Positions 1 through 64,000 of a stretch of DNA of 64,000 nt are shown piece by piece (within the stretch, counting starts at the first letter, position 1; each line of letters begins with the position of its first letter). The stretch covers positions 186,001-250,000 of the forward strand of contig CAIUMP010000004.1 in NCBI GenBank assembly GCA_903900335.1, given 5' to 3'. This DNA is from an uncultured Ignavibacteriota bacterium. GTDB taxonomy: Bacteria > Bacteroidota > Ignavibacteria > Palsa-1295. The position numbers were made by a program, and so were the translations under genes. The notes under the pieces were generated by a model. The model saw nothing but the letters and a program-made list of their open reading frames with translations, did no database searches and was not told the origin of the DNA.

Positions 1-797
1 CCCTTTGGGACATAGTGCACAATAACAGCGCCACCATTGGCGTGGATGCTACCCTGATGTTGGAGTCGGGATGGATGAGCATTGATCCGGTTTCAATACC
101 GAACACGTTCATAGAGCATCCGAAGCACCTCATGGTGCATCCAACCGCAAGAGTTAGCGCCGGCGTTGTATTCGATTGCACTTCTGGTCACATAATTGTT
201 GAGAGCGGTGCACAGATCTATCCGCAATCCACCATCATTGGTCCGGCGGTGATCGGCGCGAAATCAATCGTCAAAATTGGTGCGAAGATCTATGGTAGTA
301 CGACGATCGGACCCACCTCCAAAGTTGGAGGTGAGATCGAGAACTCTATCATCCAAGGATATTCCAACAAGCAGCACGATGGCTATCTCGGTCACAGCTT
401 TATTGGTGAGTGGTGCAATCTCGGCGCAGGGACGAACACAAGCGATTTGAAGAACGACTACTCGAATGTTCGCGTAACCATAGAAGGCGAGGAATTCGAT
501 ACTAAGTCCATGTTTGTTGGGCTGATGATGGGCGATCACTCGAAGAGCGGAATTGGCGTGCAGTTCAACACGGGCACAGCCGTCGGTGTAAGCTGCAATA
601 TCTTCGATGCCGGATTCCCGCCCAAGTGGATACCGAATTTCTCGTGGGGTGGTGCGAGTGGACTGACGCTCTATCGCTATGAGAAGGCGATGGAGGTTGC
701 GCGGAAGGTGATGGAGCGCCGGGGGGTGGAGATGAGGGGGGAGGAGGAGACGATGGTTCGCAGGCTATTCACATTGAGGACGATTGTTGAATTGTGA
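1..797 (+). CDS. GlmU-like sugar nucleotidyltransferase, C-terminal left-handed beta-helix part (5' end cut by window)
   Basis: The frame is open to the left window edge: the codons before the first GTG (position 15) read LWDI, as in the linker before the hexapeptide domain of Bacteroidetes GlmU-like proteins, so the gene starts outside the window. What is visible is a left-handed beta-helix of hexapeptide repeats (VHPTARV, IVESGAQI, STTIGPTSKVGGEI) followed by the conserved stretches GYSNKQHDGYLGHSFIGEW and NLGAGTNTSDLKN. These are hallmarks of the 'putative sugar nucleotidyltransferase' family, related to GlmU (UDP-GlcNAc synthesis). The N-terminal nucleotidyltransferase domain would lie to the left. 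Expected role: acyltransferase plus nucleotidyltransferase in the cytoplasm; the substrate is not shown by the sequence. Residues after about 225 are a charged, non-conserved tail. Confidence 0.85.
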   Translation, partial: LWDIVHNNSATIGVDATLMLESGWMSIDPVSIPNTFIEHPKHLMVHPTARVSAGVVFDCTSGHIIVESGAQIYPQSTIIGPAVIGAKSIVKIGAKIYGSTTIGPTSKVGGEIENSIIQGYSNKQHDGYLGHSFIGEWCNLGAGTNTSDLKNDYSNVRVTIEGEEFDTKSMFVGLMMGDHSKSGIGVQFNTGTAVGVSCNIFDAGFPPKWIPNFSWGGASGLTLYRYEKAMEVARKVMERRGVEMRGEEETMVRRLFTLRTIVEL

Positions 798-859
798 TGC
801 CTTCGCAACGCACGCCCGATTCACGTGTTCTCCTAAGGTTGACCTATTCAAGAATCGCA

Positions 860-1507
860 ATGAAGCTGATAATTACAATCGTTTTCGGCTGTTGTCTTTG
901 GATACTTATTAGCTGCAATGGCGGTAGCACCTCGGTGAGTGATGGTAGAGCCAGTGTTCAATGGGTTGTCCCTGGATATGGGAGCTATTTTGTTACTCGA
1001 ACGACCGACAGCTCGAGTTCTGGTGTATTCGTGCATTTTGATACCACAGCCAAAGTTAATTGGAGGGAACCGAAAGACGGCAAGCCAGTCGTGATTGGAG
1101 CAATTGATGGTGCCGACTCGGGCTTTGTAGCGTACGAAGCAAACGGAGATTTCTCGCTCTACGGAGTGCATCATCCTAATGCTTGGGATCGATATCCTAC
1201 CGGAGGTGGCTCCATTTTGGATTCTTCGATTATCGATACTTCCAACGATACGCGCTTTGTGGACTACCACAAAATCAGCTACGCAGGCATCGAATCCATT
1301 TCACTACCAGCAGGCAATTTCTCGGCGATCAAGATACACCACTCCTCGTGGAGTGTCAGAACTTCAAATGGTAAGGTCGTCGTTGATTCAAACAGCGGAG
1401 CTCCCGATAACTGGTTCATTCCATCGGTTGGATGGATAGGTGCAGAAACGGATCGTGGGAATGGCTGGGTGAATAAAAGCGAGTTATACTACTATGAATT
1501 GCACTGA
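860..1507 (+). CDS. Predicted lipoprotein of unknown function
   Basis: The open frame could start at GTG 794, overlapping the previous stop. The ATG at 860 is better because it begins with a clear lipoprotein signal peptide: MKLIITIVFGCCLWILISC, with lipobox L-I-S-C and the cysteine at residue 19. The mature part (about 197 aa) is rich in S, G, W and Y and looks like a small secreted beta-rich protein. I do not recognise a family. It is probably anchored to the outer or inner membrane on the periplasmic side. The gene follows the GlmU-like gene by 62 bases and faces the hppD gene tail to tail. Confidence 0.65.
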   Translation: MKLIITIVFGCCLWILISCNGGSTSVSDGRASVQWVVPGYGSYFVTRTTDSSSSGVFVHFDTTAKVNWREPKDGKPVVIGAIDGADSGFVAYEANGDFSLYGVHHPNAWDRYPTGGGSILDSSIIDTSNDTRFVDYHKISYAGIESISLPAGNFSAIKIHHSSWSVRTSNGKVVVDSNSGAPDNWFIPSVGWIGAETDRGNGWVNKSELYYYELH

Positions 1508-1524
1508 TCGCCGACAGTTAATTC

Positions 1525-2664
1525 CTACAAATTCCCCCGCAAATCCTGCTCGCGCTCGATGGACTCGAACAGCGCCTTGAAGTTACCTTTGCCGAATGAG
1601 CGCGCTCCGCGGCGTTGGATGATCTCAAAAAAGAGGGTTGGGCGATCCTCGACCGGCTTGGTGAAGATCTGCAGCATGTAGCCATCGTCATCGCTGTCGA
1701 CTAGGATGCCGAGACGTTCGAGTTCGTCGATTGGCTCTTTGATAACACCGACGCGATCTTGCAGTTCACGGTAGTAGGAACTCGGCACGCGCAAGAATTC
1801 TACGCCTTGGTCTGAGAGCTTCGTAACTGTCTCGAGAATATTGCCCGTAGCCATTGCAATATGCTGCACACCCGGCCCCTTATACCACTCGATGTACTCC
1901 TCGATCTGCGATTTCTTTTTCCCGGTAGCTGGCTCATTGATCGGAAATTTGATCTTCTCCGACCCTGAGGCCACGACCTTCGACATTAGAGCCGAATACT
2001 CCGTCGAAATGTCTTTGTCATCAAAGGAGACGAAGAGATGGAAGCCCATTACCTCCTCATACCATTTCACCCAATCATTCATCTGATTCCAACCCACGTT
2101 GCCGACAATGTGATCGACCGCCGCAAGTCCAGTTGGGCGGGCGATCGTGTCTTCCTTTGTAATTGGGCGAAATCCCGGCGCGAAGCCGCGATAATTCTTG
2201 CGATTGACAAAGCTGTGTAGCGTGTCGCCGTAGGTTTTGATGGCGGCGGTGAAATAGGTACCGTTCTCGTCGGTGATCTCCGTCGGCTCCTGCACACCAA
2301 TTGCTCCGCGCTTTGTCGTCTCGCGGTAGGCGCGCTCGACATCATCAACCTCAAAGGAAATATCTTTCACGCCATCACCGTGCATCCGCAAGTGCTCTTG
2401 ATACGGGTGGTCGGGAATAAGAGGCGTGGTAAGGATGAGGCGCACCTTGCCCTGCTCCAATACGTAGCTCGCGCGGTCGCGTAGGCCCGTCTCCAAGCCA
2501 GCGTAGCCGGTCAGCTTAAATCCCATCGCCGAGCGGTAGAAGTGCGCCGATTGCTTCGCGTTGCCGACCACGAACTCAATATGGTCAATTCCACGGATCG
2601 GAAAAAAATCTTTTTCTGCGGTTTCTGGTGTTACCAAAGGGGCAGTTAGTACGTCTTGGGTCAT
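1525..2664 (-). CDS. hppD: 4-hydroxyphenylpyruvate dioxygenase
   Basis: Non-haem iron enzyme that turns 4-hydroxyphenylpyruvate plus O2 into homogentisate and CO2, the second step of tyrosine breakdown. At 379 aa it has the normal length. Two vicinal-oxygen-chelate (VOC) domains are visible (about 24-155 and 183-340). The three iron ligands of the family are in place: H185 (VDHIVGNV), H268 (GVQHIAMAT) and E347 (FFEIIQRRG). The C-terminal helix RSFGKGNFKALFESIE that gates the active site is also present. Cytoplasmic. No homogentisate dioxygenase or aromatic aminotransferase lies nearby, so the product could feed tyrosine catabolism or a homogentisate-derived quinone or pigment. Its start codon lies only 9 bases from that of the divergent dacB gene. 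Confidence 0.97.
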   Translation of the reverse strand: MTQDVLTAPLVTPETAEKDFFPIRGIDHIEFVVGNAKQSAHFYRSAMGFKLTGYAGLETGLRDRASYVLEQGKVRLILTTPLIPDHPYQEHLRMHGDGVKDISFEVDDVERAYRETTKRGAIGVQEPTEITDENGTYFTAAIKTYGDTLHSFVNRKNYRGFAPGFRPITKEDTIARPTGLAAVDHIVGNVGWNQMNDWVKWYEEVMGFHLFVSFDDKDISTEYSALMSKVVASGSEKIKFPINEPATGKKKSQIEEYIEWYKGPGVQHIAMATGNILETVTKLSDQGVEFLRVPSSYYRELQDRVGVIKEPIDELERLGILVDSDDDGYMLQIFTKPVEDRPTLFFEIIQRRGARSFGKGNFKALFESIEREQDLRGNL

Positions 2665-2673
2665 ATTCTTGAA

Positions 2674-4305
2674 ATGGCTTCTTGCATTCCGGCAACAACT
2701 TTGCGATTCATTCAGGTTCTGTTTGGTACCTCATTCTCGGTCGTCGCGACCGTTTTTGCTCTCGGGTTTCCCGCCGCAGCGGTTGGGCAGTCTATTCCGT
2801 CCACGCCAGCACTCGCTCGCGATCGTAGTCCGCTCGGTGACTTGGAGCGGGATTTGACAGACATCTTCAACGACCCGAAGTTCTCCAATGCCACGTGGGG
2901 TGTCGAGGTGCAGTCACTTCAAACCGGTGCCTACCTGTTCCAGCTTAACCCTACCAAAAGCTTTATTCCAGCTTCGAACTTCAAGCTCTTCACTGCCGCG
3001 GAAGCACTGTCATTGTTGGGACCCGACTTCCGCTACACAACCCAGCTTGTCACGACGGGCCGCATTTCCGATGGCACGCTTCGGGGCGATCTTGTCATCC
3101 GCGGTGCAGGAGACCCGACCCTCGGCTCGGAGCAGATGTTTCCGGATTCGAACCGGGTTTCCATCTTTGACGCCTGGGCAGATTCATTATCGAAGAGTGG
3201 TATTCGTCGCATCGCTGGTTCGATCGTTGGCGATGATTCTTATTTTACCGACGATCTCTACCCAAATGGCTGGTCAATCGAAGACATCCCCTTCTACTAC
3301 GCAATGCAAACGACGGCGCTTGCGTACGAGGAAAATCAGGTGACGGTGAGCGTCTCACCAGGAGCATCGAAGGGTTCGCCGGTTCTGTATGAGCTAAACC
3401 CCAATACGGATTACGTCACTGTGGAGAATCGAGGGAGTACAACGCGGGATTCTCTTGTGCTGAAACGACGTCATCAACCGGACTCGGTACTAGCCGCAGG
3501 CGCAACGCAGATCGATATTTCTCGCGACATGGGCTCGAATAATATTACCATCGCTGGTACCATGCCGCTCTCCGCGAAGGCCACCACCCAGCAGATCGCG
3601 GTGGAAGACCCGACTCTCTATGCGGCGACAGTATTTCGGGAAGTGATGGAGGAGCATGGCATCACCGTGATCGGGCAAACCCGCGTCTCACGTGCTCCCA
3701 CCGCCGGTAGCACCCCATCGAAACCGTATCCCTGGCTAAAGGCACGTGTTCTGGCAAGCTACGTAAGCCCACCTCTGTCGTCCATCGTCTCCGTTATGAA
3801 CAAGACCTCCGACAATCTCTTTGCGGAAGAGTTATTCCGGACGGCCGCGAAGGAAGTTGGCGGTGAAGGTAGTTGGTCCAGAGGGGCTGAGGTCATGAAG
3901 CGCTATCTTGCTTCGGTCTCGATCGATACCAATCGCACCGCGATATATGATGGCTCCGGGCTTTCCCGAATGGATCTCGTCAGCCCTCAACAGATAGTCA
4001 CGTTGCTGCGAACCATGCACGAGCGCCAAAAGTCATCACAGTCATTCTATGAGTCACTCCCCATCATGGGTGTCGATGGCACGCTCGCCAATCGAATGAA
4101 AGGGACGGCCGCGGCGGGCAATGTTCGGGCAAAAACGGGGTTTGTGACAGGCGTTCGTTCCATCTCAGGATATTTGAACACACGTGATGGAGAACCACTT
4201 GCATTTTCCATCATCGGAAATAACTTTACGATTCCCGTCCACGAGGCGAATAATTTGCAAGATCTGGTGCTGCTTCGACTGGTGAACTTTTCGAGGGAAA
4301 AATAG
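2674..4305 (+). CDS. dacB: D-alanyl-D-alanine carboxypeptidase/endopeptidase, PBP4 type (peptidase S13)
   Basis: Low-molecular-mass penicillin-binding protein that trims or cleaves peptidoglycan cross-links in the periplasm. All three active-site motifs of the SxxK acyltransferases are visible: SNFK (about residues 101-104), SDN (about 379) and KTG in RAKTGFVTG (about 490). The large insertion between the first two motifs is typical of class C PBP4. The open frame reaches a TTG at 2656, but ATG 2674 gives a sensible signal peptide ending near AAAVGQS, so I use 543 aa. The gene is divergent from hppD with start codons almost touching, so its promoter must lie inside hppD coding sequence. Downstream are 195 bases without a gene. 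Confidence 0.94.
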   Translation: MASCIPATTLRFIQVLFGTSFSVVATVFALGFPAAAVGQSIPSTPALARDRSPLGDLERDLTDIFNDPKFSNATWGVEVQSLQTGAYLFQLNPTKSFIPASNFKLFTAAEALSLLGPDFRYTTQLVTTGRISDGTLRGDLVIRGAGDPTLGSEQMFPDSNRVSIFDAWADSLSKSGIRRIAGSIVGDDSYFTDDLYPNGWSIEDIPFYYAMQTTALAYEENQVTVSVSPGASKGSPVLYELNPNTDYVTVENRGSTTRDSLVLKRRHQPDSVLAAGATQIDISRDMGSNNITIAGTMPLSAKATTQQIAVEDPTLYAATVFREVMEEHGITVIGQTRVSRAPTAGSTPSKPYPWLKARVLASYVSPPLSSIVSVMNKTSDNLFAEELFRTAAKEVGGEGSWSRGAEVMKRYLASVSIDTNRTAIYDGSGLSRMDLVSPQQIVTLLRTMHERQKSSQSFYESLPIMGVDGTLANRMKGTAAAGNVRAKTGFVTGVRSISGYLNTRDGEPLAFSIIGNNFTIPVHEANNLQDLVLLRLVNFSREK

Positions 4306-4500
4306 GTCAGCAGCGGAGTTACGCTGTGACAATCTTGCCTGCCTGAACCCTAAACAAAAGCCCAATTTGCCCGTAGAGCATTCTTCGGCCTACAGTTCCC
4401 TCTCGGATCGCTGCCGCAAGGGGGGAAGGCTTTCGGCCAATCCAGCTGTTAGTAGCCAACCACTCTAACCGCCGAGACATTCGATATTGACTCTGATTCC

Positions 4501-5904
4501 ATGATATTCAATACCAGAATAGTAAACAAAATTGCGCTATTGGCCTTCCTTGTTACGGGACTGGGGGCGATGGTAGCTCCGGCCCAGGCACAGCTTCCTC
4601 CCTGGACTCGATTCAAGCTCGAAAACGGCCTGGAGGTGCTCGTCGTCGAGAACCACCTGACGCCGATCGTGACCATCGAGATTGCGGTGAAGAACGGCTC
4701 CTTCACCGAACCACCAGAGTACAACGGGCTCTCCCATCTTTATGAGCACATGTTCTTCACGGCCAACAGCGTGGACACCACCGAGGATGACTTCCTGAAC
4801 CGCGTGGATAATCTCGGTATCGTTTATAACGGCCAGACGCACGAAGAACTGGTGGACTACTTCTTCACACTTCCAAAGCAAAATTTTGAACCTGGGCTCG
4901 ACTTTATGGCGACAGCCATTACCTCACCGCTCTTCAAGCAAGATGATCTGCACAAACAGCGAGAGGTCGTCTTAGGGGAGTTCGATAGAAATGAAGCCTT
5001 GCCACTCTTCAAGTTTGGGCGCAAGATGGAAGATGCCGTATGGGATGGTTGGGTATCGCGTAAAGACCCCCTCGGGCAGCGTCTAACGATCAAGACGGCT
5101 ACTCGAGAGAAGATGTTGACCATCATGGGAAAGTATTATATTCCGAACAACTCGTTGCTCACGATCTCGGGTGACGTGACATTGGAACAAGTAAAAGCAC
5201 TTGTACCAAAATACTTCATGAAATGGAAGTCCGGTCCCGACCCATTTGTCGCCAATCCCCCGCAGCGCGTGCCGCCGCTAAAGCAGCCAGCCTTCGTATT
5301 GGACACCGTCGATGATCCGCGCTGCATCGTGAAAGTCCAGTGGCATGGCCCATCGATTGGATTGGATGACAAGGCCACCTATGTTGCCGACGTGTTCAGT
5401 TATATTATCACCCAGTCCGAGCATCCGTTCTCCAAGAGTTTGTTGGAGTCTGGTTTGGTGCAAGGGCTGAACTTCTGGTATTACACCCAGCGCTATGTCG
5501 GCCCGATCACAGCGGACATCATCACTACGCCAGAGCATCTCGATGAAGCGATGAAGGTTTTTTGGGCGCAGCTTGCGAAGTTCGACGATCCAAAATATTT
5601 TACCGACGAGGAATTCGAAACCGCGAAGAACGCGCTCCGAACACAGACCCTCTACCGTGCCGAGAAGCTAAGCGCCTTCTCTCAGGATCTCTCCTTCTGG
5701 TGGGCCGCTGCGGGGCTGGACTACTACGAGCGCTACCTCGACGACCTTAGCAAGATCACACGTCAAGACATCGCGGACTACATTCACAAGTACGTTCAGA
5801 ATAAGCCATACGTACTGGGCGTCGCGCTCAGCAAATCTGCTGCGATCGTGACAGCTCCCAGTCTGCAGAAACTCGGAAACCCCTTAATGCAACAACACCC
5901 ATGA
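4501..5904 (+). CDS. Secreted M16 family zinc peptidase, catalytic subunit
   Basis: Insulinase/pitrilysin-like metallopeptidase. The inverted zinc motif HLYEH is at residues 79-83 and the third ligand is E160 (in VVLGEFDRNE), the spacing expected for HxxEH-x76-E. A signal peptide with cleavage near AQAQ (residue 30) sends it to the periplasm. At 467 aa it is a short, half-size M16B protein, which normally acts as a dimer. The next gene overlaps by 4 bases (ATGA) and encodes an M16 protein without the zinc motif. The two probably form an active/inactive heterodimer, as in mitochondrial processing peptidase and some bacterial M16B pairs. Substrates are likely short peptides; this is family knowledge, not shown here. 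Confidence 0.93.
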   Translation: MIFNTRIVNKIALLAFLVTGLGAMVAPAQAQLPPWTRFKLENGLEVLVVENHLTPIVTIEIAVKNGSFTEPPEYNGLSHLYEHMFFTANSVDTTEDDFLNRVDNLGIVYNGQTHEELVDYFFTLPKQNFEPGLDFMATAITSPLFKQDDLHKQREVVLGEFDRNEALPLFKFGRKMEDAVWDGWVSRKDPLGQRLTIKTATREKMLTIMGKYYIPNNSLLTISGDVTLEQVKALVPKYFMKWKSGPDPFVANPPQRVPPLKQPAFVLDTVDDPRCIVKVQWHGPSIGLDDKATYVADVFSYIITQSEHPFSKSLLESGLVQGLNFWYYTQRYVGPITADIITTPEHLDEAMKVFWAQLAKFDDPKYFTDEEFETAKNALRTQTLYRAEKLSAFSQDLSFWWAAAGLDYYERYLDDLSKITRQDIADYIHKYVQNKPYVLGVALSKSAAIVTAPSLQKLGNPLMQQHP

Positions 5905-7247
5905 AATTCCGATTAACTGTCTATCTCTGCGCTGTTGCAGCGCTCTTTTCTTCCTGCTCCTCTTCGCGAAAGGGATCATCGCTGGCCAACAGCGCGAACA
6001 TTGTCAACGACGTGCAGGAGTTCGATGTCGAGGGCGTGCATGTCTTGCTGCGTCAGTCCGTATCGGTCCCCGTCGTAACGGCTGTGCTTTTCGTGAAGGG
6101 CGGGTCCACAGTCTCGTCGGATGATGAGCCCGTCGCGACGGAGTACTTTGCGATGAAGGTGATACCTGCGAGCGGCAGCCAAAGAATCGGGAAGCCTTAC
6201 TTCCGCCGGAAGCTGATTCGCATGGGTTCGAGCATCTCGGGTGATGAAGGGCGAGATTATTCCGCCATTAGTATGGAGTGTACCCGCGAGAATTTCGACA
6301 CCACCTGGGCTTACTTCACCAATTGTATGACCCAGCCGACGATCGACAAAGTCGAATACGATAACTTCAAAAAGAGCGTGTTGCTTGGCATCAACTCGCG
6401 CGCAAACGAGGCCGATGGTTACAGCAACTACTTGTTGGATTCCAGCTATTTCTATGGACATCCTTACGGAAAGAACTTCTCTGATGCCGATGTGAAGCGT
6501 GTAACCGCAGACATCGCGATGAAGCATTTTCGAACAGTCATGGTCCGTTCACGCTTTTTGCTTTCGGTGGTTGGTAATGTCTCCAGAGATGAATTAACGG
6601 ATAAGATCGAGGCATCGCTTGGGAAGTTACCGGAGGGCAGCTACACTCCTGCAGCGATCAAGCCACCAGAGAAGGCCTTCAAGCCCAGCGCTTTTTTCCC
6701 GCCGTTTGGACGCAAACTTCCTACAGATTACTTGATCGGCTACTACCTAACGCCATCCAAAGGGGACCCGGATTACTACGCGTATTTGCGTCTACGGAAT
6801 TTCTTCGGAGGCTTTGTTTTCAATCACATTCGCGTGCAACGCAATCTTGCTTATGCCCCGAACGTGGATGACAAGGACGGAATAACCAGCGTCGGTGTGA
6901 TCTCCCTGCAAACCGCTTACATTGACAGCGCCGTCAAGGTGATCTATGACGATGTGGACTTCTTCCAACAGAATTCCATCCGGGAATCCGCGATCCGCTC
7001 CGGCGTAGCAGGATGGGCCACGCGCAATTATTTGAAGGCTGAAACGACATCGTCTCAAGCGGCACTGCTCGGCCAGGCAAAGTTAGCAACTGGCGATTGG
7101 CATGACGCTTTCTTTTCCTACGAGAAGCTGTCGAGGGTCACGCCGGAGGAATTAAAGAATGCCGCGATAAAGTATCTACGAAACTTCAACTGGCTGGTCT
7201 TAGGTGACACGACACACGTAAGCCGAAAACTGTTGGAGTCACGCTAG
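5901..7247 (+). CDS. M16 family protein, non-catalytic subunit (lipoprotein)
   Basis: Same fold family as the gene before it, but the HxxEH zinc motif is absent from the N-terminal half (the equivalent region reads STVSSDDEPVATEYFAMK). The C-terminal half keeps VQRNLAYAPN, which resembles the R/Y substrate-binding pair of M16 partner subunits. The N-terminus is a lipoprotein signal (lipobox near LFSSC, cysteine about 19), so this subunit could anchor the complex to a membrane. Start and upstream stop overlap in ATGA, so translation is probably coupled. It ends 32 bases before the convergent phoR gene; a small 5-bp hairpin (7247-7262) sits between them. Confidence 0.9.
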   Translation: MKFRLTVYLCAVAALFSSCSSSRKGSSLANSANIVNDVQEFDVEGVHVLLRQSVSVPVVTAVLFVKGGSTVSSDDEPVATEYFAMKVIPASGSQRIGKPYFRRKLIRMGSSISGDEGRDYSAISMECTRENFDTTWAYFTNCMTQPTIDKVEYDNFKKSVLLGINSRANEADGYSNYLLDSSYFYGHPYGKNFSDADVKRVTADIAMKHFRTVMVRSRFLLSVVGNVSRDELTDKIEASLGKLPEGSYTPAAIKPPEKAFKPSAFFPPFGRKLPTDYLIGYYLTPSKGDPDYYAYLRLRNFFGGFVFNHIRVQRNLAYAPNVDDKDGITSVGVISLQTAYIDSAVKVIYDDVDFFQQNSIRESAIRSGVAGWATRNYLKAETTSSQAALLGQAKLATGDWHDAFFSYEKLSRVTPEELKNAAIKYLRNFNWLVLGDTTHVSRKLLESR

Positions 7248-7279
7248 GGAATACTGCTTCCCACGAGGTGAGGCTGGAA

Positions 7280-8335
7280 TCAGAACGGCTCCTTCAAGAG
7301 TGTAAACTGAAACACACTGCCCTTGCCGGATTCGCTCGACACGCTGATGTGCCCTCGGTGCGCCTCCGTGATGTGCTTGACGATCGCCAGACCAAGACCC
7401 GTACCACCCGGCTGAGACCGAGCACGGCCTTTATCCACACGGTAGAAGCGTTCGAAGAGACGCGGAAGATGCTCTGTCCCAATGCCAACTCCATTGTCAA
7501 CGACACGAATAGTCACGTGTTTTGTGTCTGGTTCCGCGTTGAGGAGTTCTAGCTTGATCGCTGTGCCATCGCCGGAATATTTGATCGCATTGTCCACGAG
7601 ATTGACAAGTACCTGCTTAATGCGCTCCTTGTCAGCATAGACGCTGACCTCATGATGCGGTAGAATGTTGCCAGTGAAATATAATTCAATGTTTTTCGCC
7701 CGCGCAATTCCTTGCATCTCATTGGTGAACTCACGGAGAAACGGCTGGATGTCGAACATGCGGAAGTTCATGCGCATCTCGCCGGACTCAATGCGAGAGA
7801 TGTCAATGAGATCGTTGAGCAGGCTGTTCAGCCGCTCGGCCTGTGTCCGTGCGCGTTCAAGGAAATCGCGATTGACCTTTGGGTCTTCAATAGCGCCGTC
7901 AAGCAGCGTTTCGATGAAACCTTGCACCGCAAAAATTGGGGTACGGAGTTCATGGGAGACATTCCCCAAAAACTCCGAACGCACGCGCTCGAGCTTCTGA
8001 CGTTCAGCCAGATCCCGCCTCTGCTGTTCGGCAATCTGGTCGATCGTCTTGGTAAGCGCCTCTAGCTCGTATGGGGGTTTTGTCTCGCGCTCCGTGCTTC
8101 GGAACTCCAGATGGCCCTCCGCGTCAACAGAAGGTGCCAGATTGCGAATTGGTTGTAACAGCCGCCTGGCGTACCACAGACTCACACCGATAGAAAGTGC
8201 AAGAAGCACACAGGAGAGCCACATCGCTTCCGGCTCATAAGCGGGGACAGTATACAGCGCGCCATTGACAGCGCTAAGGACCAGAATCACAAGGACAATC
8301 GGAAACCACGCTGCTTTCGCCTGAAGTGATGCCAT
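7280..8335 (-). CDS. phoR: Phosphate-regulon-type sensor histidine kinase
   Basis: Membrane sensor kinase that phosphorylates the PhoB-like regulator encoded 12 bases upstream. Two N-terminal membrane segments (about 10-28 and 38-56) are separated by only a few residues, so there is almost no periplasmic sensor. This is the pattern of PhoR, which senses through the Pst transporter and PhoU. A short HAMP/linker-like helix is followed by the H-box FLGNVSHELRTP (H128), N-box LVNLVDNAIKYSGDG, G1 box VVDNGVGIG, F-box LFERFYRVDKG and G2 box GGTGLGLAIVKHI. There is no clear PAS domain. The phosphate assignment rests on the neighbouring phoB, pstB and phoU and on the Pho-box-like repeats. Confidence 0.88.
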   Translation of the reverse strand: MASLQAKAAWFPIVLVILVLSAVNGALYTVPAYEPEAMWLSCVLLALSIGVSLWYARRLLQPIRNLAPSVDAEGHLEFRSTERETKPPYELEALTKTIDQIAEQQRRDLAERQKLERVRSEFLGNVSHELRTPIFAVQGFIETLLDGAIEDPKVNRDFLERARTQAERLNSLLNDLIDISRIESGEMRMNFRMFDIQPFLREFTNEMQGIARAKNIELYFTGNILPHHEVSVYADKERIKQVLVNLVDNAIKYSGDGTAIKLELLNAEPDTKHVTIRVVDNGVGIGTEHLPRLFERFYRVDKGRARSQPGGTGLGLAIVKHITEAHRGHISVSSESGKGSVFQFTLLKEPF

Positions 8336-8347
8336 TTTCCAGAAATC

Positions 8348-9046
8348 TCAATCGATCACGTACCGATACCCAACGCCCTTGACGGTCTCGATCCGGGAGC
8401 CATAGGGGCCAAGCTTTTCGCGAACCTTGAAGATGTGGACGTCGACCGTTCGCTCGACAACAAAAGTATCGCGTCCCCACACTTCATCCAACAAGGCTTC
8501 CCGTTTGTAGATGCGGCCCGGATGTGCAGCAAGGAAGTAGAGCAACTCAAACTCCTTTCGGGGGAAGAAGGTCTCCTTTTCATTGATGAACACCTTGTAG
8601 GCGGCCCGGTCGATCTTCACCCCGGGAGAAACGATCTGCTCCTGAAGTCCGGCTGGCTGCGGTTGATCTGCCCGTTCCAGCCGCCGTAGAAGGGATTTCA
8701 CTCTTGCAACGATCACCCGAGGTGAGACAGGTTTCTGTACGTAGTCGTCGGCTCCCAATTCCAGCGAAACGATCTGATCCACCTCTGCCGAGCGGGCTGT
8801 CAAGAAGATAACCGGCACGTTGGCTGTAGCTGGATTTGCGCGGATCGCACGGCAGGTCTCGAATCCGTCCAATTCCGGCATCATTATGTCCAGGATCACG
8901 ACGGCGGTTGGGTACTCCTGGAGCTTCACGAGTGCCTCCTTTCCGTTGCTGGCTGTTTCGACCAAAAAGCCTTCGCGGGTGAGGTTATAGGCGATCAGGT
9001 CACGAATATCCTGCTCATCGTCAACGACGAGTACTGTCTTGCTCAT
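8348..9046 (-). CDS. phoB: Response regulator, PhoB/OmpR family
   Basis: DNA-binding regulator of 232 aa. The receiver domain has the acidic pair D9-D10, phosphoacceptor D53 (VVILDIMMPELDG), a T in FLTARSAE and K in YVQKPVSP. A linker leads to a winged-helix trans_reg_C domain (about 135-232) with FEVLYFLA-like core FELLYFLAAHPG and the closing VKGVGYRYVID. It is transcribed with phoR and divergently from pstB-phoU. The shared 215-base intergenic region carries four 11-bp direct repeats that look like a PhoB-binding array, so it probably controls both units and itself. Confidence 0.9.
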   Translation of the reverse strand: MSKTVLVVDDEQDIRDLIAYNLTREGFLVETASNGKEALVKLQEYPTAVVILDIMMPELDGFETCRAIRANPATANVPVIFLTARSAEVDQIVSLELGADDYVQKPVSPRVIVARVKSLLRRLERADQPQPAGLQEQIVSPGVKIDRAAYKVFINEKETFFPRKEFELLYFLAAHPGRIYKREALLDEVWGRDTFVVERTVDVHIFKVREKLGPYGSRIETVKGVGYRYVID

Positions 9047-9170
9047 AGTGCGTTGTCTGTAATGCTTCCGCTCTTCGGTTGACCTGAGAAACGGGGGATG
9101 TCGGCCTAAAGTGCGTCAATAGCGGCGACTTCACGATTTCATAATTCCGGAAAGATGGTACGGAAATAGT

Positions 9171-9214
9171 GGTAACAATTCGGTAATACACACTTAACCA
9201 AAGCTTGACCGACT
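9171..9214 (+). promoter_or_regulatory. Pho-box-like array: four direct repeats at 11-bp spacing
   Basis: Four 11-base units follow each other without gaps, starting at 9171, 9182, 9193 and 9204. Their first seven bases are GGTAACA, GGTAATA, CTTAACC and CTTGACC. The last two match the TTAACC-N5-TTGACC type of direct repeat known for PhoB/PhoP/SphR regulators, which bind as head-to-tail dimers with an 11-bp period. The array lies between divergent phoB and pstB, exactly where autoregulation would be expected. It also contains the TTG at 9205, which rules against that codon as the pstB start. Binding itself is inference. Confidence 0.65.
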
Positions 9215-9261
9215 ATTGTACCGGGCTTCGGGTTAAGATGCTCACAGTTTCCTTTCTCATT

Positions 9262-10146
9262 ATGCCGCAGACTACCGCGATGTCCGAGATGATCCAAGAA
9301 AATCCGAAGACTGCCATCCAACCGAGGGGCGAAGGCCGAGTCCAGTCGCCGGAGATCCGATCTGACCGGTTCGGCGAACCGGGTGTGCGTGGGCCTGTGA
9401 AGGTCGTTACTCGCGATCTCGATCTCTTCTATGGTGCGAAGCAGGCGCTGCGTAAGATCGCACTCGACATAACCGAGCGCCAGGTCACTGCATTCATTGG
9501 TCCTTCCGGCTGTGGCAAATCCACCTATCTCCGAACGCTCAATCGAATGAACGATCTGATCCCTGGTGTGAAGATCACCGGTCAAGTTCACATTGATGGA
9601 GTGGACATCTATCAAAAGAACCTGGATGTCGTCGAGTTGAGAAAGCGCGTGGGGATGGTATTTCAGAAATCAAATCCCTTCCCCAAAACAATTTGGGAAA
9701 ATGTAGCCTATGGTCGGCGCATCATGGGTGAGCGAAATAAGGCAACCCTGAACGAGGTTGTCGAAAAAAGCTTAAAGCAAGCAGCGTTATGGGAAGAAGT
9801 GAAGGATCGCTTACATCACGGAGCCCTTGGGCTTTCCGGCGGGCAGCAGCAGCGGCTCTGCATAGCCCGTGCGTTGGCCGTGGAGCCAGAAGTGCTCCTC
9901 ATGGACGAGCCGGCAAGTGCGCTCGATCCCATTTCGACAGCGAAGATTGAAGAGCTGATCTTTGAGCTAAAGAGCTCCTACACGATCATCATTGTTACCC
10001 ACAATATGCAGCAAGCTGCGCGTGTCAGCGATGTGACCGCATTCTTCTACATGGGCGAGCTCATTGAGGTCGGCGATACCCGAGCGATCTTTACCAATCC
10101 GGTCAAGAAGCAGACCGAGGATTACATCACGGGCCGTTTTGGTTGA
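9262..10146 (+). CDS. pstB: Phosphate ABC transporter ATP-binding protein
   Basis: ATPase subunit of the high-affinity phosphate importer. It shows Walker [10 protein letters not shown] (about residue 80), the PstB-typical [13 protein letters not shown] and [23 protein letters not shown] signature [15 protein letters not shown], Walker [14 protein letters not shown] and the switch histidine in [15 protein letters not shown]. The open frame reaches a TTG at 9205, but that codon sits inside the Pho-box-like repeats. ATG 9262 or ATG 9280 are more likely; 9262 is used here (294 aa) without a convincing ribosome binding site. The N-terminal ~45 residues before the ABC domain are longer than usual. 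pstS, pstC and pstA are not in this window. Confidence 0.9.
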
Positions 10147-10199
10147 TACCGCGGTTTAGTATCCCGTTTCATCCTTCATCCACCATAATTTATCCAGGC

Positions 10200-10877
10200 G
10201 TGCACAGACACTTCGAAGACGAACTAGAAACACTTCGCTCCATGCTTATTCGCATGGGCTCACTTGTCGATGAGCAGGTGGAGACCGCTATCAAAGCGCT
10301 CCTGGAAGGCAATGACGAACTCGGCCAATTCGTGATCTCCCGCGAGGAGCGGGTCAACGAACTTGACCTGGCGATCGACGGTCAGTGCCAGCGCATCTTT
10401 GCGCTAACGCAGCCTGTCGCGGTGGATCTTCGACTGCTCCTTGCAGCCATGCGCATGAACAGCGATTTCGAACGCATCGGGGACATTGCTGTGAACATTG
10501 CCGAGCGCGTGCGCGCCCTGGAAGATCAGGAAGAGCTGATCGAAAGGGTACACGCACTCCGAATGATCACGACGGCCAGAACGATGCTAACCGAGGTCAT
10601 TAATGCCTTCATCCACAACGATGGTATGCAGGCCCGTAGGATCTTTGACATGGAGGAGCTTGTGGATGAACTCAATAGGCAAACCTTTTATAAGCTTATT
10701 GACGCGATGAAATCCGACCCGTTACTCATCGAACCTGGGGCACATCTCATGGCGCTATTACGACATATCGAGCGTCTGGCAGATCACGCAACGAACATTG
10801 CCGAGAACGTCATCTTTGTTGCCGAAGCCAAGCTCATGCGCCACCAATCAAGCGGGCATCCTTCGTCGGGACATTAG
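10200..10877 (+). CDS. phoU: Phosphate transport system regulator PhoU
   Basis: Cytoplasmic helical protein that links Pst transporter activity to PhoR and keeps the Pho regulon off when phosphate is plentiful. Two PhoU three-helix repeats are visible. The repeat signature E-x-I-D-x4-D-H-A type is present as RIGDIAVNIAERV in the first half and HIERLADHATNIAENVIFV in the second. The open frame begins at TTG 10143, but GTG 10200 starts the usual PhoU N-terminus (V-HRHFEDELETLRSMLIRMG), so that start is used (225 aa). It follows pstB by 53 bases and is presumably cotranscribed. The last residues (HQSSGHPSSGH) are a short repeat-like tail. Confidence 0.93.
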   Translation: MHRHFEDELETLRSMLIRMGSLVDEQVETAIKALLEGNDELGQFVISREERVNELDLAIDGQCQRIFALTQPVAVDLRLLLAAMRMNSDFERIGDIAVNIAERVRALEDQEELIERVHALRMITTARTMLTEVINAFIHNDGMQARRIFDMEELVDELNRQTFYKLIDAMKSDPLLIEPGAHLMALLRHIERLADHATNIAENVIFVAEAKLMRHQSSGHPSSGH

Positions 10878-10985
10878 CGCCGCTTTTTGCGTTCTCCGTG
10901 CGGTCCTAATGGGACATAACCAACCGGCAAATGTCGTCGCCGGATAATCTCACACATCAACATCGGAAAATTTACAATTACTACT

Positions 10986-11405
10986 ATGGCACGCAACACA
11001 GCAACAGGTCAGTGGAACGGTACGCTTAAGGCAGGTTCAGGCGAGATGACGGTCGCCGGAAGCACCTCCCCCTTCAGTTTTCAGACCCGCATGGAAGGTG
11101 CGGAAGGCATGACGCCCGAGAGCTATCTCGCCGCCGCTCTCGCAGGATGCTACTCCATGGCCCTCAGCGCCGATCTCGAAAAGGCTGGATTCCCAGGGCA
11201 GCAGGTTCGCACAACCGCCAAGGCCAACTTCAGCAACACCTCCGGCAAGTGGGCTGTGGATTCTATGGATCTCACCGTCGAGGCGCTGGTCCCAGGAATC
11301 GATGACACGAAATTCCAGGAGATCGCCATCGGTACAAAGGCCGGTTGCCCGGTTTCCCGAGCACTTGCAAGTGTGACGATCAATGTCAACGCCAAGCTGG
11401 TCTAA
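10986..11405 (+). CDS. osmC: OsmC/Ohr family peroxiredoxin-like protein
   Basis: 139 aa, the normal size for OsmC. The two catalytic cysteines of the family are visible: C55 in LAGCYSMAL and C121 in KAGCPVSRAL. MTPESYLAAALAGC and the C-terminal TINVNAKLV are also typical. Members act as homodimers in the cytoplasm and reduce organic hydroperoxides with dithiol donors; the OsmC subgroup is more likely than Ohr from the sequence around C121. It stands alone after phoU (108-base gap) and is followed by a strong intrinsic terminator. Confidence 0.93.
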   Translation: MARNTATGQWNGTLKAGSGEMTVAGSTSPFSFQTRMEGAEGMTPESYLAAALAGCYSMALSADLEKAGFPGQQVRTTAKANFSNTSGKWAVDSMDLTVEALVPGIDDTKFQEIAIGTKAGCPVSRALASVTINVNAKLV

Positions 11406-11422
11406 GAAATGAGCGGGTTCGT

Positions 11423-11466
11423 AACGAGTAACGAGTGGAGTTTGCGCTTGTTACTCGTTTTCTTTT
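11423..11466 (+). terminator. Intrinsic terminator of osmC
   Basis: Perfect 10-bp inverted repeat AACGAGTAAC (11423-11432) / GTTACTCGTT (11450-11459) with a 17-base loop, followed by TTTCTTTT on the plus strand. It lies 18 bases after the osmC stop. The T-rich tail runs into the last codon of the convergent TraB/GumN gene. There is no matching T-run for the minus strand, so it serves osmC. Confidence 0.8.
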
Positions 11467-12340
11467 ACAGGCCAGCGACAGTGTACCCAAGTTTCCGAAG
11501 TCCCTCGACAAGCCCGTTCTTTCCAACCAGGTGTCCCGCACCGACCGCAATGAATGCGTTGTGATGCTCGATCAGCGTAGGCAGTTCGTCCAACCATTTG
11601 CGGTTACGCTCATAAATGAGAGCTTCGCCTTGTTCATCTGATAGTGAACCCATAGTCGGATCATCCAGGATCTTCTGGATGTGGCCAGTCTGGTAATTCC
11701 GAAGCATCTTTTCCAGCCCACGCACTGTCTTCTTCTCATGCTTGACAAGATCCAGAAGTTCGGCGACTTGATCTTCCGTCGGCAATGAATCGGCCAATAG
11801 TGATGCCTGGTCGCTCGCCAATTCCAACCCAACCACTCTTTTGCCAGCGTCCTTTGCTTTCTGTTGGAAGTAAAGATCCATTGCAACCCCTGTCTTGTGG
11901 TTTTCTGGGTGTGCCTCCTGATAGATCGTTTGCAGCAGGAGCCCGTAGATCATGATCGGCGAGACCCGGTTGAGGAACATCATCGGCAAATGAGCGAGCC
12001 GCGAGACTTCCTTCGAGACAAGATGATAATCCTTCTCGGATAGAATGCTATCCAGCGGGGGCCCAGACATCATTTCCGAGAGCACGTCGCCCATCACTGT
12101 GCTATCAAGCACAATTTCGCCGATCACCACATCCGCTCGATCGAGCGCCGCCATAACACGCGGCATCGTATCTACGTAACTTGACTCCAGCAAATGAAGT
12201 GTACCAAAGAGGTAAGAGGTGTCGGTCGTCGATGGCTTGGTGATCCGGTAGAGTAGCGGTAGCTTTCCCGGGCGCGCATCCGCTTGGCTGCAGAGAAAGA
12301 GCAAACAGAGTGCGAAAAGAGAGAGTGTGCGATAATTCAT
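11465..12340 (-). CDS. TraB/GumN family protein, secreted
   Basis: 291 aa with a signal peptide (MNYRTLSLFALCLLFLCSQADA). The TraB/GumN/TIKI family motifs are present: the first GxxH-type motif LFGTLHLLES, the acidic motif VVIGEIVLDS and the C-terminal FIAVGAGHLVGKNGLVEGLRKLGYTV. The related animal TIKI proteins are metallopeptidases. For bacterial GumN-like proteins the activity is poorly defined. Periplasmic or membrane-associated location is likely. It is convergent with osmC and divergent from the ABC exporter gene; the 231-base gap upstream should hold both promoters. Confidence 0.88.
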   Translation of the reverse strand: MNYRTLSLFALCLLFLCSQADARPGKLPLLYRITKPSTTDTSYLFGTLHLLESSYVDTMPRVMAALDRADVVIGEIVLDSTVMGDVLSEMMSGPPLDSILSEKDYHLVSKEVSRLAHLPMMFLNRVSPIMIYGLLLQTIYQEAHPENHKTGVAMDLYFQQKAKDAGKRVVGLELASDQASLLADSLPTEDQVAELLDLVKHEKKTVRGLEKMLRNYQTGHIQKILDDPTMGSLSDEQGEALIYERNRKWLDELPTLIEHHNAFIAVGAGHLVGKNGLVEGLRKLGYTVAGL

Positions 12341-12571
12341 GCATACGCTACATTACGTTCGGGCATTGGGTTTCTACGAGAGCCGATATTCCATCCGATA
12401 CGAAGCGGAGTAGTCCGATTTCGGAAATTACTGAAACCCCTTTACGATTTATTCGTTTCAACGAGGGTCTATTGGTAACGAGGGCTAAATTGTATTTCGG
12501 GGTGAGTATTCGCTCCGTTCGTCGCCGGAATTCTGCCCATTCGTCGTTGCCCGCTACCGTCATACACTGAA

Positions 12572-14386
12572 ATGAAACTACTCTACAGATACCTCAAGGG
12601 CTACAAAAAGCTTGTCGGCCTGACGTTACTCCTTGCAGCGATCAATACGCTCTTCTCTTTGATCGACCCGCTGATCTTTCGGCAGGTGCTGGATAAGTAC
12701 GTCTCGAAATTCCAGGAGATCACTGCAGGGGAGTTCTTCGGCGGTGTTGGGCAGCTTGTGCTACTGATGATGGGAGCGGCGATGGTCTCTCGTATCGCGA
12801 AGAATTTTCAGGATTACTTCACGAATGTTCTTACGCAGCGTTTGGGAGTACAGATCTATTCCGAAGGCGTCGAGCACTCCTTGAAGTTACCCTACCAGGT
12901 CTTCGAAGATCAGCGCAGCGGCGAGACTCTCGGAAAATTACAGAAAGTCCGTACCGACACCGAGCGCGTGATCCAGTCTGCGGTGAACTTCGTCTTTACG
13001 ACGATCATCGGAATGCTATTCGTCATCGTCTATTCCCTTTATGTTCATTGGAGCATTGCCCCGGCCTACTTCTTTGGCATGGCGATCATTGCCTACATGA
13101 GCTGGGTGCTCGGAAAAAAGATCAAGGCCATTCAGAAGAACATCGTCGCACAGACGACCGCACTGGCTGGATCCACAACGGAGTCACTTCGGAACATCGA
13201 GCTCGTGAAGAGCCTGGGATTAGCGGAGCAGGAGATCAAGCGCCTCAATTCCACCACAGACAAGATCCTCAAGCTTGAGCTGCAAAAGGTGAAGTATGTG
13301 CGCCGTCTGAGCTTTATGCAGGGCACGGTAGTAAACGCCCTCCGCAACGGCATTCTTTTTCTCATGCTCTATTTGGTGTTCTCGCATAACATTACCTACG
13401 GCCAGTTCTTTGCGCTGTATATCTATTCGTTCTTCATCTTTGGTCCGTTGCAGGAGCTTGGCAATATCATCAATACCTTCCGCGAGGCAGAGGCTTCGCT
13501 GAATATCTTTGATGAACTGCTCAAGATGCCGATCGAGCGCAAACCAGAACGGCCCGTGGCCATTGGCAGCGTTCAAACGATCGGCTTTGATGATGTTTCC
13601 TTCAAGCATTTGACGGCCTCCAACTACGCGCTTACGAATATCACGTTCGAGACGCATCGTGGGGAGACCGTCGCATTTGTCGGTCCATCCGGCTCTGGTA
13701 AGACCACCCTTGTGAAGCTGCTCGTTGGGCTTTATCCACCGGAGACAGGTCGCATCCTCTACAATGGCACATCCGGCAGCGATATTGATTTTGACGAACT
13801 CCGAGAGCGTATCGGCTTTGTCACACAGGACACGCAGCTCTTTAGTGGTACGATCCGGGAGAATCTTCTCTTCGTCAACCCAACGGCTACGGATGCAGAG
13901 TGCTTGGAAGTTATGAAGAAAGCGGCCTGCGACACGCTCCTTGCGCGTGCAGCGAATGGACTTGACACCGTGATCGGTGAAGGTGGCGTGAAGGTATCCG
14001 GTGGTGAAAAGCAGCGCCTCTCCATAGCGCGCGCCTTGCTGCGCCGACCGAACTTGCTCGTATTCGATGAAGCAACTTCCTCACTCGACTCACTGACGGA
14101 AGAGGAGATCACCGACACGATCCGTAACGTCTCGACCGGTACCGATCTCATTACAATCCAGATCGCGCACCGCCTTTCGACGATCATGCACTCCGACAGG
14201 ATCTTCGTTTTGGAGAAGGGCCAGATCGTGGAGTCTGGGAAACACCACGACTTACTTGAGATGAAAGGGTTGTACTACGCCATGTGGCGCCAACAGATCG
14301 GGGAGAGGACCCATGTGCTGCGACATCCGGTTGCGCATGGGGCACACGCGGTCGGAACAGGCAAGAAGATCGCCACTACGGTCTAG
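12572..14386 (+). CDS. ABC exporter, fused permease and ATPase (MsbA/MdlB type)
   Basis: Half-transporter of 604 aa. The N-terminal six-helix ABC_membrane domain covers about residues 15-310 and the ATPase domain about 340-580. Walker A is GPSGSGKTTL (about 370), Q-loop FVTQDTQLFSG, signature VSGGEKQRLS (about 475), Walker B LLVFDEATSSLD (about 495) and H-loop IAHRLSTI. It would work as a homodimer in the inner membrane, exporting lipids, lipid A or drugs; the substrate cannot be told from sequence. It stands alone, with a palindromic element after it and a convergent sdpI-like gene. Confidence 0.92.
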   Translation: MKLLYRYLKGYKKLVGLTLLLAAINTLFSLIDPLIFRQVLDKYVSKFQEITAGEFFGGVGQLVLLMMGAAMVSRIAKNFQDYFTNVLTQRLGVQIYSEGVEHSLKLPYQVFEDQRSGETLGKLQKVRTDTERVIQSAVNFVFTTIIGMLFVIVYSLYVHWSIAPAYFFGMAIIAYMSWVLGKKIKAIQKNIVAQTTALAGSTTESLRNIELVKSLGLAEQEIKRLNSTTDKILKLELQKVKYVRRLSFMQGTVVNALRNGILFLMLYLVFSHNITYGQFFALYIYSFFIFGPLQELGNIINTFREAEASLNIFDELLKMPIERKPERPVAIGSVQTIGFDDVSFKHLTASNYALTNITFETHRGETVAFVGPSGSGKTTLVKLLVGLYPPETGRILYNGTSGSDIDFDELRERIGFVTQDTQLFSGTIRENLLFVNPTATDAECLEVMKKAACDTLLARAANGLDTVIGEGGVKVSGGEKQRLSIARALLRRPNLLVFDEATSSLDSLTEEEITDTIRNVSTGTDLITIQIAHRLSTIMHSDRIFVLEKGQIVESGKHHDLLEMKGLYYAMWRQQIGERTHVLRHPVAHGAHAVGTGKKIATTV

Positions 14387-14405
14387 GCGTCAAGCTTCCT
14401 GCGTC

Positions 14406-14435
14406 ATTGCGAGTCCGCAGTTGAGGACTCGCAAT
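14406..14435. repeat. Intergenic palindrome beginning GTCATTGCGAG
   Basis: Perfect 11-bp inverted repeat ATTGCGAGTCC (14406-14416) / GGACTCGCAAT (14425-14435) with an 8-base loop, between two convergent genes. It is preceded by GTC, giving the same GTCATT opening as three other intergenic palindromes at 15459, 20069 and 21437. There is no T-run on either side, so a classic terminator is unlikely. It could still block or shape the two converging transcripts. Confidence 0.7.
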
Positions 14436-14449
14436 ATTAAACGGATGCC

Positions 14450-15115
14450 TCACACTGGCTGCTTCTTGCTGCGTTGAAAATATACGAAAGAATAAAGGAT
14501 CGGTACTACGGTGATGATCCCCAGGTAGCCCCAGAACATCGCCTGTGGTACCTGGTTGCCAAGCACGATCTCAATTACGAGGTAGAGTGCAGATGCGATG
14601 ACCCAGAGTCTCCCAGCCAGGCGGTGTGTTTGTCGCCAATTATCGGGATCCTCTAACGTCCAAGGTACACGAATGCCAACGAAGTAATTCGGTTTCACCG
14701 TTGGAAGAAAATTACCGAGCACTAGGAAGAACCCGGGCATCAGGAATTGAAACGTTGTGCCCATATTGACCTCCGGGTAGAGGATCGAGAGCGTCGTCAC
14801 GTAGCACACTACGGTGAGGAAACCGGTGATGACAAGACGCAAAGGTCTAAGCATCACACTGGAGACATTCATCATCCATGCTTTGGGGTCGATCTTTGAG
14901 AGGCCGATGAACAATAAGGCCAAGCCTATATTTAATGTCGGCGCAAACATGAGCCCGAACGCTTTGTTGCCATAGCCATTGGGGTGGCCGTTGTAGTCCC
15001 AGTGGATCGGGATCCGGTCTGGCATCTTGTCCCAGACGAACGGAATGAGTGCAAATGGGGCAGCAAGTATGAGTAATTGCAGCCACTCCTGCTTGATTCG
15101 TTGAGTGAGGTTCAT
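14450..15115 (-). CDS. sdpI: SdpI-like membrane protein (DUF1648)
   Basis: 221 aa multi-pass membrane protein with about six hydrophobic segments. The N-terminal DUF1648 motif is clear: MPDRIPIHWDYNGHPNGYG (about residues 31-49). In Bacillus subtilis SdpI gives immunity to the SdpC killing peptide and, when it binds SdpC, traps the repressor SdpR at the membrane. Here the gene lies 12 bases after an ArsR-type regulator, the same sdpR-sdpI order. No toxin genes sdpABC are nearby, so it may protect against foreign peptides or have another envelope role. Confidence 0.85.
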   Translation of the reverse strand: MNLTQRIKQEWLQLLILAAPFALIPFVWDKMPDRIPIHWDYNGHPNGYGNKAFGLMFAPTLNIGLALLFIGLSKIDPKAWMMNVSSVMLRPLRLVITGFLTVVCYVTTLSILYPEVNMGTTFQFLMPGFFLVLGNFLPTVKPNYFVGIRVPWTLEDPDNWRQTHRLAGRLWVIASALYLVIEIVLGNQVPQAMFWGYLGIITVVPILYSFVYFQRSKKQPV

Positions 15116-15127
15116 AGGGATAAGCGA

Positions 15128-15406
15128 CTATTTCCTTGTCTTCTGTTTCGTGGTGCCGCGTACACCGAGCATCCACCCGATCGCCTCGTCCATCACGCTT
15201 AAGTTCAGCGAATAGACCTGAAACTGTCCTTGACGGACCGATACAACCAGATCGGCCTGCTTCAGAATGTCAAGGTGGTGTGAGATGCTCGGCTTGGTCA
15301 TTGAGAACTCGTCGGCGATCTCACCCGCAGCCATATCTTTCGCCTGAAGTAACTCCAGGATACGCCGCCGTGTGGGATCGTCAAGTGCTCGAAATACGCG
15401 ATTCAT
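15128..15406 (-). CDS. sdpR: ArsR/SdpR family winged-helix repressor
   Basis: 92 aa ArsR-type winged helix: FRALDDPTRRRILELLQ, recognition region EFSMTKPSISHHLDILKQADLV, wing VVSVRQGQFQVYSLN. No metal-binding cysteines are seen, in line with the SdpR/autorepressor subgroup rather than metal sensors. The conserved C-terminal piece with a Trp (AIGWMLGVRG) is also typical of SdpR-like proteins. It probably represses itself and sdpI through a palindrome that begins 8 bases before its start codon. Confidence 0.9.
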   Translation of the reverse strand: MNRVFRALDDPTRRRILELLQAKDMAAGEIADEFSMTKPSISHHLDILKQADLVVSVRQGQFQVYSLNLSVMDEAIGWMLGVRGTTKQKTRK

Positions 15407-15413
15407 AACTTAG

Positions 15414-15437
15414 ATATTTAGGTAACCGTCTAAATAT
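15414..15437 (-). promoter_or_regulatory. Probable operator/promoter of the sdpR-sdpI operon
   Basis: Perfect 8-bp inverted repeat ATATTTAG (15414-15421) / CTAAATAT (15430-15437) with an 8-base centre, directly upstream of the sdpR start. On the minus strand the distal arm overlaps TATATT (15433-15438), a good -10 element. A repressor dimer bound here would block RNA polymerase. ArsR family repressors usually bind 12-2-12-like or similar palindromes next to their own gene; the binding is inferred. Confidence 0.65.
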
Positions 15438-15459
15438 AGAGTTAGTTCACAGGCCAGTG

Positions 15460-15489
15460 TCGTCATTCCCGCTTTCGCGGGAATGACGA
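15460..15489. repeat. REP-like palindrome TCGTCATTCCCGC
   Basis: Perfect 13-bp inverted repeat TCGTCATTCCCGC (15460-15472) / GCGGGAATGACGA (15477-15489) with a TTTC loop. Palindromes of the type GTCATTCCCGC...GCGGGAATGAC are scattered through many bacterial genomes as REP-like elements. It lies between the sdpR promoter and the end of the DUF4139 gene, and could stop transcripts coming from the latter toward sdpR. Confidence 0.8.
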
Positions 15490-15521
15490 TCACTGATTTG
15501 GTTGGGCGGGAAGTGTTTGTA

Positions 15522-16880
15522 TCACCATCGATGCCGAACCGTATATGTTACCTTCTGCTCTCCGCGGGCCTTCACCGGCACATGAAAGACGATGGTGTAT
15601 GCGTTCTTCTTCTCGTACGGCATAGAAGATTGGGTCACTTCCCAATTCGAGCCGAGGTTCTCAATTGCGTCGATGGTGACATTCTCATCCTTATGATTCT
15701 TAAGCGTGATCGCCACGCTTTCCTCATTTTCATTCTGCCCCAGACTTTCCGAGTTGGTCACTTCGCGTGATCCGGTGAGGTCGAATGCATTGCCGACATG
15801 GAGCGTCAGCTTCTCATCGCGGGGGGTGTGATCAATATGGTCTTCGCCGATGAATTCGAGTGAACCATCCTTGTCGCGCTTCATGACTCGGATTGTGCCC
15901 ATTGGCAGCGGGATGCCGAGATGATTCGCCTCCGCATTTTGAAAAGCGATGGTTACTGCTACGCTTGTGCCGCCCTCAAAAGTGTAGTTCTTCTCCGTTG
16001 CAACCTTATCCGCAGTCAGCAGTGAAATCTGCTTGACCTCATTATTATTGATGTTTGTCTGTCTGCCAAGATCATAAACATGGTATTCGAACATACCATG
16101 CTCCTCGAACTGTGGCGCGGGGACGAGTGCTGACATGCTTGCTCGCATCGCTCCGTATTGCTTTGGCTGCGCCACTCGATGCAGTGCTCCTGCAACCAGT
16201 TTCAACTTCGCATCCGGGAAGGATGCACCGCTGGTGTTGTCCACGCTGACCCAGCCGGTAAGATCCAGCGACTTCTCATCGTCGGCCAGCGCCGCGATGT
16301 ACTCTGTGTGCCACGTCATCCCGCCGGTTTGATAGAGCACTTCTAGAGGCTCCTTTCTAAAGTCATGCGATGAGTGGATCTTCCATATCAATGTTGGCTT
16401 CGTAATGAGCCCACCGGCGAGCGTCGGGACGCTCATCGTGTAGCGCGCGAGATTCGGCAGCATGATGATACCGCTTGCAGTGGAAAGGGTGAGTTTATCA
16501 CTTTCGACAGCGAGCAAGGTGCCCTCGGTCTTTATGCCCTTGTCATCGGTGACGCTAATGGTCTTATCAACGTACTTGCTCAGGAGCTTGCTTTGGCTGA
16601 CGAGGTCGTACTCATAATTCTGCTCGACGACGTCAATGTCCTTCGGATGATCCACGTCGGTGATCTTCACCGTTGTAGCATCGATCCTGGTCGGTACATC
16701 ACGCATTCGAAGTTCACCCATGCCCTTTGCGATGTCGAAAGTCCGTACGTCTCGTACGACGCCGAGATCGTTGTTGTAAATGGTTACAGCAACCGACTGG
16801 CGGTCGGGGTTTTCCGGAGATTGTGCGAAGAGCGAAGAATTCAGGAGGGTGAAGAGAAGAGCAATCGTTAGGTGTCTCAT
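15522..16880 (-). CDS. Secreted DUF4139 domain protein
   Basis: 452 aa with a signal peptide (MRHLTIALLFTLLNSSLFAQ). It starts with the family-typical AVTIYNNDLGVVRDVRTFDI and LRMRDVPTRIDATTV (N-terminal, strand-rich) and continues with the DUF4139 region, for example VSVDNTSGASFPDAKLKLVAG and AVTIAFQNAEANHLGIPLP. It ends with KARGEQKVTYTVRHRW. The family function is unknown; its members are periplasmic or surface proteins with many beta strands. Lone gene on the minus strand with a 90-base gap to the next minus-strand gene upstream. Confidence 0.88.
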   Translation of the reverse strand: MRHLTIALLFTLLNSSLFAQSPENPDRQSVAVTIYNNDLGVVRDVRTFDIAKGMGELRMRDVPTRIDATTVKITDVDHPKDIDVVEQNYEYDLVSQSKLLSKYVDKTISVTDDKGIKTEGTLLAVESDKLTLSTASGIIMLPNLARYTMSVPTLAGGLITKPTLIWKIHSSHDFRKEPLEVLYQTGGMTWHTEYIAALADDEKSLDLTGWVSVDNTSGASFPDAKLKLVAGALHRVAQPKQYGAMRASMSALVPAPQFEEHGMFEYHVYDLGRQTNINNNEVKQISLLTADKVATEKNYTFEGGTSVAVTIAFQNAEANHLGIPLPMGTIRVMKRDKDGSLEFIGEDHIDHTPRDEKLTLHVGNAFDLTGSREVTNSESLGQNENEESVAITLKNHKDENVTIDAIENLGSNWEVTQSSMPYEKKNAYTIVFHVPVKARGEQKVTYTVRHRW

Positions 16881-16970
16881 ACTTTTTTAAGTTAAGCATT
16901 GCAAGGTGTAGAGACGCGCTTCTGCATCCGAAGTTACGTCCTCGAATGTCAGGGAAACGTTAATCAATCT

Positions 16971-18629
16971 TCATACCTCAGCGAGGTACTGGTGCACCAA
17001 GCTGATCGCCATTGCACCCTCGCCAACAGCACTCGCAACGCGGTTCATTGCCCCTGCTCGCACGTCGCCAGCCGCGAAGATACCGGGCGAGCACGTTTCC
17101 AGTATATAGGGATCACGCTTCAGAGGCCAATTCGGTGTGAAGTTCTCAAAGGAGGCGAGATCACGCCCCGTCACAATAAATCCACGATGATCTTTCAGGA
17201 CAGGTGTCTGGACCCAATCCGTATACGGGCGCGCTCCGATGAAAATAAAGAGCGCGGATGCTGCTACCATGACGGGTTCTTGTCCTTCAGCCTTGAGTAC
17301 CAGTGACTCAAGATGATCGCTTCCCTTGGCCTCAATCACCTCGGTTTCAGGCAGTACGGAAATATTGTTCGTTCGGGAAATCTGGTCGATGAGATAGGAG
17401 GACATCGTCGCCGTAAGATCCTTCTTCCGGATCACGATCGACACATGGGATGCAAACTTGGAGAGATACATCGCTGCCTGCCCGGCGGAGTTGCCACCGC
17501 CGATCACGAAGACGGGCTTGTCTTTCGTTTCAGCGGCCTCGGTCGTGGCCGCGCCATAGTAGATCCCGGCTCCGGTGAACTCAGCAATACCCTGCGTTTC
17601 TAATGTTCTGTACTCCACACCTGTGGTGATAACGATCGTGCGAGAGTGGATCTCAACACCGTCCGCCAGTCGCACCGTCTTGTAACCGTCAGTGCTGGAG
17701 ATGTCGAGCACCTGCTGTGGCGAAAGAAATTCGATCCCGAAGCGGGTTGCCTGCGCGACGGCACGGCGTGTCAATTCCGCACCGCTCACGCCCTTCGGAA
17801 ACCCGAGGTAATTCTCAATGCGTGAACTCGTCCCCGCCTGTCCGCCTGGGGAGTGCTTCTCGATCAGAAGTGTCTTGAGCCCTTCGGAGCCTCCATAGAC
17901 CGCCGCTGCAAGCCCCGCAGGGCCAGCGCCGATAATGACCACGTCGTACATGTTCGATTGTGCCTTCGGACGAAGGCCGAGCTTTTCTGCGATCGCCCGG
18001 ATTTCCATATCGACTCCGATCGTCCCGTCCTCGAAGAGTATCGCAGGAAGTGACGCGGGAGTTAGCCCATTGAGTGTCATCAACTCCTGCGCTTTTGGAT
18101 TGCTTTCGACATCAAGCCATTGATATGGTATGAGATGTCCAGCCAGAAACTCCTTGATCGCGTGAGACTTCGGAGAAAATTGATACCCAATAATTCGAAG
18201 ATTTGAAAGATCGGGCTTGTATGACGCCTGCCAATCATCGAGAAGTTCATCGATTACCGGATACAGCCGTTCCTCCGGAGGATCCCAAGGTTTGAGGAGG
18301 TAGTAATCGAGATCGACCTCGTTGATCGCAGCGATGGCTGTGTCAATGTCAGAGTACGCGGTCAAGAGCATCCGCTTTGCATCGGGGTAGAACTCCTTCG
18401 ATGCCTCAAGGAATTCGACGCCGGTCATCTGTGGCATTCGCTGGTCGGAGATGAAGATGGCAACTTCCTCCCCTGTCCGTTTCAATTCTTTCAGGCTTTC
18501 GAGCGCTTCACGCGCGTCATCGGTTGAGAGCGTTCGGCATTCCAACTTGTATTTAACGCGCACATCGCGTGCTAGCGCACGCAGTACTTGGGGGTCGTCA
18601 TCAACGAGGAATAGGATTGGCAGTTTCAT
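16971..18629 (-). CDS. Response regulator fused to a thioredoxin-reductase-like flavoprotein lacking redox cysteines
   Basis: Three parts in 552 aa. A receiver domain (1-135) has acidic D10-D12, phosphoacceptor D62 (ISDQRMPQMTG), T90 and K113. A glutaredoxin/thioredoxin-like linker follows (about 143-215; LRIIGYQFSPKSHAI). The rest (228-552) is a TrxR-like FAD/NADPH module with GAGPAGLAA, GGQAGTSSRIENYLGFP, NADPH motif VIGGGNSAGQ and the FAD C-terminus GIFAAGDVRAGAMNRV. The usual CxxC of TrxR is replaced in GIYYGAATTEAA (about 356-366), and the linker has SPKS where a dithiol would sit. Only C31 and C513 exist in the whole protein. It is therefore unlikely to reduce thioredoxin and may be a phosphorylation-controlled NADPH oxidoreductase. 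The start overlaps the stop of the upstream kinase gene by 4 bases. Confidence 0.92.
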   Translation of the reverse strand: MKLPILFLVDDDPQVLRALARDVRVKYKLECRTLSTDDAREALESLKELKRTGEEVAIFISDQRMPQMTGVEFLEASKEFYPDAKRMLLTAYSDIDTAIAAINEVDLDYYLLKPWDPPEERLYPVIDELLDDWQASYKPDLSNLRIIGYQFSPKSHAIKEFLAGHLIPYQWLDVESNPKAQELMTLNGLTPASLPAILFEDGTIGVDMEIRAIAEKLGLRPKAQSNMYDVVIIGAGPAGLAAAVYGGSEGLKTLLIEKHSPGGQAGTSSRIENYLGFPKGVSGAELTRRAVAQATRFGIEFLSPQQVLDISSTDGYKTVRLADGVEIHSRTIVITTGVEYRTLETQGIAEFTGAGIYYGAATTEAAETKDKPVFVIGGGNSAGQAAMYLSKFASHVSIVIRKKDLTATMSSYLIDQISRTNNISVLPETEVIEAKGSDHLESLVLKAEGQEPVMVAASALFIFIGARPYTDWVQTPVLKDHRGFIVTGRDLASFENFTPNWPLKRDPYILETCSPGIFAAGDVRAGAMNRVASAVGEGAMAISLVHQYLAEV

Positions 18630-20038
18630 ACGCTGTGCCCCGCTTGCTTTGGTGTTGTTCGGGGAAAGGAAATGCGGAATTCGGTGTGTCCCGGTTGTGA
18701 TGTAACCTTCACCGTTCCTTGATGTTGCTTAACGATCTTCTGAACGAGATCGAGTCCCACACCTGTGCCTTCACCAACCTCCTTGGTGGTGAAGAACGGA
18801 TCGAAGATGCGTTCAAGGTTTTCTGGTGAAATGCCGGAGCCCGTGTCGCTAACGCTGAAAGTAACGCTCTCTGCATCAGAGGCCGTGCGAACAGTGAGCA
18901 CGCCACCCTTCGGCATGGCGTCGAGCGCATTGTCAATAATATTTGTCCAGACTTGGTTGAGTTCGCCGGGGAATCCCATGATCGGCGGAATATCGTCGGC
19001 AAGCTCTTCGAGCTGCTCCACGGAGTTTCTCCGCATCTTGTGCTCAAGCATCGTCAGCGTATTGTGAATGCCGTCGTTGATGCGGACTTCCTGCATATCC
19101 TGCACTTGATCCATGCGGGTATAGTTCTTGACCGATTGCACCAATTCGGAAATGCGCTTGGAGGCCGTCCAGATCTCGTGAATCGCTTTCCGTTCTTCAA
19201 GACTATTCGTTAGCCACAAAAGGATCGATGGGAAGACGCTGGATGGAACATTGCTGCGGATCTCTTCAAGTTCATCGCTCGTAAAGCCGAACTCCACGAA
19301 CGTTGTGACGCAGTCCTCCTGAATACCATGGTCGTCGAGCCAATCGAGCAACTGGTCTTCGCGCTTCTTTCGCTCCAGCAGCGGAAGCCGACTTGCCGCC
19401 ATTTCGTGTGGACGGTTTAGAATCGTCGTGAGCACTGCGATCTCCGCATCATTCAATGCAATTGCTGCCATCGTTCGGAGGGACTCCGATAGGGAACCGG
19501 TGTGCTTCTGGAGATCTGCGGCATTCCTGACGATCGCCGAGGCCGGATTGTTCATCTCATGCGCGACTCCCGCGGAGAGTTTACCAAGCGCCATCAGCTT
19601 CTCTGATTGCCAGTGATTCGTCGTAAAATGTCGAACGCGATCCGTCATCGCGTGGACGAGTACTTCGACGAGCTCATAATTCTCGCGAAGCAGGTCGTGA
19701 AACCGTGAAGTTGGAAACGACAGCACAAGAGTTGGTTCGAGCGCCTCGATATAGACTGGAGACCCCTTCATACGCGAGAAGGGGAGCTGGCCAGTAGCAG
19801 AGCCGGCTGGCGCGCTCATCTGGACCTTTCTCTGACCGCTCTGAATCGAATAGGCCCGAAATCCCCCTTCGAGGATAATGATCAAGTCGTCAAACACATC
19901 TCCAGGTTGGAAGATCAGGCCTTGAGGGTACGTCTGTGTCTTGGACTCTCGAACCAGCCATTCGATCTGCTCCCGAGGCACGCCACGAAAGTGCTCGCTT
20001 AAGCAAAGGAAATCAACAAACTCTTCTGCAGTGGTCAT
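18626..20038 (-). CDS. Cyclic-nucleotide-domain sensor histidine kinase
   Basis: Soluble 470 aa kinase without membrane segments. The N-terminal cNMP/CAP-like effector domain (about 10-135) has FQPGDVFDDLIIILEGGF and RKVQMSAPAGSATGQ, but the phosphate-binding cassette expected for cAMP (GE...R-x-A) is not intact, so the ligand is doubtful. Next come the H-box GVAHEMNNPASAIVRNAA (H160) and a long helical linker. The HATPase domain (about 350-460) has the N-box NQVWTNIIDNALDAMPKGG, G1 SVSDTGSGIS, F-box IFDPFFTTKEVGEGTG and G2 VGLDLVQKIV. The H-box is of the NtrB/PAS-kinase HEMNNP type. It is cotranscribed with, and surely signals to, the response regulator/flavoprotein gene downstream (ATGA-type overlap). 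Confidence 0.92.
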   Translation of the reverse strand: MTTAEEFVDFLCLSEHFRGVPREQIEWLVRESKTQTYPQGLIFQPGDVFDDLIIILEGGFRAYSIQSGQRKVQMSAPAGSATGQLPFSRMKGSPVYIEALEPTLVLSFPTSRFHDLLRENYELVEVLVHAMTDRVRHFTTNHWQSEKLMALGKLSAGVAHEMNNPASAIVRNAADLQKHTGSLSESLRTMAAIALNDAEIAVLTTILNRPHEMAASRLPLLERKKREDQLLDWLDDHGIQEDCVTTFVEFGFTSDELEEIRSNVPSSVFPSILLWLTNSLEERKAIHEIWTASKRISELVQSVKNYTRMDQVQDMQEVRINDGIHNTLTMLEHKMRRNSVEQLEELADDIPPIMGFPGELNQVWTNIIDNALDAMPKGGVLTVRTASDAESVTFSVSDTGSGISPENLERIFDPFFTTKEVGEGTGVGLDLVQKIVKQHQGTVKVTSQPGHTEFRISFPRTTPKQAGHSV

Positions 20039-20068
20039 AGGCAGTCCAACTTAGGGAAGTCCAAAAAA

Positions 20069-20110
20069 GTCATTGCGAGGAAACCCCGGAGGGGTAACAA
20101 AGCAATCCCT
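20069..20110. repeat. Dispersed repeat of the GTCATTGCGAGG...GCAATCC type
   Basis: The 93-base gap between the TPR gene and the kinase gene (both minus strand) holds GTCATTGCGAGG (20069-20080), a nested palindrome ACCCC-GGA-GGGGT (20083-20095), then GCAATCC. ATTGC (20072-20076) pairs with GCAAT (20102-20106). The pattern matches a repeat known from many genomes that runs GTCATTGCGAGG ... AAGCAATC. Function unknown. Confidence 0.65.
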
Positions 20111-20131
20111 ACGCAACGATCTGGGCTTCAG

Positions 20132-21352
20132 CTATCGCTTATATGGCGAGGCCAGGTACCGCGTCGCTTCCGCCCACGCCCCGTTGTAATCTGGCAGTGC
20201 AAGGACACGGCGATACATCTCCATCGCCTCTTTGCGCGACCCACGTGCATCGTAGGCTTCACCCATGTACAACTCGGAGTTCGTTACCCACCAATCGAAC
20301 TTGTCGTCGCGCTCAATCGTGCGGCTGAGCAGGTTGCTATTGTATAGATAGTAGAGTGCGGTATCCATGTTGCCGCCAGAGCGCTTGATCTGCGAGAGCC
20401 CAATGAAGTACATTGCCTCGCGTGCCTGGCGGATGGTGTAAGAATCGCGATGCTCCTTACAGCGAGCTAACATTACGCGATAGATCGAATCGTATTGAAG
20501 CACATAATTCTCGGTCACTGCGGCAAATCCGAAGTAATGGAGAAATTGCACGTTGTTCGGATACCGTGCCGCAAGTTGCGCGGCCAGTGAATACGCCTTC
20601 TGATAGTTCTTTTCAAGGGCGTAATAGACATGCAGCAGCTCGAACTGCGCTTCTGTCTTTGCATAGACAGCATTCTTTGCGGCCATCTCCAGCATGAGTA
20701 GCCCCGCCGCCTTATTGCCAGTAGGGAACATCGTGCCGATCACCCCGGAGAGCGTTGGGTTCTGCTCCTTCTCTGCTTCGACGTAATAGTTATAGACTCC
20801 TCGCCCAAACAGCACATCGGAATTATCGGGGATGATGTCTTCGAGTTGATTGAGGTAGTCCACGCCCTGCTTCGCATCACCGAGGATCAATCGGATAATA
20901 TCGAACGCGTCAGCGGAGCTGAGCCGATACTCGTAAATTCTTGCCCGCATCCCGATCGAGCCACCCTTGTAAAACAGCCCAGCGATGTCCTTCGGATTTT
21001 TCTCCAGCAGTGCGTCGGCCTTGTCGATCGCCTTTTGCAGCCAGACCTTGTAGTCTTCGTCGTAGCGCGTGTTGTCCGGATTCGTAATGGCGCGCCAGAA
21101 CATGACGGAGGCGCGGTAAAAGTATCCGGCCGGGTGTTCGGGGTTTTCGACGATCACGGAGTCGAAGATCTTCTCCGCATCGGTGAACTCCATATTGTAG
21201 ATCAGTTCGAGCCCACGCCGGACCTTCTTGTCCATGTCTCCGGATTGCAGGATCCACTGCGCGCGAGCCGTCGTCCCAACCGAGAGCATGACCGCCGCCA
21301 GGAGAAGGGCAGGTACAAAACGAAGGATGCGTGTTCGGAAGATCGTAGTCAT
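20132..21352 (-). CDS. Secreted tetratricopeptide-repeat protein
   Basis: The open frame extends to 21424, but the ATG at 21352 (MTTIFRTRILRFVPALLLAAVM) starts a normal signal peptide with cleavage near ARAQ; that gives 406 aa. The mature part is helical with TPR-like units, for example GLELIYNMEFTDAEKIFDSVIVENPEHPAG-type repeats near the N-terminus and KEAMEMYRRVLALPDY near the C-terminus. It is probably periplasmic and could act as a protein-interaction scaffold. No partner is evident from the neighbours. It is transcribed toward the kinase pair, from which it is separated by a repeat element. Confidence 0.8.
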   Translation of the reverse strand: MTTIFRTRILRFVPALLLAAVMLSVGTTARAQWILQSGDMDKKVRRGLELIYNMEFTDAEKIFDSVIVENPEHPAGYFYRASVMFWRAITNPDNTRYDEDYKVWLQKAIDKADALLEKNPKDIAGLFYKGGSIGMRARIYEYRLSSADAFDIIRLILGDAKQGVDYLNQLEDIIPDNSDVLFGRGVYNYYVEAEKEQNPTLSGVIGTMFPTGNKAAGLLMLEMAAKNAVYAKTEAQFELLHVYYALEKNYQKAYSLAAQLAARYPNNVQFLHYFGFAAVTENYVLQYDSIYRVMLARCKEHRDSYTIRQAREAMYFIGLSQIKRSGGNMDTALYYLYNSNLLSRTIERDDKFDWWVTNSELYMGEAYDARGSRKEAMEMYRRVLALPDYNGAWAEATRYLASPYKR

Positions 21353-21422
21353 GAGTTTCTTATAGGCTCGACTGGCTCCGAAAGTTTCGCTGAGATTCAA
21401 TTCATTTGACTGGTGTAAATGC

Positions 21423-21471
21423 ATTGGGCGGTTCCCGCGTCATTACGAAGTAATAACGCAAGAACCGCCCA
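21423..21471. repeat. Long intergenic hairpin, GTCATT family
   Basis: Inverted repeat with outer arms TTGGGCGGTTC (21423-21433) and GAACCGCCCAA (21461-21471), and inner arms GCGT-c-ATTAC / GTAAT-a-ACGC around a GAA loop. It carries the same GTCATT opening (21438-21443) as three other palindromes in this region. On the minus strand it follows the hup stop codon by 46 bases and may end that transcript, although no long T-run follows. Confidence 0.75.
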
Positions 21472-21517
21472 ACGACAACGCGTGAGAGAATGTCACGCGG
21501 TCTTGAAATCGAACACC

Positions 21518-21865
21518 TTAGCGCTTTGCGGCCTTCTTCTTTGGTGCTGCTGCTTTCTTTGCAGGAGCCTTTCCTCCAAGGATCGCATCCTTCGCCTGTT
21601 TGCCAACACGGAAACGAACCACCGTGCGAGCAGCGATCTTGATCGCTTCGCCCGTCTGTGGGTTGCGGCCCATGCGAGCCTTACGGGCAGAGCATACCAG
21701 TTTGCCAAGACCTGGAATGGTGAAGCCCTTCTTGGCTTCCTTGTAGGCAAGATTCACTAAAGAATCCAATACTGCAGTCGCCTGCTTTTTCGTCAGCTCG
21801 TTCTCCGAGGCAAGATGCTCGATGATAGCTGCCTTTGTCATCTGTTTTACAGCTGCTTTCGCCAT
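21518..21865 (-). CDS. hup: HU family DNA-binding protein with Lys/Ala-rich tail
   Basis: Nucleoid protein of 115 aa. The HU/IHF core (about 9-98) has KAAIIEHLASENELTKKQA, FTIPGLGKLV, the DNA-arm sequence RKARMGRNPQTGEAIKIAA and VVRFRVGKQAKDAI. It is followed by a basic tail APAKKAAAPKKKAAKR that resembles the eukaryotic histone H1 tail. Such tails occur in some HU variants and increase non-specific DNA binding. It acts as a dimer that bends and compacts DNA. The 305 bases upstream (to 22170) should contain its promoter. Confidence 0.93.
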   Translation of the reverse strand: MAKAAVKQMTKAAIIEHLASENELTKKQATAVLDSLVNLAYKEAKKGFTIPGLGKLVCSARKARMGRNPQTGEAIKIAARTVVRFRVGKQAKDAILGGKAPAKKAAAPKKKAAKR

Positions 21866-22170
21866 AGAATGTATTTGAGAAATAGGTTATACAACGGTCA
21901 AAAAAAACAATTTCCAATCCGGTACTTTGCTCTTACCAGATCAGCCCGGCATTGCATCGCTGCCGAACACGCTCAGTCAGAAAAACGCATTGACGCTGGA
22001 AGATCGCTCCTCCAATATTGTTTGGCAAGTCACTTCTATGTCAGACTTTCCGCACAACCGCCATGCTTGGTCGCAATGCCGTACTGCGAAGTTACAACAT
22101 TTTTTCCGCCCCGCCTTGTAAAACCCTTTGTTGGCAAGGGCGTTCGATTGGAACCCGAGGCGTGGCCTCA
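21866..22170. other. 305-base non-coding stretch upstream of hup
   Basis: No convincing gene on either strand. The open frames here lack start signals and have the cysteine- and arginine-rich look of random translation. The part next to hup is A/T-rich with an eight-T run on the minus strand and TATAAC shortly before the start, so the hup promoter probably lies at about 21870-21930. The far part contains GGGTTCCAATCGAACGCCC on the minus strand, which resembles a tRNA T-arm but has no cloverleaf around it. Confidence 0.5.
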
Positions 22171-23544
22171 TTAATAATAGAGCAAATGCACAATATTACC
22201 GGTTGATGTTACTCCGGGTTGGAACATGCCTTTCACATCAATTCCACCATTGTTGGGATTGATGAATGATCCGTTTGATTGTCGGCGTACAAAGAATCGC
22301 GCGTATTCTGATTTTCCCTTAAGTGCAGTCTCGCTATCTAAGAATTGAAGGTAAACCAGACGGCCAAGCGTATCTGAGCCTGACAGTGTCACTGAACTCT
22401 GGGGGCTGCCATTCGCAAGCGTAAGCGGTGTTGTGTAAAAGACTTCATTCGAATCCCATTGGGCTTGCGAGACCATTTCGCCCCCATTGAGGAACGCAGC
22501 TCCGGCACCCGCTGTCAGTATTACATCGCTCCCCGACTGCGAAACAAGCACTTGCTGATTAGAGCCCGCAGAATCGTCGATCAGGTCAAACTGCGAACCA
22601 TACGTCCCAAAGTACATTGAGTGTCGAATGATGCGAAATCCGGAGTTCGTGTACGTACCGGTTCCGGTATCCGTGCCTCCGCTGGTTGGAACAGGCTGCG
22701 CGCCAGCCCACTTTATCAGGTTGGAATCCGCAGCACCCCAAAAGATCGTCGAGTCGTTACGTAGTGATCGAACAAAGAAGATATTCGTGTGCTCTGGGGT
22801 ACTGCTTGAGCCAGTCGTGTTCGTACCAAAGGGAACCGAGGGCACGACCATTTCCTGAATGTGTGGAAGCACGGTCGCGATACGTCGTGCGGAGTCCCTG
22901 AACGAACTGGTATTCTCAGGATCGCGGGCATAGATCGCATATCCGATGCATCCTTGATTCGTGTCCGTTGCATTTAGCGCCCAGTGAAGTTTCACCGTCG
23001 TAGGGCTGACCGAGCATACCTGAAGATTCGATGGGTTCGTGAGAGGGCGCGGGTCGTAGAAGTCGGAATATGTGAGCGAGTCAAGACTCAGTTGAAGCGT
23101 ATCGCTGGAATGCACCGCCCAAATGACCGCTGTGTAGCGGCCCATCGCAATGTTCTTGAAGGTAATGGAGGTGTCGGCGAAGGCGATGCCCTTCCGATAC
23201 ACCGAACCGGTGTCCCGAAGTGCGAGGAATGTTTCTACTTGCGCAGCCGCGGTGCTGTCGTACCTCGAGCTTGATGACCACAGTTTGACGAAGTAGCCTT
23301 TGAAATTCAGTTGCGTGTCGCCTTGCGAACGTGTCCATCGCACGATCATATCGCCGGTTGTTGGCGCTTGATAATTGATCGCAATAAAGCGAGCGTGGAA
23401 TGGCTGCAGCACAAGTCTCGGCACGACCTGCGGCCCAGTGATGGTATCTTGCAAACAGCCTGCGAGCGCGATCGCTGAAAAGATCAGCACACGCAAAAGG
23501 GCGACATTCGTTCGTTTGACCCGGAGAGGAATAAGCATCATCAC
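22171..23544 (-). CDS. Lipoprotein with fibronectin-III-like domains
   Basis: 457 aa with a lipoprotein signal (VLIFSAIALAGC, cysteine about 29). The mature protein is rich in S and T and contains stretches typical of fibronectin type III folds, such as PSNLQVCSVSPTTVKLHWALNATDT (about 165-190) and IRHSMYFGTYGSQFDLIDD. A first FN3-like unit probably covers about 48-155. It is likely anchored at the cell surface or outer membrane. The function is not known. The gene is isolated on the minus strand and shares style with the lipoprotein gene at 24003, though the two are not close copies. Confidence 0.75.
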   Translation of the reverse strand: MMMLIPLRVKRTNVALLRVLIFSAIALAGCLQDTITGPQVVPRLVLQPFHARFIAINYQAPTTGDMIVRWTRSQGDTQLNFKGYFVKLWSSSSRYDSTAAAQVETFLALRDTGSVYRKGIAFADTSITFKNIAMGRYTAVIWAVHSSDTLQLSLDSLTYSDFYDPRPLTNPSNLQVCSVSPTTVKLHWALNATDTNQGCIGYAIYARDPENTSSFRDSARRIATVLPHIQEMVVPSVPFGTNTTGSSSTPEHTNIFFVRSLRNDSTIFWGAADSNLIKWAGAQPVPTSGGTDTGTGTYTNSGFRIIRHSMYFGTYGSQFDLIDDSAGSNQQVLVSQSGSDVILTAGAGAAFLNGGEMVSQAQWDSNEVFYTTPLTLANGSPQSSVTLSGSDTLGRLVYLQFLDSETALKGKSEYARFFVRRQSNGSFINPNNGGIDVKGMFQPGVTSTGNIVHLLYY

Positions 23545-23634
23545 TCATTCAAAGTCCAAAACGGACAGCAATGTTCCGAGCGATTCTCATAGAGCGGGCG
23601 CTCCTGCAGCAAAATGCCTCGTCGCCGGTGAACA

Positions 23635-23871
23635 CTACGCCGATAACATCCGGCGCAAGAAGGAGCGTCGTTTCGTGCATACTGGCTTCACCGCTTCCCG
23701 AATAGTCCTGACCGCGACGGCCGCAAGCGGCACCGTGATCATCGCGATCTCCATTACGCGGATTGACGTGTAGAAGATCTGTCGCGCCCGCCGGTTCTTG
23801 ACGTATCGGCGAAAGAGCTTATCGGTGATCGGAGCTTTCAGGAAGTTATTGATGAGTAGTAGGTTTTGCAT
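23635..23871 (-). CDS. Small basic protein with one membrane segment (uncertain)
   Basis: 78 aa frame, ATG start at 23871. It has a basic N-terminal half (FRRYVKNRRARQIFY), one hydrophobic segment (VMEIAMITVPLAAVAV, about 39-54) and a basic end. The alternation of charge and a membrane segment is plausible for a small inner-membrane protein. However, there is no Shine-Dalgarno sequence and I know no homologue. It could also be a chance frame. Confidence 0.35.
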   Translation of the reverse strand: MQNLLLINNFLKAPITDKLFRRYVKNRRARQIFYTSIRVMEIAMITVPLAAVAVRTIREAVKPVCTKRRSFLRRMLSA

Positions 23872-23941
23872 GGTCGGTTCGTATTCTTTGTGTTACGATA
23901 ATACCCTGCATTAAGCGTACCAAAAGCGGGTGAAACCGGTT

Positions 23942-23978
23942 AAAATAAAAAAGCCCCGCTCGAAAACGAACGGGGCTT
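23942..23978 (-). terminator. Intrinsic terminator of the lipoprotein gene at 24003
   Basis: On the minus strand the stem AAGCCCCGTTCG / CGAGCGGGGCTT (one mismatch, TTTT loop) is followed by TTTTTTATTTT. It begins 25 bases after the stop codon at 24003. G/C-rich stem plus a long T-run makes this the clearest rho-independent terminator in the window. Confidence 0.9.
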
Positions 23979-24002
23979 GGAAGAAATCGAATGATCAATT
24001 CC

Positions 24003-24920
24003 TCACTGTGTCATCTGAGGAGTCGAACGGCGTGTTGTCGGGCCATGTGGGCGCGCGGCATACGGAACCGTTGCGATCGTGTTGTAGGAGACGTCCACGT
24101 CGATGTACTTATAGCCACCGCTCGTGCCATACAGCATTCCATTGCCCTGTGGCTTGATGGCAAGCTTGGCATAGTGACCGCTCTTGGTCTTGACCAGCTT
24201 CAGCTTTGCACCCTTCGTCCCGTAGGTTGCCTCTGGGTTGATTGCAGTTTCGGCACCGGGTGACGTGTAATGGAACGCGCTCATGTCCGTCGAAATAGCG
24301 AGACCATCAAGGCCGTTCGGCGAGAAGATCGCGGTGTCGCTGAGCGCATTTACATGATATGTGCTGTCGAATACGTCTGTGGATTCCAGGATGAGTCCGG
24401 ATGGCACACTGGCATCGGTGGCAAGCACGAAATCAGCAGTGTTCGCTGTGCCGTTCTTGAAAGAGACCGCTACTGCTGCGCCCGTGGAGCTTGCAAGCTG
24501 CAGACCGGAGTAACCCATGCTCGAAGGAGCGGCTAACTCCCAAATGCGAACGGCCATCGTGCGCACCGGAGGTGCCCAGGTGACACTTGCGGAGGCACCG
24601 CCAGTGCCATGAACGGAGACCGTATAGACGGTGCCGCCGGTAAGGCCGGTGATGGGGGTCGTGTTGCCAGGAGCAGCAACCACCACTGGAGCGATCGTTG
24701 CACCGCTTCCTGTGACGATCACTGTGTCAGCGGAAAGATCGTTGACATCACGGGTCCACATGATGGTCATAGACGTTGCTGTCAGTGGCATTGCCATCAC
24801 TGCTGTCGGAGCGGCGGCCGTCGTTGCGGGTGTATCCGTCGTCGGCGTGCAGCTCGAAAACGCAAGACCAAGCGTGCCGAGAAGCGCAACGCCGGTAAGT
24901 ACTGTGCTGAGTTTCTTCAT
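24003..24920 (-). CDS. Lipoprotein with fibronectin-III-like N-terminal domain
   Basis: 305 aa. Lipoprotein signal peptide MKKLSTVLTGVALLGTLGLAFSSC with the cysteine at residue 24. A low-complexity T/A/P linker follows, then an FN3-like domain (PTAVMAMPLTATSMTIMWTR, about 38-115, ending near VSVHGTGGASASVTWAPP). The C-terminal half is beta-rich and unassigned. It ends in YAARPHGPTTRRSTPQMTQ, a basic tail that looks non-conserved. The gene has its own strong terminator and is probably monocistronic. The 255-base gap upstream separates it from a divergent hypothetical gene and should hold both promoters. Confidence 0.75.
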   Translation of the reverse strand: MKKLSTVLTGVALLGTLGLAFSSCTPTTDTPATTAAAPTAVMAMPLTATSMTIMWTRDVNDLSADTVIVTGSGATIAPVVVAAPGNTTPITGLTGGTVYTVSVHGTGGASASVTWAPPVRTMAVRIWELAAPSSMGYSGLQLASSTGAAVAVSFKNGTANTADFVLATDASVPSGLILESTDVFDSTYHVNALSDTAIFSPNGLDGLAISTDMSAFHYTSPGAETAINPEATYGTKGAKLKLVKTKSGHYAKLAIKPQGNGMLYGTSGGYKYIDVDVSYNTIATVPYAARPHGPTTRRSTPQMTQ

Positions 24921-25175
24921 ATGTAATTGAAAGATGATTAAGTAAAATTTAGCCTATTCCTATGTGGAAGTGCGTGCATCAGCGTGACACCTCGATCCGG
25001 CACTCCAAGAGCATAGAATAGCTCACGCACGAAATTTCGTGCCGTGTTTCCGTTGAAAGGGAATTTGATTAGGCTTAGTTCTACGTTCTTAACACAAAAA
25101 TGATTCATTCGGACAACCAAACGCCCGCCAGAGCGCCAGAATAGTCTCTTTTCCCACCTTCTGAAGATTCCACCA

Positions 25176-25643
25176 ATGCAATATTCACAGATCGCAAGGA
25201 GCCGCCTCTCGACAGCCGCGCACAAACTCATTAATGATGGCACCTGGCACCCCTTGCAAACGACGCCTTGGGCATGGTACCGGGTTTGGCAGAATCGGAT
25301 AGTGCAGCGCGCCAATTTCGTGGATGAGCATGAACAAGAGTCCATACTGCCACTCCTACAACTTCTTGAGCCGCTGGAAAAACTTTCGGGTGCGACTGGA
25401 TTCCGAGAAGTTCTTGACATCCAACTGGCAGATGATGACATAGAGATACGTGCCCCTTTGGGAAATGCGAACGATCGGATGGATGCGGTAGTCAGTAGGC
25501 TCTCCGGAATAGCGCGGGTGTACAGTATGGAAGGGGTACTAATGGCTGCCGTACCTGTGGTAGGGATAACGGCAGAGTGCCTGAATGACGCAAGAACGCG
25601 CCTCATGGAGGCGCGCCTTGTCTTTCAAGAGTTCGTTGAATAG
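25176..25643 (+). CDS. Hypothetical protein
   Basis: 155 aa, soluble, mixed composition with a Trp-rich segment (WHPLQTTPWAWYRVWQNRI, about 24-42) and an acidic helical part (VDEHEQESILPLLQLLEPLEKL). I do not recognise the family. I prefer this frame to the overlapping minus-strand frame (24938-25606), because the latter is very rich in S and R as expected for antisense translation. It ends 17 bases before the convergent Rieske gene, with no obvious terminator between them. Confidence 0.55.
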   Translation: MQYSQIARSRLSTAAHKLINDGTWHPLQTTPWAWYRVWQNRIVQRANFVDEHEQESILPLLQLLEPLEKLSGATGFREVLDIQLADDDIEIRAPLGNANDRMDAVVSRLSGIARVYSMEGVLMAAVPVVGITAECLNDARTRLMEARLVFQEFVE

Positions 25644-25660
25644 TTGCCTACGGCGGCCGA

Positions 25661-26134
25661 TCAATACGTGACGGTGATCGTCTTCGCTGCCGCATTCAAC
25701 GCCACCCCATATTTGGTCAGTGGTGAGGGAGCGGGTCCGCCGATCACCGTTCCATCGTAGTTGAAGACCGAATTGTGGCATGTGCAGACGATCGAGCCAG
25801 AACGCGGCGTGTTCACTTGGCATCCGGAGTGTGTGCAGTACATCGAGAGCGCTGTGTACGTAGTCGCGTTCCGCCGGATCACCAGGATTGGCGTACCGTC
25901 CGGCGTGACGGTGCTGTCGGTGAGGAATTGCCCGTCGGCAGTCAGCTTCGAGATGTCGATGGTCGTCGTTCCGTGCGTAACACTTGGCCCGGTCACGGAG
26001 GAGCAGCTTGCGAGTATCTCCGCGAGTGTGCCTGCCAGCGTCAGCGAAGTAAGCGTAATTCCGGTGCGCTTTAGGAATGCGCGCCGGCCGATGGGGTCAT
26101 CGAGAGAAAATATCTGAGAGAGAGAGTTATCCAT
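25661..26134 (-). CDS. Rieske [2Fe-2S] protein, Tat-exported lipoprotein
   Basis: 157 aa. The N-terminus has a twin-arginine motif (RRAFLKRT, residues 17-24), a hydrophobic stretch and a lipobox-like LASC (C44). The Rieske cluster motifs are complete: C100-T-H102 and C117-x-x-H120, with the extra cysteines C105 and C119 that form the disulfide in cytochrome-bc1-type Rieske proteins (CTHSGC ... CTCHNS). It would be a periplasmic, membrane-anchored electron carrier. No cytochrome b gene is nearby, so it is either an orphan Rieske protein or the partner of a complex encoded elsewhere. A short GA dinucleotide repeat (26115-26125) lies just inside the gene start. Confidence 0.88.
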   Translation of the reverse strand: MDNSLSQIFSLDDPIGRRAFLKRTGITLTSLTLAGTLAEILASCSSVTGPSVTHGTTTIDISKLTADGQFLTDSTVTPDGTPILVIRRNATTYTALSMYCTHSGCQVNTPRSGSIVCTCHNSVFNYDGTVIGGPAPSPLTKYGVALNAAAKTITVTY

Positions 26135-26271
26135 ATTCGAGAAGTGTAATAATTCTTTATCAAGATGCTGTGTCTTTACTTAAGACACGTTCCATGCTTG
26201 CATAGAAACCCGTGTATCCCCATCTGCCACATGAGAAATGATTCACTACTGCATGTGTGTTGCCAATATCT

Positions 26272-26664
26272 ATGCCAAAGATCAAGAAGACCGAAGCGGA
26301 GTGGCGTGCAGAACTCACGCCCGAGCAATTTCATGTCATGCGAGAAAAAGGGACGGAACGTCCGTTCACCGGTAAGTATGAAACCTTCTGGGAGTCCGGT
26401 GTCTATAAGTGTGGGGCGTGTGGTGAGCCGCTCTTCGAGAGCGACACGAAATTCGATGCGGGTTGCGGCTGGCCAAGCTTCTCTGCCCCACTAAAGAAGG
26501 GCAGCATCGAGGAGCACGACGACCGCTCTCTGCGAATGATGCGCACCGAGGTTACCTGTGCGAACTGCGGCGCGCACTTAGGTCACGTATTTGATGATGG
26601 TCCCGGCCCGACAGGATTGCGTTACTGCATCAATTCCCTCTCGCTCGACTTCGATAAAAAGTGA
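26272..26664 (+). CDS. msrB: Peptide-methionine (R)-S-oxide reductase
   Basis: 130 aa from ATG 26272 (the frame also opens at GTG 26257). Repairs the R form of methionine sulfoxide in proteins. Catalytic C119 is in [12 protein letters not shown], and the structural zinc cysteines are C47/C50 (CGAC) and C96/C99 (CANC). C65 in [10 protein letters not shown] is the expected resolving cysteine. [16 protein letters not shown] is highly conserved in MsrB. It stands as a single gene between two minus-strand genes, with msrA not in view. Confidence 0.96.
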
Positions 26665-26700
26665 GCGAGAGAAATCGCGAAGCACCGACGAATCCCGGAC

Positions 26701-27222
26701 TCAGTTCCAGCTCACATTCAGGAATGAGCCGCTTGTGATGAGGACCGTGTCGGAGAGATTGTGCGACTTTCGGCCTACAAAGTGGAATTGCCCGCTGATC
26801 TGCTTTTTGGTGGTATCGTACGCTGTGATCGTCACCGAACCGGGATAGATATTGCTTAGTGATGGAATCGTAAGATAGGCGGTGCTGGTGTCCGGAATAC
26901 CCTGGGAGTATTCTCCGAGCGCAGTTGTGCTCAGTCCGAAGGAGTCTGTTCGGATTCCCGGATTTCGCAGCACGAGCGTGATCTCGGTCAGATCCGTCGC
27001 AACGCCGGTCACGGTTACGACTCCAGAGTTCTTGGTAGCTGTCGCTCCGCCAGTAACTCCCGGAACCACCGTAGATGACCACGCCTTACCGTTTACCGTC
27101 GCAACCATGCTGCCGGGTGTGGTGGTGCCAGTGGTGGGGGATGTGGTGGCGTTACAAGCCATAACAAGCGAAGACGCGACGAGCAGGAGTGAGTAGATGC
27201 TGGGAAATCTTTTCTTTGTCAT
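26701..27222 (-). CDS. Small lipoprotein resembling DUF6252 proteins
   Basis: 173 aa with lipoprotein signal (LLLVASSLVMAC, cysteine 23). The mature part begins with a T/P/G linker, then MVATVNGKAWSSTVV and ends with ISGQFHFVGRKS ... VLITSGSFLNVSW. Both ends match the layout of DUF6252-like lipoproteins common in Bacteroidetes: an opening 'A-x-VNGK-x-W', and a closing 'G-x-F-x-F' plus 'G-x-F'. The function is unknown. It is divergent from the PD40 gene with only 79 bases between. Confidence 0.7.
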   Translation of the reverse strand: MTKKRFPSIYSLLLVASSLVMACNATTSPTTGTTTPGSMVATVNGKAWSSTVVPGVTGGATATKNSGVVTVTGVATDLTEITLVLRNPGIRTDSFGLSTTALGEYSQGIPDTSTAYLTIPSLSNIYPGSVTITAYDTTKKQISGQFHFVGRKSHNLSDTVLITSGSFLNVSWN

Positions 27223-27301
27223 TTGATTTTAGGTAAACAAGTATTGGGCCGTTGAATAAGACAATCCGCGGGTGCCGTAAATAATTCACTCATTTTAGTT
27301 C

Positions 27302-28195
27302 ATGTCTCGATTCCAAGTTCATTCGCTGCTATTAGCTTTGGTCCTGGCAGCTACTGCGCATGCGCAACCGGATAGCAACCATACATCGTTGACTGCCATC
27401 AATCTCACATCCATTAATTCTGACGCGCAGGAGTATGGGCCGTTACTTTCGAACGATGGTTCAACCTTCTATTTTAGTCGCGAGATGGATCTGTTCCTCG
27501 GGCGAGTGAATAAGTTCTTTCAGGCGTCAGTCCTGCCGAATGGCTCCATGAGTGCACCCGTCGAGATCGAACGGTTTAACAAGTTGAAAGACTTTGGCTG
27601 CGCCACTATCGATAATGCCGGGGAGATATTCTGCTGTTATAATCCACGACCAGGCGCTGGAGGGAGCATCGATATATTCCAACTGAAGGGTAACGACCTT
27701 ATTCCACTCGATAGCGTCAATAGCAAATATTGGGATACACAGCCATCGGTATCCTCTGATGGCAAGTCATTGTTCTTTGCCAGCGAAAGAGAACGGAGTT
27801 CGAAGTGGTCGAATATCTTTGTCGCACATCGTTCCGGACCACAAGGCAGTTGGTCCACTCCCATCAAGTTAGGCCCGCAGATCAACGGGGGAGAGTACAA
27901 CTGCTATCCAAGCATTTCTCGCGATGGGAAAGTGCTGTTCTTTGGTTCAAATCGGAATCACACGGGTTCGTTGCTTTATGCTTCGGTTCGCAATGGAGAA
28001 TCAGATACATCATGGTCGGAACCCATGGTCCTTCCACCGCCAATCAACGCATACGCCGAGAACTCCTTCCCGTACCTTTCCCCTTCAGGAAAGGATTTCT
28101 TTTTCGTGTCCAATCGGAAGGGTGGTGTAGGAAGGAAGGATATCTACCAAGTGCATCTTCCAAACGGTGTCGAGGATTTGTTAGGCAAGCACTGA
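27302..28195 (+). CDS. Secreted PD40 (WD40-like beta-propeller) protein
   Basis: 297 aa with signal peptide (LLLALVLAATAHAQ). At least four PD40-type blades of the pattern 'P-x-x-S-x-D-G-x-x-x-(Y/F)-F-x-S' are visible: YGPLLSNDGSTFYFSRE, QPSVSSDGKSLFFASER, YPSISRDGKVLFFGSNR and FPYLSPSGKDFFFVSNRKGG. These propellers occur in TolB and in OmpA-linked surface proteins. Here no OmpA domain follows. It is probably a periplasmic or surface binding protein. It ends 9 bases before the convergent NmrA-like gene. Confidence 0.85.
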   Translation: MSRFQVHSLLLALVLAATAHAQPDSNHTSLTAINLTSINSDAQEYGPLLSNDGSTFYFSREMDLFLGRVNKFFQASVLPNGSMSAPVEIERFNKLKDFGCATIDNAGEIFCCYNPRPGAGGSIDIFQLKGNDLIPLDSVNSKYWDTQPSVSSDGKSLFFASERERSSKWSNIFVAHRSGPQGSWSTPIKLGPQINGGEYNCYPSISRDGKVLFFGSNRNHTGSLLYASVRNGESDTSWSEPMVLPPPINAYAENSFPYLSPSGKDFFFVSNRKGGVGRKDIYQVHLPNGVEDLLGKH

Positions 28196-28204
28196 ACAAG
28201 GTAG

Positions 28205-28855
28205 TTAAGCGATCGCTCGAATCGCACTCACATCCCAAACCTTCCCAATCGCAGTCTCCGACTTCAGCGCATGAACAATCGCCGCCGCGAGCTGCACCCG
28301 CGTCACGCTTCTCGCGCGCTTGGCAATATTTCCATAGTGCCCCGGCAATAAGGCGAGCAGATTTAGGAATGGCGACATGATGATCGGCCATCGCTGACCT
28401 TTGCCGATGATATAGGATGGTCGAAGGATCGTCCAATCGACACCGGCATCGATCACGGCCTGCTCCGTCCTTTGCTTTGTTCGCACGTAAAAGCTGTGCC
28501 CAACATCTGCGGCACTGAGCAGCACAATTCGCTTCACACTAACCTTATTCATTGCTGGAAGTACAGCGAGCACCGATCCGAGATCCACATCTTCGTATGT
28601 CAGTCCCGTTCGCTTGGTTTCCGCTCGCTTTATACCGGTGAGATGGACTAACGCCTGAGAGCCCATGAGTGCGCGGGCAATGGCTTCAGTCTCGAGGACA
28701 TCGCCTTCGAATGCGGTGAGCATCGGGTGGTGTGGCAGCTTCTTCTCCGATCCGGGTCGGACAAGCGCATGAACGCGAAATCCTGCGTCAAGCAGCGCAG
28801 GCAGTACCCCCTGTCCTACAAATCCGGTTGCACCGGTGATACAAATTGTCTGCAT
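28205..28855 (-). CDS. NAD(P)-binding NmrA/NDUFA9-like protein
   Basis: 216 aa atypical short-chain dehydrogenase. The Rossmann motif is ICITGATGFVGQGVLPALLDAG, followed by VHALVRPGS, VLETEAIARALMGSQALVHLTG and RIVLLSAADVG. This layout fits the NAD(P)H-binding family related to NmrA and the complex I NDUFA9 subunit. The classical SDR Tyr-x3-Lys is replaced by FYVRTKQRTEQAV, which still has Y and K at about the right spacing. Cytoplasmic; substrate unknown. Confidence 0.85.
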   Translation of the reverse strand: MQTICITGATGFVGQGVLPALLDAGFRVHALVRPGSEKKLPHHPMLTAFEGDVLETEAIARALMGSQALVHLTGIKRAETKRTGLTYEDVDLGSVLAVLPAMNKVSVKRIVLLSAADVGHSFYVRTKQRTEQAVIDAGVDWTILRPSYIIGKGQRWPIIMSPFLNLLALLPGHYGNIAKRARSVTRVQLAAAIVHALKSETAIGKVWDVSAIRAIA

Positions 28856-29040
28856 GTGCTACGAATGGATAGATATTCGAAATGCCTCATCATTTCATTT
28901 CCAGTGCGATGATGAGCCAAGCGAGCTTTCGCCTGCCAGTGGTACAAATTTACTGCCGCTTTGGATTTCTCCGTTGGGGCAGGGTGGGGACGGATTGCGG
29001 GCCAACAACGTTTCGCACTACCTATAGTCACTCCTACGGC

Positions 29041-30147
29041 ATGAAAATACCTATTCCATTTCACATTGCCTCCCTGAAGGCCTACAAACCAGGCAAGGCA
29101 ATCGCCGACGTAATCGCCGAGCATGGCGTTTCCGACGTCGTTAAGCTTGCCTCTAACGAGAACCCGCTCGGCCCTTCTCCAAAAGCGATTGCCGCCGCGC
29201 GCGAGTCGCTCGCTGATCTTCATATCTACCCGAATGGTGGCCGTTCCATCCGCGAAGCGATCGCCAACCGTTATGGTCTCTCTGTTGAGGAGGTCATCGC
29301 AGGTTCGGGAAGCGAAGGAGTAATGAATACGATGATGCGAACCTTCCTTTCGCACGGTGATGAGGTTGTTACAAGCGAAGGGACGTTCACCGGCTTCTAT
29401 GTGCTTGCCAACGCACTTGGGTTGAATCTGGTGATGGCTCCGATGACCGACTATGGCTATGATCTCGATGCGATGCTGGAGCGCATCACTCCGAATACGC
29501 GGCTCGTCTATCTTGCAAACCCCAACAACCCAACGGGCAGCGTGTTCGGGAAAGATGCATTCGAGAGGTTCTATGCCGCGGTGCCGCCAAATGTGCTCAT
29601 CATGCACGATGAAGCCTACTACGATTTTGCGATCAGCGACATCCCCGGTTATTACACGCTGCTGGATGACATACGGCCAAACGTCATCACACTTCGAACA
29701 TTTTCTAAATCGCACGGGCTTGCCGGCATCCGCATTGGTTTTGGAAGTGGGCCGAAGGAGCTGATCGCCCCGATGCTAAAAGTGAAGCTTCCTTTCGAAC
29801 CCAGCGCGACAGCACAAGCCGCCGGTCTCGGTGCACTTGGCGATGATGAATTCCTCGCTCGAACGATCGAAACAAATCGCATTGGCAAGGAGTATCTGAA
29901 GAACGCCTTTCGAGAACTTGATCTTGCCTTCGTCGAAACGGCAGCGAATTTCATCTGTATTCGCATGGGCAGTGAAGAAGCGGCCCAGAACCTTGTTGCG
30001 GAAATGGAAAGTCGTGGAATCATCGTGAGGCCGCTCGGCGGCTTCGGGCTCAGCGACTGCGTTCGCATCTCCATTGGTACACCCGTCGAGAATGCCAAAG
30101 CTGTTGCCGCAATGCGGGCGATACTTGAAGGCGTGACCGTCGCCTGA
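29041..30147 (+). CDS. hisC: Histidinol-phosphate aminotransferase
   Basis: PLP-dependent class I/II aminotransferase, 368 aa from ATG 29041. The frame opens at 28882, but the extra 53 residues do not look like this family. It has KLASNENPLGPSPKA near the N-terminus, LANPNNPTGS, DEAYYDFA and the PLP lysine K223 in TFSKSHGLAGIRIGF, all as in HisC. It converts imidazole-acetol phosphate to histidinol phosphate and often also serves aromatic amino acids. No other his gene is nearby, so a role in phenylalanine/tyrosine synthesis cannot be excluded. Confidence 0.93.
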   Translation: MKIPIPFHIASLKAYKPGKAIADVIAEHGVSDVVKLASNENPLGPSPKAIAAARESLADLHIYPNGGRSIREAIANRYGLSVEEVIAGSGSEGVMNTMMRTFLSHGDEVVTSEGTFTGFYVLANALGLNLVMAPMTDYGYDLDAMLERITPNTRLVYLANPNNPTGSVFGKDAFERFYAAVPPNVLIMHDEAYYDFAISDIPGYYTLLDDIRPNVITLRTFSKSHGLAGIRIGFGSGPKELIAPMLKVKLPFEPSATAQAAGLGALGDDEFLARTIETNRIGKEYLKNAFRELDLAFVETAANFICIRMGSEEAAQNLVAEMESRGIIVRPLGGFGLSDCVRISIGTPVENAKAVAAMRAILEGVTVA

Positions 30148-30172
30148 TCCACTGCAATTCAATAATTCACCG

Positions 30173-31078
30173 ATGCCATCAGAGACCACCGACTATCTTC
30201 GGCCCGAAATAGCTTCCAACTTAGGGAGCATGGAGCTCGTTGCTCGGTTTGTGGTCGAGGGTTTCATCACGGGACTGCATAAGTCGCCCTATCATGGCTT
30301 TTCGGTGGAGTTCGCTGAACACCGCCCCTATCTTCCCGGGGATGCCATTCGCAACATTGACTGGAAGCTCTTTGGCCGCACAGACAGGCATTACATCAAG
30401 CAATTCGAAGAGGAGACCAACCTCAAGGCGCATATCATTGTCGATGCCTCACGCTCGATGAATTACACGAGCAACCCCAAGCGCATCACGAAATACCGGT
30501 ATGCTACGATGCTCGCAGCAGCATTGGCTTACCTGCTAACACGACAGCAAGACGCCGTTGGCCTTGGGATATTCGATGATGAACTTCGTACCTTTATGCC
30601 GGCGCGCCTTAAGCAAAGCTATCTCCGCGAGATGCTTAGAATTCTCCAGACCACGGAGCCCTCGCACGCCACCCGCACGGAGACAGCACTTCGTCGCGTA
30701 GCGGAACGACTCACACGGCGCGGACTCGTGATCGTCGTCAGTGATTTCCTGGATGAACCCGAGCAGATACTGTTGCCGCTTCGACTCATGCAACATGCCG
30801 GGCACGAGGTGATCGCATTCCAGATCCTCGATCCGGCCGAACGGACGCTTGAACTGGAATCTGCAGACGCTACGATAGTCGATATGGAGACCGGAATTGA
30901 GATGAGGACACAGCCGTATCAGTTGCAAGCCAGTTATCAGAAGTCGGTGGCGGAGTTCCTCTCGTCGCTCAAGGATTCGCTGCTTTCGGAAGGCATCGAC
31001 TATCTGCTTCTGGAGACGACAACCCCATTTGACAGGGCCTTACTGGAATACCTGCACAAGCGACAGCAGATGAGTTGA
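30173..31078 (+). CDS. DUF58 domain protein (vWA-like)
   Basis: 301 aa soluble protein. The conserved DUF58 block is intact: GFSVEFAEHRPYLPGDAIRN followed by IDWKLFGRTDRHYIKQFEEE. The following vWA-like fold has a MIDAS-type DASRSM. DUF58 proteins usually stand next to MoxR ATPases and help mature or regulate enzymes and envelope proteins; no moxR is seen here. It follows hisC by 25 bases and could be in the same transcript. Convergent with the ORF6N gene. Confidence 0.9.
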   Translation: MPSETTDYLRPEIASNLGSMELVARFVVEGFITGLHKSPYHGFSVEFAEHRPYLPGDAIRNIDWKLFGRTDRHYIKQFEEETNLKAHIIVDASRSMNYTSNPKRITKYRYATMLAAALAYLLTRQQDAVGLGIFDDELRTFMPARLKQSYLREMLRILQTTEPSHATRTETALRRVAERLTRRGLVIVVSDFLDEPEQILLPLRLMQHAGHEVIAFQILDPAERTLELESADATIVDMETGIEMRTQPYQLQASYQKSVAEFLSSLKDSLLSEGIDYLLLETTTPFDRALLEYLHKRQQMS

Positions 31079-31104
31079 GCGATGGAGAAACTCCAGGCTC
31101 CTTC

Positions 31105-31653
31105 CTATAGCTTCGGCAGCACAAACCCGATCGTTCGGGCTTGGGGCTTTGCGGGATTTAGAAGACGCTTCAATTCCTCAAAGATCGCCTCGAACGTCTC
31201 GATCTGACCATCCCGCCTGCCAGCAAGCCCCTCTTCTAACTCTTCGAGTTTGCTGCGATGAAGTGGTGTGTCCGAAAGCACGTGACGCATTTCCACGAAG
31301 GCCCTGATGGCGAATATACACGTTGCAGCCGTCTCCTCGGAGCGAAGAACTGTGGCGATCATGAAAGCACCCATTTCGGTAAAGGCGACGGGTCGCACAG
31401 TGTGTTTACCGTTGCGGTCAATGTGTGAGGAGGGAATATTGAGATCCGCAATTTCTCGTTCGGTAAGCTCAAAGGCGAAATCCGGGGGAAATCGATGCGT
31501 ATTGCGCTGGTATTGCTGCCTGAGTCGCCGTAGCGTCACTCCGTAGATATTTGCAAGATCGGCGTCCAGGATCACGCGGCCTCCGCGCGCCTCACGAATT
31601 TCAAAGGAAACGGGGTTGCGTTCTGACGCTGCTTTCTTACTACCTTTGGGCAT
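31105..31653 (-). CDS. ORF6N domain protein (phage-type, DNA-binding)
   Basis: 182 aa. The N-terminal ORF6N domain is clear: VILDADLANIYGVTLRRLRQ, RFPPDFAFELTEREI, then VAFTEMGAFMIATVLRSEE, where these proteins normally have 'FTEQGVAMLSSVL'. The C-terminal part is a coiled helix with a typical KLEELEEGLAGRRDGQIETF and a conserved end NPAKPQARTIGFVLPKL. The family occurs in phages and in scattered chromosomal copies and may bind DNA. No other phage gene, integrase or attachment site is visible around it. Confidence 0.9.
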   Translation of the reverse strand: MPKGSKKAASERNPVSFEIREARGGRVILDADLANIYGVTLRRLRQQYQRNTHRFPPDFAFELTEREIADLNIPSSHIDRNGKHTVRPVAFTEMGAFMIATVLRSEETAATCIFAIRAFVEMRHVLSDTPLHRSKLEELEEGLAGRRDGQIETFEAIFEELKRLLNPAKPQARTIGFVLPKL

Positions 31654-31945
31654 GGATGGGTATTACCGAAACGAGTGGGTTAGTGCGGACGATGTTCTCC
31701 GCCTCCTCTATGAGCAAGAAGGGTGCCTAGTGATCTGTCCCAGACTTTTATTCCGATCTGGCGTATCAATTCTTTTGGCCGCTCGTATTGAGAGCGCCCC
31801 GTGATGCGCTTTGGACAGGTCAAAAAATTATCCCTCCCGTGGCGGCATGTAACAAGGGAAGTATTTCCACGCGTAGTGCGTTAGCCCCGGTTCGTTACCA
31901 GAACACCGGCAAAACAATGGGGAGCCGGGTTCCACCTACAAATTA
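31654..31945 (+). promoter_or_regulatory. Upstream region of the exopolysaccharide cluster
   Basis: 292 bases between the divergent ORF6N gene and the first cluster gene. No gene is supported. It must hold the promoter for the long plus-strand operon. An imperfect hairpin CCGGTTC ... GAACACCGG (31888-31909) lies about 37 bases before the start codon and could be part of a structured leader. A possible promoter could not be fixed by eye. Confidence 0.45.
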
Positions 31946-33367
31946 ATGGAAAAAACCTCATCTGCAGCCCAGGCTGCAAGTCGATCAAGCCTCAGCAGTC
32001 CGCTCCCGCTGACGGGAGCTGCCGCTCAACTTGAAAGTAAGATTCGGGCGAAAACCGCAAAGATCGGGGTCGTTGGCCTTGGCTACGTCGGTTTGCCGCT
32101 GGCAATCGAATTTGCCCGCAAGGGATTCGAAACGGTCGGAATTGATCTCGACCCAAACAAGATCGACGCCCTCCAGCGCGGAGACAACTACATCCAGGAT
32201 ATTCGAGATGAGCACGTCCGAGAGTGTGTCACGAACGGCACCTTTCGGGCACAGCGCCATTATGAGAACGCCAGCGAGCTGGATGTTATCTACATCTGCG
32301 TCCCGACCCCGTTCACGACGAACAAGGATCCGGACATTACCTACATTACAGGTTCAGCCGACTCGCTGGTGAAGGGGCTTCGTGCTGGTCAGCTCATAAT
32401 TCTGAAATCTACCACCTTTCCGAATACGACCGAGGGTGTGGTTATGCCGATCCTTGAAGGGACCGGCAAGAAGGTGGGAGTGGATTTCTTCCTTGCCTTT
32501 AGCCCGGAGCGTATCGACCCAGGCAATCAGAAGTTCAATACCGCCAACACCCCGATCGTGGTTGGTGGCGTGACGGATGCATGCACTCGTCTAGCGGTGC
32601 TGGCTAACGAGCAGATCATCTCCCAGGTCATTGCGGTGCGATCTCCGAAGGTCGCAGAGATGGAAAAACTGCTCGAGAACATCTTCCGCTCGGTCAATAT
32701 CGCATTGGTGAATGAGCTTGCTCGTTTCTGCGACCGAATGGGCGGGATCAACATGTGGGAAGTCGTAGATGCTGCGGCAACGAAGCCGTTTGGCTACATG
32801 CCGTTCTACCCAGGGCCCGGCATTGGTGGGCACTGCATCCTCATCGATCCGTTCTACCTGTCGTGGCAGGCGCGAGCGTACGATTTCGAGACCAACTTCA
32901 TCACGCTTGCCGCTGAGACGAATGAGTCCATGCCGTTCTACGTCAAGGATCTCGTATTTAAGGCAGTTGCAGATCTTCCGATCCGGCTCCGCGATGCGAA
33001 GATACTGATGCTCGGCGTTGCATTCAAGCGCGATGTGGATGATACGCGACACTCACCAGCAGTCCGTGTGATGGAATTGCTAATGGAAGATGGCGCGCCG
33101 CATCTTAGCTATTGCGACCCATTTGTCCCGCAACTTCAGGTAAAGGATCGCAACTTCACGGCACGGCCGCTTTCCGAAAAGACGCTCCAGGAGTCGGATA
33201 TTGTGATCATCACGACCGATCACACCCAGTACGATTACGAGTTCATCGTTCGCAACGCGAATGTCGTGATCGATACCCGCAACGCAACCAAACATCTAAC
33301 TGACCCGTCGCTGCTCGAGAAGATCGTGCTGCTTGGATCGGGTAAAATGCACGGCAATCGCGCATGA
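31946..33367 (+). CDS. wbpA: UDP-N-acetyl-D-glucosamine 6-dehydrogenase (WbpA/TviB-like)
   Basis: Nucleotide-sugar dehydrogenase of 473 aa, which oxidises C6 of a UDP-hexosamine to the uronic acid with 2 NAD+. It has the N-terminal Rossmann motif VVGLGYVGLPLAIEFARKG, YICVPTPF, LKSTTFPNTTEG, FSPERIDPGNQKF, and the catalytic cysteine C297 in GIGGHCILIDPFYLSWQA. The DPFYLSWQAR form and FSPERIDPG fit the WbpA branch (UDP-GlcNAc) better than WecC or UDP-glucose dehydrogenase, but the exact substrate is an inference. A disordered ~30-residue N-terminal extension precedes the fold. It opens the polysaccharide operon and overlaps the next gene by 4 bases. Confidence 0.87.
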   Translation: MEKTSSAAQAASRSSLSSPLPLTGAAAQLESKIRAKTAKIGVVGLGYVGLPLAIEFARKGFETVGIDLDPNKIDALQRGDNYIQDIRDEHVRECVTNGTFRAQRHYENASELDVIYICVPTPFTTNKDPDITYITGSADSLVKGLRAGQLIILKSTTFPNTTEGVVMPILEGTGKKVGVDFFLAFSPERIDPGNQKFNTANTPIVVGGVTDACTRLAVLANEQIISQVIAVRSPKVAEMEKLLENIFRSVNIALVNELARFCDRMGGINMWEVVDAAATKPFGYMPFYPGPGIGGHCILIDPFYLSWQARAYDFETNFITLAAETNESMPFYVKDLVFKAVADLPIRLRDAKILMLGVAFKRDVDDTRHSPAVRVMELLMEDGAPHLSYCDPFVPQLQVKDRNFTARPLSEKTLQESDIVIITTDHTQYDYEFIVRNANVVIDTRNATKHLTDPSLLEKIVLLGSGKMHGNRA

Positions 33368-34470
33368 AAATATTATTCGTCGTCGGGGCTCGCCCCAATT
33401 TTATGAAGGTCGCGCCGGTCATCGAGGCTGTGCGCAATTCTGCCTCCGACCGCTTCACATCGGTTCTGGTCCACACGGGACAGCACTACGACGCGAACAT
33501 GTCGGACATCTTCTTCTCCGATCTCGAAATGCCACAGCCGGATCGCTTCCTAGGGATCGGCTCCGGCTCGCACGCGTCACAGACTGCGAAGGTGATGATC
33601 GAGATGGAAGCGCTGCTTGAAGAAGAGCAACCCGATCTTGTACTTGTCGCTGGCGATGTGAACTCCACACTTGCTACAGCGCTTGTTGCCGCGAAGGCAG
33701 GAATCACGCTTGGCCATATCGAATCCGGGCTGCGCTCATTCGATCGGACGATGCCGGAGGAGATCAATCGTATCGTTGCTGACGAGTTCTCCCGCTTCTG
33801 CTTTGTGACCGAATCCAGCGGAATGAATAACCTGGAATTCGAGGGGATCGAAAATGATCGAGTTTTCTTCGTAGGAAATACCATGATCGATTCGGTCGTG
33901 AAGTATCTGCCGAAGGCGAGAGAGCGTTTTGCAGGACTGGCAGAACGTCTGGCGATCGAGCAGAAGCAATTCGCGCTTGTGACACTTCACCGTCCGAGCA
34001 ACGTTGATGATCGGGACTCCCTGGAGCGCTTCGTGGAGCTTTTCGAAGCAATGGCCTCGTTTGCCCCGCGGATCGTATTTCCAATTCATCCGCGAACTCT
34101 GAAGCAATTGGAGGTTTTTGGTTTGATGGAACGCGTGAAGCGAAACTCCAATCTTGCCCTGATCGACCCCGTTGGGTATCTTGAGTTTCTGGCGTTGCAG
34201 GATGCCGCAACCGTTGTGCTAACGGATTCCGGAGGTGTGCAGGAGGAGACCACAATGCTCGGAGTCCCGTGCATTACCGTGCGGGAGAATACCGAGCGCC
34301 CCGTGACCGTCATGCAGGGCACGAATGAACTTTTAGGACTCGATATGCCCAAAGTGCTTGAGTTTGCAAAACGAGCATTCTCAGGCCAATGGAAAGAATC
34401 TGCTATTCCGGAATTATGGGATGGCCACGCTGCCGATCGGATTGTATTAATATTAAAGGAAGCACTGTGA
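33364..34470 (+). CDS. wecB: UDP-N-acetylglucosamine 2-epimerase, non-hydrolysing
   Basis: 368 aa, full length. Interconverts UDP-GlcNAc and UDP-ManNAc, or acts on the related 2,3-diacetamido uronic acid as WbpI does. Family motifs: VVGARPNFMKVAPV, TGQHYDANMSDIFF, VLVAGDVNSTLA, GHIESGLRSFDRTMPEEINR, TLHRPSNVD, HPRTLKQL and VLTDSGGVQEETTMLGVPC. Start and upstream stop overlap (ATGA), so it is coupled to the dehydrogenase. Together the two could make UDP-ManNAcA, or two steps of the WbpA-B-E-D-I route. Confidence 0.92.
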   Translation: MKILFVVGARPNFMKVAPVIEAVRNSASDRFTSVLVHTGQHYDANMSDIFFSDLEMPQPDRFLGIGSGSHASQTAKVMIEMEALLEEEQPDLVLVAGDVNSTLATALVAAKAGITLGHIESGLRSFDRTMPEEINRIVADEFSRFCFVTESSGMNNLEFEGIENDRVFFVGNTMIDSVVKYLPKARERFAGLAERLAIEQKQFALVTLHRPSNVDDRDSLERFVELFEAMASFAPRIVFPIHPRTLKQLEVFGLMERVKRNSNLALIDPVGYLEFLALQDAATVVLTDSGGVQEETTMLGVPCITVRENTERPVTVMQGTNELLGLDMPKVLEFAKRAFSGQWKESAIPELWDGHAADRIVLILKEAL

Positions 34471-36206
34471 CCAGGTATTTCACCGGTATTGTATTGTCGC
34501 TGTTGATGCTCGCACCACTTAAAGTGAGTGCGCAGTTGACCTCACCATTGAGTTCACCAACGTCGATTCCCGCGCTCGCCTCTCCGGACAAAGCGCTCAC
34601 GCCCCCTGTGGGTGAGGCCGTATTTGGAAGCGCGGTGGATGCACGAGAGTATCACCTGGGACCTGGCGATGTGCTGCTTTGTAAGTTTTGGACAAGCGGT
34701 CAGTCGCTGTACCCAACCGTGTCAGCTGACGACCGTTTGGTGGTTCATAATGTAGGGGAGTTCGATGTCCGTGGCAAAACACTCGCAGATATTCAGAAAG
34801 AAGTTTATGCCAAGGCGGACAACGCTTTTGCCGAGGGTCACACCAAGTCGCAACAGCCACCGGTATCGCTCTCGATCTACCAGCCGCGCAAGCTTTTCGT
34901 AAAAGTACGAGGCGATGTCTTGACCCAAAGCGTCTACGCGTTGACGGGTGCGACCCGTGCCGATGTGGCCGTCGATCTTGCCAATAAGCCGGCAACGGAG
35001 TATCCCTCATCGGATCCGGCGCTGCGTCGCCAAATTATCGCTGAAGGACAGAGAAAAAAGGAGATCGAATCGTTCTTCGGGTCGCGGGAGCCATCCGCCG
35101 CAAGCCAGCGCTACATAACTGTGGCTCACACCGATGGGACTGTCGAGCGTCTGGATATGGTCCGATATAATGCCACGCACGACCCGGCGGCCTCTCCGTT
35201 GCTTCGAGAGAGCGACGTGATCCATGTCCCATTTCGTGATGCTGCCAACGGTTCGATTGGAGTATACGGTGCGGTTCAAGCGCCCGGAGATTTCGAGTAT
35301 GTGAAGGGCGATTCTGTCTCGTCCGCGATAAAGTACGCCTTCGGTCTATCGCCGAATGCCGATCCTCATCATGTCGAAGTTGGCAGAATGTCCGCTGATG
35401 GTGGGGCAGTGCTGGGAACCGTATGCGACCTCGACGCCATCATGGCTCACCGCGAGCCGGATATCGCGCTTGAGCGCAATGATCGGATCATTGTCCGTGC
35501 AAAACAAGACACACGCTCCGCCGCTGTAGTGGCGGTCCGTGGCGAGGTCGGGCAACCGGGTACGTACTCGATCGTTGACGGCAAGACAACGTTGACCGAA
35601 GTGATCAAGGCAGCAGGGGGGGTCTCCACGACGGGATTTCCAAGCGGAGGCGTTATCCTGCGGCATGGGCATTTCGAAAATATGAGCACGGGCACGCCAG
35701 AGGAGATCGCGCAGTCCACTCGCATGGAGAACTTGGGTGTATCCGATACTGGCAATCTTCGCAGGCAGTTCTCGCTTAGGATACCCGCCGTGAACGTAGA
35801 TATGGAGCGAGCTCTCGTCAAAGGGGAGAAGGACGCTGACGTTGCGATGCAGGATGGCGATGAAATAGTGATACCACAGCGACCTTCGACCGTCTTCGTG
35901 TCTGGCTTTGTGAATTACGCCGGCTATGTTCCTTATCAACCAGGTGCAAGGCTGAGTTACTACATCGCCCGCGCCGGCGGATACGCTGCAGGTGCACAAT
36001 CCGGTAAGACGACCGTCATTAAAATGCGATTGAAGACATGGATGGACCCCAGCGACACAGAGATAGAACCGGGGGACGAGATCTTTGTGCCGAAGGAATC
36101 TGATTACTCGGAAGAGTATCAATTGCAGAAACTGACAACGATCGTTGCAATGGTTGGGGCGGCGATCGCCGCGGTTAGCTTGTACGTCAATATTACTCGG
36201 AAATAG
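34467..36206 (+). CDS. Polysaccharide export protein with SLBB domains (Wza-like)
   Basis: Start chosen at GTG 34467, overlapping the wecB stop. It is preceded by AAGGA (34456-34460) and begins a signal peptide (TRYFTGIVLSLLMLAPLKVSA); 579 aa. The Poly_export domain begins at YHLGPGDVLLCKFW. It is followed by three SLBB-type units near VYGAVQAPGDFEYVKGDS, VRGEVGQPGTYSIVDGKT and VSGFVNYAGYVPYQPGA. The C-terminus is one membrane helix (LTTIVAMVGAAIAAVSLYVN) as in Wza-type translocons. It would form the outer-membrane/periplasmic channel for the polymer. It contains a G7 run at 35616-35622. Confidence 0.9.
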   Translation: MTRYFTGIVLSLLMLAPLKVSAQLTSPLSSPTSIPALASPDKALTPPVGEAVFGSAVDAREYHLGPGDVLLCKFWTSGQSLYPTVSADDRLVVHNVGEFDVRGKTLADIQKEVYAKADNAFAEGHTKSQQPPVSLSIYQPRKLFVKVRGDVLTQSVYALTGATRADVAVDLANKPATEYPSSDPALRRQIIAEGQRKKEIESFFGSREPSAASQRYITVAHTDGTVERLDMVRYNATHDPAASPLLRESDVIHVPFRDAANGSIGVYGAVQAPGDFEYVKGDSVSSAIKYAFGLSPNADPHHVEVGRMSADGGAVLGTVCDLDAIMAHREPDIALERNDRIIVRAKQDTRSAAVVAVRGEVGQPGTYSIVDGKTTLTEVIKAAGGVSTTGFPSGGVILRHGHFENMSTGTPEEIAQSTRMENLGVSDTGNLRRQFSLRIPAVNVDMERALVKGEKDADVAMQDGDEIVIPQRPSTVFVSGFVNYAGYVPYQPGARLSYYIARAGGYAAGAQSGKTTVIKMRLKTWMDPSDTEIEPGDEIFVPKESDYSEEYQLQKLTTIVAMVGAAIAAVSLYVNITRK

Positions 36207-36212
36207 CACTGA

Positions 36213-37946
36213 ATGCGATTCTGGGCATCGCTGGCATGTGCCGTATTCATGACCGCTTGCTGCGTAGTATCTTCTACTCGCGGCCAGCGTCTTACATCAC
36301 ATCCTCACGCCGGAGTGGAGCAGGTCCCGTTCGATGATGAAGTGTATTCCTTTCTTCGTCATTTGTCGATCCGAGGGATCATTGACGGCTACTCTGAGGC
36401 CCAGCTCCCGCTTTCGGAATTTGAGGTTGCGGAGTTTCTTCGATCCGCCGAGGCCGGAATATTGTCCGACGCGGAACGGGTGCTCTGCGCAAAGTATCTC
36501 CAAACCTACGGCCACACGCCAACGGAAGCGGTAACCCTCTTCTCCTCTTTGAGTGCGGTGCCGCTCCTCTTTGACGGCATTTTTACGGATAAAGATAAGT
36601 ACCTTTATCGCTGGAGTGATGACTCCACCAATTCCGATCTCTATGCTCACGGGATCCTGGGGCTGGAGCTGCGCCATGAGACTGAGCCACGTTCTGCCTC
36701 CGTTGTACTCGACAACTTCGGTGGTCGCTTTTCCGGGACACTCAGTGGACATGTTGGCTATTTTTTGCAAGCAACGAACGGTGAGAAGTTTGGTGACTCC
36801 CTGCTTGCGCTCGAAGATCCGCTCCTTAGCAAGAACCGTAACCTGCAGTATTACTCGCACACGTTTTTCGATTTCACTTCTGCCGAGCTGAGCTACAATT
36901 CCGACTGGTTCACCGGCAAGCTCGCGCGCGAGGCCGTCGGAATTGGCGGAGGCTATCAGAATGACAATATCCTGCTCTCGCCGAATGTACCCTACTTCGA
37001 CTTTTTGAGTCTGGCCGCGCACGTGCAATCGGTGCGGTATCAGGCGATCTTCGCATCGCTGCTCGACGATAGAGTTGCCGGCGGCGCAGGTGCGGATATT
37101 CCTCCAAAATTTCTGACACTGCACGATCTCACATTCTCCGTCGGAAGGGACTTCGAGTTTGGCTTCACGGATATGGTGATCTACTCCAAGCGATATGATC
37201 TCGCCTATCTCAATCCATTCTCTTTCTTGAAATCCGTGGAGCACGCGTTGAATGACAGGGACAATGGGCTGCTCGGTGCGCACACACGTTGGCGCATCGC
37301 TCCCGGACTTGAGGTGCGAGCGCAGGCATTGGTTGATGACATCCTAGCCAGCAAGATCGGGACTGGGTGGTGGTCGAATAAATTCGCGTGGCAGGTGGGT
37401 GGAATGTGGGCCGGAGCCTTTGGGCAACCGAACCTCGACCTCTCGGCGGAGTGGATCCGGGTCGAGCCGTACACCTATTCCCATTTCGCTCCTGACAACC
37501 GATTCTCGACATCCCAAACGCTCCTTGGAGCGCAGATCGGCCCGAACGCCATGAGCTACTGGACGATGATTCGTTGGCGGCCTTCGGCGAAATGGCTCTT
37601 CTCGCTTGAGGGACAGATGATCGAGCGAGGGGAGAATGTCTATGACTCTTCTGGCACGCTTCTCTACAATGCTGGTGCCGATTACACGCTTAGCATTACA
37701 AAAGAGTCGAATGAGTCTCAAACGAACATCCTGAATGGCCGACGCGTGAATATCCTTACCTTGACGGCGAATGTGGAATTCGAACCGTGGCGCGGTCTGG
37801 TTGTCTTTGCGCGCGGAACAAAGAAGAGTGTCAATTACTTAGAGCAAGCTCTTCAGACCCCCGGGGTGACCCTTTCCGGTGTAAGTTACGCACCACGGGA
37901 AACGCCGCAAACATTGATCGCTGTCGGCGCACGGGCGCTGTTCTAA
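36213..37946 (+). CDS. Capsule assembly Wzi family outer-membrane protein
   Basis: 577 aa with a signal peptide (SLACAVFMTACCVVSSTRGQ). The N-terminal part is helical (VYSFLRHLSIRGIIDGYSE) and the rest is a predicted beta-barrel with alternating aromatic strands. The Wzi family pattern is seen in YNSDWFTGKLAREAVGIGGG, LHDLTFSV, SKRYDLAYLNPFSFLKSVEH and NGLLGAHTRWRIAPGLEVRA. Wzi helps to fix capsule at the cell surface. It follows the Wza-like gene by 6 bases. Confidence 0.85.
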   Translation: MRFWASLACAVFMTACCVVSSTRGQRLTSHPHAGVEQVPFDDEVYSFLRHLSIRGIIDGYSEAQLPLSEFEVAEFLRSAEAGILSDAERVLCAKYLQTYGHTPTEAVTLFSSLSAVPLLFDGIFTDKDKYLYRWSDDSTNSDLYAHGILGLELRHETEPRSASVVLDNFGGRFSGTLSGHVGYFLQATNGEKFGDSLLALEDPLLSKNRNLQYYSHTFFDFTSAELSYNSDWFTGKLAREAVGIGGGYQNDNILLSPNVPYFDFLSLAAHVQSVRYQAIFASLLDDRVAGGAGADIPPKFLTLHDLTFSVGRDFEFGFTDMVIYSKRYDLAYLNPFSFLKSVEHALNDRDNGLLGAHTRWRIAPGLEVRAQALVDDILASKIGTGWWSNKFAWQVGGMWAGAFGQPNLDLSAEWIRVEPYTYSHFAPDNRFSTSQTLLGAQIGPNAMSYWTMIRWRPSAKWLFSLEGQMIERGENVYDSSGTLLYNAGADYTLSITKESNESQTNILNGRRVNILTLTANVEFEPWRGLVVFARGTKKSVNYLEQALQTPGVTLSGVSYAPRETPQTLIAVGARALF

Positions 37947-37973
37947 ACAAGGCCTACTGCAATACCTGATTAC

Positions 37974-39185
37974 ATGACTTCAACGGAGCAAGAACTTAAC
38001 GCTTCCAACAACGGCCATACGGAGGCTGCCCTCACACCTGCTCGAAGGGCGTGGGTGGAGAATATCACGATCGTCACGCGCCACAAAGCGCTGATCCTCA
38101 TCGTTACCGCAGTCGTGACGATCGCCACGGGCATATACGCCTTCACGCAAATGCCCAACTATTACAAAGCAAAAGCGGTGATCCTGCCAGCCCGTAAGGC
38201 AGGCGGAGTGCTGGATAATATTAGCTCTGGCATCGCCAGCAGCTTGAAGGATATTGGGCTTTCGAAGCTCCACGGTGGTGCGGAGGAAGGCTACAGCCCG
38301 CTGACACTGTTGACGAGTCGAGATGTGATGGAGAAACTCATCAGGCAGTTTGACTTCATTCGCATCTATAAGGATTCTACGATGGCGCAGGCCCTCGAAG
38401 ACTTCTCGCAGAACTTGGATGGCGAGGTAGGTGAAGAAGGCAATTTCATCATCGCCTTCGAGGACACCGATCCCAAACGTGCCGCCGCAGTTGCCAACGC
38501 GGCGATTGGCGCGATCAACGAGGTCAACAGCCGCATGGCGAAGGAAGAAGCGGTTCACAACCTCACCTATGCCGAGCAGCGATACAAACAGAACGTGGCC
38601 GATCTTGACACGGCAGAGGTTGCCCTGACAGCCTTCCAGCGTAAGTATGGAGTCTTCTCGCTACCCGATCAGGCAAAGGCGGAAGTTACCGCGATTGCCG
38701 AATTGGAGCAGCAGAAGGTCATCGCCCAGATCCAACTTCGAAACGCCGAGCAGATGTTTGGCTCGAACTCCGGCGAGGTAGCAACTTACAAGAGCACCAT
38801 CGAGCAGATCACCTCGAAACTCGGAGAGATGCAGGCCGGCCTGGACTCCAAAGTGAATTCCTTTGTCCCGACCAACATCATGCCGGATGTGGCAATCCAA
38901 TACCTGCGTCTAATGCGCGAAGTCGAAATCCAAAGCAAGCTGAAGGCATTCCTATTGCCTTCCTACGAGCAATCCAAGCTCGACGAAAATCGGAATTTGT
39001 ATGGCTTTGTTACGCTCGATAGCGCAGCGGTCCCTGCCAAAAAGGCTGGCCCAAAGAGATCGATGCTGTTGTTGGGGGCGATTTTGGGGAGTGGACTCAT
39101 CACAGCGATTGTGGTGCTCGTTGTTACCAACCTGAAACGGGTCCGGACGAATTTCGTGCGGGATCGAAATCGGATTGGGCTGTAG
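37974..39185 (+). CDS. Polysaccharide chain-length determinant (Wzz/GNVR)
   Basis: 403 aa inner-membrane protein with two membrane helices (about 37-56, IVTAVVTIATGIYAF, and about 361-383, LGAILGSGLITAIVVLVV). Between them lies a long coiled-coil periplasmic domain with the GNVR-type end VAIQYLRLMREVEIQSKLKAFLLPSYEQSKLDE. The proline-rich segment before the second helix (AAVPAKKAGPKRS) is typical. There is no C-terminal tyrosine kinase domain. It sets the polymer length together with the Wzy protein encoded next. Confidence 0.9.
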   Translation: MTSTEQELNASNNGHTEAALTPARRAWVENITIVTRHKALILIVTAVVTIATGIYAFTQMPNYYKAKAVILPARKAGGVLDNISSGIASSLKDIGLSKLHGGAEEGYSPLTLLTSRDVMEKLIRQFDFIRIYKDSTMAQALEDFSQNLDGEVGEEGNFIIAFEDTDPKRAAAVANAAIGAINEVNSRMAKEEAVHNLTYAEQRYKQNVADLDTAEVALTAFQRKYGVFSLPDQAKAEVTAIAELEQQKVIAQIQLRNAEQMFGSNSGEVATYKSTIEQITSKLGEMQAGLDSKVNSFVPTNIMPDVAIQYLRLMREVEIQSKLKAFLLPSYEQSKLDENRNLYGFVTLDSAAVPAKKAGPKRSMLLLGAILGSGLITAIVVLVVTNLKRVRTNFVRDRNRIGL

Positions 39186-39205
39186 CTAAAGGAGCACAGA
39201 GGAAG

Positions 39206-40693
39206 ATGCGAAGAAGTTCTTCTTACCTACTGCCCGACTTTTCAGGAGGCGCAGCGCTCATGCGCCTCACCCTTCGAGAGCAGGTGTTGCTTGGGTTGGG
39301 AGTCGTTCTCGTTCTAATAACAGGATTTGTCACGGCACAGAGCTTCCTTGTGTCCGCTGCTTTACTTGCGCTGTTCGCGGTCGTTGTCGTTGTTGGAAAT
39401 CCAATTGCTGCCATCCTCTCATTCATCGGAGTGAGCGTCTTCCTTTCCATCCGCTCGAAGCCGACCACGACCGAGGCCGGGGGCGCAATTGACGCAATTC
39501 TCGGGCTGCTCTTGATCTCAATATGTGCGTATTGGGTAATCAAATTTCGTTTGATAGAACGGCGGACTTTGAATTTCTCTCTAGCACAACTTCTACTTGC
39601 GATGTTCCTCCTCTGGGGGATACTCGTGACAGTTTTTGCGGTAGGCGCAAATGAAGCAGACTCCACAACGGGCGTGCGCGAACTGTTGAATCTCTCACCC
39701 TTATTCATTCTCCCGATTCTGTACGAACGCTTTGTCGAGACGGATTCACGTGCGGAGCATTTGATATTCGCTGCGATAGTGTGCTCTGGTCTGGTGGTAC
39801 TGGTTGCAAACATTCTCATGCTGAAGAACCACATTGCGGCAGCGTATTATCTTTTTGAGACGGGTCGAGGAAATTTGGATATTCCGCTAGCCCCTTTCAT
39901 GATTCTCATTGCGGCGTCCTATTTGATGTACGAAACACGTGCTTGGAAGGCAGCATTTGCTATTGTATTTCTTCTCGTAGAGAGTGTCGGTGTCGTGGCT
40001 TCGGTCTCCCGCAATATGTACATTGCTACCCCAATTGTAATCGCGGTAGTGCTACTGCTTGGTACCCCCAGAGAGCGGATGCGAGGTATGAAGAGACTTC
40101 TGGTCGCCGGGGCGGTCGGTCTTCTTGTGGCGGTACCAGTCTATCTGAGATCCCGGTTAGTTCGTCTGCTGATAGCGAATTATACAAGGAGCTTTGTCAG
40201 TGCGCAGAAGGCTAGTACGGATCTCTCACTCCTGAATCGATTTGCCGAGTGGAAGGGTGAGTGGCTTGGTATCCAGGATTCTCCCATTATCGGGCACGGG
40301 TTTGGCTCACAGTTCCGATTTTTCGACATAATCCAGCACCACCATCACTGGAGCCCATTCAGTCATAGTAGCTACCTATATATTGTTTACAAGACTGGCT
40401 TTCCGGGTGGGCTACTCTTCTTTGCAGCCTTTGCATTGTTTATGATTAAGGGCTATCGGTTGGCCCGTTCGCGGTCTCTCGCTCCACGCACCTTAATTAC
40501 GATACGGGCGGGATTTGGGTTTATGATCATTATTCTTTTCTGCGCTTATCTTGGCCCGGTCTTCGACACAAAGACTGATATGGTGTGGCTTGGGTTGGTC
40601 TGGGGATATTTCCTTGCCGTTGAGCGGAGCGAACGTCTTTCCAAATCTTCGTCCGTGAGTCCTCATCAATCGATAGAAATTGCGACTGCATGA
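39206..40693 (+). CDS. O-antigen ligase/polymerase family membrane protein (Wzy_C)
   Basis: 495 aa with about eleven membrane segments. The Wzy_C/WaaL signature is visible in the large periplasmic loop near the C-terminus (about 365-400): SPIIGHGFGSQFRFFD and HSSYLYIVYKTGFPGG, the latter holding the His expected for this family. It polymerises or transfers lipid-linked repeat units. The first ~18 residues (MRRSSSYLLPDFSGGAAL) may be extra, since the ATG at 39260 (MRLTLREQVLLG) is an alternative start. It overlaps the next gene by 4 bases. Confidence 0.85.
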   Translation: MRRSSSYLLPDFSGGAALMRLTLREQVLLGLGVVLVLITGFVTAQSFLVSAALLALFAVVVVVGNPIAAILSFIGVSVFLSIRSKPTTTEAGGAIDAILGLLLISICAYWVIKFRLIERRTLNFSLAQLLLAMFLLWGILVTVFAVGANEADSTTGVRELLNLSPLFILPILYERFVETDSRAEHLIFAAIVCSGLVVLVANILMLKNHIAAAYYLFETGRGNLDIPLAPFMILIAASYLMYETRAWKAAFAIVFLLVESVGVVASVSRNMYIATPIVIAVVLLLGTPRERMRGMKRLLVAGAVGLLVAVPVYLRSRLVRLLIANYTRSFVSAQKASTDLSLLNRFAEWKGEWLGIQDSPIIGHGFGSQFRFFDIIQHHHHWSPFSHSSYLYIVYKTGFPGGLLFFAAFALFMIKGYRLARSRSLAPRTLITIRAGFGFMIIILFCAYLGPVFDTKTDMVWLGLVWGYFLAVERSERLSKSSSVSPHQSIEIATA

Positions 40694-43101
40694 GCAGTGA
40701 AAGAACCAACGATTTGGGTCCCAGCGGCCGCTCTCTCCTCAGTACTTCCCCCCCCGATGGGGAGGCAAGTCCAGATGTGTCGGGTTGCGGGGCCGATATT
40801 AGGCTTCGAACATCAGCGGTCTTTGCCATCTACTCACTCTACACCGTCTTAGCTTATTTGCCTGTTCTCTTAGGCAGGCGCTTCTTTTGGGAGGACTTCT
40901 TCATATTCGAGTATCCAGTCCGAGAGTACAATTTCTACATGCTTGGATTGAAGCATTCTCTTCCTTTCTGGAACCCATTCGCATGGGCTTGGCAACCCTT
41001 TCTCGCCGATTCTCAAAGTGGATTCTGGTATCCAACGAATCTGCTTCAGATCCTACTTACCCGAATCATGATGCCTGGTGCGGCCCATCTGCCTGTGATT
41101 GTTCCAGAGTTAATGACACTTCTGCACTTGCCATTGGCGGCAATAGGGCTTTTTTGCTTGCTGAAGAGAGAGTTCGGAATTCGAGATTGCGTTGCACTCA
41201 TTACAGGATTCACATTCGGATTTGGAGCGAAGATGATTGCCGAGCAGAATCATGGCATGTTCATCATGCAGTTGTCTCTTCTTCCGTGGGAGACTCTATT
41301 CTTGTTGCGTGCATGGCATTCATGGAGATCTGCGCTCGGTCTAGGAATTGTATTTGGGATAAGCTTCCTTGTTGGTCATCAACAGCTATTCCTTTTCATC
41401 GCCCTCTTTCTCGGGGCATTTACATTCGCTGAGTTTTTCCGAAGATGGCTCAAACAATCAGGATGGCGCACCTGCATTGAGCCTCTGCTCAATTTCGGGT
41501 TGGCAATGATTGTTACTGCTGGAGTTGCTAGTATTCAGCTTCTTCCCTTACTAGAGTTAACCAATCTAACGCCGCGAAGCCACATGAGCTACCTTTCTGC
41601 TTCGCAGGGTAGCCTTCATCCCTTTCGATTTCTTAGTTTTGTGGTCCCGAAGATTTACGGTGAGTTTCCGGGATTCCTACTTCCCGCTGGAGTTAACCCC
41701 GGGAACGAGATGTGGTATTGGGAAGGGGCGTTCTATTGGGGAGTCCTTGCCGAGATCCTCGCTGTTTTTGGCATCGCTCGGTTATGGAAGCGGCGCGGTG
41801 GGGATGATCCTCGCTCTCGGCATTTGACGTTTTTCGTCGTCTTTTCCCTCTTTGCTCTTATGTATGGCATGGGCACCTATGCTGGCGTGCAGTGGGTGTT
41901 CTGGAAATGCATTCCTATATTTGACCATATTCGCATGCCAAACCGGATGGTTTGTTTTGTGTGGTTCATAGGAACGATGGCCACGGCGTTCGGTATCGAG
42001 GAGTTACTTCGTTCGCCGAAGTTGGAAGGTAAATACGCCAGGATTCTCATCACACTCGCGTCAGTCTTCTTCATCCTGAATCTGTTAGCTGTTGCGGGCG
42101 CGTTCAGTTTCTTAATAAAGCCCCACCTCTATCAACAGGACCCGATGGTGATGCTTCATTCACTCGTCGCCTCTTTCTTCGCCCTGATATTTATCGTGTC
42201 GCTGAAGAACAAGTGGATCTCACCCCGCTGGATACTTCCATGCCTTGCCACAATCATTATTCTTGACATCGCCTACGTTGATTGGACGTGGCACCGGAAC
42301 ACGCTCAACCGCGAAACGTTGGTCGATCGAGACTCCCGAAACTCTCAAATCGTGCAATTCAGGAATAAACATGCAGCGGATCATTCCAAGCTATTATGGA
42401 TGCAGACAGACTCCCAGCGGAGGCAGAACCTCAATCTGGGTTGCTTTCTTCGACTCCCGATCGAGTTCTCGGACGACTCGGTAGGGCTGATGGTTGACAA
42501 TCCCATGCGACTGTCCAATTCGCTTCCGCCAATTCGAGACAGCGTGAAGCGCATGGAAATTATGGGAGTCTCCACTGTCGTCACTTTAAACGGGCGCTCA
42601 CTGGACCTCCCGCACGCCCTGCCCTTTACAAAGCTATATCATTCGTGGAAGGCGACACAGTCCAGAGAACAAGAGGCGATGCTCTTTGCGGATTCCAACC
42701 TAAATGTTGAAACGACATTGCTGGTTCGAGGAGTTGCTTCTACCCTGAATGACACTTCATCGCTGAACGATAGCGTGTCACTGGTTAACTATTCGGAGAA
42801 TGAGTTGAAGTTCTATGCATCTTCCTCCTCTGCGACAATGTTGTTTGTGAATGATCTGTACTACCCTGCCTGGAAGGCCACAGTGGATGGGAAAGAGACG
42901 GAGATAGTAAGGGCCTTCTCATGCTTGCGCGCGATTCCGCTACGCGCCGGTAGCCATAATGTCATACTTGAATACCGAAGCGCTGCCTTCGAATCAGGTT
43001 GGAAGATCACGATTGGAACGCTGATTCTGTCATTAGGCGCGCTTATCCTAGGATCAACGAGCGCGAAGGGGATGGCCTCGCGGCGGAATAATTCGATCTG
43101 A
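40690..43101 (+). CDS. YfhO family multi-pass membrane protein
   Basis: 803 aa. Membrane segments fill residues about 40-530, followed by a soluble periplasmic domain and a last helix (WKITIGTLILSLGALILG). Typical YfhO features are FFWEDFFIFEYPVREYN, LPFWNPFAWAWQPFLADSQSG, the aromatic loop after membrane helix 1 and the C-terminal LYYPAWKATVDGKET. Members are GT-C-like glycosyltransferases that add sugars outside the membrane from lipid carriers. A run of eight C bases (40748-40755) lies about 20 codons after the start, in a disordered leader; slippage there would shift the frame. The start overlaps the upstream stop (ATGA). Confidence 0.87.
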   Translation: MSSERTNDLGPSGRSLLSTSPPDGEASPDVSGCGADIRLRTSAVFAIYSLYTVLAYLPVLLGRRFFWEDFFIFEYPVREYNFYMLGLKHSLPFWNPFAWAWQPFLADSQSGFWYPTNLLQILLTRIMMPGAAHLPVIVPELMTLLHLPLAAIGLFCLLKREFGIRDCVALITGFTFGFGAKMIAEQNHGMFIMQLSLLPWETLFLLRAWHSWRSALGLGIVFGISFLVGHQQLFLFIALFLGAFTFAEFFRRWLKQSGWRTCIEPLLNFGLAMIVTAGVASIQLLPLLELTNLTPRSHMSYLSASQGSLHPFRFLSFVVPKIYGEFPGFLLPAGVNPGNEMWYWEGAFYWGVLAEILAVFGIARLWKRRGGDDPRSRHLTFFVVFSLFALMYGMGTYAGVQWVFWKCIPIFDHIRMPNRMVCFVWFIGTMATAFGIEELLRSPKLEGKYARILITLASVFFILNLLAVAGAFSFLIKPHLYQQDPMVMLHSLVASFFALIFIVSLKNKWISPRWILPCLATIIILDIAYVDWTWHRNTLNRETLVDRDSRNSQIVQFRNKHAADHSKLLWMQTDSQRRQNLNLGCFLRLPIEFSDDSVGLMVDNPMRLSNSLPPIRDSVKRMEIMGVSTVVTLNGRSLDLPHALPFTKLYHSWKATQSREQEAMLFADSNLNVETTLLVRGVASTLNDTSSLNDSVSLVNYSENELKFYASSSSATMLFVNDLYYPAWKATVDGKETEIVRAFSCLRAIPLRAGSHNVILEYRSAAFESGWKITIGTLILSLGALILGSTSAKGMASRRNNSI

Positions 43102-43103
43102 GG

Positions 43104-44633
43104 ATGGACTCCGAGGCAATACCCACGACCGTTCGCCCCCTTGGCTCCCGCATCCTGCGCGGGGCCTTGAGCGGATTTGTGCTCAGTTTGCTGGCGAATG
43201 CGTTCTTGTTCGCAAGCAATGTGCTGATTATTCCGCGCGTGATTTCGGTGCGAGACTACGCCGACTTCACCGTTTCTCTTACCTTCGTCGCACTCTCTGC
43301 CCTGGTTGCCGATCTGGGGATGCTGCACATGCACACGCGCATGTTTGCCGAGGCGGAAGAGGACGCCGGTGCGGGTAGAGAAGATCGCCGAGGACGCCTC
43401 TTCGGCAGTATTGTGGCACTCCGTGTTTTGCTTGCTCTCCTTGTCTGCGCGCTTGTCCTGGTTATTGCTCCACTCTTTTATCCGCAGTCAATGGTGCATA
43501 ATATGACCATCCTGCTTATCATTCTCTTCATCTCTTCACGGCTATTGATCGTGCGGGCGGCGGGGGAGTCGCTCCTTCGCGGGCGAGGGAAGTATTACAT
43601 CTCATCGCTCTTTGTGTTGCTCGATGCGGTAGTCTTTTTGATCTTGCTGCTCTTGCCGGTCCATCATTCGCTGGAGTACGTTCTTTGGTCATATGCGCTT
43701 TGTTATCTTCCAGGGTTCTGCCTTCTAGCTGGATATATTGTCCGCTGGATGCGGCGAGAGCGGATTCGCCTTTCAGTCGATCTCAAACTGATTCGATCGA
43801 TGTTCCGAATGGCGCTGCCCTTGAGTTTGGGAACGGCATTCTTTACAATTTACAATGAGGGCGATAAGCTGTTGCTCGACAAACTGAGCACGCCCTTAGA
43901 GGTTTCGAGCTTCGGAGCGATTATCCGCATCAGCATGGGATTCGCTCTCTTACCATTCGTGCTTGGCAGTGTCGTTGCGCCGGAGCTGACTCGTTTGCTC
44001 GTCCGTAAGGACTATCCGAGGTCGAAGCAATTAGTGGATCTTTCAAGCCGGGTGCTGCTGGTGTTCGCGGGTGGGATAGCCCTCTTGCTGACAGGATGTT
44101 CCGATACACTCGTTACGCTTCTCTTGGGTAAGAGCTATGCCGCCAGCGGGCCGGCGCTGATGTGGAGCGGCTGGCTTTTGGTACCGTTCTTCTTTTCGAG
44201 TTTCCTGGCGGAGATGACGATTGCCGCAGGTCGCTTTTGGCTGACACTCGCGTACACGGCAGTGATAATGGTTGTCGCGATAGCAACCGATCTTTTGTTG
44301 CTATCGCATTACGGAGCAGTCGGGGCAGCGGTCGCGCGAACGATTGCAGTCCTGATCGGGGGGATTGTTCTTGTCTATTTCGAGCGACATGACCCGTTCC
44401 TCGAAACGAGGCAGCTATACCGGTCGCTAATGAAGATCGTAGGTTCGATTGGGCTTGGGGTGCTGGCTCTTGCCGCGCTTGCTTCCGTTCATCTGGGTCT
44501 GTGGGCCAGTGTGGCCGGGACGTTAGTGTGCTACATCCTAGCTATTCATTTCACGCATGCAATGACGTTCCAGGAGATTCTTGCCCTGCTAAATAGGATC
44601 AAGCGGGGTGGTGGTGAGGCTTCCGTGCTATAG
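43104..44633 (+). CDS. Polysaccharide flippase (Wzx/MATE-like)
   Basis: 509 aa with 12-14 hydrophobic segments across the whole length. The N-terminal layout (GALSGFVLSLLANAFLFASNVLIIPRVISVRDYADFTV) is that of oligosaccharide flippases, with LPLSLGTAFFTIYNEGDKLLLDKLS in the middle where the family has the 'D-x-x-x-L' helix. It would move the undecaprenyl-linked repeat unit across the inner membrane. It begins 2 bases after the YfhO gene and is followed by 97 bases without a gene. Confidence 0.88.
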   Translation: MDSEAIPTTVRPLGSRILRGALSGFVLSLLANAFLFASNVLIIPRVISVRDYADFTVSLTFVALSALVADLGMLHMHTRMFAEAEEDAGAGREDRRGRLFGSIVALRVLLALLVCALVLVIAPLFYPQSMVHNMTILLIILFISSRLLIVRAAGESLLRGRGKYYISSLFVLLDAVVFLILLLLPVHHSLEYVLWSYALCYLPGFCLLAGYIVRWMRRERIRLSVDLKLIRSMFRMALPLSLGTAFFTIYNEGDKLLLDKLSTPLEVSSFGAIIRISMGFALLPFVLGSVVAPELTRLLVRKDYPRSKQLVDLSSRVLLVFAGGIALLLTGCSDTLVTLLLGKSYAASGPALMWSGWLLVPFFFSSFLAEMTIAAGRFWLTLAYTAVIMVVAIATDLLLLSHYGAVGAAVARTIAVLIGGIVLVYFERHDPFLETRQLYRSLMKIVGSIGLGVLALAALASVHLGLWASVAGTLVCYILAIHFTHAMTFQEILALLNRIKRGGGEASVL

Positions 44634-44730
44634 CCGGAGTGCGAACAGATTGTGGGTAGGGTCTTTGGACAAAGGAACAAACGAGCCTCGGATTTCGTAA
44701 GGCCACCGCGAATAATTTGGTGACCCCTCC

Positions 44731-46329
44731 ATGATGAGCACACAACTGGCCGTTCGTGCCTTCCGTGACAAATACCTCTGGGCCGTCCTCGCGATCTCCG
44801 CGGTGATGCTTGCCCTTGTGCTTGTCGAGCCGTTCGGTGCCGATAATGCGGTGCTGCACTCCATGGCGCTGGACTGGGTTAAACAGGGCAAGATCCCCTA
44901 CATCGGGAGCTGGGACAACAACTTTCCGGGGATCGTGTATGTGCATTCGCTCTCCATAATTCTTTTTGGTCCAACGGACTTCGGCTATCGGCTGTTCGAT
45001 CTCTGCATTCAACTGTTCTTCGCAGGGTTTCTCTATCAGTTTCTGCTTCGATGGCTGAAGCCTCACACAGCAGCACTCGCGGCAGTGATCTATATAGCTT
45101 ACTATGTAAGTGCCAGCGTTGATCTCTACGGAAAGCAGGACGATTATGGCATGATGGCGATCCTCGTCGGAGTATCCATGATACTGCCGCGTGCAATTGG
45201 TACTCAGAAGAAGTGGATCGGGTTAGTTGTCGGTGCTGCAGTCTGCGGTATTTCGCTGCTGATGCGACCAACATTCCTACTGTTCATTGGGCTCATATGT
45301 CTCGCCATGTTCTTAGGAAGTGATCGCCGTTTCGCCTGGAGCGGTCTGCTACCGGCGATCACAATCTTCCTTTCGAGTTTACTTCCGGTTGGTTGCGTCT
45401 TGCTATACTATAGCTCGATCCCAAGTGGATTGATGACGATTTACAACTCCACGATTCGGTTCAATCTCGATGTCTATGCAAGCTTAGGGACGACTTCTAA
45501 ATTTTGGTGGGAGTTGCTCCGAACAGGGCTGATGATCCCGCTGACCGTGTACGCACTTTCCCGCGCAGAAGGGACGCTTTCCTCCGTCGTTCGCACGCCG
45601 GAGTTGCGGGAGAGAGTACTTTACGCGGCGTTTGTGTTTTCTGCGGTTGGTGTTGTGGTGCTGATGGGAAAGTACTACCGCTACCATCTTGCGCCGTTCT
45701 TTCTGCTGCTTTCACCGCTTGCAGCCGTCGGGCTCGAACAGGCGATTACGTTTGCTGCCACTGACCTGCGTCGCCATTTCGCACTCCTGGCTGGCGTCTT
45801 CTTTTGCAGCTTCATTGGATACAACCCCACTGCGCCACTCGCCTTTAGTCTTGGGGTAATGACGAAAACTGACCCATTTGCGCGGGCCGATGTGGCGCGT
45901 CGACCGGACCCGAAGTTTGGTGCGATAACCGAAAAGGAGCTGTTAGATTACCTACGATTACCCAACAACCGAGAAGGAGCTATAGAGGTCTGCTCCTTTG
46001 CTCCATTCCTACGCTACCATCTACAGCGTGAACCCGCTGGCCCGTATATTACCTTCCATGCCTTGGCCTTCAGAACGGACGGGACACGAATGGGCGCTCC
46101 GCACTATATGCCGTATCAACTCCAATGGCAGAAGGACTACATGGATTCGTTGGTTCGTGTTCGACCTCACTTCATGATCCTCGCCCGAAAGATGCCATTC
46201 TGGTATATACAGGATGTCTACGATGATTGTCTTCGCTACCTACCTGGCTTCGACAGCCTATTGAGCACGTCGTATCGTTACGACACGAGCTTCGGCGGTT
46301 TCCAGCTTTATCGCAGAGTCACGAATTGA
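44731..46329 (+). CDS. GT39-like membrane glycosyltransferase
   Basis: 532 aa with about 11 membrane segments. The first periplasmic loop carries FGADNAVLHSMALDWVKQG and YIGSWDNNFPGIVYVHSLS, the acidic-aromatic loop expected for GT-C enzymes of the ArnT/PMT class. Members transfer sugar from a polyprenyl-phosphate donor on the outer side of the inner membrane. The dolichol-phosphate-mannose-synthase-like gene at 52949 could provide such a donor. It ends in a soluble periplasmic part of about 130 aa. The stop overlaps the next start (TTGA). Confidence 0.8.
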   Translation: MMSTQLAVRAFRDKYLWAVLAISAVMLALVLVEPFGADNAVLHSMALDWVKQGKIPYIGSWDNNFPGIVYVHSLSIILFGPTDFGYRLFDLCIQLFFAGFLYQFLLRWLKPHTAALAAVIYIAYYVSASVDLYGKQDDYGMMAILVGVSMILPRAIGTQKKWIGLVVGAAVCGISLLMRPTFLLFIGLICLAMFLGSDRRFAWSGLLPAITIFLSSLLPVGCVLLYYSSIPSGLMTIYNSTIRFNLDVYASLGTTSKFWWELLRTGLMIPLTVYALSRAEGTLSSVVRTPELRERVLYAAFVFSAVGVVVLMGKYYRYHLAPFFLLLSPLAAVGLEQAITFAATDLRRHFALLAGVFFCSFIGYNPTAPLAFSLGVMTKTDPFARADVARRPDPKFGAITEKELLDYLRLPNNREGAIEVCSFAPFLRYHLQREPAGPYITFHALAFRTDGTRMGAPHYMPYQLQWQKDYMDSLVRVRPHFMILARKMPFWYIQDVYDDCLRYLPGFDSLLSTSYRYDTSFGGFQLYRRVTN

Positions 46330-47534
46330 AGATCCTCCAGCTCACCCCCCGAATGCCGTATCCGCTCACCGATGGTGGGGCGATCGGCATCTACAATATT
46401 ACGAAATCACTGGCTAAGCGGGGGCATGAGATCACGCTCGTGACGTATCCGCTCGATACGGACGCAGAGACACAATTAGCGATCCGCGAGCTTTCGCAAT
46501 TTGCAAAAGTAGTCACTACCTCAAAGCCATTGCCACCTCGTTGGAGGGTATTGCTTAGTACGCTCTTCCGTGGAGCTTATCCGATCGAGCGGAGGATAAC
46601 GCCTGAAATGTTTGAGCTACTCGATCGAACGGTTCGCGCCGAACAATTCGATCTCGTTCATGTCGATCACGCTCACATGGGGAGGTATGGGCTCTGGTTA
46701 ATAGAGAAGTTTGGACTACCCATTGTTTTGCGCGAACACAATTTCGAGGCTCAGATCTATCAGCGCTTTGCCGAGACCGAATCGAATCCGCTGAAAAAAT
46801 TTCTGGCGCGCATCCATGGCGCCCGACTCCGAGAAGAAGAGATCAGCTTTTTGAAAGCATTTGACGCGATCGCACCAATTAGCGATGAGGATCTACGTCT
46901 GATGCGCGAGGTTGCTCCCAATGCGAGGTACCGAGTAATTCCGGCTGGGGTCGATACTGATTACTTTCAACCCTCTGTTTTTGAGGTAGTACCTGAGACG
47001 ATACTATCGGTGGGCTCTTTTGCGTGGGATCCGAATTTCGATGCGATGAAGTATTTCCTTCGAGAGGTGTTTCCGCTCGTGCTTGCCAAGCGGCCTAACG
47101 CCCGTCTGCAGATTATTGGCGCATGCGGCGAGAGAATCCTCCCGTTCGCTGCTCCGTTTGGCAAATCTGTGCAGGTTTTGGGACTTGTGCCGGATATCCG
47201 TGACTATTTATCCCGCTCTGCCGTTCTCGTGGTGCCGCTAAGAATCGGGGGGGGAATGAGACTAAAACTCCTCGAATTCTTTGCAGCAGGAAAAGCAGTG
47301 GTATCCACTTCAATTGGTGCCGAGGGCAATTTGGCGGCCGACGGTGTTCATCTACTGATCCGTAACGGGAAAGATGCCTTCGCGGCGGGGATCCTCGAAC
47401 TACTCAAGAACCCAGACTTGAGAGCTTCGCTCGGAAAAAGCGCCCGCGACTTGGTGACCACAGAGTACAGCTGGGATCGCATAGCGTCTGAGTTCGAGTC
47501 ACTCTACGAAGAGGTAACTGCCAGCCGCGTGTAG
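46326..47534 (+). CDS. Glycosyltransferase family 4
   Basis: The frame opens at 46227, but its first 33 residues overlap the end of the upstream gene and are not of this family. The protein proper starts at TTG 46326 (KILQLTPRMPYPLTDGG), 402 aa. It has a GT-B fold: N-terminal GGAIGIYNITKSLAKRGHEIT, then HVDHAHMG, IVLREHNFEAQIY, PAGVDTDYFQP, ILSVGSFAWDPNFDAMKYFL, LRIGGGMRLKLLEFFAAGKAV and STSIGAEG. The run of eight G bases at 47247-47254 lies in the conserved IGGGMR motif. It is a cytoplasmic, retaining transferase and adds a sugar to the lipid-linked repeat unit. Confidence 0.9.
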   Translation: MKILQLTPRMPYPLTDGGAIGIYNITKSLAKRGHEITLVTYPLDTDAETQLAIRELSQFAKVVTTSKPLPPRWRVLLSTLFRGAYPIERRITPEMFELLDRTVRAEQFDLVHVDHAHMGRYGLWLIEKFGLPIVLREHNFEAQIYQRFAETESNPLKKFLARIHGARLREEEISFLKAFDAIAPISDEDLRLMREVAPNARYRVIPAGVDTDYFQPSVFEVVPETILSVGSFAWDPNFDAMKYFLREVFPLVLAKRPNARLQIIGACGERILPFAAPFGKSVQVLGLVPDIRDYLSRSAVLVVPLRIGGGMRLKLLEFFAAGKAVVSTSIGAEGNLAADGVHLLIRNGKDAFAAGILELLKNPDLRASLGKSARDLVTTEYSWDRIASEFESLYEEVTASRV

Positions 47535-47579
47535 ACCCCAGGAACCGCGGCATCTTTTCCTGCGGCACCAGCTATCTCT

Positions 47580-48776
47580 ATGATCTATATTTCCGTGATC
47601 TGTTTTGCGCTGTTACTCTACTCCTATGTAGGGTTTCCGCTGTTGGTCTGGGCGCTCTCCGTGCTCCGGCCCAAAAAGTGGCTACGCGACGAAACCCTGC
47701 GGCCGAGCGTTTCGATCATCCTCCCGGCATTCAATGAGGCGTTGGTGTTGCGGCGTTGTTTGAACTCCCTCCTCGCCTTGGAGTATCCAGTTGACAGGAT
47801 CGAGATCCTGTGCGGGTCGGATGGCTCAACGGATTTAACAAACTCGATTCTTAAGCAGTACTCCGAGGAGCATCCGACGCTCCGAGCCCTGTACTTTCCA
47901 AGACAACGAGGAAAGATGTTGGTGCTGAACGATCTAGTGTTCCAGGCGAAGAATGACATCCTGCTCTTTGTTGATGCCGATGTTACGCTGCAGAAAGATG
48001 CACTATTGCGTCACGTGGCGCACTACGCGGACGCGGATGTCGGCGGGGTTGCCGGTTGCCTGGCCTTCGTCGGACCTAAGCAAGATGGGGTGTTCGATTC
48101 CGAGTCGGCTTATTGGTCTGTTGAGAGTGCACTGCGGAAAAATGAGGGGCTCATCGGTTCGACGCTGGGACTTTATGGAGGCAACTATTCGATTCGGAGA
48201 GAATTGTGGCAGCCGCTTCCTAATGCCCGAGTCTATGATGACTTTTATGCAGTGCTTCACCTCCTGACCATCGGTCGCAGGATACTCTACGAGCCAAAGG
48301 CTGTTGCAGTCGAGCTATATGGTCGCAGTTTCCGAGATGAATTTAATCGGAAACGCCGAAACGCGTCCCAATCACTCTACACGCTACGATTTTTCCCATC
48401 GTTGCTCTACAGACGACACTCAGCGTGGATGCTCTGGCCCCACAAGTTACTTCGGTGGTTCTCGGGTTACCTGCTGCTGGTATTGTTGATTGGGACGATC
48501 ACATCCTTTCTCGCTGGTGCGGAGTGGTTATCACCCGTGGTCGTGATTGAAGGGGTATTTGCATTCCTCGCACTTCTCGGGTGGGTAGCTAAGCAGATGG
48601 ATCGCTCCGTGCCGATCGTGAGTCAACTCTTCTGGCTTCTCAATATTTTCCGTGCGGGGATGACCGGTGTGCTGGATTTCCTTATCGCGAGCCCTGATCT
48701 CAAGTGGTCGCAGACGACACGCGTTGCCGACCCAACGACACCACGTCCGGTATCGCAGGAGGTAGGAAAATCATGA
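47580..48776 (+). CDS. Glycosyltransferase family 2, membrane-bound
   Basis: 398 aa. An N-terminal membrane segment (ISVICFALLLYSYVGFPLLVW) is followed by a GT2 domain with VSIILPAFNEALVLRRCLNS, CGSDGSTDLT and the DxD in LLFVDADVTL. Then come a helix-rich region with RKRRNASQSLYTLRFF (the QxxRW-like site) and three C-terminal membrane helices. The layout is that of the cellulose-synthase-like/succinoglycan transferases. The stop overlaps the next start (ATGA), and the AGGAGG at 48757-48762 serves that next gene. Confidence 0.9.
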   Translation: MIYISVICFALLLYSYVGFPLLVWALSVLRPKKWLRDETLRPSVSIILPAFNEALVLRRCLNSLLALEYPVDRIEILCGSDGSTDLTNSILKQYSEEHPTLRALYFPRQRGKMLVLNDLVFQAKNDILLFVDADVTLQKDALLRHVAHYADADVGGVAGCLAFVGPKQDGVFDSESAYWSVESALRKNEGLIGSTLGLYGGNYSIRRELWQPLPNARVYDDFYAVLHLLTIGRRILYEPKAVAVELYGRSFRDEFNRKRRNASQSLYTLRFFPSLLYRRHSAWMLWPHKLLRWFSGYLLLVLLIGTITSFLAGAEWLSPVVVIEGVFAFLALLGWVAKQMDRSVPIVSQLFWLLNIFRAGMTGVLDFLIASPDLKWSQTTRVADPTTPRPVSQEVGKS

Positions 48777-50263
48777 GCCAGCGAAAAGAAATATTTTTGC
48801 TGTTACTCGGCGATTTCATTGCGTTGAATTGCGCGTGGTTTGCATTTTACTGGCTGCGGTTTGATTCGGGCTGGTCCATTTTCAAGCATCCCGCTCCAAC
48901 AGATATTTCTCCAGCGCTCCTTCCCATCACCTCCCTGGAGATCTATCTCTTTTGGATGGTGATGTTCATCTTTTTTGGACTCTATCGGCCTTGGTACGTG
49001 CGCCCGACTTTCGACGAGGTCATCACCTTGCTGAAGACCCTTGGCGTAGGTACTGTTATTTTGGCGCTCGTGATATGGTGGGATTCCGGCGATACTGCGA
49101 ACATCCCGTCCAACGATCCCCGCTTACTCGGAGTAAGCTATTGGTTCATTACCGCGATATGTTGCGTTGCTGTTCGGCTCTTGATCCGCTACACGCAGAG
49201 GAGGCTTCTTATTTCTGGTGTTGGGACAAGGCCCTCCATCATCATCGGCGAGGTAGAGAAAGTTCGAGAGCTTGCCGAGCGCGTAATTCATTTTCCGCAG
49301 CTTGGCTACGACATTATAGGATACTTAGCTCCTCAAGGACCGGTCGCGGATCATTCTTCCGGTCCGCTGAACGAGAAGCTAACTATTACGGGCCTCGAAC
49401 GAAAGGGGAAGAGCGCGGCCGCAAAGGAGATCCCCCGTCTAGGCTCGTCGGATGATTTGGAAGCAGTGATCGCCGCGCATGGCGCAAAGGAAGTCTTGAT
49501 CGCGCTTGGTTCAGGCGAACATGAGAAGATCATCGAGGTGCTTTCTCGTGCCTCGCGCTCGAACGTGGGACTGAAGATCGTCCCTGATCTTTACGACATC
49601 GTGTCTGGCCAAGCGCGAACTCGAGAGATCTACGGATTCCCGCTTATCGACATCAACCCGATCCTCATGCGTCCGTGGGAATTGGCTGCGAAACGGATGC
49701 TGGACGTTAGCGTGAGCGCCCTCGTGCTCGCACTCGGATCTCCCATTTGGGCGCTGACGGCACTCGCGGTGAAGGCTTCCTCAAAAGGGCCGATGGTGTA
49801 CTCTCAGGAGCGGATCGGCAAAGATAGCAAGCCCTTCAAGATCTACAAATTCCGTTCGATGTACACCGACGCGGAGCGAAGTGGACCGCAATGGGCCTCG
49901 AAGAATGATCCGCGGGTTACTCCACTCGGTAGATTCCTTCGCAAATCCCACTTGGATGAGGTGCCTCAAATGTGGAATGTGCTGAAGGGGGATATGTCAC
50001 TCGTCGGGCCGCGCCCGGAGCGTGAGTTCTTTGTGAACCAACTCATCCGCGACATTCCCTACTACAATCGGCGGCACAAGGTGCGGCCCGGAGTTACGGG
50101 GCTGTACCAGACGGTCGTTCACAAGTATGACGAGAACCTGGATGACGTACGACAGAAGGTCAAGTACGACTTAATGTATATCGAATCTATGTCGTTTCGT
50201 TTGGATCTGAAGATTTTGTTCCATACGGCCTACATCATGCTTCGCGGAAGAGGCCAGGCATGA
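48773..50263 (+). CDS. Polyprenyl-phosphate sugar phosphotransferase (WbaP-like), copy 1
   Basis: Start at ATG 48773 with an exact AGGAGG 10 bases upstream; the open frame further left is an overlap artefact. 496 aa: four to five membrane helices, a CoA-binding-like middle domain (PSIIIGEVEKVRELAERV ... GAKEVLIALGSGEHE) and the Bac_transf catalytic domain. The latter shows KRMLDVSVSALVLALGSPIW, IYKFRSMYTDAE, NDPRVTPLGRFLRKSHLDEV (catalytic D-E) and GDMSLVGPRPEREFFV. It starts each repeat unit by moving a sugar-1-phosphate onto undecaprenyl phosphate. It is followed after 10 bases by a close paralogue. Confidence 0.93.
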   Translation: MSQRKEIFLLLLGDFIALNCAWFAFYWLRFDSGWSIFKHPAPTDISPALLPITSLEIYLFWMVMFIFFGLYRPWYVRPTFDEVITLLKTLGVGTVILALVIWWDSGDTANIPSNDPRLLGVSYWFITAICCVAVRLLIRYTQRRLLISGVGTRPSIIIGEVEKVRELAERVIHFPQLGYDIIGYLAPQGPVADHSSGPLNEKLTITGLERKGKSAAAKEIPRLGSSDDLEAVIAAHGAKEVLIALGSGEHEKIIEVLSRASRSNVGLKIVPDLYDIVSGQARTREIYGFPLIDINPILMRPWELAAKRMLDVSVSALVLALGSPIWALTALAVKASSKGPMVYSQERIGKDSKPFKIYKFRSMYTDAERSGPQWASKNDPRVTPLGRFLRKSHLDEVPQMWNVLKGDMSLVGPRPEREFFVNQLIRDIPYYNRRHKVRPGVTGLYQTVVHKYDENLDDVRQKVKYDLMYIESMSFRLDLKILFHTAYIMLRGRGQA

Positions 50264-50273
50264 TCCATCAACC

Positions 50274-51758
50274 ATGACACAGAGGCGGGAGCTATTCTAC
50301 CTGGTCATCGGCGATTTTTTCGCGCTCAACTTAGCGTGGGTGTTCTTCTTTTTCCTCCGGGTGGATTCAGGGGTCTTCGTCCTGCGCCAAGGAGTCCATC
50401 CGAATGTCTCTGCCGAAGCGCTGCCGGAGTCCGCGCTGCTACTCTACATGTTCTGGATGGTCTTCTTCGTGTTCTTTGGGCTGTACCGTCCCTGGTATGT
50501 TCGAGCACCCTTCGATGAGATCATTACAATATTAAAGACGCTGGGTGTGGGTACGATCCTGTTATCTGTGCTGATGTGGTGGGATCCCTCGAACACGCTA
50601 AGTACCAGTGCCAACGATCCTCGAGTACTCGGGCTAACCTATTGGTTGATAACCGCGGCCTTGTGCGTAAGTGTCCGTTCACTTATCCGATATGTTCAGC
50701 GTCGCTTGTTGGAGTCTGGTGTAGGAACCAGGCGGTCGATCATTATTGGTGACATCGAGAAATCGCGTGATCTTGCGGCGAGAGTGGCCCATTATCCGCG
50801 CCTTGGGTATGATGTTATTGGGTTTGTAAGCCCTATCGCCTATCAGACTGATGACAATTCGCCAGTCAGATTCAGCGTGGAGCAGCGGTCGGGCAGGGGA
50901 CTGAAGCATCGTACCCCGAAAGAAGTCCCACTTCTGGGACGGACCGAAGATCTGGAAACGGTCATAGATCAGTTCGGGGTCAAAGAGGTCCTGATCGCGC
51001 TTGGCTCGGACGAACACGATAAGTTGATCGACGTGATCGCTCGCGCTTCGAAGTCGAACGCCGGTTTAAAGATCGTCCCGGATCTGTATGACATTGTCTC
51101 GGGTCAGGCTCGTGCAAAGGAGATCTATGGGTTTCCGCTTATCGACATCAATCCCGTGCTACTCAAGCCCTGGGAAGAGGCTGCAAAGCGAACGATGGAT
51201 GTTGTGATAAGCCTCATCATGATCATTCTTGGTAGCCCAGTTTGGATCGCCACTGCGATCGCGATCGGAGTGACCTCCAAAGGTAGCTTGATCTACTCCC
51301 AGGAAAGGGTCGGACGCGAGGGCAAGTTTTTCAGAATATACAAATTCCGGTCGATGTACGTGAATTCCGAGGAAGGCGGACCTCAGTGGGCCTCCAAGAA
51401 TGACCCGCGGGTGACCCCGATCGGCAGATTTCTGCGAAAATCCCATTTGGACGAAGTTCCGCAGTTGTGGAATGTCCTGAAGGGGGATATGTCCCTTGTC
51501 GGTCCGAGGCCTGAACGCGAGTTCTTCGTTAAGCAACTTATTCGGGAAATTCCGTACTATAATCGCCGTCACAGGGTTCGTCCGGGCGTGACTGGACTCT
51601 ACCAGGCCATGATCGACAAGTACGACGAGAACATCGACGACGTTAAGCAGCGCGTCAAGTATGACCTGATGTACATCGAGTCGATGTCGTTTCGTTTGGA
51701 TGTGAAGATTCTGTTCAGGACGGCGGCAATGATGATGCGCGGCAAGGGGCAAGCGTAG
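50274..51758 (+). CDS. Polyprenyl-phosphate sugar phosphotransferase (WbaP-like), copy 2
   Basis: 494 aa, the same domain order as the gene before it and very similar in sequence. Shared blocks include DLYDIVSGQAR, KEIYGFPLIDINP, SHLDEVPQ and GDMSLVGPRPEREFFVKQLI. Catalytic residues are intact (IYKFRSMYVNSEE, LRKSHLDEVPQLWN). The copies differ most in the first cytoplasmic/membrane part and in the linker before the catalytic domain (about 195-235, RFSVEQRSGRGLKHRTP here). This suggests a recent tandem duplication, perhaps with different donor sugars. Start ATG 50274. Confidence 0.92.
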   Translation: MTQRRELFYLVIGDFFALNLAWVFFFFLRVDSGVFVLRQGVHPNVSAEALPESALLLYMFWMVFFVFFGLYRPWYVRAPFDEIITILKTLGVGTILLSVLMWWDPSNTLSTSANDPRVLGLTYWLITAALCVSVRSLIRYVQRRLLESGVGTRRSIIIGDIEKSRDLAARVAHYPRLGYDVIGFVSPIAYQTDDNSPVRFSVEQRSGRGLKHRTPKEVPLLGRTEDLETVIDQFGVKEVLIALGSDEHDKLIDVIARASKSNAGLKIVPDLYDIVSGQARAKEIYGFPLIDINPVLLKPWEEAAKRTMDVVISLIMIILGSPVWIATAIAIGVTSKGSLIYSQERVGREGKFFRIYKFRSMYVNSEEGGPQWASKNDPRVTPIGRFLRKSHLDEVPQLWNVLKGDMSLVGPRPEREFFVKQLIREIPYYNRRHRVRPGVTGLYQAMIDKYDENIDDVKQRVKYDLMYIESMSFRLDVKILFRTAAMMMRGKGQA

Positions 51759-51806
51759 AGGTCGAATTTTGAATTTTAGGCACAATAAGACAAGAGAGGA
51801 ATTCAA

Positions 51807-52934
51807 GTGAGTGTAGCAGGCAGCATTCCAGCGATCCAGATGGTAGATGTCATCGGTCAATATCATCGGTATCAGGATGAAATTGACAACGCCATTCTTG
51901 AGGTGGTCCGCAGCGGCAAGTACATAAACGGCCCATACGTTCAGCGCTTCGAACGCGCTATGGAGAGCTACCTCGGAGTAAAACATGCGATCGCATGTGC
52001 CTCCGGGACCGATGCACTTCAGATCGCCATGATGGCCATGGACCTGCAGCCTGGAGATGAGATCATCACGACGCCCTTCACCTTCGCCGCGACGACGGAG
52101 ACGATCGTGCTGCTTGGCGGGGTGCCCGTCTACGTGGACATTGATCCGCAGACGTTCAATATTGATGTCGAACGCATCGAAGAGAAGATCACTCCGCGTA
52201 CGAGGGCCATCCTACCGGTGCATCTCTTTGGCCAGCCAGCGAACATGACACGCATTCGCGAGATCGCCGACAAACATCACCTGCTGGTCATTGAGGATGC
52301 AGCCCAGGCTGTTGGTGCCAAATGGAATGGAGCAATGGTATGCGGGATTGGCGACATGGCGACGATCTCGTTCTATCCATCCAAGAATCTTGGGGCATTC
52401 GGGGACGCGGGTATGATCACGACAAACGACGACGCACTTGCCGCTGCGCTGCGCACCATCTGCAATCATGGCTCTGACAGGGCCTACTACCACGACCGTC
52501 TTGGGGTGAATTCACGGCTTGATGCCATCCAGGCCACGATCCTGAATGTCAAATTGCAATATTTGAACGAGTGGAATGCCACGCGTTCTGCGATGGCTGC
52601 GCTATACTCGAACCATTTTGCTGGGTATGGAGACCAGATCATGGTGCCTGTCGTTGCGGAAGGTGCCACACCTATTTGGCACCAGTATTCGATCATCCTG
52701 AAGGACGGTCGCGAAAAAGCGATGGAGCATTTGAAGGCTGCGGGTGTTCCTTTCAACATCTATTATCCTGTTCCGCTGCATCTCCAAAAGGCGTATGTCG
52801 CTGGTAAGCTGGGGGACTTCCCGCTAACGGAATTCGCTGCAGCCCACATCCTTTCGCTCCCCATGCATTCCGAGCTAACGCCGGAGCAGGTTGAGTATAT
52901 TGCGGGTCAGGTAATCACAGCAATCGGTAAATAA
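51807..52934 (+). CDS. DegT/DnrJ/EryC1 sugar aminotransferase (WbpE-like)
   Basis: 375 aa, GTG start at 51807 with AGAGGA 8 bases upstream. PLP enzyme of the sugar aminotransferase class; the lysine is K193 (FYPSKNLGAFGDAGMITT). SGKYINGPYVQRFERAM, CASGTDALQIAMMAMDLQPGDEII, PVYVDIDPQTFNID and FNIYYPVPLHLQKAYV follow the WbpE pattern closely. WbpE aminates the 3-keto uronic acid in the UDP-2,3-diacetamido-uronic acid pathway. With WbpA- and WecB/WbpI-like genes in the same cluster this role is plausible. The oxidase (WbpB) and acetyltransferase (WbpD) are not here. Confidence 0.88.
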   Translation: MSVAGSIPAIQMVDVIGQYHRYQDEIDNAILEVVRSGKYINGPYVQRFERAMESYLGVKHAIACASGTDALQIAMMAMDLQPGDEIITTPFTFAATTETIVLLGGVPVYVDIDPQTFNIDVERIEEKITPRTRAILPVHLFGQPANMTRIREIADKHHLLVIEDAAQAVGAKWNGAMVCGIGDMATISFYPSKNLGAFGDAGMITTNDDALAAALRTICNHGSDRAYYHDRLGVNSRLDAIQATILNVKLQYLNEWNATRSAMAALYSNHFAGYGDQIMVPVVAEGATPIWHQYSIILKDGREKAMEHLKAAGVPFNIYYPVPLHLQKAYVAGKLGDFPLTEFAAAHILSLPMHSELTPEQVEYIAGQVITAIGK

Positions 52935-52948
52935 CCACTCTATCACGT

Positions 52949-53692
52949 ATGGCGCGGGCACTTCTCATCGTTCCAACTTACAACGAGCGCGATAACATCG
53001 TGCGGATCATCCACCAGATCCTCGCTGAGCAGCCGAACTGCCCTGGCGTCGAGCTCAACGTTCTCGTGGTGGATGACAATTCGCCCGATGGGACATCCGA
53101 TGTTGTCCGCGAATTGCAGAGCTCCGAGGATCCAACGGAAGCCCACATCCATCTGCTCTCGCGCCCTGGCAAGATGGGCCTTGGCACAGCATACGTTGCA
53201 GGTTTCCGCTATGGTCTGGAGCATAGGTACGACTACATCTTTGAAATGGATGCGGATTTTTCGCATGATCCCAAAGAGATACCGAGCTTCCTGCGAGAGA
53301 TCGTACACTATGATCTCGTTATTGGCTCGCGCTACATTCCCGGCTCACACATTGATAATTGGCCGAAGAGCAGGCTCATGCTCTCCTACAATGCAAACCT
53401 CTACGCGCGCCTTATCACTGGCATCCCTGTCAAAGATGCCACCGGCGGATTCAAGTGCTTCCGACGCGAAGTGCTGCAGGCCATAGATCTTTCGGACATT
53501 CGCTCGAACGGATATGCATTTCAGATCGAGATGAATTTCCGCTCGTGGCGCAAGGGATTTCGGATCAAGGAGATACCGATCACGTTTGCGGACCGCCATG
53601 CAGGCACGAGCAAGATGAGCAAAGCGATCGTCCGAGAAGCGGTCGGGATGGTGTGGAAGCTGAAGGCCCGCGCCGTAATGGGCGAGCTGTAA
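52949..53692 (+). CDS. Polyprenol monophosphomannose synthase-like GT2
   Basis: 247 aa GT2 enzyme without a C-terminal membrane domain. Motifs: LLIVPTYNERDNIVRIIHQI, VLVVDDNSPDGTSDVV, the catalytic EMDADFSHDP and DATGGFKCFRREVL, then GYAFQIEMNFRSWRKG and ITFADRHAGTSKMS. All match dolichol-phosphate-mannose synthase (DPM1-like) proteins, which make a polyprenyl-phosphate sugar on the cytoplasmic side. In this cluster it probably supplies the donor for the GT39-like and YfhO-like enzymes. It could also be a lipoprotein N-acyl-related mannosyl enzyme. Confidence 0.92.
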   Translation: MARALLIVPTYNERDNIVRIIHQILAEQPNCPGVELNVLVVDDNSPDGTSDVVRELQSSEDPTEAHIHLLSRPGKMGLGTAYVAGFRYGLEHRYDYIFEMDADFSHDPKEIPSFLREIVHYDLVIGSRYIPGSHIDNWPKSRLMLSYNANLYARLITGIPVKDATGGFKCFRREVLQAIDLSDIRSNGYAFQIEMNFRSWRKGFRIKEIPITFADRHAGTSKMSKAIVREAVGMVWKLKARAVMGEL

Positions 53693-53707
53693 TACGTCGA
53701 GAGTTCG

Positions 53708-55750
53708 ATGGATATTTCAATCGTCATTGTCAGCTATAACGTCAAGGAGTTTCTCCGTGGCGCGATCCTGAGCGTCCAGCGCTCACTGGAGGCTGGCGGG
53801 TTGACGGGCGAGATACTGGTTGTGGATAATGACTCCGCCGATGGTAGTGCGGCGATGGTTCAAGTCGAATTTCCCAACGTGCGGATACACGCGTTGAAGG
53901 AAAATCTCGGCTTTGGACGGGCTAATAACCTCGCGATGCGGGAAGCAACGGGAGACTATCTTCTGCTGCTGAATCCTGATACTATCGTTGGTGAGGACAC
54001 CCTTCGCACAATGTTCGACTTCATGCGGGAACATCCAGAAGCGGGGCTCGCAGGCTGCAAGCTTTTGAACGGTGATGGTTCCTTTCAGATCAGTTGCCGA
54101 CGTGGATTTCCCTCACCTTGGGCAAGTTTCTCAAAGTTGTTTGGCCTTTCGCGACTTTTTCCGAAATCCCCACTCTTCGCTCAGTATAATCTTACCCATC
54201 TCCCCGTAGACCAGACATACGAAATTGATGCGCTCAGTGGTGCCTTCATGTTGCTCTCTCGACAGGCATACAAGGCTACGAACGGTTTCGACGAAGATTA
54301 CTTCATGTACGGGGAGGACTTGGATCTCTGCTTCCGAACCAAGAAGGCAGGCTTCAAAGTTTTCTATGTGCCCACGACGGCGACCATTCACTTCCAGGGT
54401 GAGTCAACCAAGCGCAGCGCGATAAACGAGATCAACGTCTTCTACGAGGCGATGCACATCTTTGTAAAGAAGAGCTATCGCTCGTCACGGATCTTTAGCG
54501 CACTGCTTCGCCTGGGTATCTTCCTGCGGACGGTGATCGCTCTGCTCAAGAAATATCGGGCGGTGATCGGGTTAGTCATATTGGACTACCTCACCGTCGC
54601 TGCAGGCGTACTCCTTGGCTCCCGGCTACTGCTCGACAAATGGTTTGGTCTTCCCAGCGAGGACTATCCCTTCGCGATAATTCTCCCGCCAGTTATTGTG
54701 GTTTGCCTTTTGGCTATCCTTAAATCCTATTCTGGCAATGAACGGCGAAGCCCAAGGCAGATCGTTATCGCAATGCCCGCGATCCTTATCGGCCTTTCTT
54801 CGCTTACCTATTTCTTCAAGGAATTTCCTGCAAGTCGCGCGGTTGTCATGGTGGTGACTGCTGTGACTGGCGCTCTATTGCTGCTCAATCGGCTTGCGCT
54901 GGGAATCGCCGACCGCATTCGGTGGGGAGGGGACAACACGGCCAGCCCATCGCTCAGACCAACACTCATCGTTGGTACGACTTCGGAGGCCTTGCGAATC
55001 GCAGAATTGCTTCGCCGCACACAATTCCTTCGTCGGTATGAAGTAGTCGGGTTCATCGATAGTTCACTTTCCAGGCTTGGCGAAGAACCCATTGGAGGTA
55101 TCCCGATCCTTGGGGATGCGAACATGATGGGGAAGGTCGCACGGGAGCATCGGATTTCAGAGGTCATTTTTGCGAGCGACGCCGCGCCGTATATGGAAAT
55201 GCTGGCAATGATGCAGCGAGTCTCCGCCGAGAATGTCTCTTCTCGTGTGAATTTCAATATGGTACCGACGGCCAGCGAGGTATTGCTCGGTCGGCGCAAG
55301 ATCGAATTTCTTGCTCCGAGTGCTGAGAGTTCGCTTGCGCTCATGCCCATTGAATACAACTTGCAGCGGCTTTCCCATCGCGTGGTCAAGAGGATGCTCG
55401 ACATTGCTGTGAGTGGCGCCGCACTGATGTTCGTGCCACTTTTCAGCCTACTGAGCACCCCACTACATCGCAGAGAGCGAATCCAGCGCTGGCTTCGGAT
55501 GTTCCGTGGAGAGCTGACACTTGTTGGTGTCGCTGGCGCAGAGGCCCGCTCAACATTTTTTTCAACACCAGGCCTGACAAGTCTCGCCGCTGTAGCGGCT
55601 CCAAATGATGTGCGCGAAGAGGATCTGCATCAATTCGATCAGTATTACGCCCGCAATCACACGCTTGGAATGGATTTTGAAATTCTTCTGAAGACACTCG
55701 TTTTCCGGAAAGATCGAGTTGGGACGAAGGTGTATCCCGGTCCGCAATGA
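53708..55750 (+). CDS. Chimera: GT2 glycosyltransferase fused to a degenerate polyprenyl phosphosugar transferase
   Basis: 680 aa. The N-terminal GT2 domain (1-275) has VIVSYNVKEFLRGAILSV, VDNDSADGSAAM, LLLLNPDTIVGEDT and YMYGEDLDLCFRTKKAG, like rhamnosyltransferase-type enzymes. From about 280 on come four membrane helices and a CoA-binding-like domain (PTLIVGTTSEALRIAELLRR ... GIPILGD). The final part starts VKRMLDIAVSGAALMFVPLF like the WbaP catalytic domain. The core with FRSM, NDPR and the catalytic D-E is missing: the sequence jumps to LRMFRGELTLVGVAGAEA, equivalent to GDMSLVGPRPERE. So the initiating-transferase half is very likely inactive and may serve as a docking or membrane platform. 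It is the last gene of the polysaccharide cluster. Confidence 0.85.
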   Translation: MDISIVIVSYNVKEFLRGAILSVQRSLEAGGLTGEILVVDNDSADGSAAMVQVEFPNVRIHALKENLGFGRANNLAMREATGDYLLLLNPDTIVGEDTLRTMFDFMREHPEAGLAGCKLLNGDGSFQISCRRGFPSPWASFSKLFGLSRLFPKSPLFAQYNLTHLPVDQTYEIDALSGAFMLLSRQAYKATNGFDEDYFMYGEDLDLCFRTKKAGFKVFYVPTTATIHFQGESTKRSAINEINVFYEAMHIFVKKSYRSSRIFSALLRLGIFLRTVIALLKKYRAVIGLVILDYLTVAAGVLLGSRLLLDKWFGLPSEDYPFAIILPPVIVVCLLAILKSYSGNERRSPRQIVIAMPAILIGLSSLTYFFKEFPASRAVVMVVTAVTGALLLLNRLALGIADRIRWGGDNTASPSLRPTLIVGTTSEALRIAELLRRTQFLRRYEVVGFIDSSLSRLGEEPIGGIPILGDANMMGKVAREHRISEVIFASDAAPYMEMLAMMQRVSAENVSSRVNFNMVPTASEVLLGRRKIEFLAPSAESSLALMPIEYNLQRLSHRVVKRMLDIAVSGAALMFVPLFSLLSTPLHRRERIQRWLRMFRGELTLVGVAGAEARSTFFSTPGLTSLAAVAAPNDVREEDLHQFDQYYARNHTLGMDFEILLKTLVFRKDRVGTKVYPGPQ

Positions 55751-55813
55751 GACGGACCTAACGGGCGTTGATCGTTTTGCGCGCCCACATTATCACAATC
55801 AACTTTCCCCGCC

Positions 55814-56857
55814 ATGGCTAAGACAATTCTCGATTTTGAGAAACCGCTTGAAGAGCTCGAACAAAAGCTTGATGAGATGCGAACGCTCGCCGCGACCGTA
55901 GAGCTCTCAAGCGAGATCGCCGTCATGGAGGGAAAGATCGAAGCACTGCGCACGGAAACGTATCGGAATCTCACGCGGTGGCAGCGCGTGCAGCTTGCCC
56001 GCCATCCAGAGCGTCCGTACGCCCTCGATCATATTCTTGCGATGTCACCCGATTTTGTCGAGCTTCATGGCGACCGAAATGTGCGCGACGATCCGGCGAT
56101 CGTGGGCGGGTTCGGCACGCTTGAGCCGTTCGGAAGTGTGATGTGGATCGGTCACCAAAAAGGTCGTGACACAAAACAAAATGTGATTCGGAATTTCGGA
56201 ATGCCGAACCCAGAAGGGTATCGTAAGGCACTCCGCCTGATGAAGCTCGCAGAGAAATTTGGTAAGCCAGTTGTCACGTTATTGGATACGCCCGGTGCGT
56301 TTCCCGGTATCGAAGCCGAAGAGCGCGGCCAAGCAGAAGCGATCGCTCGTAACCTCTTCGAGATGGCGCGGCTCAACGTCCCGATCGTTGTGACGATCAT
56401 CGGCGAGGGCGCATCCGGCGGTGCGTTGGGAATTGGCGTTGGTGATCGAATCCTTATGCTGGAGAATGCATGGTACAGCGTGATCTCTCCCGAGAGCTGC
56501 TCATCGATCTTGTGGCGAAGCTGGAATTACAAGGAGCAGGCTGCCGAAGCATTGAAATTGACGGCGCTCGACATGCTCTCGCAAGGCATCATTGACCGGA
56601 TCGTACCGGAGCCACTCGGCGGTGCACATAGAGATCCTCAGGTGATGTTCGACACCTTCAAGCAAATACTAGTGGAGGAATTGGAAGCATTACGAGAGTT
56701 ACATCTGCTTGAAAGCCAGTCCGCACTGACTCGACGAACGGAGAAATTTAGTAGGATGGGTGTCTGGAATGAAATCCCTGAGGTGGTGCATAGCCCGGAA
56801 GAAGTGGGATTTCCTGAGGCCCAGCCTGCGGAAACCGCTGAGTCGGAGTCGCTCTAA
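55814..56857 (+). CDS. accA: Acetyl-CoA carboxylase carboxyltransferase subunit alpha
   Basis: 347 aa, ATG start at 55814. Part of the enzyme making malonyl-CoA for fatty acid synthesis; works with AccD in the cytoplasm. The N-terminal helix [17 protein letters not shown] is typical, as are [69 protein letters not shown] and [14 protein letters not shown]. It lies 63 bases after the polysaccharide cluster and opens a group of housekeeping genes; accD and the biotin subunits are not in view. The C-terminal ~30 residues are extra and not conserved. Confidence 0.97.
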
Positions 56858-56895
56858 TACCAACGAATTAAAACCGCTGAGATCCGAGATCGTGC

Positions 56896-57462
56896 ATGGG
56901 CTTCTACGTACTCGCGCTGCTCGTCTTCTTGCTTCTTCTGGTTGCCGTGCGTCCGGCGATCTGGAACTCGATCCGCACGACTCGGCGAGTTGAGAGGGAG
57001 ATGGATATCGCTGCCAGAATATGCGAGGCCGCGGCCCGAGATGCCTTCGGTATCGAACTCGACCATTCACTCAGCAGCTTGGCGCTACTTGACCAAATGA
57101 TCCTACAAGAGTGGGTATTGCCTGGAAGCACGACGGGAATGGCAACAGCCACGCGGCGAGGCTTCGCGGCATACTTTGGTGACGTCTTCGTGCGGAGCTA
57201 CTCCGCAAGATGGTCCATTATTGGAGCCTCTACCGAAGAGCCACGGCTGGAGTTTCCGAAATGCCGCGTGATCGTCGATCCATTCGCGTTGCTACAATAC
57301 AAATTGCAAGATCCAGAATCAGTGCACCTTGCGGAATTAGGCGATCGGCTTTGCACCATGATCGAATCGAGGAGTAAGCTGGATTGGCACACCCTCAGCA
57401 AGCAGAGTGTTACATTCGATCCAGAAGCACCATCGGAAATCATCGACGCAGATGAGCAGTAA
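56896..57462 (+). CDS. Hypothetical protein with N-terminal membrane anchor
   Basis: 188 aa. One membrane helix at the start (FYVLALLVFLLLLVAVRPAIW, about 3-23), followed by a soluble cytoplasmic or periplasmic part with no motif I know. The segment SSLALLDQMILQEWVLPG and the stretch FAAYFGDVFVRSYSARW resemble proteins that are uncharacterised in other genomes, but I cannot name the family. The stop region overlaps the next gene by 11 bases, so the two are translated together. Placed between accA and a thioesterase, an envelope or lipid link is possible. Confidence 0.75.
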   Translation: MGFYVLALLVFLLLLVAVRPAIWNSIRTTRRVEREMDIAARICEAAARDAFGIELDHSLSSLALLDQMILQEWVLPGSTTGMATATRRGFAAYFGDVFVRSYSARWSIIGASTEEPRLEFPKCRVIVDPFALLQYKLQDPESVHLAELGDRLCTMIESRSKLDWHTLSKQSVTFDPEAPSEIIDADEQ

Positions 57463-57904
57463 TGTTGACCAGATCGAGCACGTAACGCACCTTCGCGTCC
57501 GCTATGCAGACACGGACCGGATGGGCGTGGTGTATTACGGGAAGTACTTTGAGTACTTCGAAGTCGCTCGGACAGAAATGCTTCGGGCGTGCGGCTTACC
57601 CTACGCGGAGATCGAAGCCGCAGGGTTTGGGTTGCCGGTTCTTGATGCGAAAGCGCATTATCGAAAGGGTGCGAAGTATGACGACCTACTCCGCATTGCG
57701 GTTCGAATGGAGGCGGGCATTCAACCAAGATTGGTGATCGATTACGAAGTGTTTTTGGATTCAACGAACGAACTCCTCGTCGAAGGGCAAACGACACTGG
57801 TCTTTATTACGAGTGATACTGGACGACCCTCCCGTCCACCGGCGATCTACGTCGAGGCAATGAACACCTATTTAGAAAACAAACGTGCAACATACACTGA
57901 GTGA
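57452..57904 (+). CDS. ybgC: Acyl-CoA thioesterase, YbgC/4-hydroxybenzoyl-CoA thioesterase family
   Basis: 150 aa from ATG 57452; the longer frame from 57407 lies inside the upstream gene. It is a hotdog-fold enzyme. The catalytic motif RYADTDRMGVVYYGKYFEYFEVARTE is intact, with the aspartate in TDRMG as the expected active-site residue. It hydrolyses acyl-CoA thioesters in the cytoplasm, and YbgC members often sit next to envelope (tol-pal) or lipid genes. It overlaps the genes on both sides (11 and 20 bases), which points to one operon with accA and nadC. Confidence 0.9.
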   Translation: MSSNVDQIEHVTHLRVRYADTDRMGVVYYGKYFEYFEVARTEMLRACGLPYAEIEAAGFGLPVLDAKAHYRKGAKYDDLLRIAVRMEAGIQPRLVIDYEVFLDSTNELLVEGQTTLVFITSDTGRPSRPPAIYVEAMNTYLENKRATYTE

Positions 57905-58799
57905 CATTGAGCGTTCTCGCATTCGCATTGCGCTGGTAGAAGATGGTGGCAAAGGGGACGTAACCACGCTGGCAACGGTACCTGAAGGAGCACAAGGTGT
58001 CGGTACATTCCTTGCGAAAGCCGATGGCGTTCTCGCAGGGTTGGATATGGCGCGACATGCGTTTCTGCTCTACGAAGTACAGCACGGCATCAGTTCCCCG
58101 AACTTCGATTTTGACGAACTCCTTTGCGACGGCGCGACGCTCTCAAAGGGTGATCGCATTGCGACCATTCGAGCCGATCTGCATACGCTTCTTGCGGCAG
58201 AACGGGTTGCGCTGAATCTTCTGCAGCGCATGTCCGGCATCGCAACGATGACACGCGCATTCGTAGATGCCGTGCGCGCACCTTCGGAGAATTTCCCGAA
58301 CGGCACCAACGCCGTTATTCTCGACACTCGTAAGACGGCACCGCTACTCAGACCATTCGATCGCTACGCCGTGCGTGTGGGTGGGGCAACGAATCACCGC
58401 TATTCGCTGAGTGAGATGATCCTTGTAAAAGACAATCACATTGCGGCAAATGGTGGAGACATCCCCAAAGTTATCGAACGACTGAAAGAGTATTTTGCCG
58501 ATCCCAAGAACGAGCGAGTGCCTGTCGAGATCGAAGTTACCGATCTTGACCAGCTTGCGGAAGTTCTTGAGAATGGTGTTGGGATCGTCAACCGCGTGCT
58601 GATCGATAATTTCGAAGTACCACTGATGCGGGACGCGGTAATACTCAATAACGGCATGTTCGAGACGGAGGCTTCCGGCGGCGTAAACCTCAAGACCGTC
58701 CGCGCGATCGCTGAGACAGGCGTGGATTTCATCTCCGTTGGCGCATTGACACATTCCGTGATGGGGCTCGATATTTCCTTCGAGATCGAACAGAACTGA
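57885..58799 (+). CDS. nadC: Nicotinate-nucleotide pyrophosphorylase (carboxylating)
   Basis: 304 aa, GTG start at 57885, 20 bases inside the previous gene. Joins quinolinate and PRPP to give nicotinate mononucleotide in de novo NAD synthesis. Motifs: LVEDGGKGDVTTLATVPEG near the N-terminus, LNLLQRMSGIATMTRAFVD, LDTRKTAPLLRPFDRYAVRV, GGATNHRYSLSEMILVKDNH, EVTDLDQLAEVLENG and SGGVNLKTVRAIAETGVDFI, with the final S-VGALTHS. No nadA or nadB is next to it. Confidence 0.97.
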   Translation: MQHTLSDIERSRIRIALVEDGGKGDVTTLATVPEGAQGVGTFLAKADGVLAGLDMARHAFLLYEVQHGISSPNFDFDELLCDGATLSKGDRIATIRADLHTLLAAERVALNLLQRMSGIATMTRAFVDAVRAPSENFPNGTNAVILDTRKTAPLLRPFDRYAVRVGGATNHRYSLSEMILVKDNHIAANGGDIPKVIERLKEYFADPKNERVPVEIEVTDLDQLAEVLENGVGIVNRVLIDNFEVPLMRDAVILNNGMFETEASGGVNLKTVRAIAETGVDFISVGALTHSVMGLDISFEIEQN

Positions 58800-58826
58800 T
58801 CCAAGCAGGCACGGGCCACACACCAA

Positions 58827-59513
58827 ATGCCACGAATTCTTGTCATTGAGGACGAGCGCAAGGTAGCGAGGTTCATTCAGAAGGGCCTTAATGCCGAAGG
58901 TATGGAAACCTCCATCGCCGAAACGGGCGACGAAGGATTGCGCTTAGCATTTGAGCGAGATTTTGATGCAATTACTGTCGATCTCTCTCTACCCGGACTC
59001 GACGGGATAAGTCTGATACGCTCCCTTCGAGAAAGGAAGAACCATGCGTGCATCCTTGTGCTTTCGGCACGAGGCACACTGGAGGATAAATTGCTCGGCT
59101 TCGAAGTTGGGGCCGATGACTATTTGCCGAAGCCCTTTGCATTTGAAGAACTGGTGGTTCGGCTCCGCGCATTAGTTCGCCGAAAAGAGACTACGCAGGA
59201 TAGTTTTAAGCTTGTCTTTGGCGGTATTGAGATGAACCTTACATCGCGGCATGTCGAGCGTGCTGGCCGTTCGATCGAGTTGACAAATCGCGAATTCAAT
59301 TTGCTGGAGCTATTCCTTCGCAACCCCGAGCGCATTCTAACTCGCGCGAAGATTGGCGAGGCTGTCTGGCAAGAGCAATTCGATCGTGACACGAACGTTA
59401 TCGAAGTATATATGATGTATCTCCGCAAGAAAGTTGACTATGGCTTCGATGGCCGGAGGCTCCTGCACACTGTTCGCGGAGTTGGCTACAAGCTTTCGGA
59501 AGCGTCCCTGTAA
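58827..59513 (+). CDS. OmpR family response regulator
   Basis: 228 aa. The receiver domain has the acidic pocket E8-D9 (VIEDERKV), phosphoacceptor D52 (ITVDLSLPGLDG), S/A in LVLSARGT and K in LPKPFAF. The winged-helix domain is about 125-228, with ELTNREFNLLELFLRNPERIL, SGEAVW-like IGEAVWQEQFD, VIEVYMMYLRKKVD and LLHTVRGVGYKL. The subgroup resembles CusR/QseB-type regulators. It follows nadC by 27 bases and precedes the sensor kinase by 12 bases. The TonB receptor genes further on are candidate targets. Confidence 0.92.
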   Translation: MPRILVIEDERKVARFIQKGLNAEGMETSIAETGDEGLRLAFERDFDAITVDLSLPGLDGISLIRSLRERKNHACILVLSARGTLEDKLLGFEVGADDYLPKPFAFEELVVRLRALVRRKETTQDSFKLVFGGIEMNLTSRHVERAGRSIELTNREFNLLELFLRNPERILTRAKIGEAVWQEQFDRDTNVIEVYMMYLRKKVDYGFDGRRLLHTVRGVGYKLSEASL

Positions 59514-59525
59514 TACTTCCTCCAA

Positions 59526-60929
59526 ATGAGACTTCTTCCCACACGCATCAGAGTACGAACGGCAATTCTGATTGCGGGGGTACTGATGCTTTGTCTCTCC
59601 GTCTTTTTCACGATCACCTATTTTTCCATACGAGCCTCCCTGATTTCGCGAAGTGAAGAGGAAGTACGCGAACAACTGCGACATGTATTGGTTGATCTGA
59701 AGCCGGGCATGGACGCCATCGCGCTGCGGCATTTGCTCGCAACGCACGAAATGACGATGGAGTCCCGAATACACTTCGTGCTATTTGAGAGACGTGTCGG
59801 AGCGCTGCTTCCGATCCCTATTGTTCAGCCCGACTCCGTGCGGCTTCCGGATGCTGCGCTCAAGCGGATGTTGACAAGCCCTGGTGAGACTGTTGGATTC
59901 ACGGATGGGGTCGGGAGCTTTCGGTTAGTGTCCCTTCGACGAGGTGCGTTTCTTGCAGGTGCTGCGATCAATACGATCTTTATCGAGGAAGCAGAGGACT
60001 CGATGGTGCAAGCCTTCGCGTACTCTCTCCTGCTTGGCTTGCTGTTTGCCGTCGTTTCGGGTATTGTGGTGGCCAACTTCACGGTTTCCCCGCTATCTGC
60101 GCTCGCTAAGTCAGCTCAAGAAATCGCAGCTGCGTCGTCGGTATCGGCAACGCGATTGCCAGTGACGACAAATATCACGGAGATCCGGGAGTTGGTGCAC
60201 TCGATCAATTCATTGCTCGAAGCACGCGATGCCTCGCTCGACCAGATGCGCAATTTTACCGCTGACGCGGCACATGAGCTTCGTACTCCGTTGACGGTAC
60301 TCAAAGGTGAGATCGAAGTGGAACTCCGGCTGTTACCAATCGGGAGCGAGCAGAGAGAGGTGTTGGAAAGCAATCTGGAGGAAGTGGAAAGGCTTATCAG
60401 TATAGTGCAAGATCTGTTGTATCTTGCGACAATGGAAGGAGTAACTGATCGGGAGGTTGATGTGGAGCCGTGTGATTTGGGAGCGTGTGTGGAGCGAGCC
60501 ATACAACGGCTTGTAGCGATGGCGGAGAAAAAGAAGATTCAGATCCAGGCGCACATTGAACACGTCGAGATCGCTGCTGACGAAGAACGGATCATTCGAT
60601 TGACCTATAATGTGCTCCTCAACGCAGTTCAACATTCCAGTGACGGTTCTCGAATAGAAGTTTCAGCGGTGACCGTTGCTGGAGCAGGCGTTGTGCTCAC
60701 CATTGTCGATAGTGGATGCGGGATTCCTGCCCCCGATCTGCCGCACATTTTCGACCGGTTTTACCGCGCTGGGAAGTCTCGTTCACGCGCGGAGGGCGGG
60801 GCAGGGCTCGGGCTAGCGATTGCAAAATCCATTGCCGACCATTATGGGCTTGTGCTTGGAATAGAAAGTAAAGTGGGAGAAGGAACCACCGTCACCCTCT
60901 TCTTGCCTTCTGAAATTATACATAAATAA
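59526..60929 (+). CDS. Membrane sensor histidine kinase
   Basis: 467 aa. First membrane helix about 13-33, a periplasmic sensor of about 130 aa, second helix about 163-186 (LLLGLLFAVVSGIVVANFTV), HAMP (about 187-240), H-box MRNFTADAAHELRTPLTVLK (H250). The ATPase domain has N-box RLTYNVLLNAVQHSSDGS, G1 TIVDSGCGIPAP, F-box IFDRFYRAGKSRSRAEGG and G2 GLGLAIAKSIADHYG. AHELRTPLTVLKGEIEV and the short sensor are as in CusS/heavy-metal or QseC-type kinases. Pairs with the regulator just upstream. The signal is not known. Confidence 0.92.
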   Translation: MRLLPTRIRVRTAILIAGVLMLCLSVFFTITYFSIRASLISRSEEEVREQLRHVLVDLKPGMDAIALRHLLATHEMTMESRIHFVLFERRVGALLPIPIVQPDSVRLPDAALKRMLTSPGETVGFTDGVGSFRLVSLRRGAFLAGAAINTIFIEEAEDSMVQAFAYSLLLGLLFAVVSGIVVANFTVSPLSALAKSAQEIAAASSVSATRLPVTTNITEIRELVHSINSLLEARDASLDQMRNFTADAAHELRTPLTVLKGEIEVELRLLPIGSEQREVLESNLEEVERLISIVQDLLYLATMEGVTDREVDVEPCDLGACVERAIQRLVAMAEKKKIQIQAHIEHVEIAADEERIIRLTYNVLLNAVQHSSDGSRIEVSAVTVAGAGVVLTIVDSGCGIPAPDLPHIFDRFYRAGKSRSRAEGGAGLGLAIAKSIADHYGLVLGIESKVGEGTTVTLFLPSEIIHK

Positions 60930-61085
60930 GAAAGTTCTCATCTTCTTCTAATTGTATTTTTATCCCGCAAGCGGTAACTTTGTGGGTTCGCCTTTGCGAC
61001 CGCCTAGTAGAGCAATGCAAATGCGTGGATTGTGGTCGGGCCGCAATTTCGTTCGTCATCTCAAACACATTCGATTCATACGAAT

Positions 61086-63401
61086 TTGAAACAGATCTTA
61101 TCTATACTGGCACTTATCTGTGTAACAATCTCCGTTGGGTATTCCGATGCAATCAGCAGTCCCAGCATCCACGGTAAGATTAGCGCAGGTGGACAACCCG
61201 TTGTTGGCGCAACGATCCGACTTCTTGAACTGGATTGCGCTACGCATAGCGACGCAAACGGTGAGTACGCTTTTACCAATCTTTCTTCGGGCTTGTACCA
61301 TCTCTTTGTTCGGTCGTTGGGATACGCTTCGGTCTCTGGTTCGGTTACGGTGACCGACGGTGTGGCTGAGCTTTCCTTTAGCCTCATTGAGTCCGCGATA
61401 CCGGGAGAGGAGGTGGTCGTCTCTGCGACGCCATATCCCAGACCCGAGAGCCAACAGTATCAGTCGGTTGCGTCGAAGTCCATGCAAGAGCTACACGCAA
61501 GCACGGGTTCTAGCTTCGCTGAACAGCTAGCTGATTTGCCGGGGGTCTCCGTTCGATGGAACGGCTCCGCACCCGCGCGCCCGATGCTTCGCGGACTCAC
61601 GGACAACGATGTTCTCGTCCTCGAGAACGGCCTCCGGATCGGAGATATATCCACTTTCGACCCCGCTCATGCCGTGCCAATCGAGCAAGAGGCCGTCGAG
61701 CAGATTGACGTTGTTCGCGGACCCGCGAGCGTGATGTTCGGTCCTAACGCAGTCGGTGGGTTGGTCAACGTCATTACGGATCTCATTCCTATGGCTTCCT
61801 CGCAATCAGTTACCGGCCGAGTGTCCGCGCTTGGAAACACTGTGAGTGATCTCTATTCAGGATATTCCACCACCACACTAAGCGATGGTGCTTCAGCGTT
61901 CAAGTTTTCCGTGGGCGGGCTCCATTCCCAGGATATTCGCATACCGACTGGTTTCTATACTGACCCTGGAACGGCGCAGGGCTATCAGCTCGATCGACTT
62001 CCACAGTCGTTCAACCATACGTCCGAAGAAGCTGTAGGATATTCGTATGCAGGGAATTTTGGAATGATTGGTGTTGGTGTGAAACATTATGCGATGAATT
62101 GGGGAATTCCTGGAGATCCGATCGATACGACCTATAAAAATCCAACATTCTCACGGATTCAGATGGAGAAATACAGTTTCGAATTGCGCGGGCTCTTTGA
62201 AGTTCGCGGTACACTTATCAATCAAATCAAGTTGAATGCAAACACCGTTGATTACAACCACTCCGAGCACCCCACCGCACCCGACATGGATTCGGCAGGA
62301 AATCCACTCGGTACGTATGCGGAGTTCGAGCAAAACAACTTTCACCAGAATAACTATAATGCTTCACTCCAATTCCTGCTGACTCCGATGAATGGCTGGC
62401 AAGGGACCTTTGGGATCTGGACGAACTTTGACAACCTGACGATCGGCGGTCTTCAGCCGCTCGGTCCCAACACCATGACCACGGATCTCGCTGGATACTT
62501 GTACGAGGAATACTCGGCAAACGAAAATACGCGATTCCAAGGTGCCATCCGCTATGATTACGACAAGATTCAGACGACTCCTGATCCTTCCTCAACTTCG
62601 TCTCGCTTCCAAACCTTAGATACCTCTCGCTTGGCGAGTGCCTTTACGGGTTCTATTGGCGTCATTCAAAAACTTACAAGCGAACTAACGGGCTCGCTAA
62701 GTATTTCTCGTTCGTTCCGCGCACCAACGCAGCAAGAACTATTTGGCCGTGGGCCGGACGATGCGAGCGCATCATCCATCCTTGGAGATTCGAGCCTTGT
62801 GCCTGAGACGGGATTAGGTATTGATCTGTCGATCAAGGGTCAGTATTCTGGATTTTCGTTCGAGGTTTCTCCCTACGTTAATCTTATTACCAACTATTTG
62901 TACAGCTATTTGCCCGGTGGCATTGATACGATAAATCAGCCGAACTACCCGTACCGTCAATTCGCGCAGACGAACGCTCGTCTCTATGGATTCGACCTTA
63001 CGGCGTCGACACAGATTATGGATCACTGGGCCCTAACGGTCAGTGGTAGTTATGTGAATGCTTTCTCGACGAAGGATTCCATCACCCCGCTTCCGTTCAT
63101 TCCTCCGATGAAAGGCCTACTTCGACTAGATTATCAAGACAATATCTATTCGGGCATGATCGAATGGCGCGTGGCCGCCGCGCAAAACAATCTTGGAATT
63201 GGCGAAACCCCGACTGCTGGTTATGGGATTGTCAATCTTGGAGCAGGGGTTCGGCTTACACAGGGGAGGATGGTTCACCATGTGAGTCTCCATTGCGACA
63301 ATCTACTCAATCAATCCTATCGCGACAATCTTTCTGTTCTTAAAGACTTTCTGCCTCAACCAGCGCGCGGATTTCGGCTAGTCTATGACCTAACGTATTG
63401 A
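61086..63401 (+). CDS. TonB-dependent outer-membrane receptor
   Basis: The frame opens at GTG 61032. I prefer TTG 61086, which begins a signal peptide (KQILSILALICVTISVGYSDA); this choice is uncertain. Domains: carboxypeptidase-regulatory-like (about 30-110, ISAGGQPVVGATIRLLELDC), then a plug (QYQSVASKSMQELHASTGS, LADLPGVSVRWNGSAPARPM, LRGLTDNDVLVLENGL, IDVVRGPASVMFGPNAVGG). The barrel follows, with FRAPTQQELFGRGPDDA and the final aromatic F/Y end LVYDLTY. It takes up a large ligand such as a siderophore, vitamin or metal complex with energy from TonB. The ligand is not shown. The preceding 156 bases contain no gene. Confidence 0.92.
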   Translation: MKQILSILALICVTISVGYSDAISSPSIHGKISAGGQPVVGATIRLLELDCATHSDANGEYAFTNLSSGLYHLFVRSLGYASVSGSVTVTDGVAELSFSLIESAIPGEEVVVSATPYPRPESQQYQSVASKSMQELHASTGSSFAEQLADLPGVSVRWNGSAPARPMLRGLTDNDVLVLENGLRIGDISTFDPAHAVPIEQEAVEQIDVVRGPASVMFGPNAVGGLVNVITDLIPMASSQSVTGRVSALGNTVSDLYSGYSTTTLSDGASAFKFSVGGLHSQDIRIPTGFYTDPGTAQGYQLDRLPQSFNHTSEEAVGYSYAGNFGMIGVGVKHYAMNWGIPGDPIDTTYKNPTFSRIQMEKYSFELRGLFEVRGTLINQIKLNANTVDYNHSEHPTAPDMDSAGNPLGTYAEFEQNNFHQNNYNASLQFLLTPMNGWQGTFGIWTNFDNLTIGGLQPLGPNTMTTDLAGYLYEEYSANENTRFQGAIRYDYDKIQTTPDPSSTSSRFQTLDTSRLASAFTGSIGVIQKLTSELTGSLSISRSFRAPTQQELFGRGPDDASASSILGDSSLVPETGLGIDLSIKGQYSGFSFEVSPYVNLITNYLYSYLPGGIDTINQPNYPYRQFAQTNARLYGFDLTASTQIMDHWALTVSGSYVNAFSTKDSITPLPFIPPMKGLLRLDYQDNIYSGMIEWRVAAAQNNLGIGETPTAGYGIVNLGAGVRLTQGRMVHHVSLHCDNLLNQSYRDNLSVLKDFLPQPARGFRLVYDLTY

Positions 63402-63437
63402 GATTCCGTCACAACGAAATTACCCAGAAGTTGTTTT

Positions 63438-63463
63438 AAGGCTGCTAATCCTCCAACAGCCTT
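63438..63463 (+). terminator. Possible hairpin/terminator between the two TonB receptor genes
   Basis: AAGGCTG (63438-63444) and CAGCCTT (63457-63463) form a 7-bp stem with a 12-base loop, 36 bases after the stop of the first receptor. The following bases are not a strong T-run, so termination may be partial. Confidence 0.35.
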
Positions 63464-63480
63464 CTAATGCATATCCGAAT

Positions 63481-64000
63481 ATGAAAATCCTTCTCACGGC
63501 AGCACTACTCTGTGCTATTGTATCGACCGATGCGCTAGCGCAACAATCCGTTGGCTCCATATCGGGAAAGGTTCGACTTCGCACGACCGAGCAGGCTGGC
63601 AGTCTCCGCGTTGAGGTGGAAGAGGTTACGACCGAGGCAAAGGTCGAGCTCGCTGAAGTTGACACCTCCGGCTCGTTCACCGTCCGAAATCTGCCATTCG
63701 GTACTTACGATCTGTATTTATTCGAACACGAGCACTCCGTCTTTGCAAAGCGGGTGACGGTCAACTCGGCGATTCCGTTTTGCGTGAACATCGAGGCGAT
63801 TCCGGATTTCAGCGGCACGGAGATCACCGTGACAGATACCCATCTTGAATCGACCCAGCCAACCATCCACACGCTGTTCACCGCACCGGTCATTGCATCG
63901 CTCCCCGTTACGAATCCAGCGCGTCAAGTAGAAGCAATATTGCTGAATAGCCCTGGAGTCGTGCCGGACGAAGATGGAAGGCTCCATATGAGGGGTGAGG
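63481..64000 (+). CDS. Second TonB-dependent receptor, N-terminal part (cut by window end)
   Basis: ATG at 63481 opens a frame that stays open to the window end (173 codons). Signal peptide MKILLTAALLCAIVSTDALAQ. A carboxypeptidase-regulatory-like domain follows (GSISGKVRLRTTEQAGS ... FTVRNLPFGTYDLYLFE). Then comes a linker GTEITVTDTHLESTQP and the start of the plug, with LPVTNPARQVEAILLNSPGV and VPDEDGRLHMRGE. The order is the same as in the receptor gene before it, with 79 bases between. The gene continues to the right. Confidence 0.9.
   Translation, partial: MKILLTAALLCAIVSTDALAQQSVGSISGKVRLRTTEQAGSLRVEVEEVTTEAKVELAEVDTSGSFTVRNLPFGTYDLYLFEHEHSVFAKRVTVNSAIPFCVNIEAIPDFSGTEITVTDTHLESTQPTIHTLFTAPVIASLPVTNPARQVEAILLNSPGVVPDEDGRLHMRGE

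Follow-up and report, generated by a model that had tools for sequence, protein, structure and literature searches.

Within the 64,000-nt stretch of DNA analysed here (the window), a gene on the forward strand at 53708-55750 encodes a 680-aa protein in which a GT2 glycosyltransferase is followed by what appears to be a pseudoenzyme derived from a large monotopic phosphoglycosyl transferase (Lg-PGT). The reading frame has no internal stop, starts 15 bases past the preceding gene and has coding-like G+C by codon position over its entire length. The fusion and its neighbours are laid out as follows, residue numbers being those of the fusion.

48773-50263, + strand: intact Lg-PGT paralogue A (Pfam, pairwise comparison)
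50274-51758, + strand: intact Lg-PGT paralogue B (PGT_B), 65% identical to A (Pfam, pairwise comparison)
51807-52934, + strand: DegT-type sugar aminotransferase (best NCBIfam match PseC, under the cut-off)
52949-53692, + strand: DPM-like GT2 (polyprenyl-phosphate hexose synthase type), conserved immediate upstream neighbour
53708-55750, + strand: fusion gene, GT2 glycosyltransferase joined to putative pseudo Lg-PGT (ORF call, Pfam, AF2 model)
53708-54481, + strand: GT2 domain, residues 1-258 (Pfam, alignment, AF2 model)
54557-54925, + strand: membrane helices 284-309, 317-337, 349-369 and 377-406, a four-helix bundle of Lg-PGT type (AF2 model; homology to PGT_B and WbaP)
54953-55267, + strand: Rossmann-like PF13727 (CoA_binding_3) domain (Pfam, profile match, fold search)
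55268-55363, + strand: hairpin region of low pLDDT in the monomer model, where WbaP has a domain-swapped beta-hairpin (AF2; comparison with WbaP, PMC10942596)
55364-55447, + strand: retained reentrant-helix region with KRxxD (561-565) (alignments, AF2 model)
55445-55462, + strand: junction at which the PGT core lacks about 60 residues (KFRSM, NDPR) (alignments, profile-profile)
55460-55504, + strand: equivalent of the LDE helix, its dyad replaced by E590-R591 (AF2 model, profile-profile alignment, residue scoring)
55505-55699, + strand: retained C-terminal PGT core with G-ELTLVG, PGLTS, YYARN and MDxEI (Pfam, alignments, AF2 model)
55814-56857, + strand: accA-like gene, conserved immediate downstream neighbour (named from its own sequence)

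Pfam placed PF00535 (GT2) on residues 4-134 (74.6 bits) and PF13727 on residues 348-511 (36.5 bits), and matched PF02397 (Bac_transf) only over profile positions 98-174 of 179, at 27.7 bits with a cut-off of 27. In the GT2 domain, D40, the DxD-like N89-P90-D91 and E203-D204 are invariant across 78 members of the family. The two Lg-PGT paralogues lie in tandem at 48773-51758, ahead of a single sugar aminotransferase gene; both are intact, as had been proposed, with PF02397 covered over positions 1-178 at 226-227 bits each.

The AF2 model of the fusion, built on an alignment of 78 sequences, had a mean pLDDT of 88.4, with the PGT remnant mostly folded. It comprises a GT2 fold, membrane helices between 284 and 406, a Rossmann-like domain, a hairpin region at about 520-550 whose placement is poor, helices at 555-580 (the reentrant-helix region) and 585-599, and then two strands and two C-terminal helices. 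By profile, the C-terminal half matched WbaP (PDB 8t53, E 1.4e-25) and PglC (8e37, E 1.3e-10). Because GT2 matches dominate the fold search with the full model, this half was also folded and searched alone, and its best PDB match was WbaP (E 1.6e-11). The TM-scores to WbaP were low (0.27-0.39, rmsd 9-17 Å; whole C-terminal half 0.30, 16.8 Å), so that the fold search backs each domain singly rather than their arrangement. Swapped hairpins of the PF13727 domains are mainly what holds the WbaP dimer together, and the AlphaFold monomer model misplaced the hairpin (PMC10942596); the fusion retains the equivalent region, with low pLDDT in its monomer model.

Profile-profile alignment (hhalign) of the fusion family with 23 intact Lg-PGTs, among which the window's own two were entered twice, revealed that residues 280-674 are colinear with residues 1-494 of PGT_B (100% probability, E 8.3e-42). 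A single gap of about 60 residues (PGT_B ~328-387) deletes KFRSM and NDPR, and a second, smaller gap (~13 residues) follows the VGPRP position. The original prediction held that the whole FRSM/NDPR/LDE core had been lost. The first two motifs are indeed gone, but the LDE-bearing helix persists, predicted at 585-599 and aligned without gaps to LDEVPQLWNVL, and only its dyad is replaced, by E590-R591. This position is variable across the family, and DE was found there in none of the scored relatives, compared with 23 of the 23 intact PGTs. The KSB1 members come nearest to the ancestral LDE helix, one of them having LNKLPYIWSILKGDMSFVG where PGT_B has LDEVPQLWNVLKGDMSLVG. The Arg positions matching PglC R88 and the PRP motif are not conserved in the family, the former being a putative R88 counterpart, assigned from its spacing to the dyad in PglC numbering. 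The positions that are kept (KR..D, the reentrant-helix Pro, VG, the G of PG.TG, Y, D and I) lie outside the dyad and are conserved in intact PGTs too.

The presence of the reentrant-helix region and the C-terminal PGT core is indicated by the AF2 helix 555-580, the PF02397 match and the hhalign alignment. With a four-helix bundle and PF13727 ahead of the PGT core, the fusion has the architecture of an Lg-PGT; it lacks the Asp-Glu dyad and the KFRSM/NDPR segment that mark an active monotopic PGT (PF02397). It shares with the large monotopic PGTs of the WbaP/WcaJ type (PF13727 + PF02397; 8t53) the four-helix bundle, the Rossmann-like domain, the hairpin region, the reentrant-helix region and the C-terminal core, and differs from them in the loss of the catalytic segment and dyad and in the GT2 domain in front. 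That the C-terminal half is a catalytically dead Lg-PGT of the WbaP type is well supported by these sequence comparisons, and the central proposal of the original prediction, an intact GT2 followed by a dead initiating phosphotransferase in one ORF, is borne out by Pfam, hhalign, the missing core and the altered dyad.

The family is widespread. The search covered the window's own genome and 60 relatives; 60 of these 61 genomes gave some match, nearly all covering most or the whole of the protein, and at least 109 of 296 sampled genomes of the phylum had one continuous match across almost the entire profile. Among the best 80 loci of a scan of named genomes, full-length members were found in Ignavibacteria, Kryptonium, Bacteroidales, Hymenobacter, Chitinophagales, Saprospiraceae, Rhodothermia, Balneolaceae, KSB1, Marinimicrobia and TA06. 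The gap recurs in all aligned full-length relatives from several phyla; relatives that have it and are full-length are present in almost all genomes of the class, and beyond it in Bacteroidia, Rhodothermia, KSB1, Marinimicrobia and TA06. Since the same break recurs across Bacteroidota and neighbouring phyla, the fusion is an old protein that has been maintained, and no sequencing error. Shortened relatives also occur. The Calditrichota members L095 and L118, together with L124, end past the Rossmann domain (GT2 + TM + Rossmann); L129, L135 and L147 retain only the GT2 and part of the Rossmann domain, a form that occurs in several Bacteroidota genomes, some of them Flavobacteria-like by our own reading. 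Judged by domain content, these relatives represent a stepwise loss of the C-terminal half, and the PGT remnant is not required everywhere, given that it or most of the C-terminal half is gone in some lineages.

No fusion-family member with an intact core was found among the relatives or among the long PGT frames of the class that were inspected. One candidate, L169 (572-2938 of G018:C86, same class), encodes 788 aa with a GT2 and an intact PGT in which KFRSM, NDPR and LDE are all present; it was rejected because its GT2 belongs to a different group, scoring 43 bits against the profile of the fusion family compared with 522 bits for the GT2 of the window. The G018 genome carries the dead-PGT fusion as well. 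Bifunctional PGTs, whose chain carries a further functional domain, are already known, according to the passage of PMC10942596 that cites an analysis of the PGT superfamily. Like the fusion described here, they join a PGT module to another enzyme in a single chain; the PGT module is intact in L169, whereas every member found of the window-type fusion has a dead one. L167 (5026-7509 of G290:C21, 827 aa) was rejected as a fusion of a polytopic PGT (PF00953) to an intact monotopic PGT. It sits immediately 5′ of an aminotransferase/DPM-like/fusion/accA block, and similar frames of 828-834 aa with PF02397 are present in G033, G294, G060 and G279. L168 proved to be an ordinary PGT inside an overlong frame, and the 1492-aa frame of L166 (G155:C1), considered as a larger fusion, is an artefact that opens with a run of masked N. 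FpgA of F. psychrophilum (PMC4293000), a candidate for a homologue that has been studied, was set aside, as its gene appears too short.

A conserved gene order places the fusion between the DPM-like synthase and accA. In 81 loci (80 relatives and the window), accA lies directly 3′ of the fusion in at least 32 and the DPM-like gene directly 5′ in at least 29, the counts being minima because contig ends cut some of the loci. The recurrence of these flanks, KSB1, Marinimicrobia and Calditrichota included, identifies the fusion genes as orthologues. At least 61 of the 70 genomes from the class have an intact PGT upstream of the fusion on the same strand, 0.75-3.6 kb away. The fusion usually has no adjacent PGT in KSB1, Marinimicrobia, Calditrichota and Bacteroidia, and at most Bacteroidia loci neither a DPM-like gene nor a PGT adjoins it.

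A tree of the TM + Rossmann region separates the pseudo-PGTs from the intact neighbouring PGTs at one branch (98/94); as its root is not fixed, a single origin fits the tree but is unproven. For pairs with finite, unsaturated dS, dN/dS was 0.06-0.18 in the PGT remnant and 0.02-0.07 in the GT2, the former exceeding the latter roughly 2-8 times; most pairs have large synonymous distances, which makes these ratios rough. Mean pairwise identity is 26-29% in the C-terminal half versus 57% in the GT2. By these measures, purifying selection acts on the dead half, though less strongly than on the GT2.

Taken together, the protein is probably a membrane-bound GT2 glycosyltransferase acting on polyprenyl-linked sugars, in which the dead Lg-PGT serves as membrane anchor and dimerisation module. 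The GT2 would add a sugar to a polyprenyl-linked acceptor at the cytosolic face. The C-terminal half would be an old Lg-PGT that lost catalysis through excision of KFRSM-NDPR and loss of the Asp-Glu dyad and was retained in a structural capacity. Its four-helix bundle and reentrant helix may tether the GT2 domain to the membrane, and its Rossmann domain and hairpin probably dimerise, giving either homodimers or heterodimers with an intact Lg-PGT. The GT2 activity, its acceptor, the membrane-anchoring role and the dimerisation are what we infer. The original prediction went further, proposing that the dead half is a built-in scaffold on the lipid carrier. A scaffold is plausible, on indirect grounds: purifying selection, the predicted fold, the survival of membrane elements and of those of dimer type, and the intact PGT found upstream in most genomes of the class. 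The specific lipid-carrier version is disfavoured, because the equivalents of PglC Arg88, the PRP-motif Arg and the dyad are not conserved, because outside the class the gene mostly has no PGT next to it, and because Calditrichota have dropped the PGT remnant while keeping the GT2, TM helices and Rossmann domain.

It is possible, if doubtful, that the fusion is instead a docking or regulatory subunit whose dead half heterodimerises with the upstream Lg-PGT through the Rossmann hairpin and either passes the polyprenyl-PP-sugar to the GT2 or throttles the PGT. The gene order in the class suggests such a heterodimer, and the region corresponding to the swapped hairpin of WbaP is present; however, that order is not general, genes from KSB1, Marinimicrobia, Calditrichota and Bacteroidia mostly having no PGT next to them, and the hairpin is explained equally well by homodimers of the fusion. 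The broader proposition, that a phylum-spanning monotopic-PGT pseudoenzyme heterodimerises with a live PGT to dock a second-step glycosyltransferase or to regulate the PGT, we consider unlikely.

A passive C-terminal tail, the decaying leftover of an old bifunctional enzyme in which only the GT2 matters, is quite improbable: stepwise reduction of this half in several lineages and its lower conservation relative to the GT2 would fit such decay, but it has a dN/dS well under 1, keeps its length and motifs, and is predicted to fold. Very improbable is a remnant that presents the acceptor by still binding polyprenyl phosphate in the former PGT site. Although the protein retains both the reentrant-helix region and the PG.TG strand, the dyad is absent and the equivalents of the PRP-motif Arg and of R88, which is among the PglC residues implicated in UndP binding (PMC10519829), are unconserved. 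A sequencing error, frameshift or mis-assembly as the cause of the missing core is effectively ruled out by the continuous coding frame and by the recurrence of the gap in dozens of independent genomes.

For the membrane-bound GT2 that we favour, dTDP-rhamnose is a weak guess as donor sugar. The fusion has the GT2 fold and motifs in common with the GT2 rhamnosyltransferases (TIGR01556; RmlT, PDB 8bz7), RmlT is among its top fold matches, and an rmlD-cluster gene, which in Marinimicrobia clears the NCBIfam rmlD cut-off, lies 5′ of the DPM-like gene at Marinimicrobia, KSB1 and Calditrichota loci. Against TIGR01556, however, the fusion scores 32.1 bits, with a cut-off of 200.55, and GalNAc transferases equal RmlT in fold-search score.

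Dead enzyme copies retained as scaffolds are known in other systems. In the open-licence literature searched, no conserved, catalytically dead PGT fused to a GT2 has been described, and in the open-access literature searched, no scaffold-type dead copies of initiating phosphoglycosyl transferases. According to PMC12871550, the machinery that makes the conserved core of protein O-glycans in Bacteroidota has yet to be identified, and, more speculatively, the fusion and the DPM-like synthase could be part of it.

In summary, the PGT half of the fusion has lost its active site yet kept its membrane parts, under selection across several phyla, which makes a structural job of Lg-PGTs apart from catalysis directly testable. 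It also opens a test of how lipid-linked glycan assembly couples its first step to its second, and the gene marks a conserved, uncharacterised glycan pathway of Bacteroidota and their relatives.
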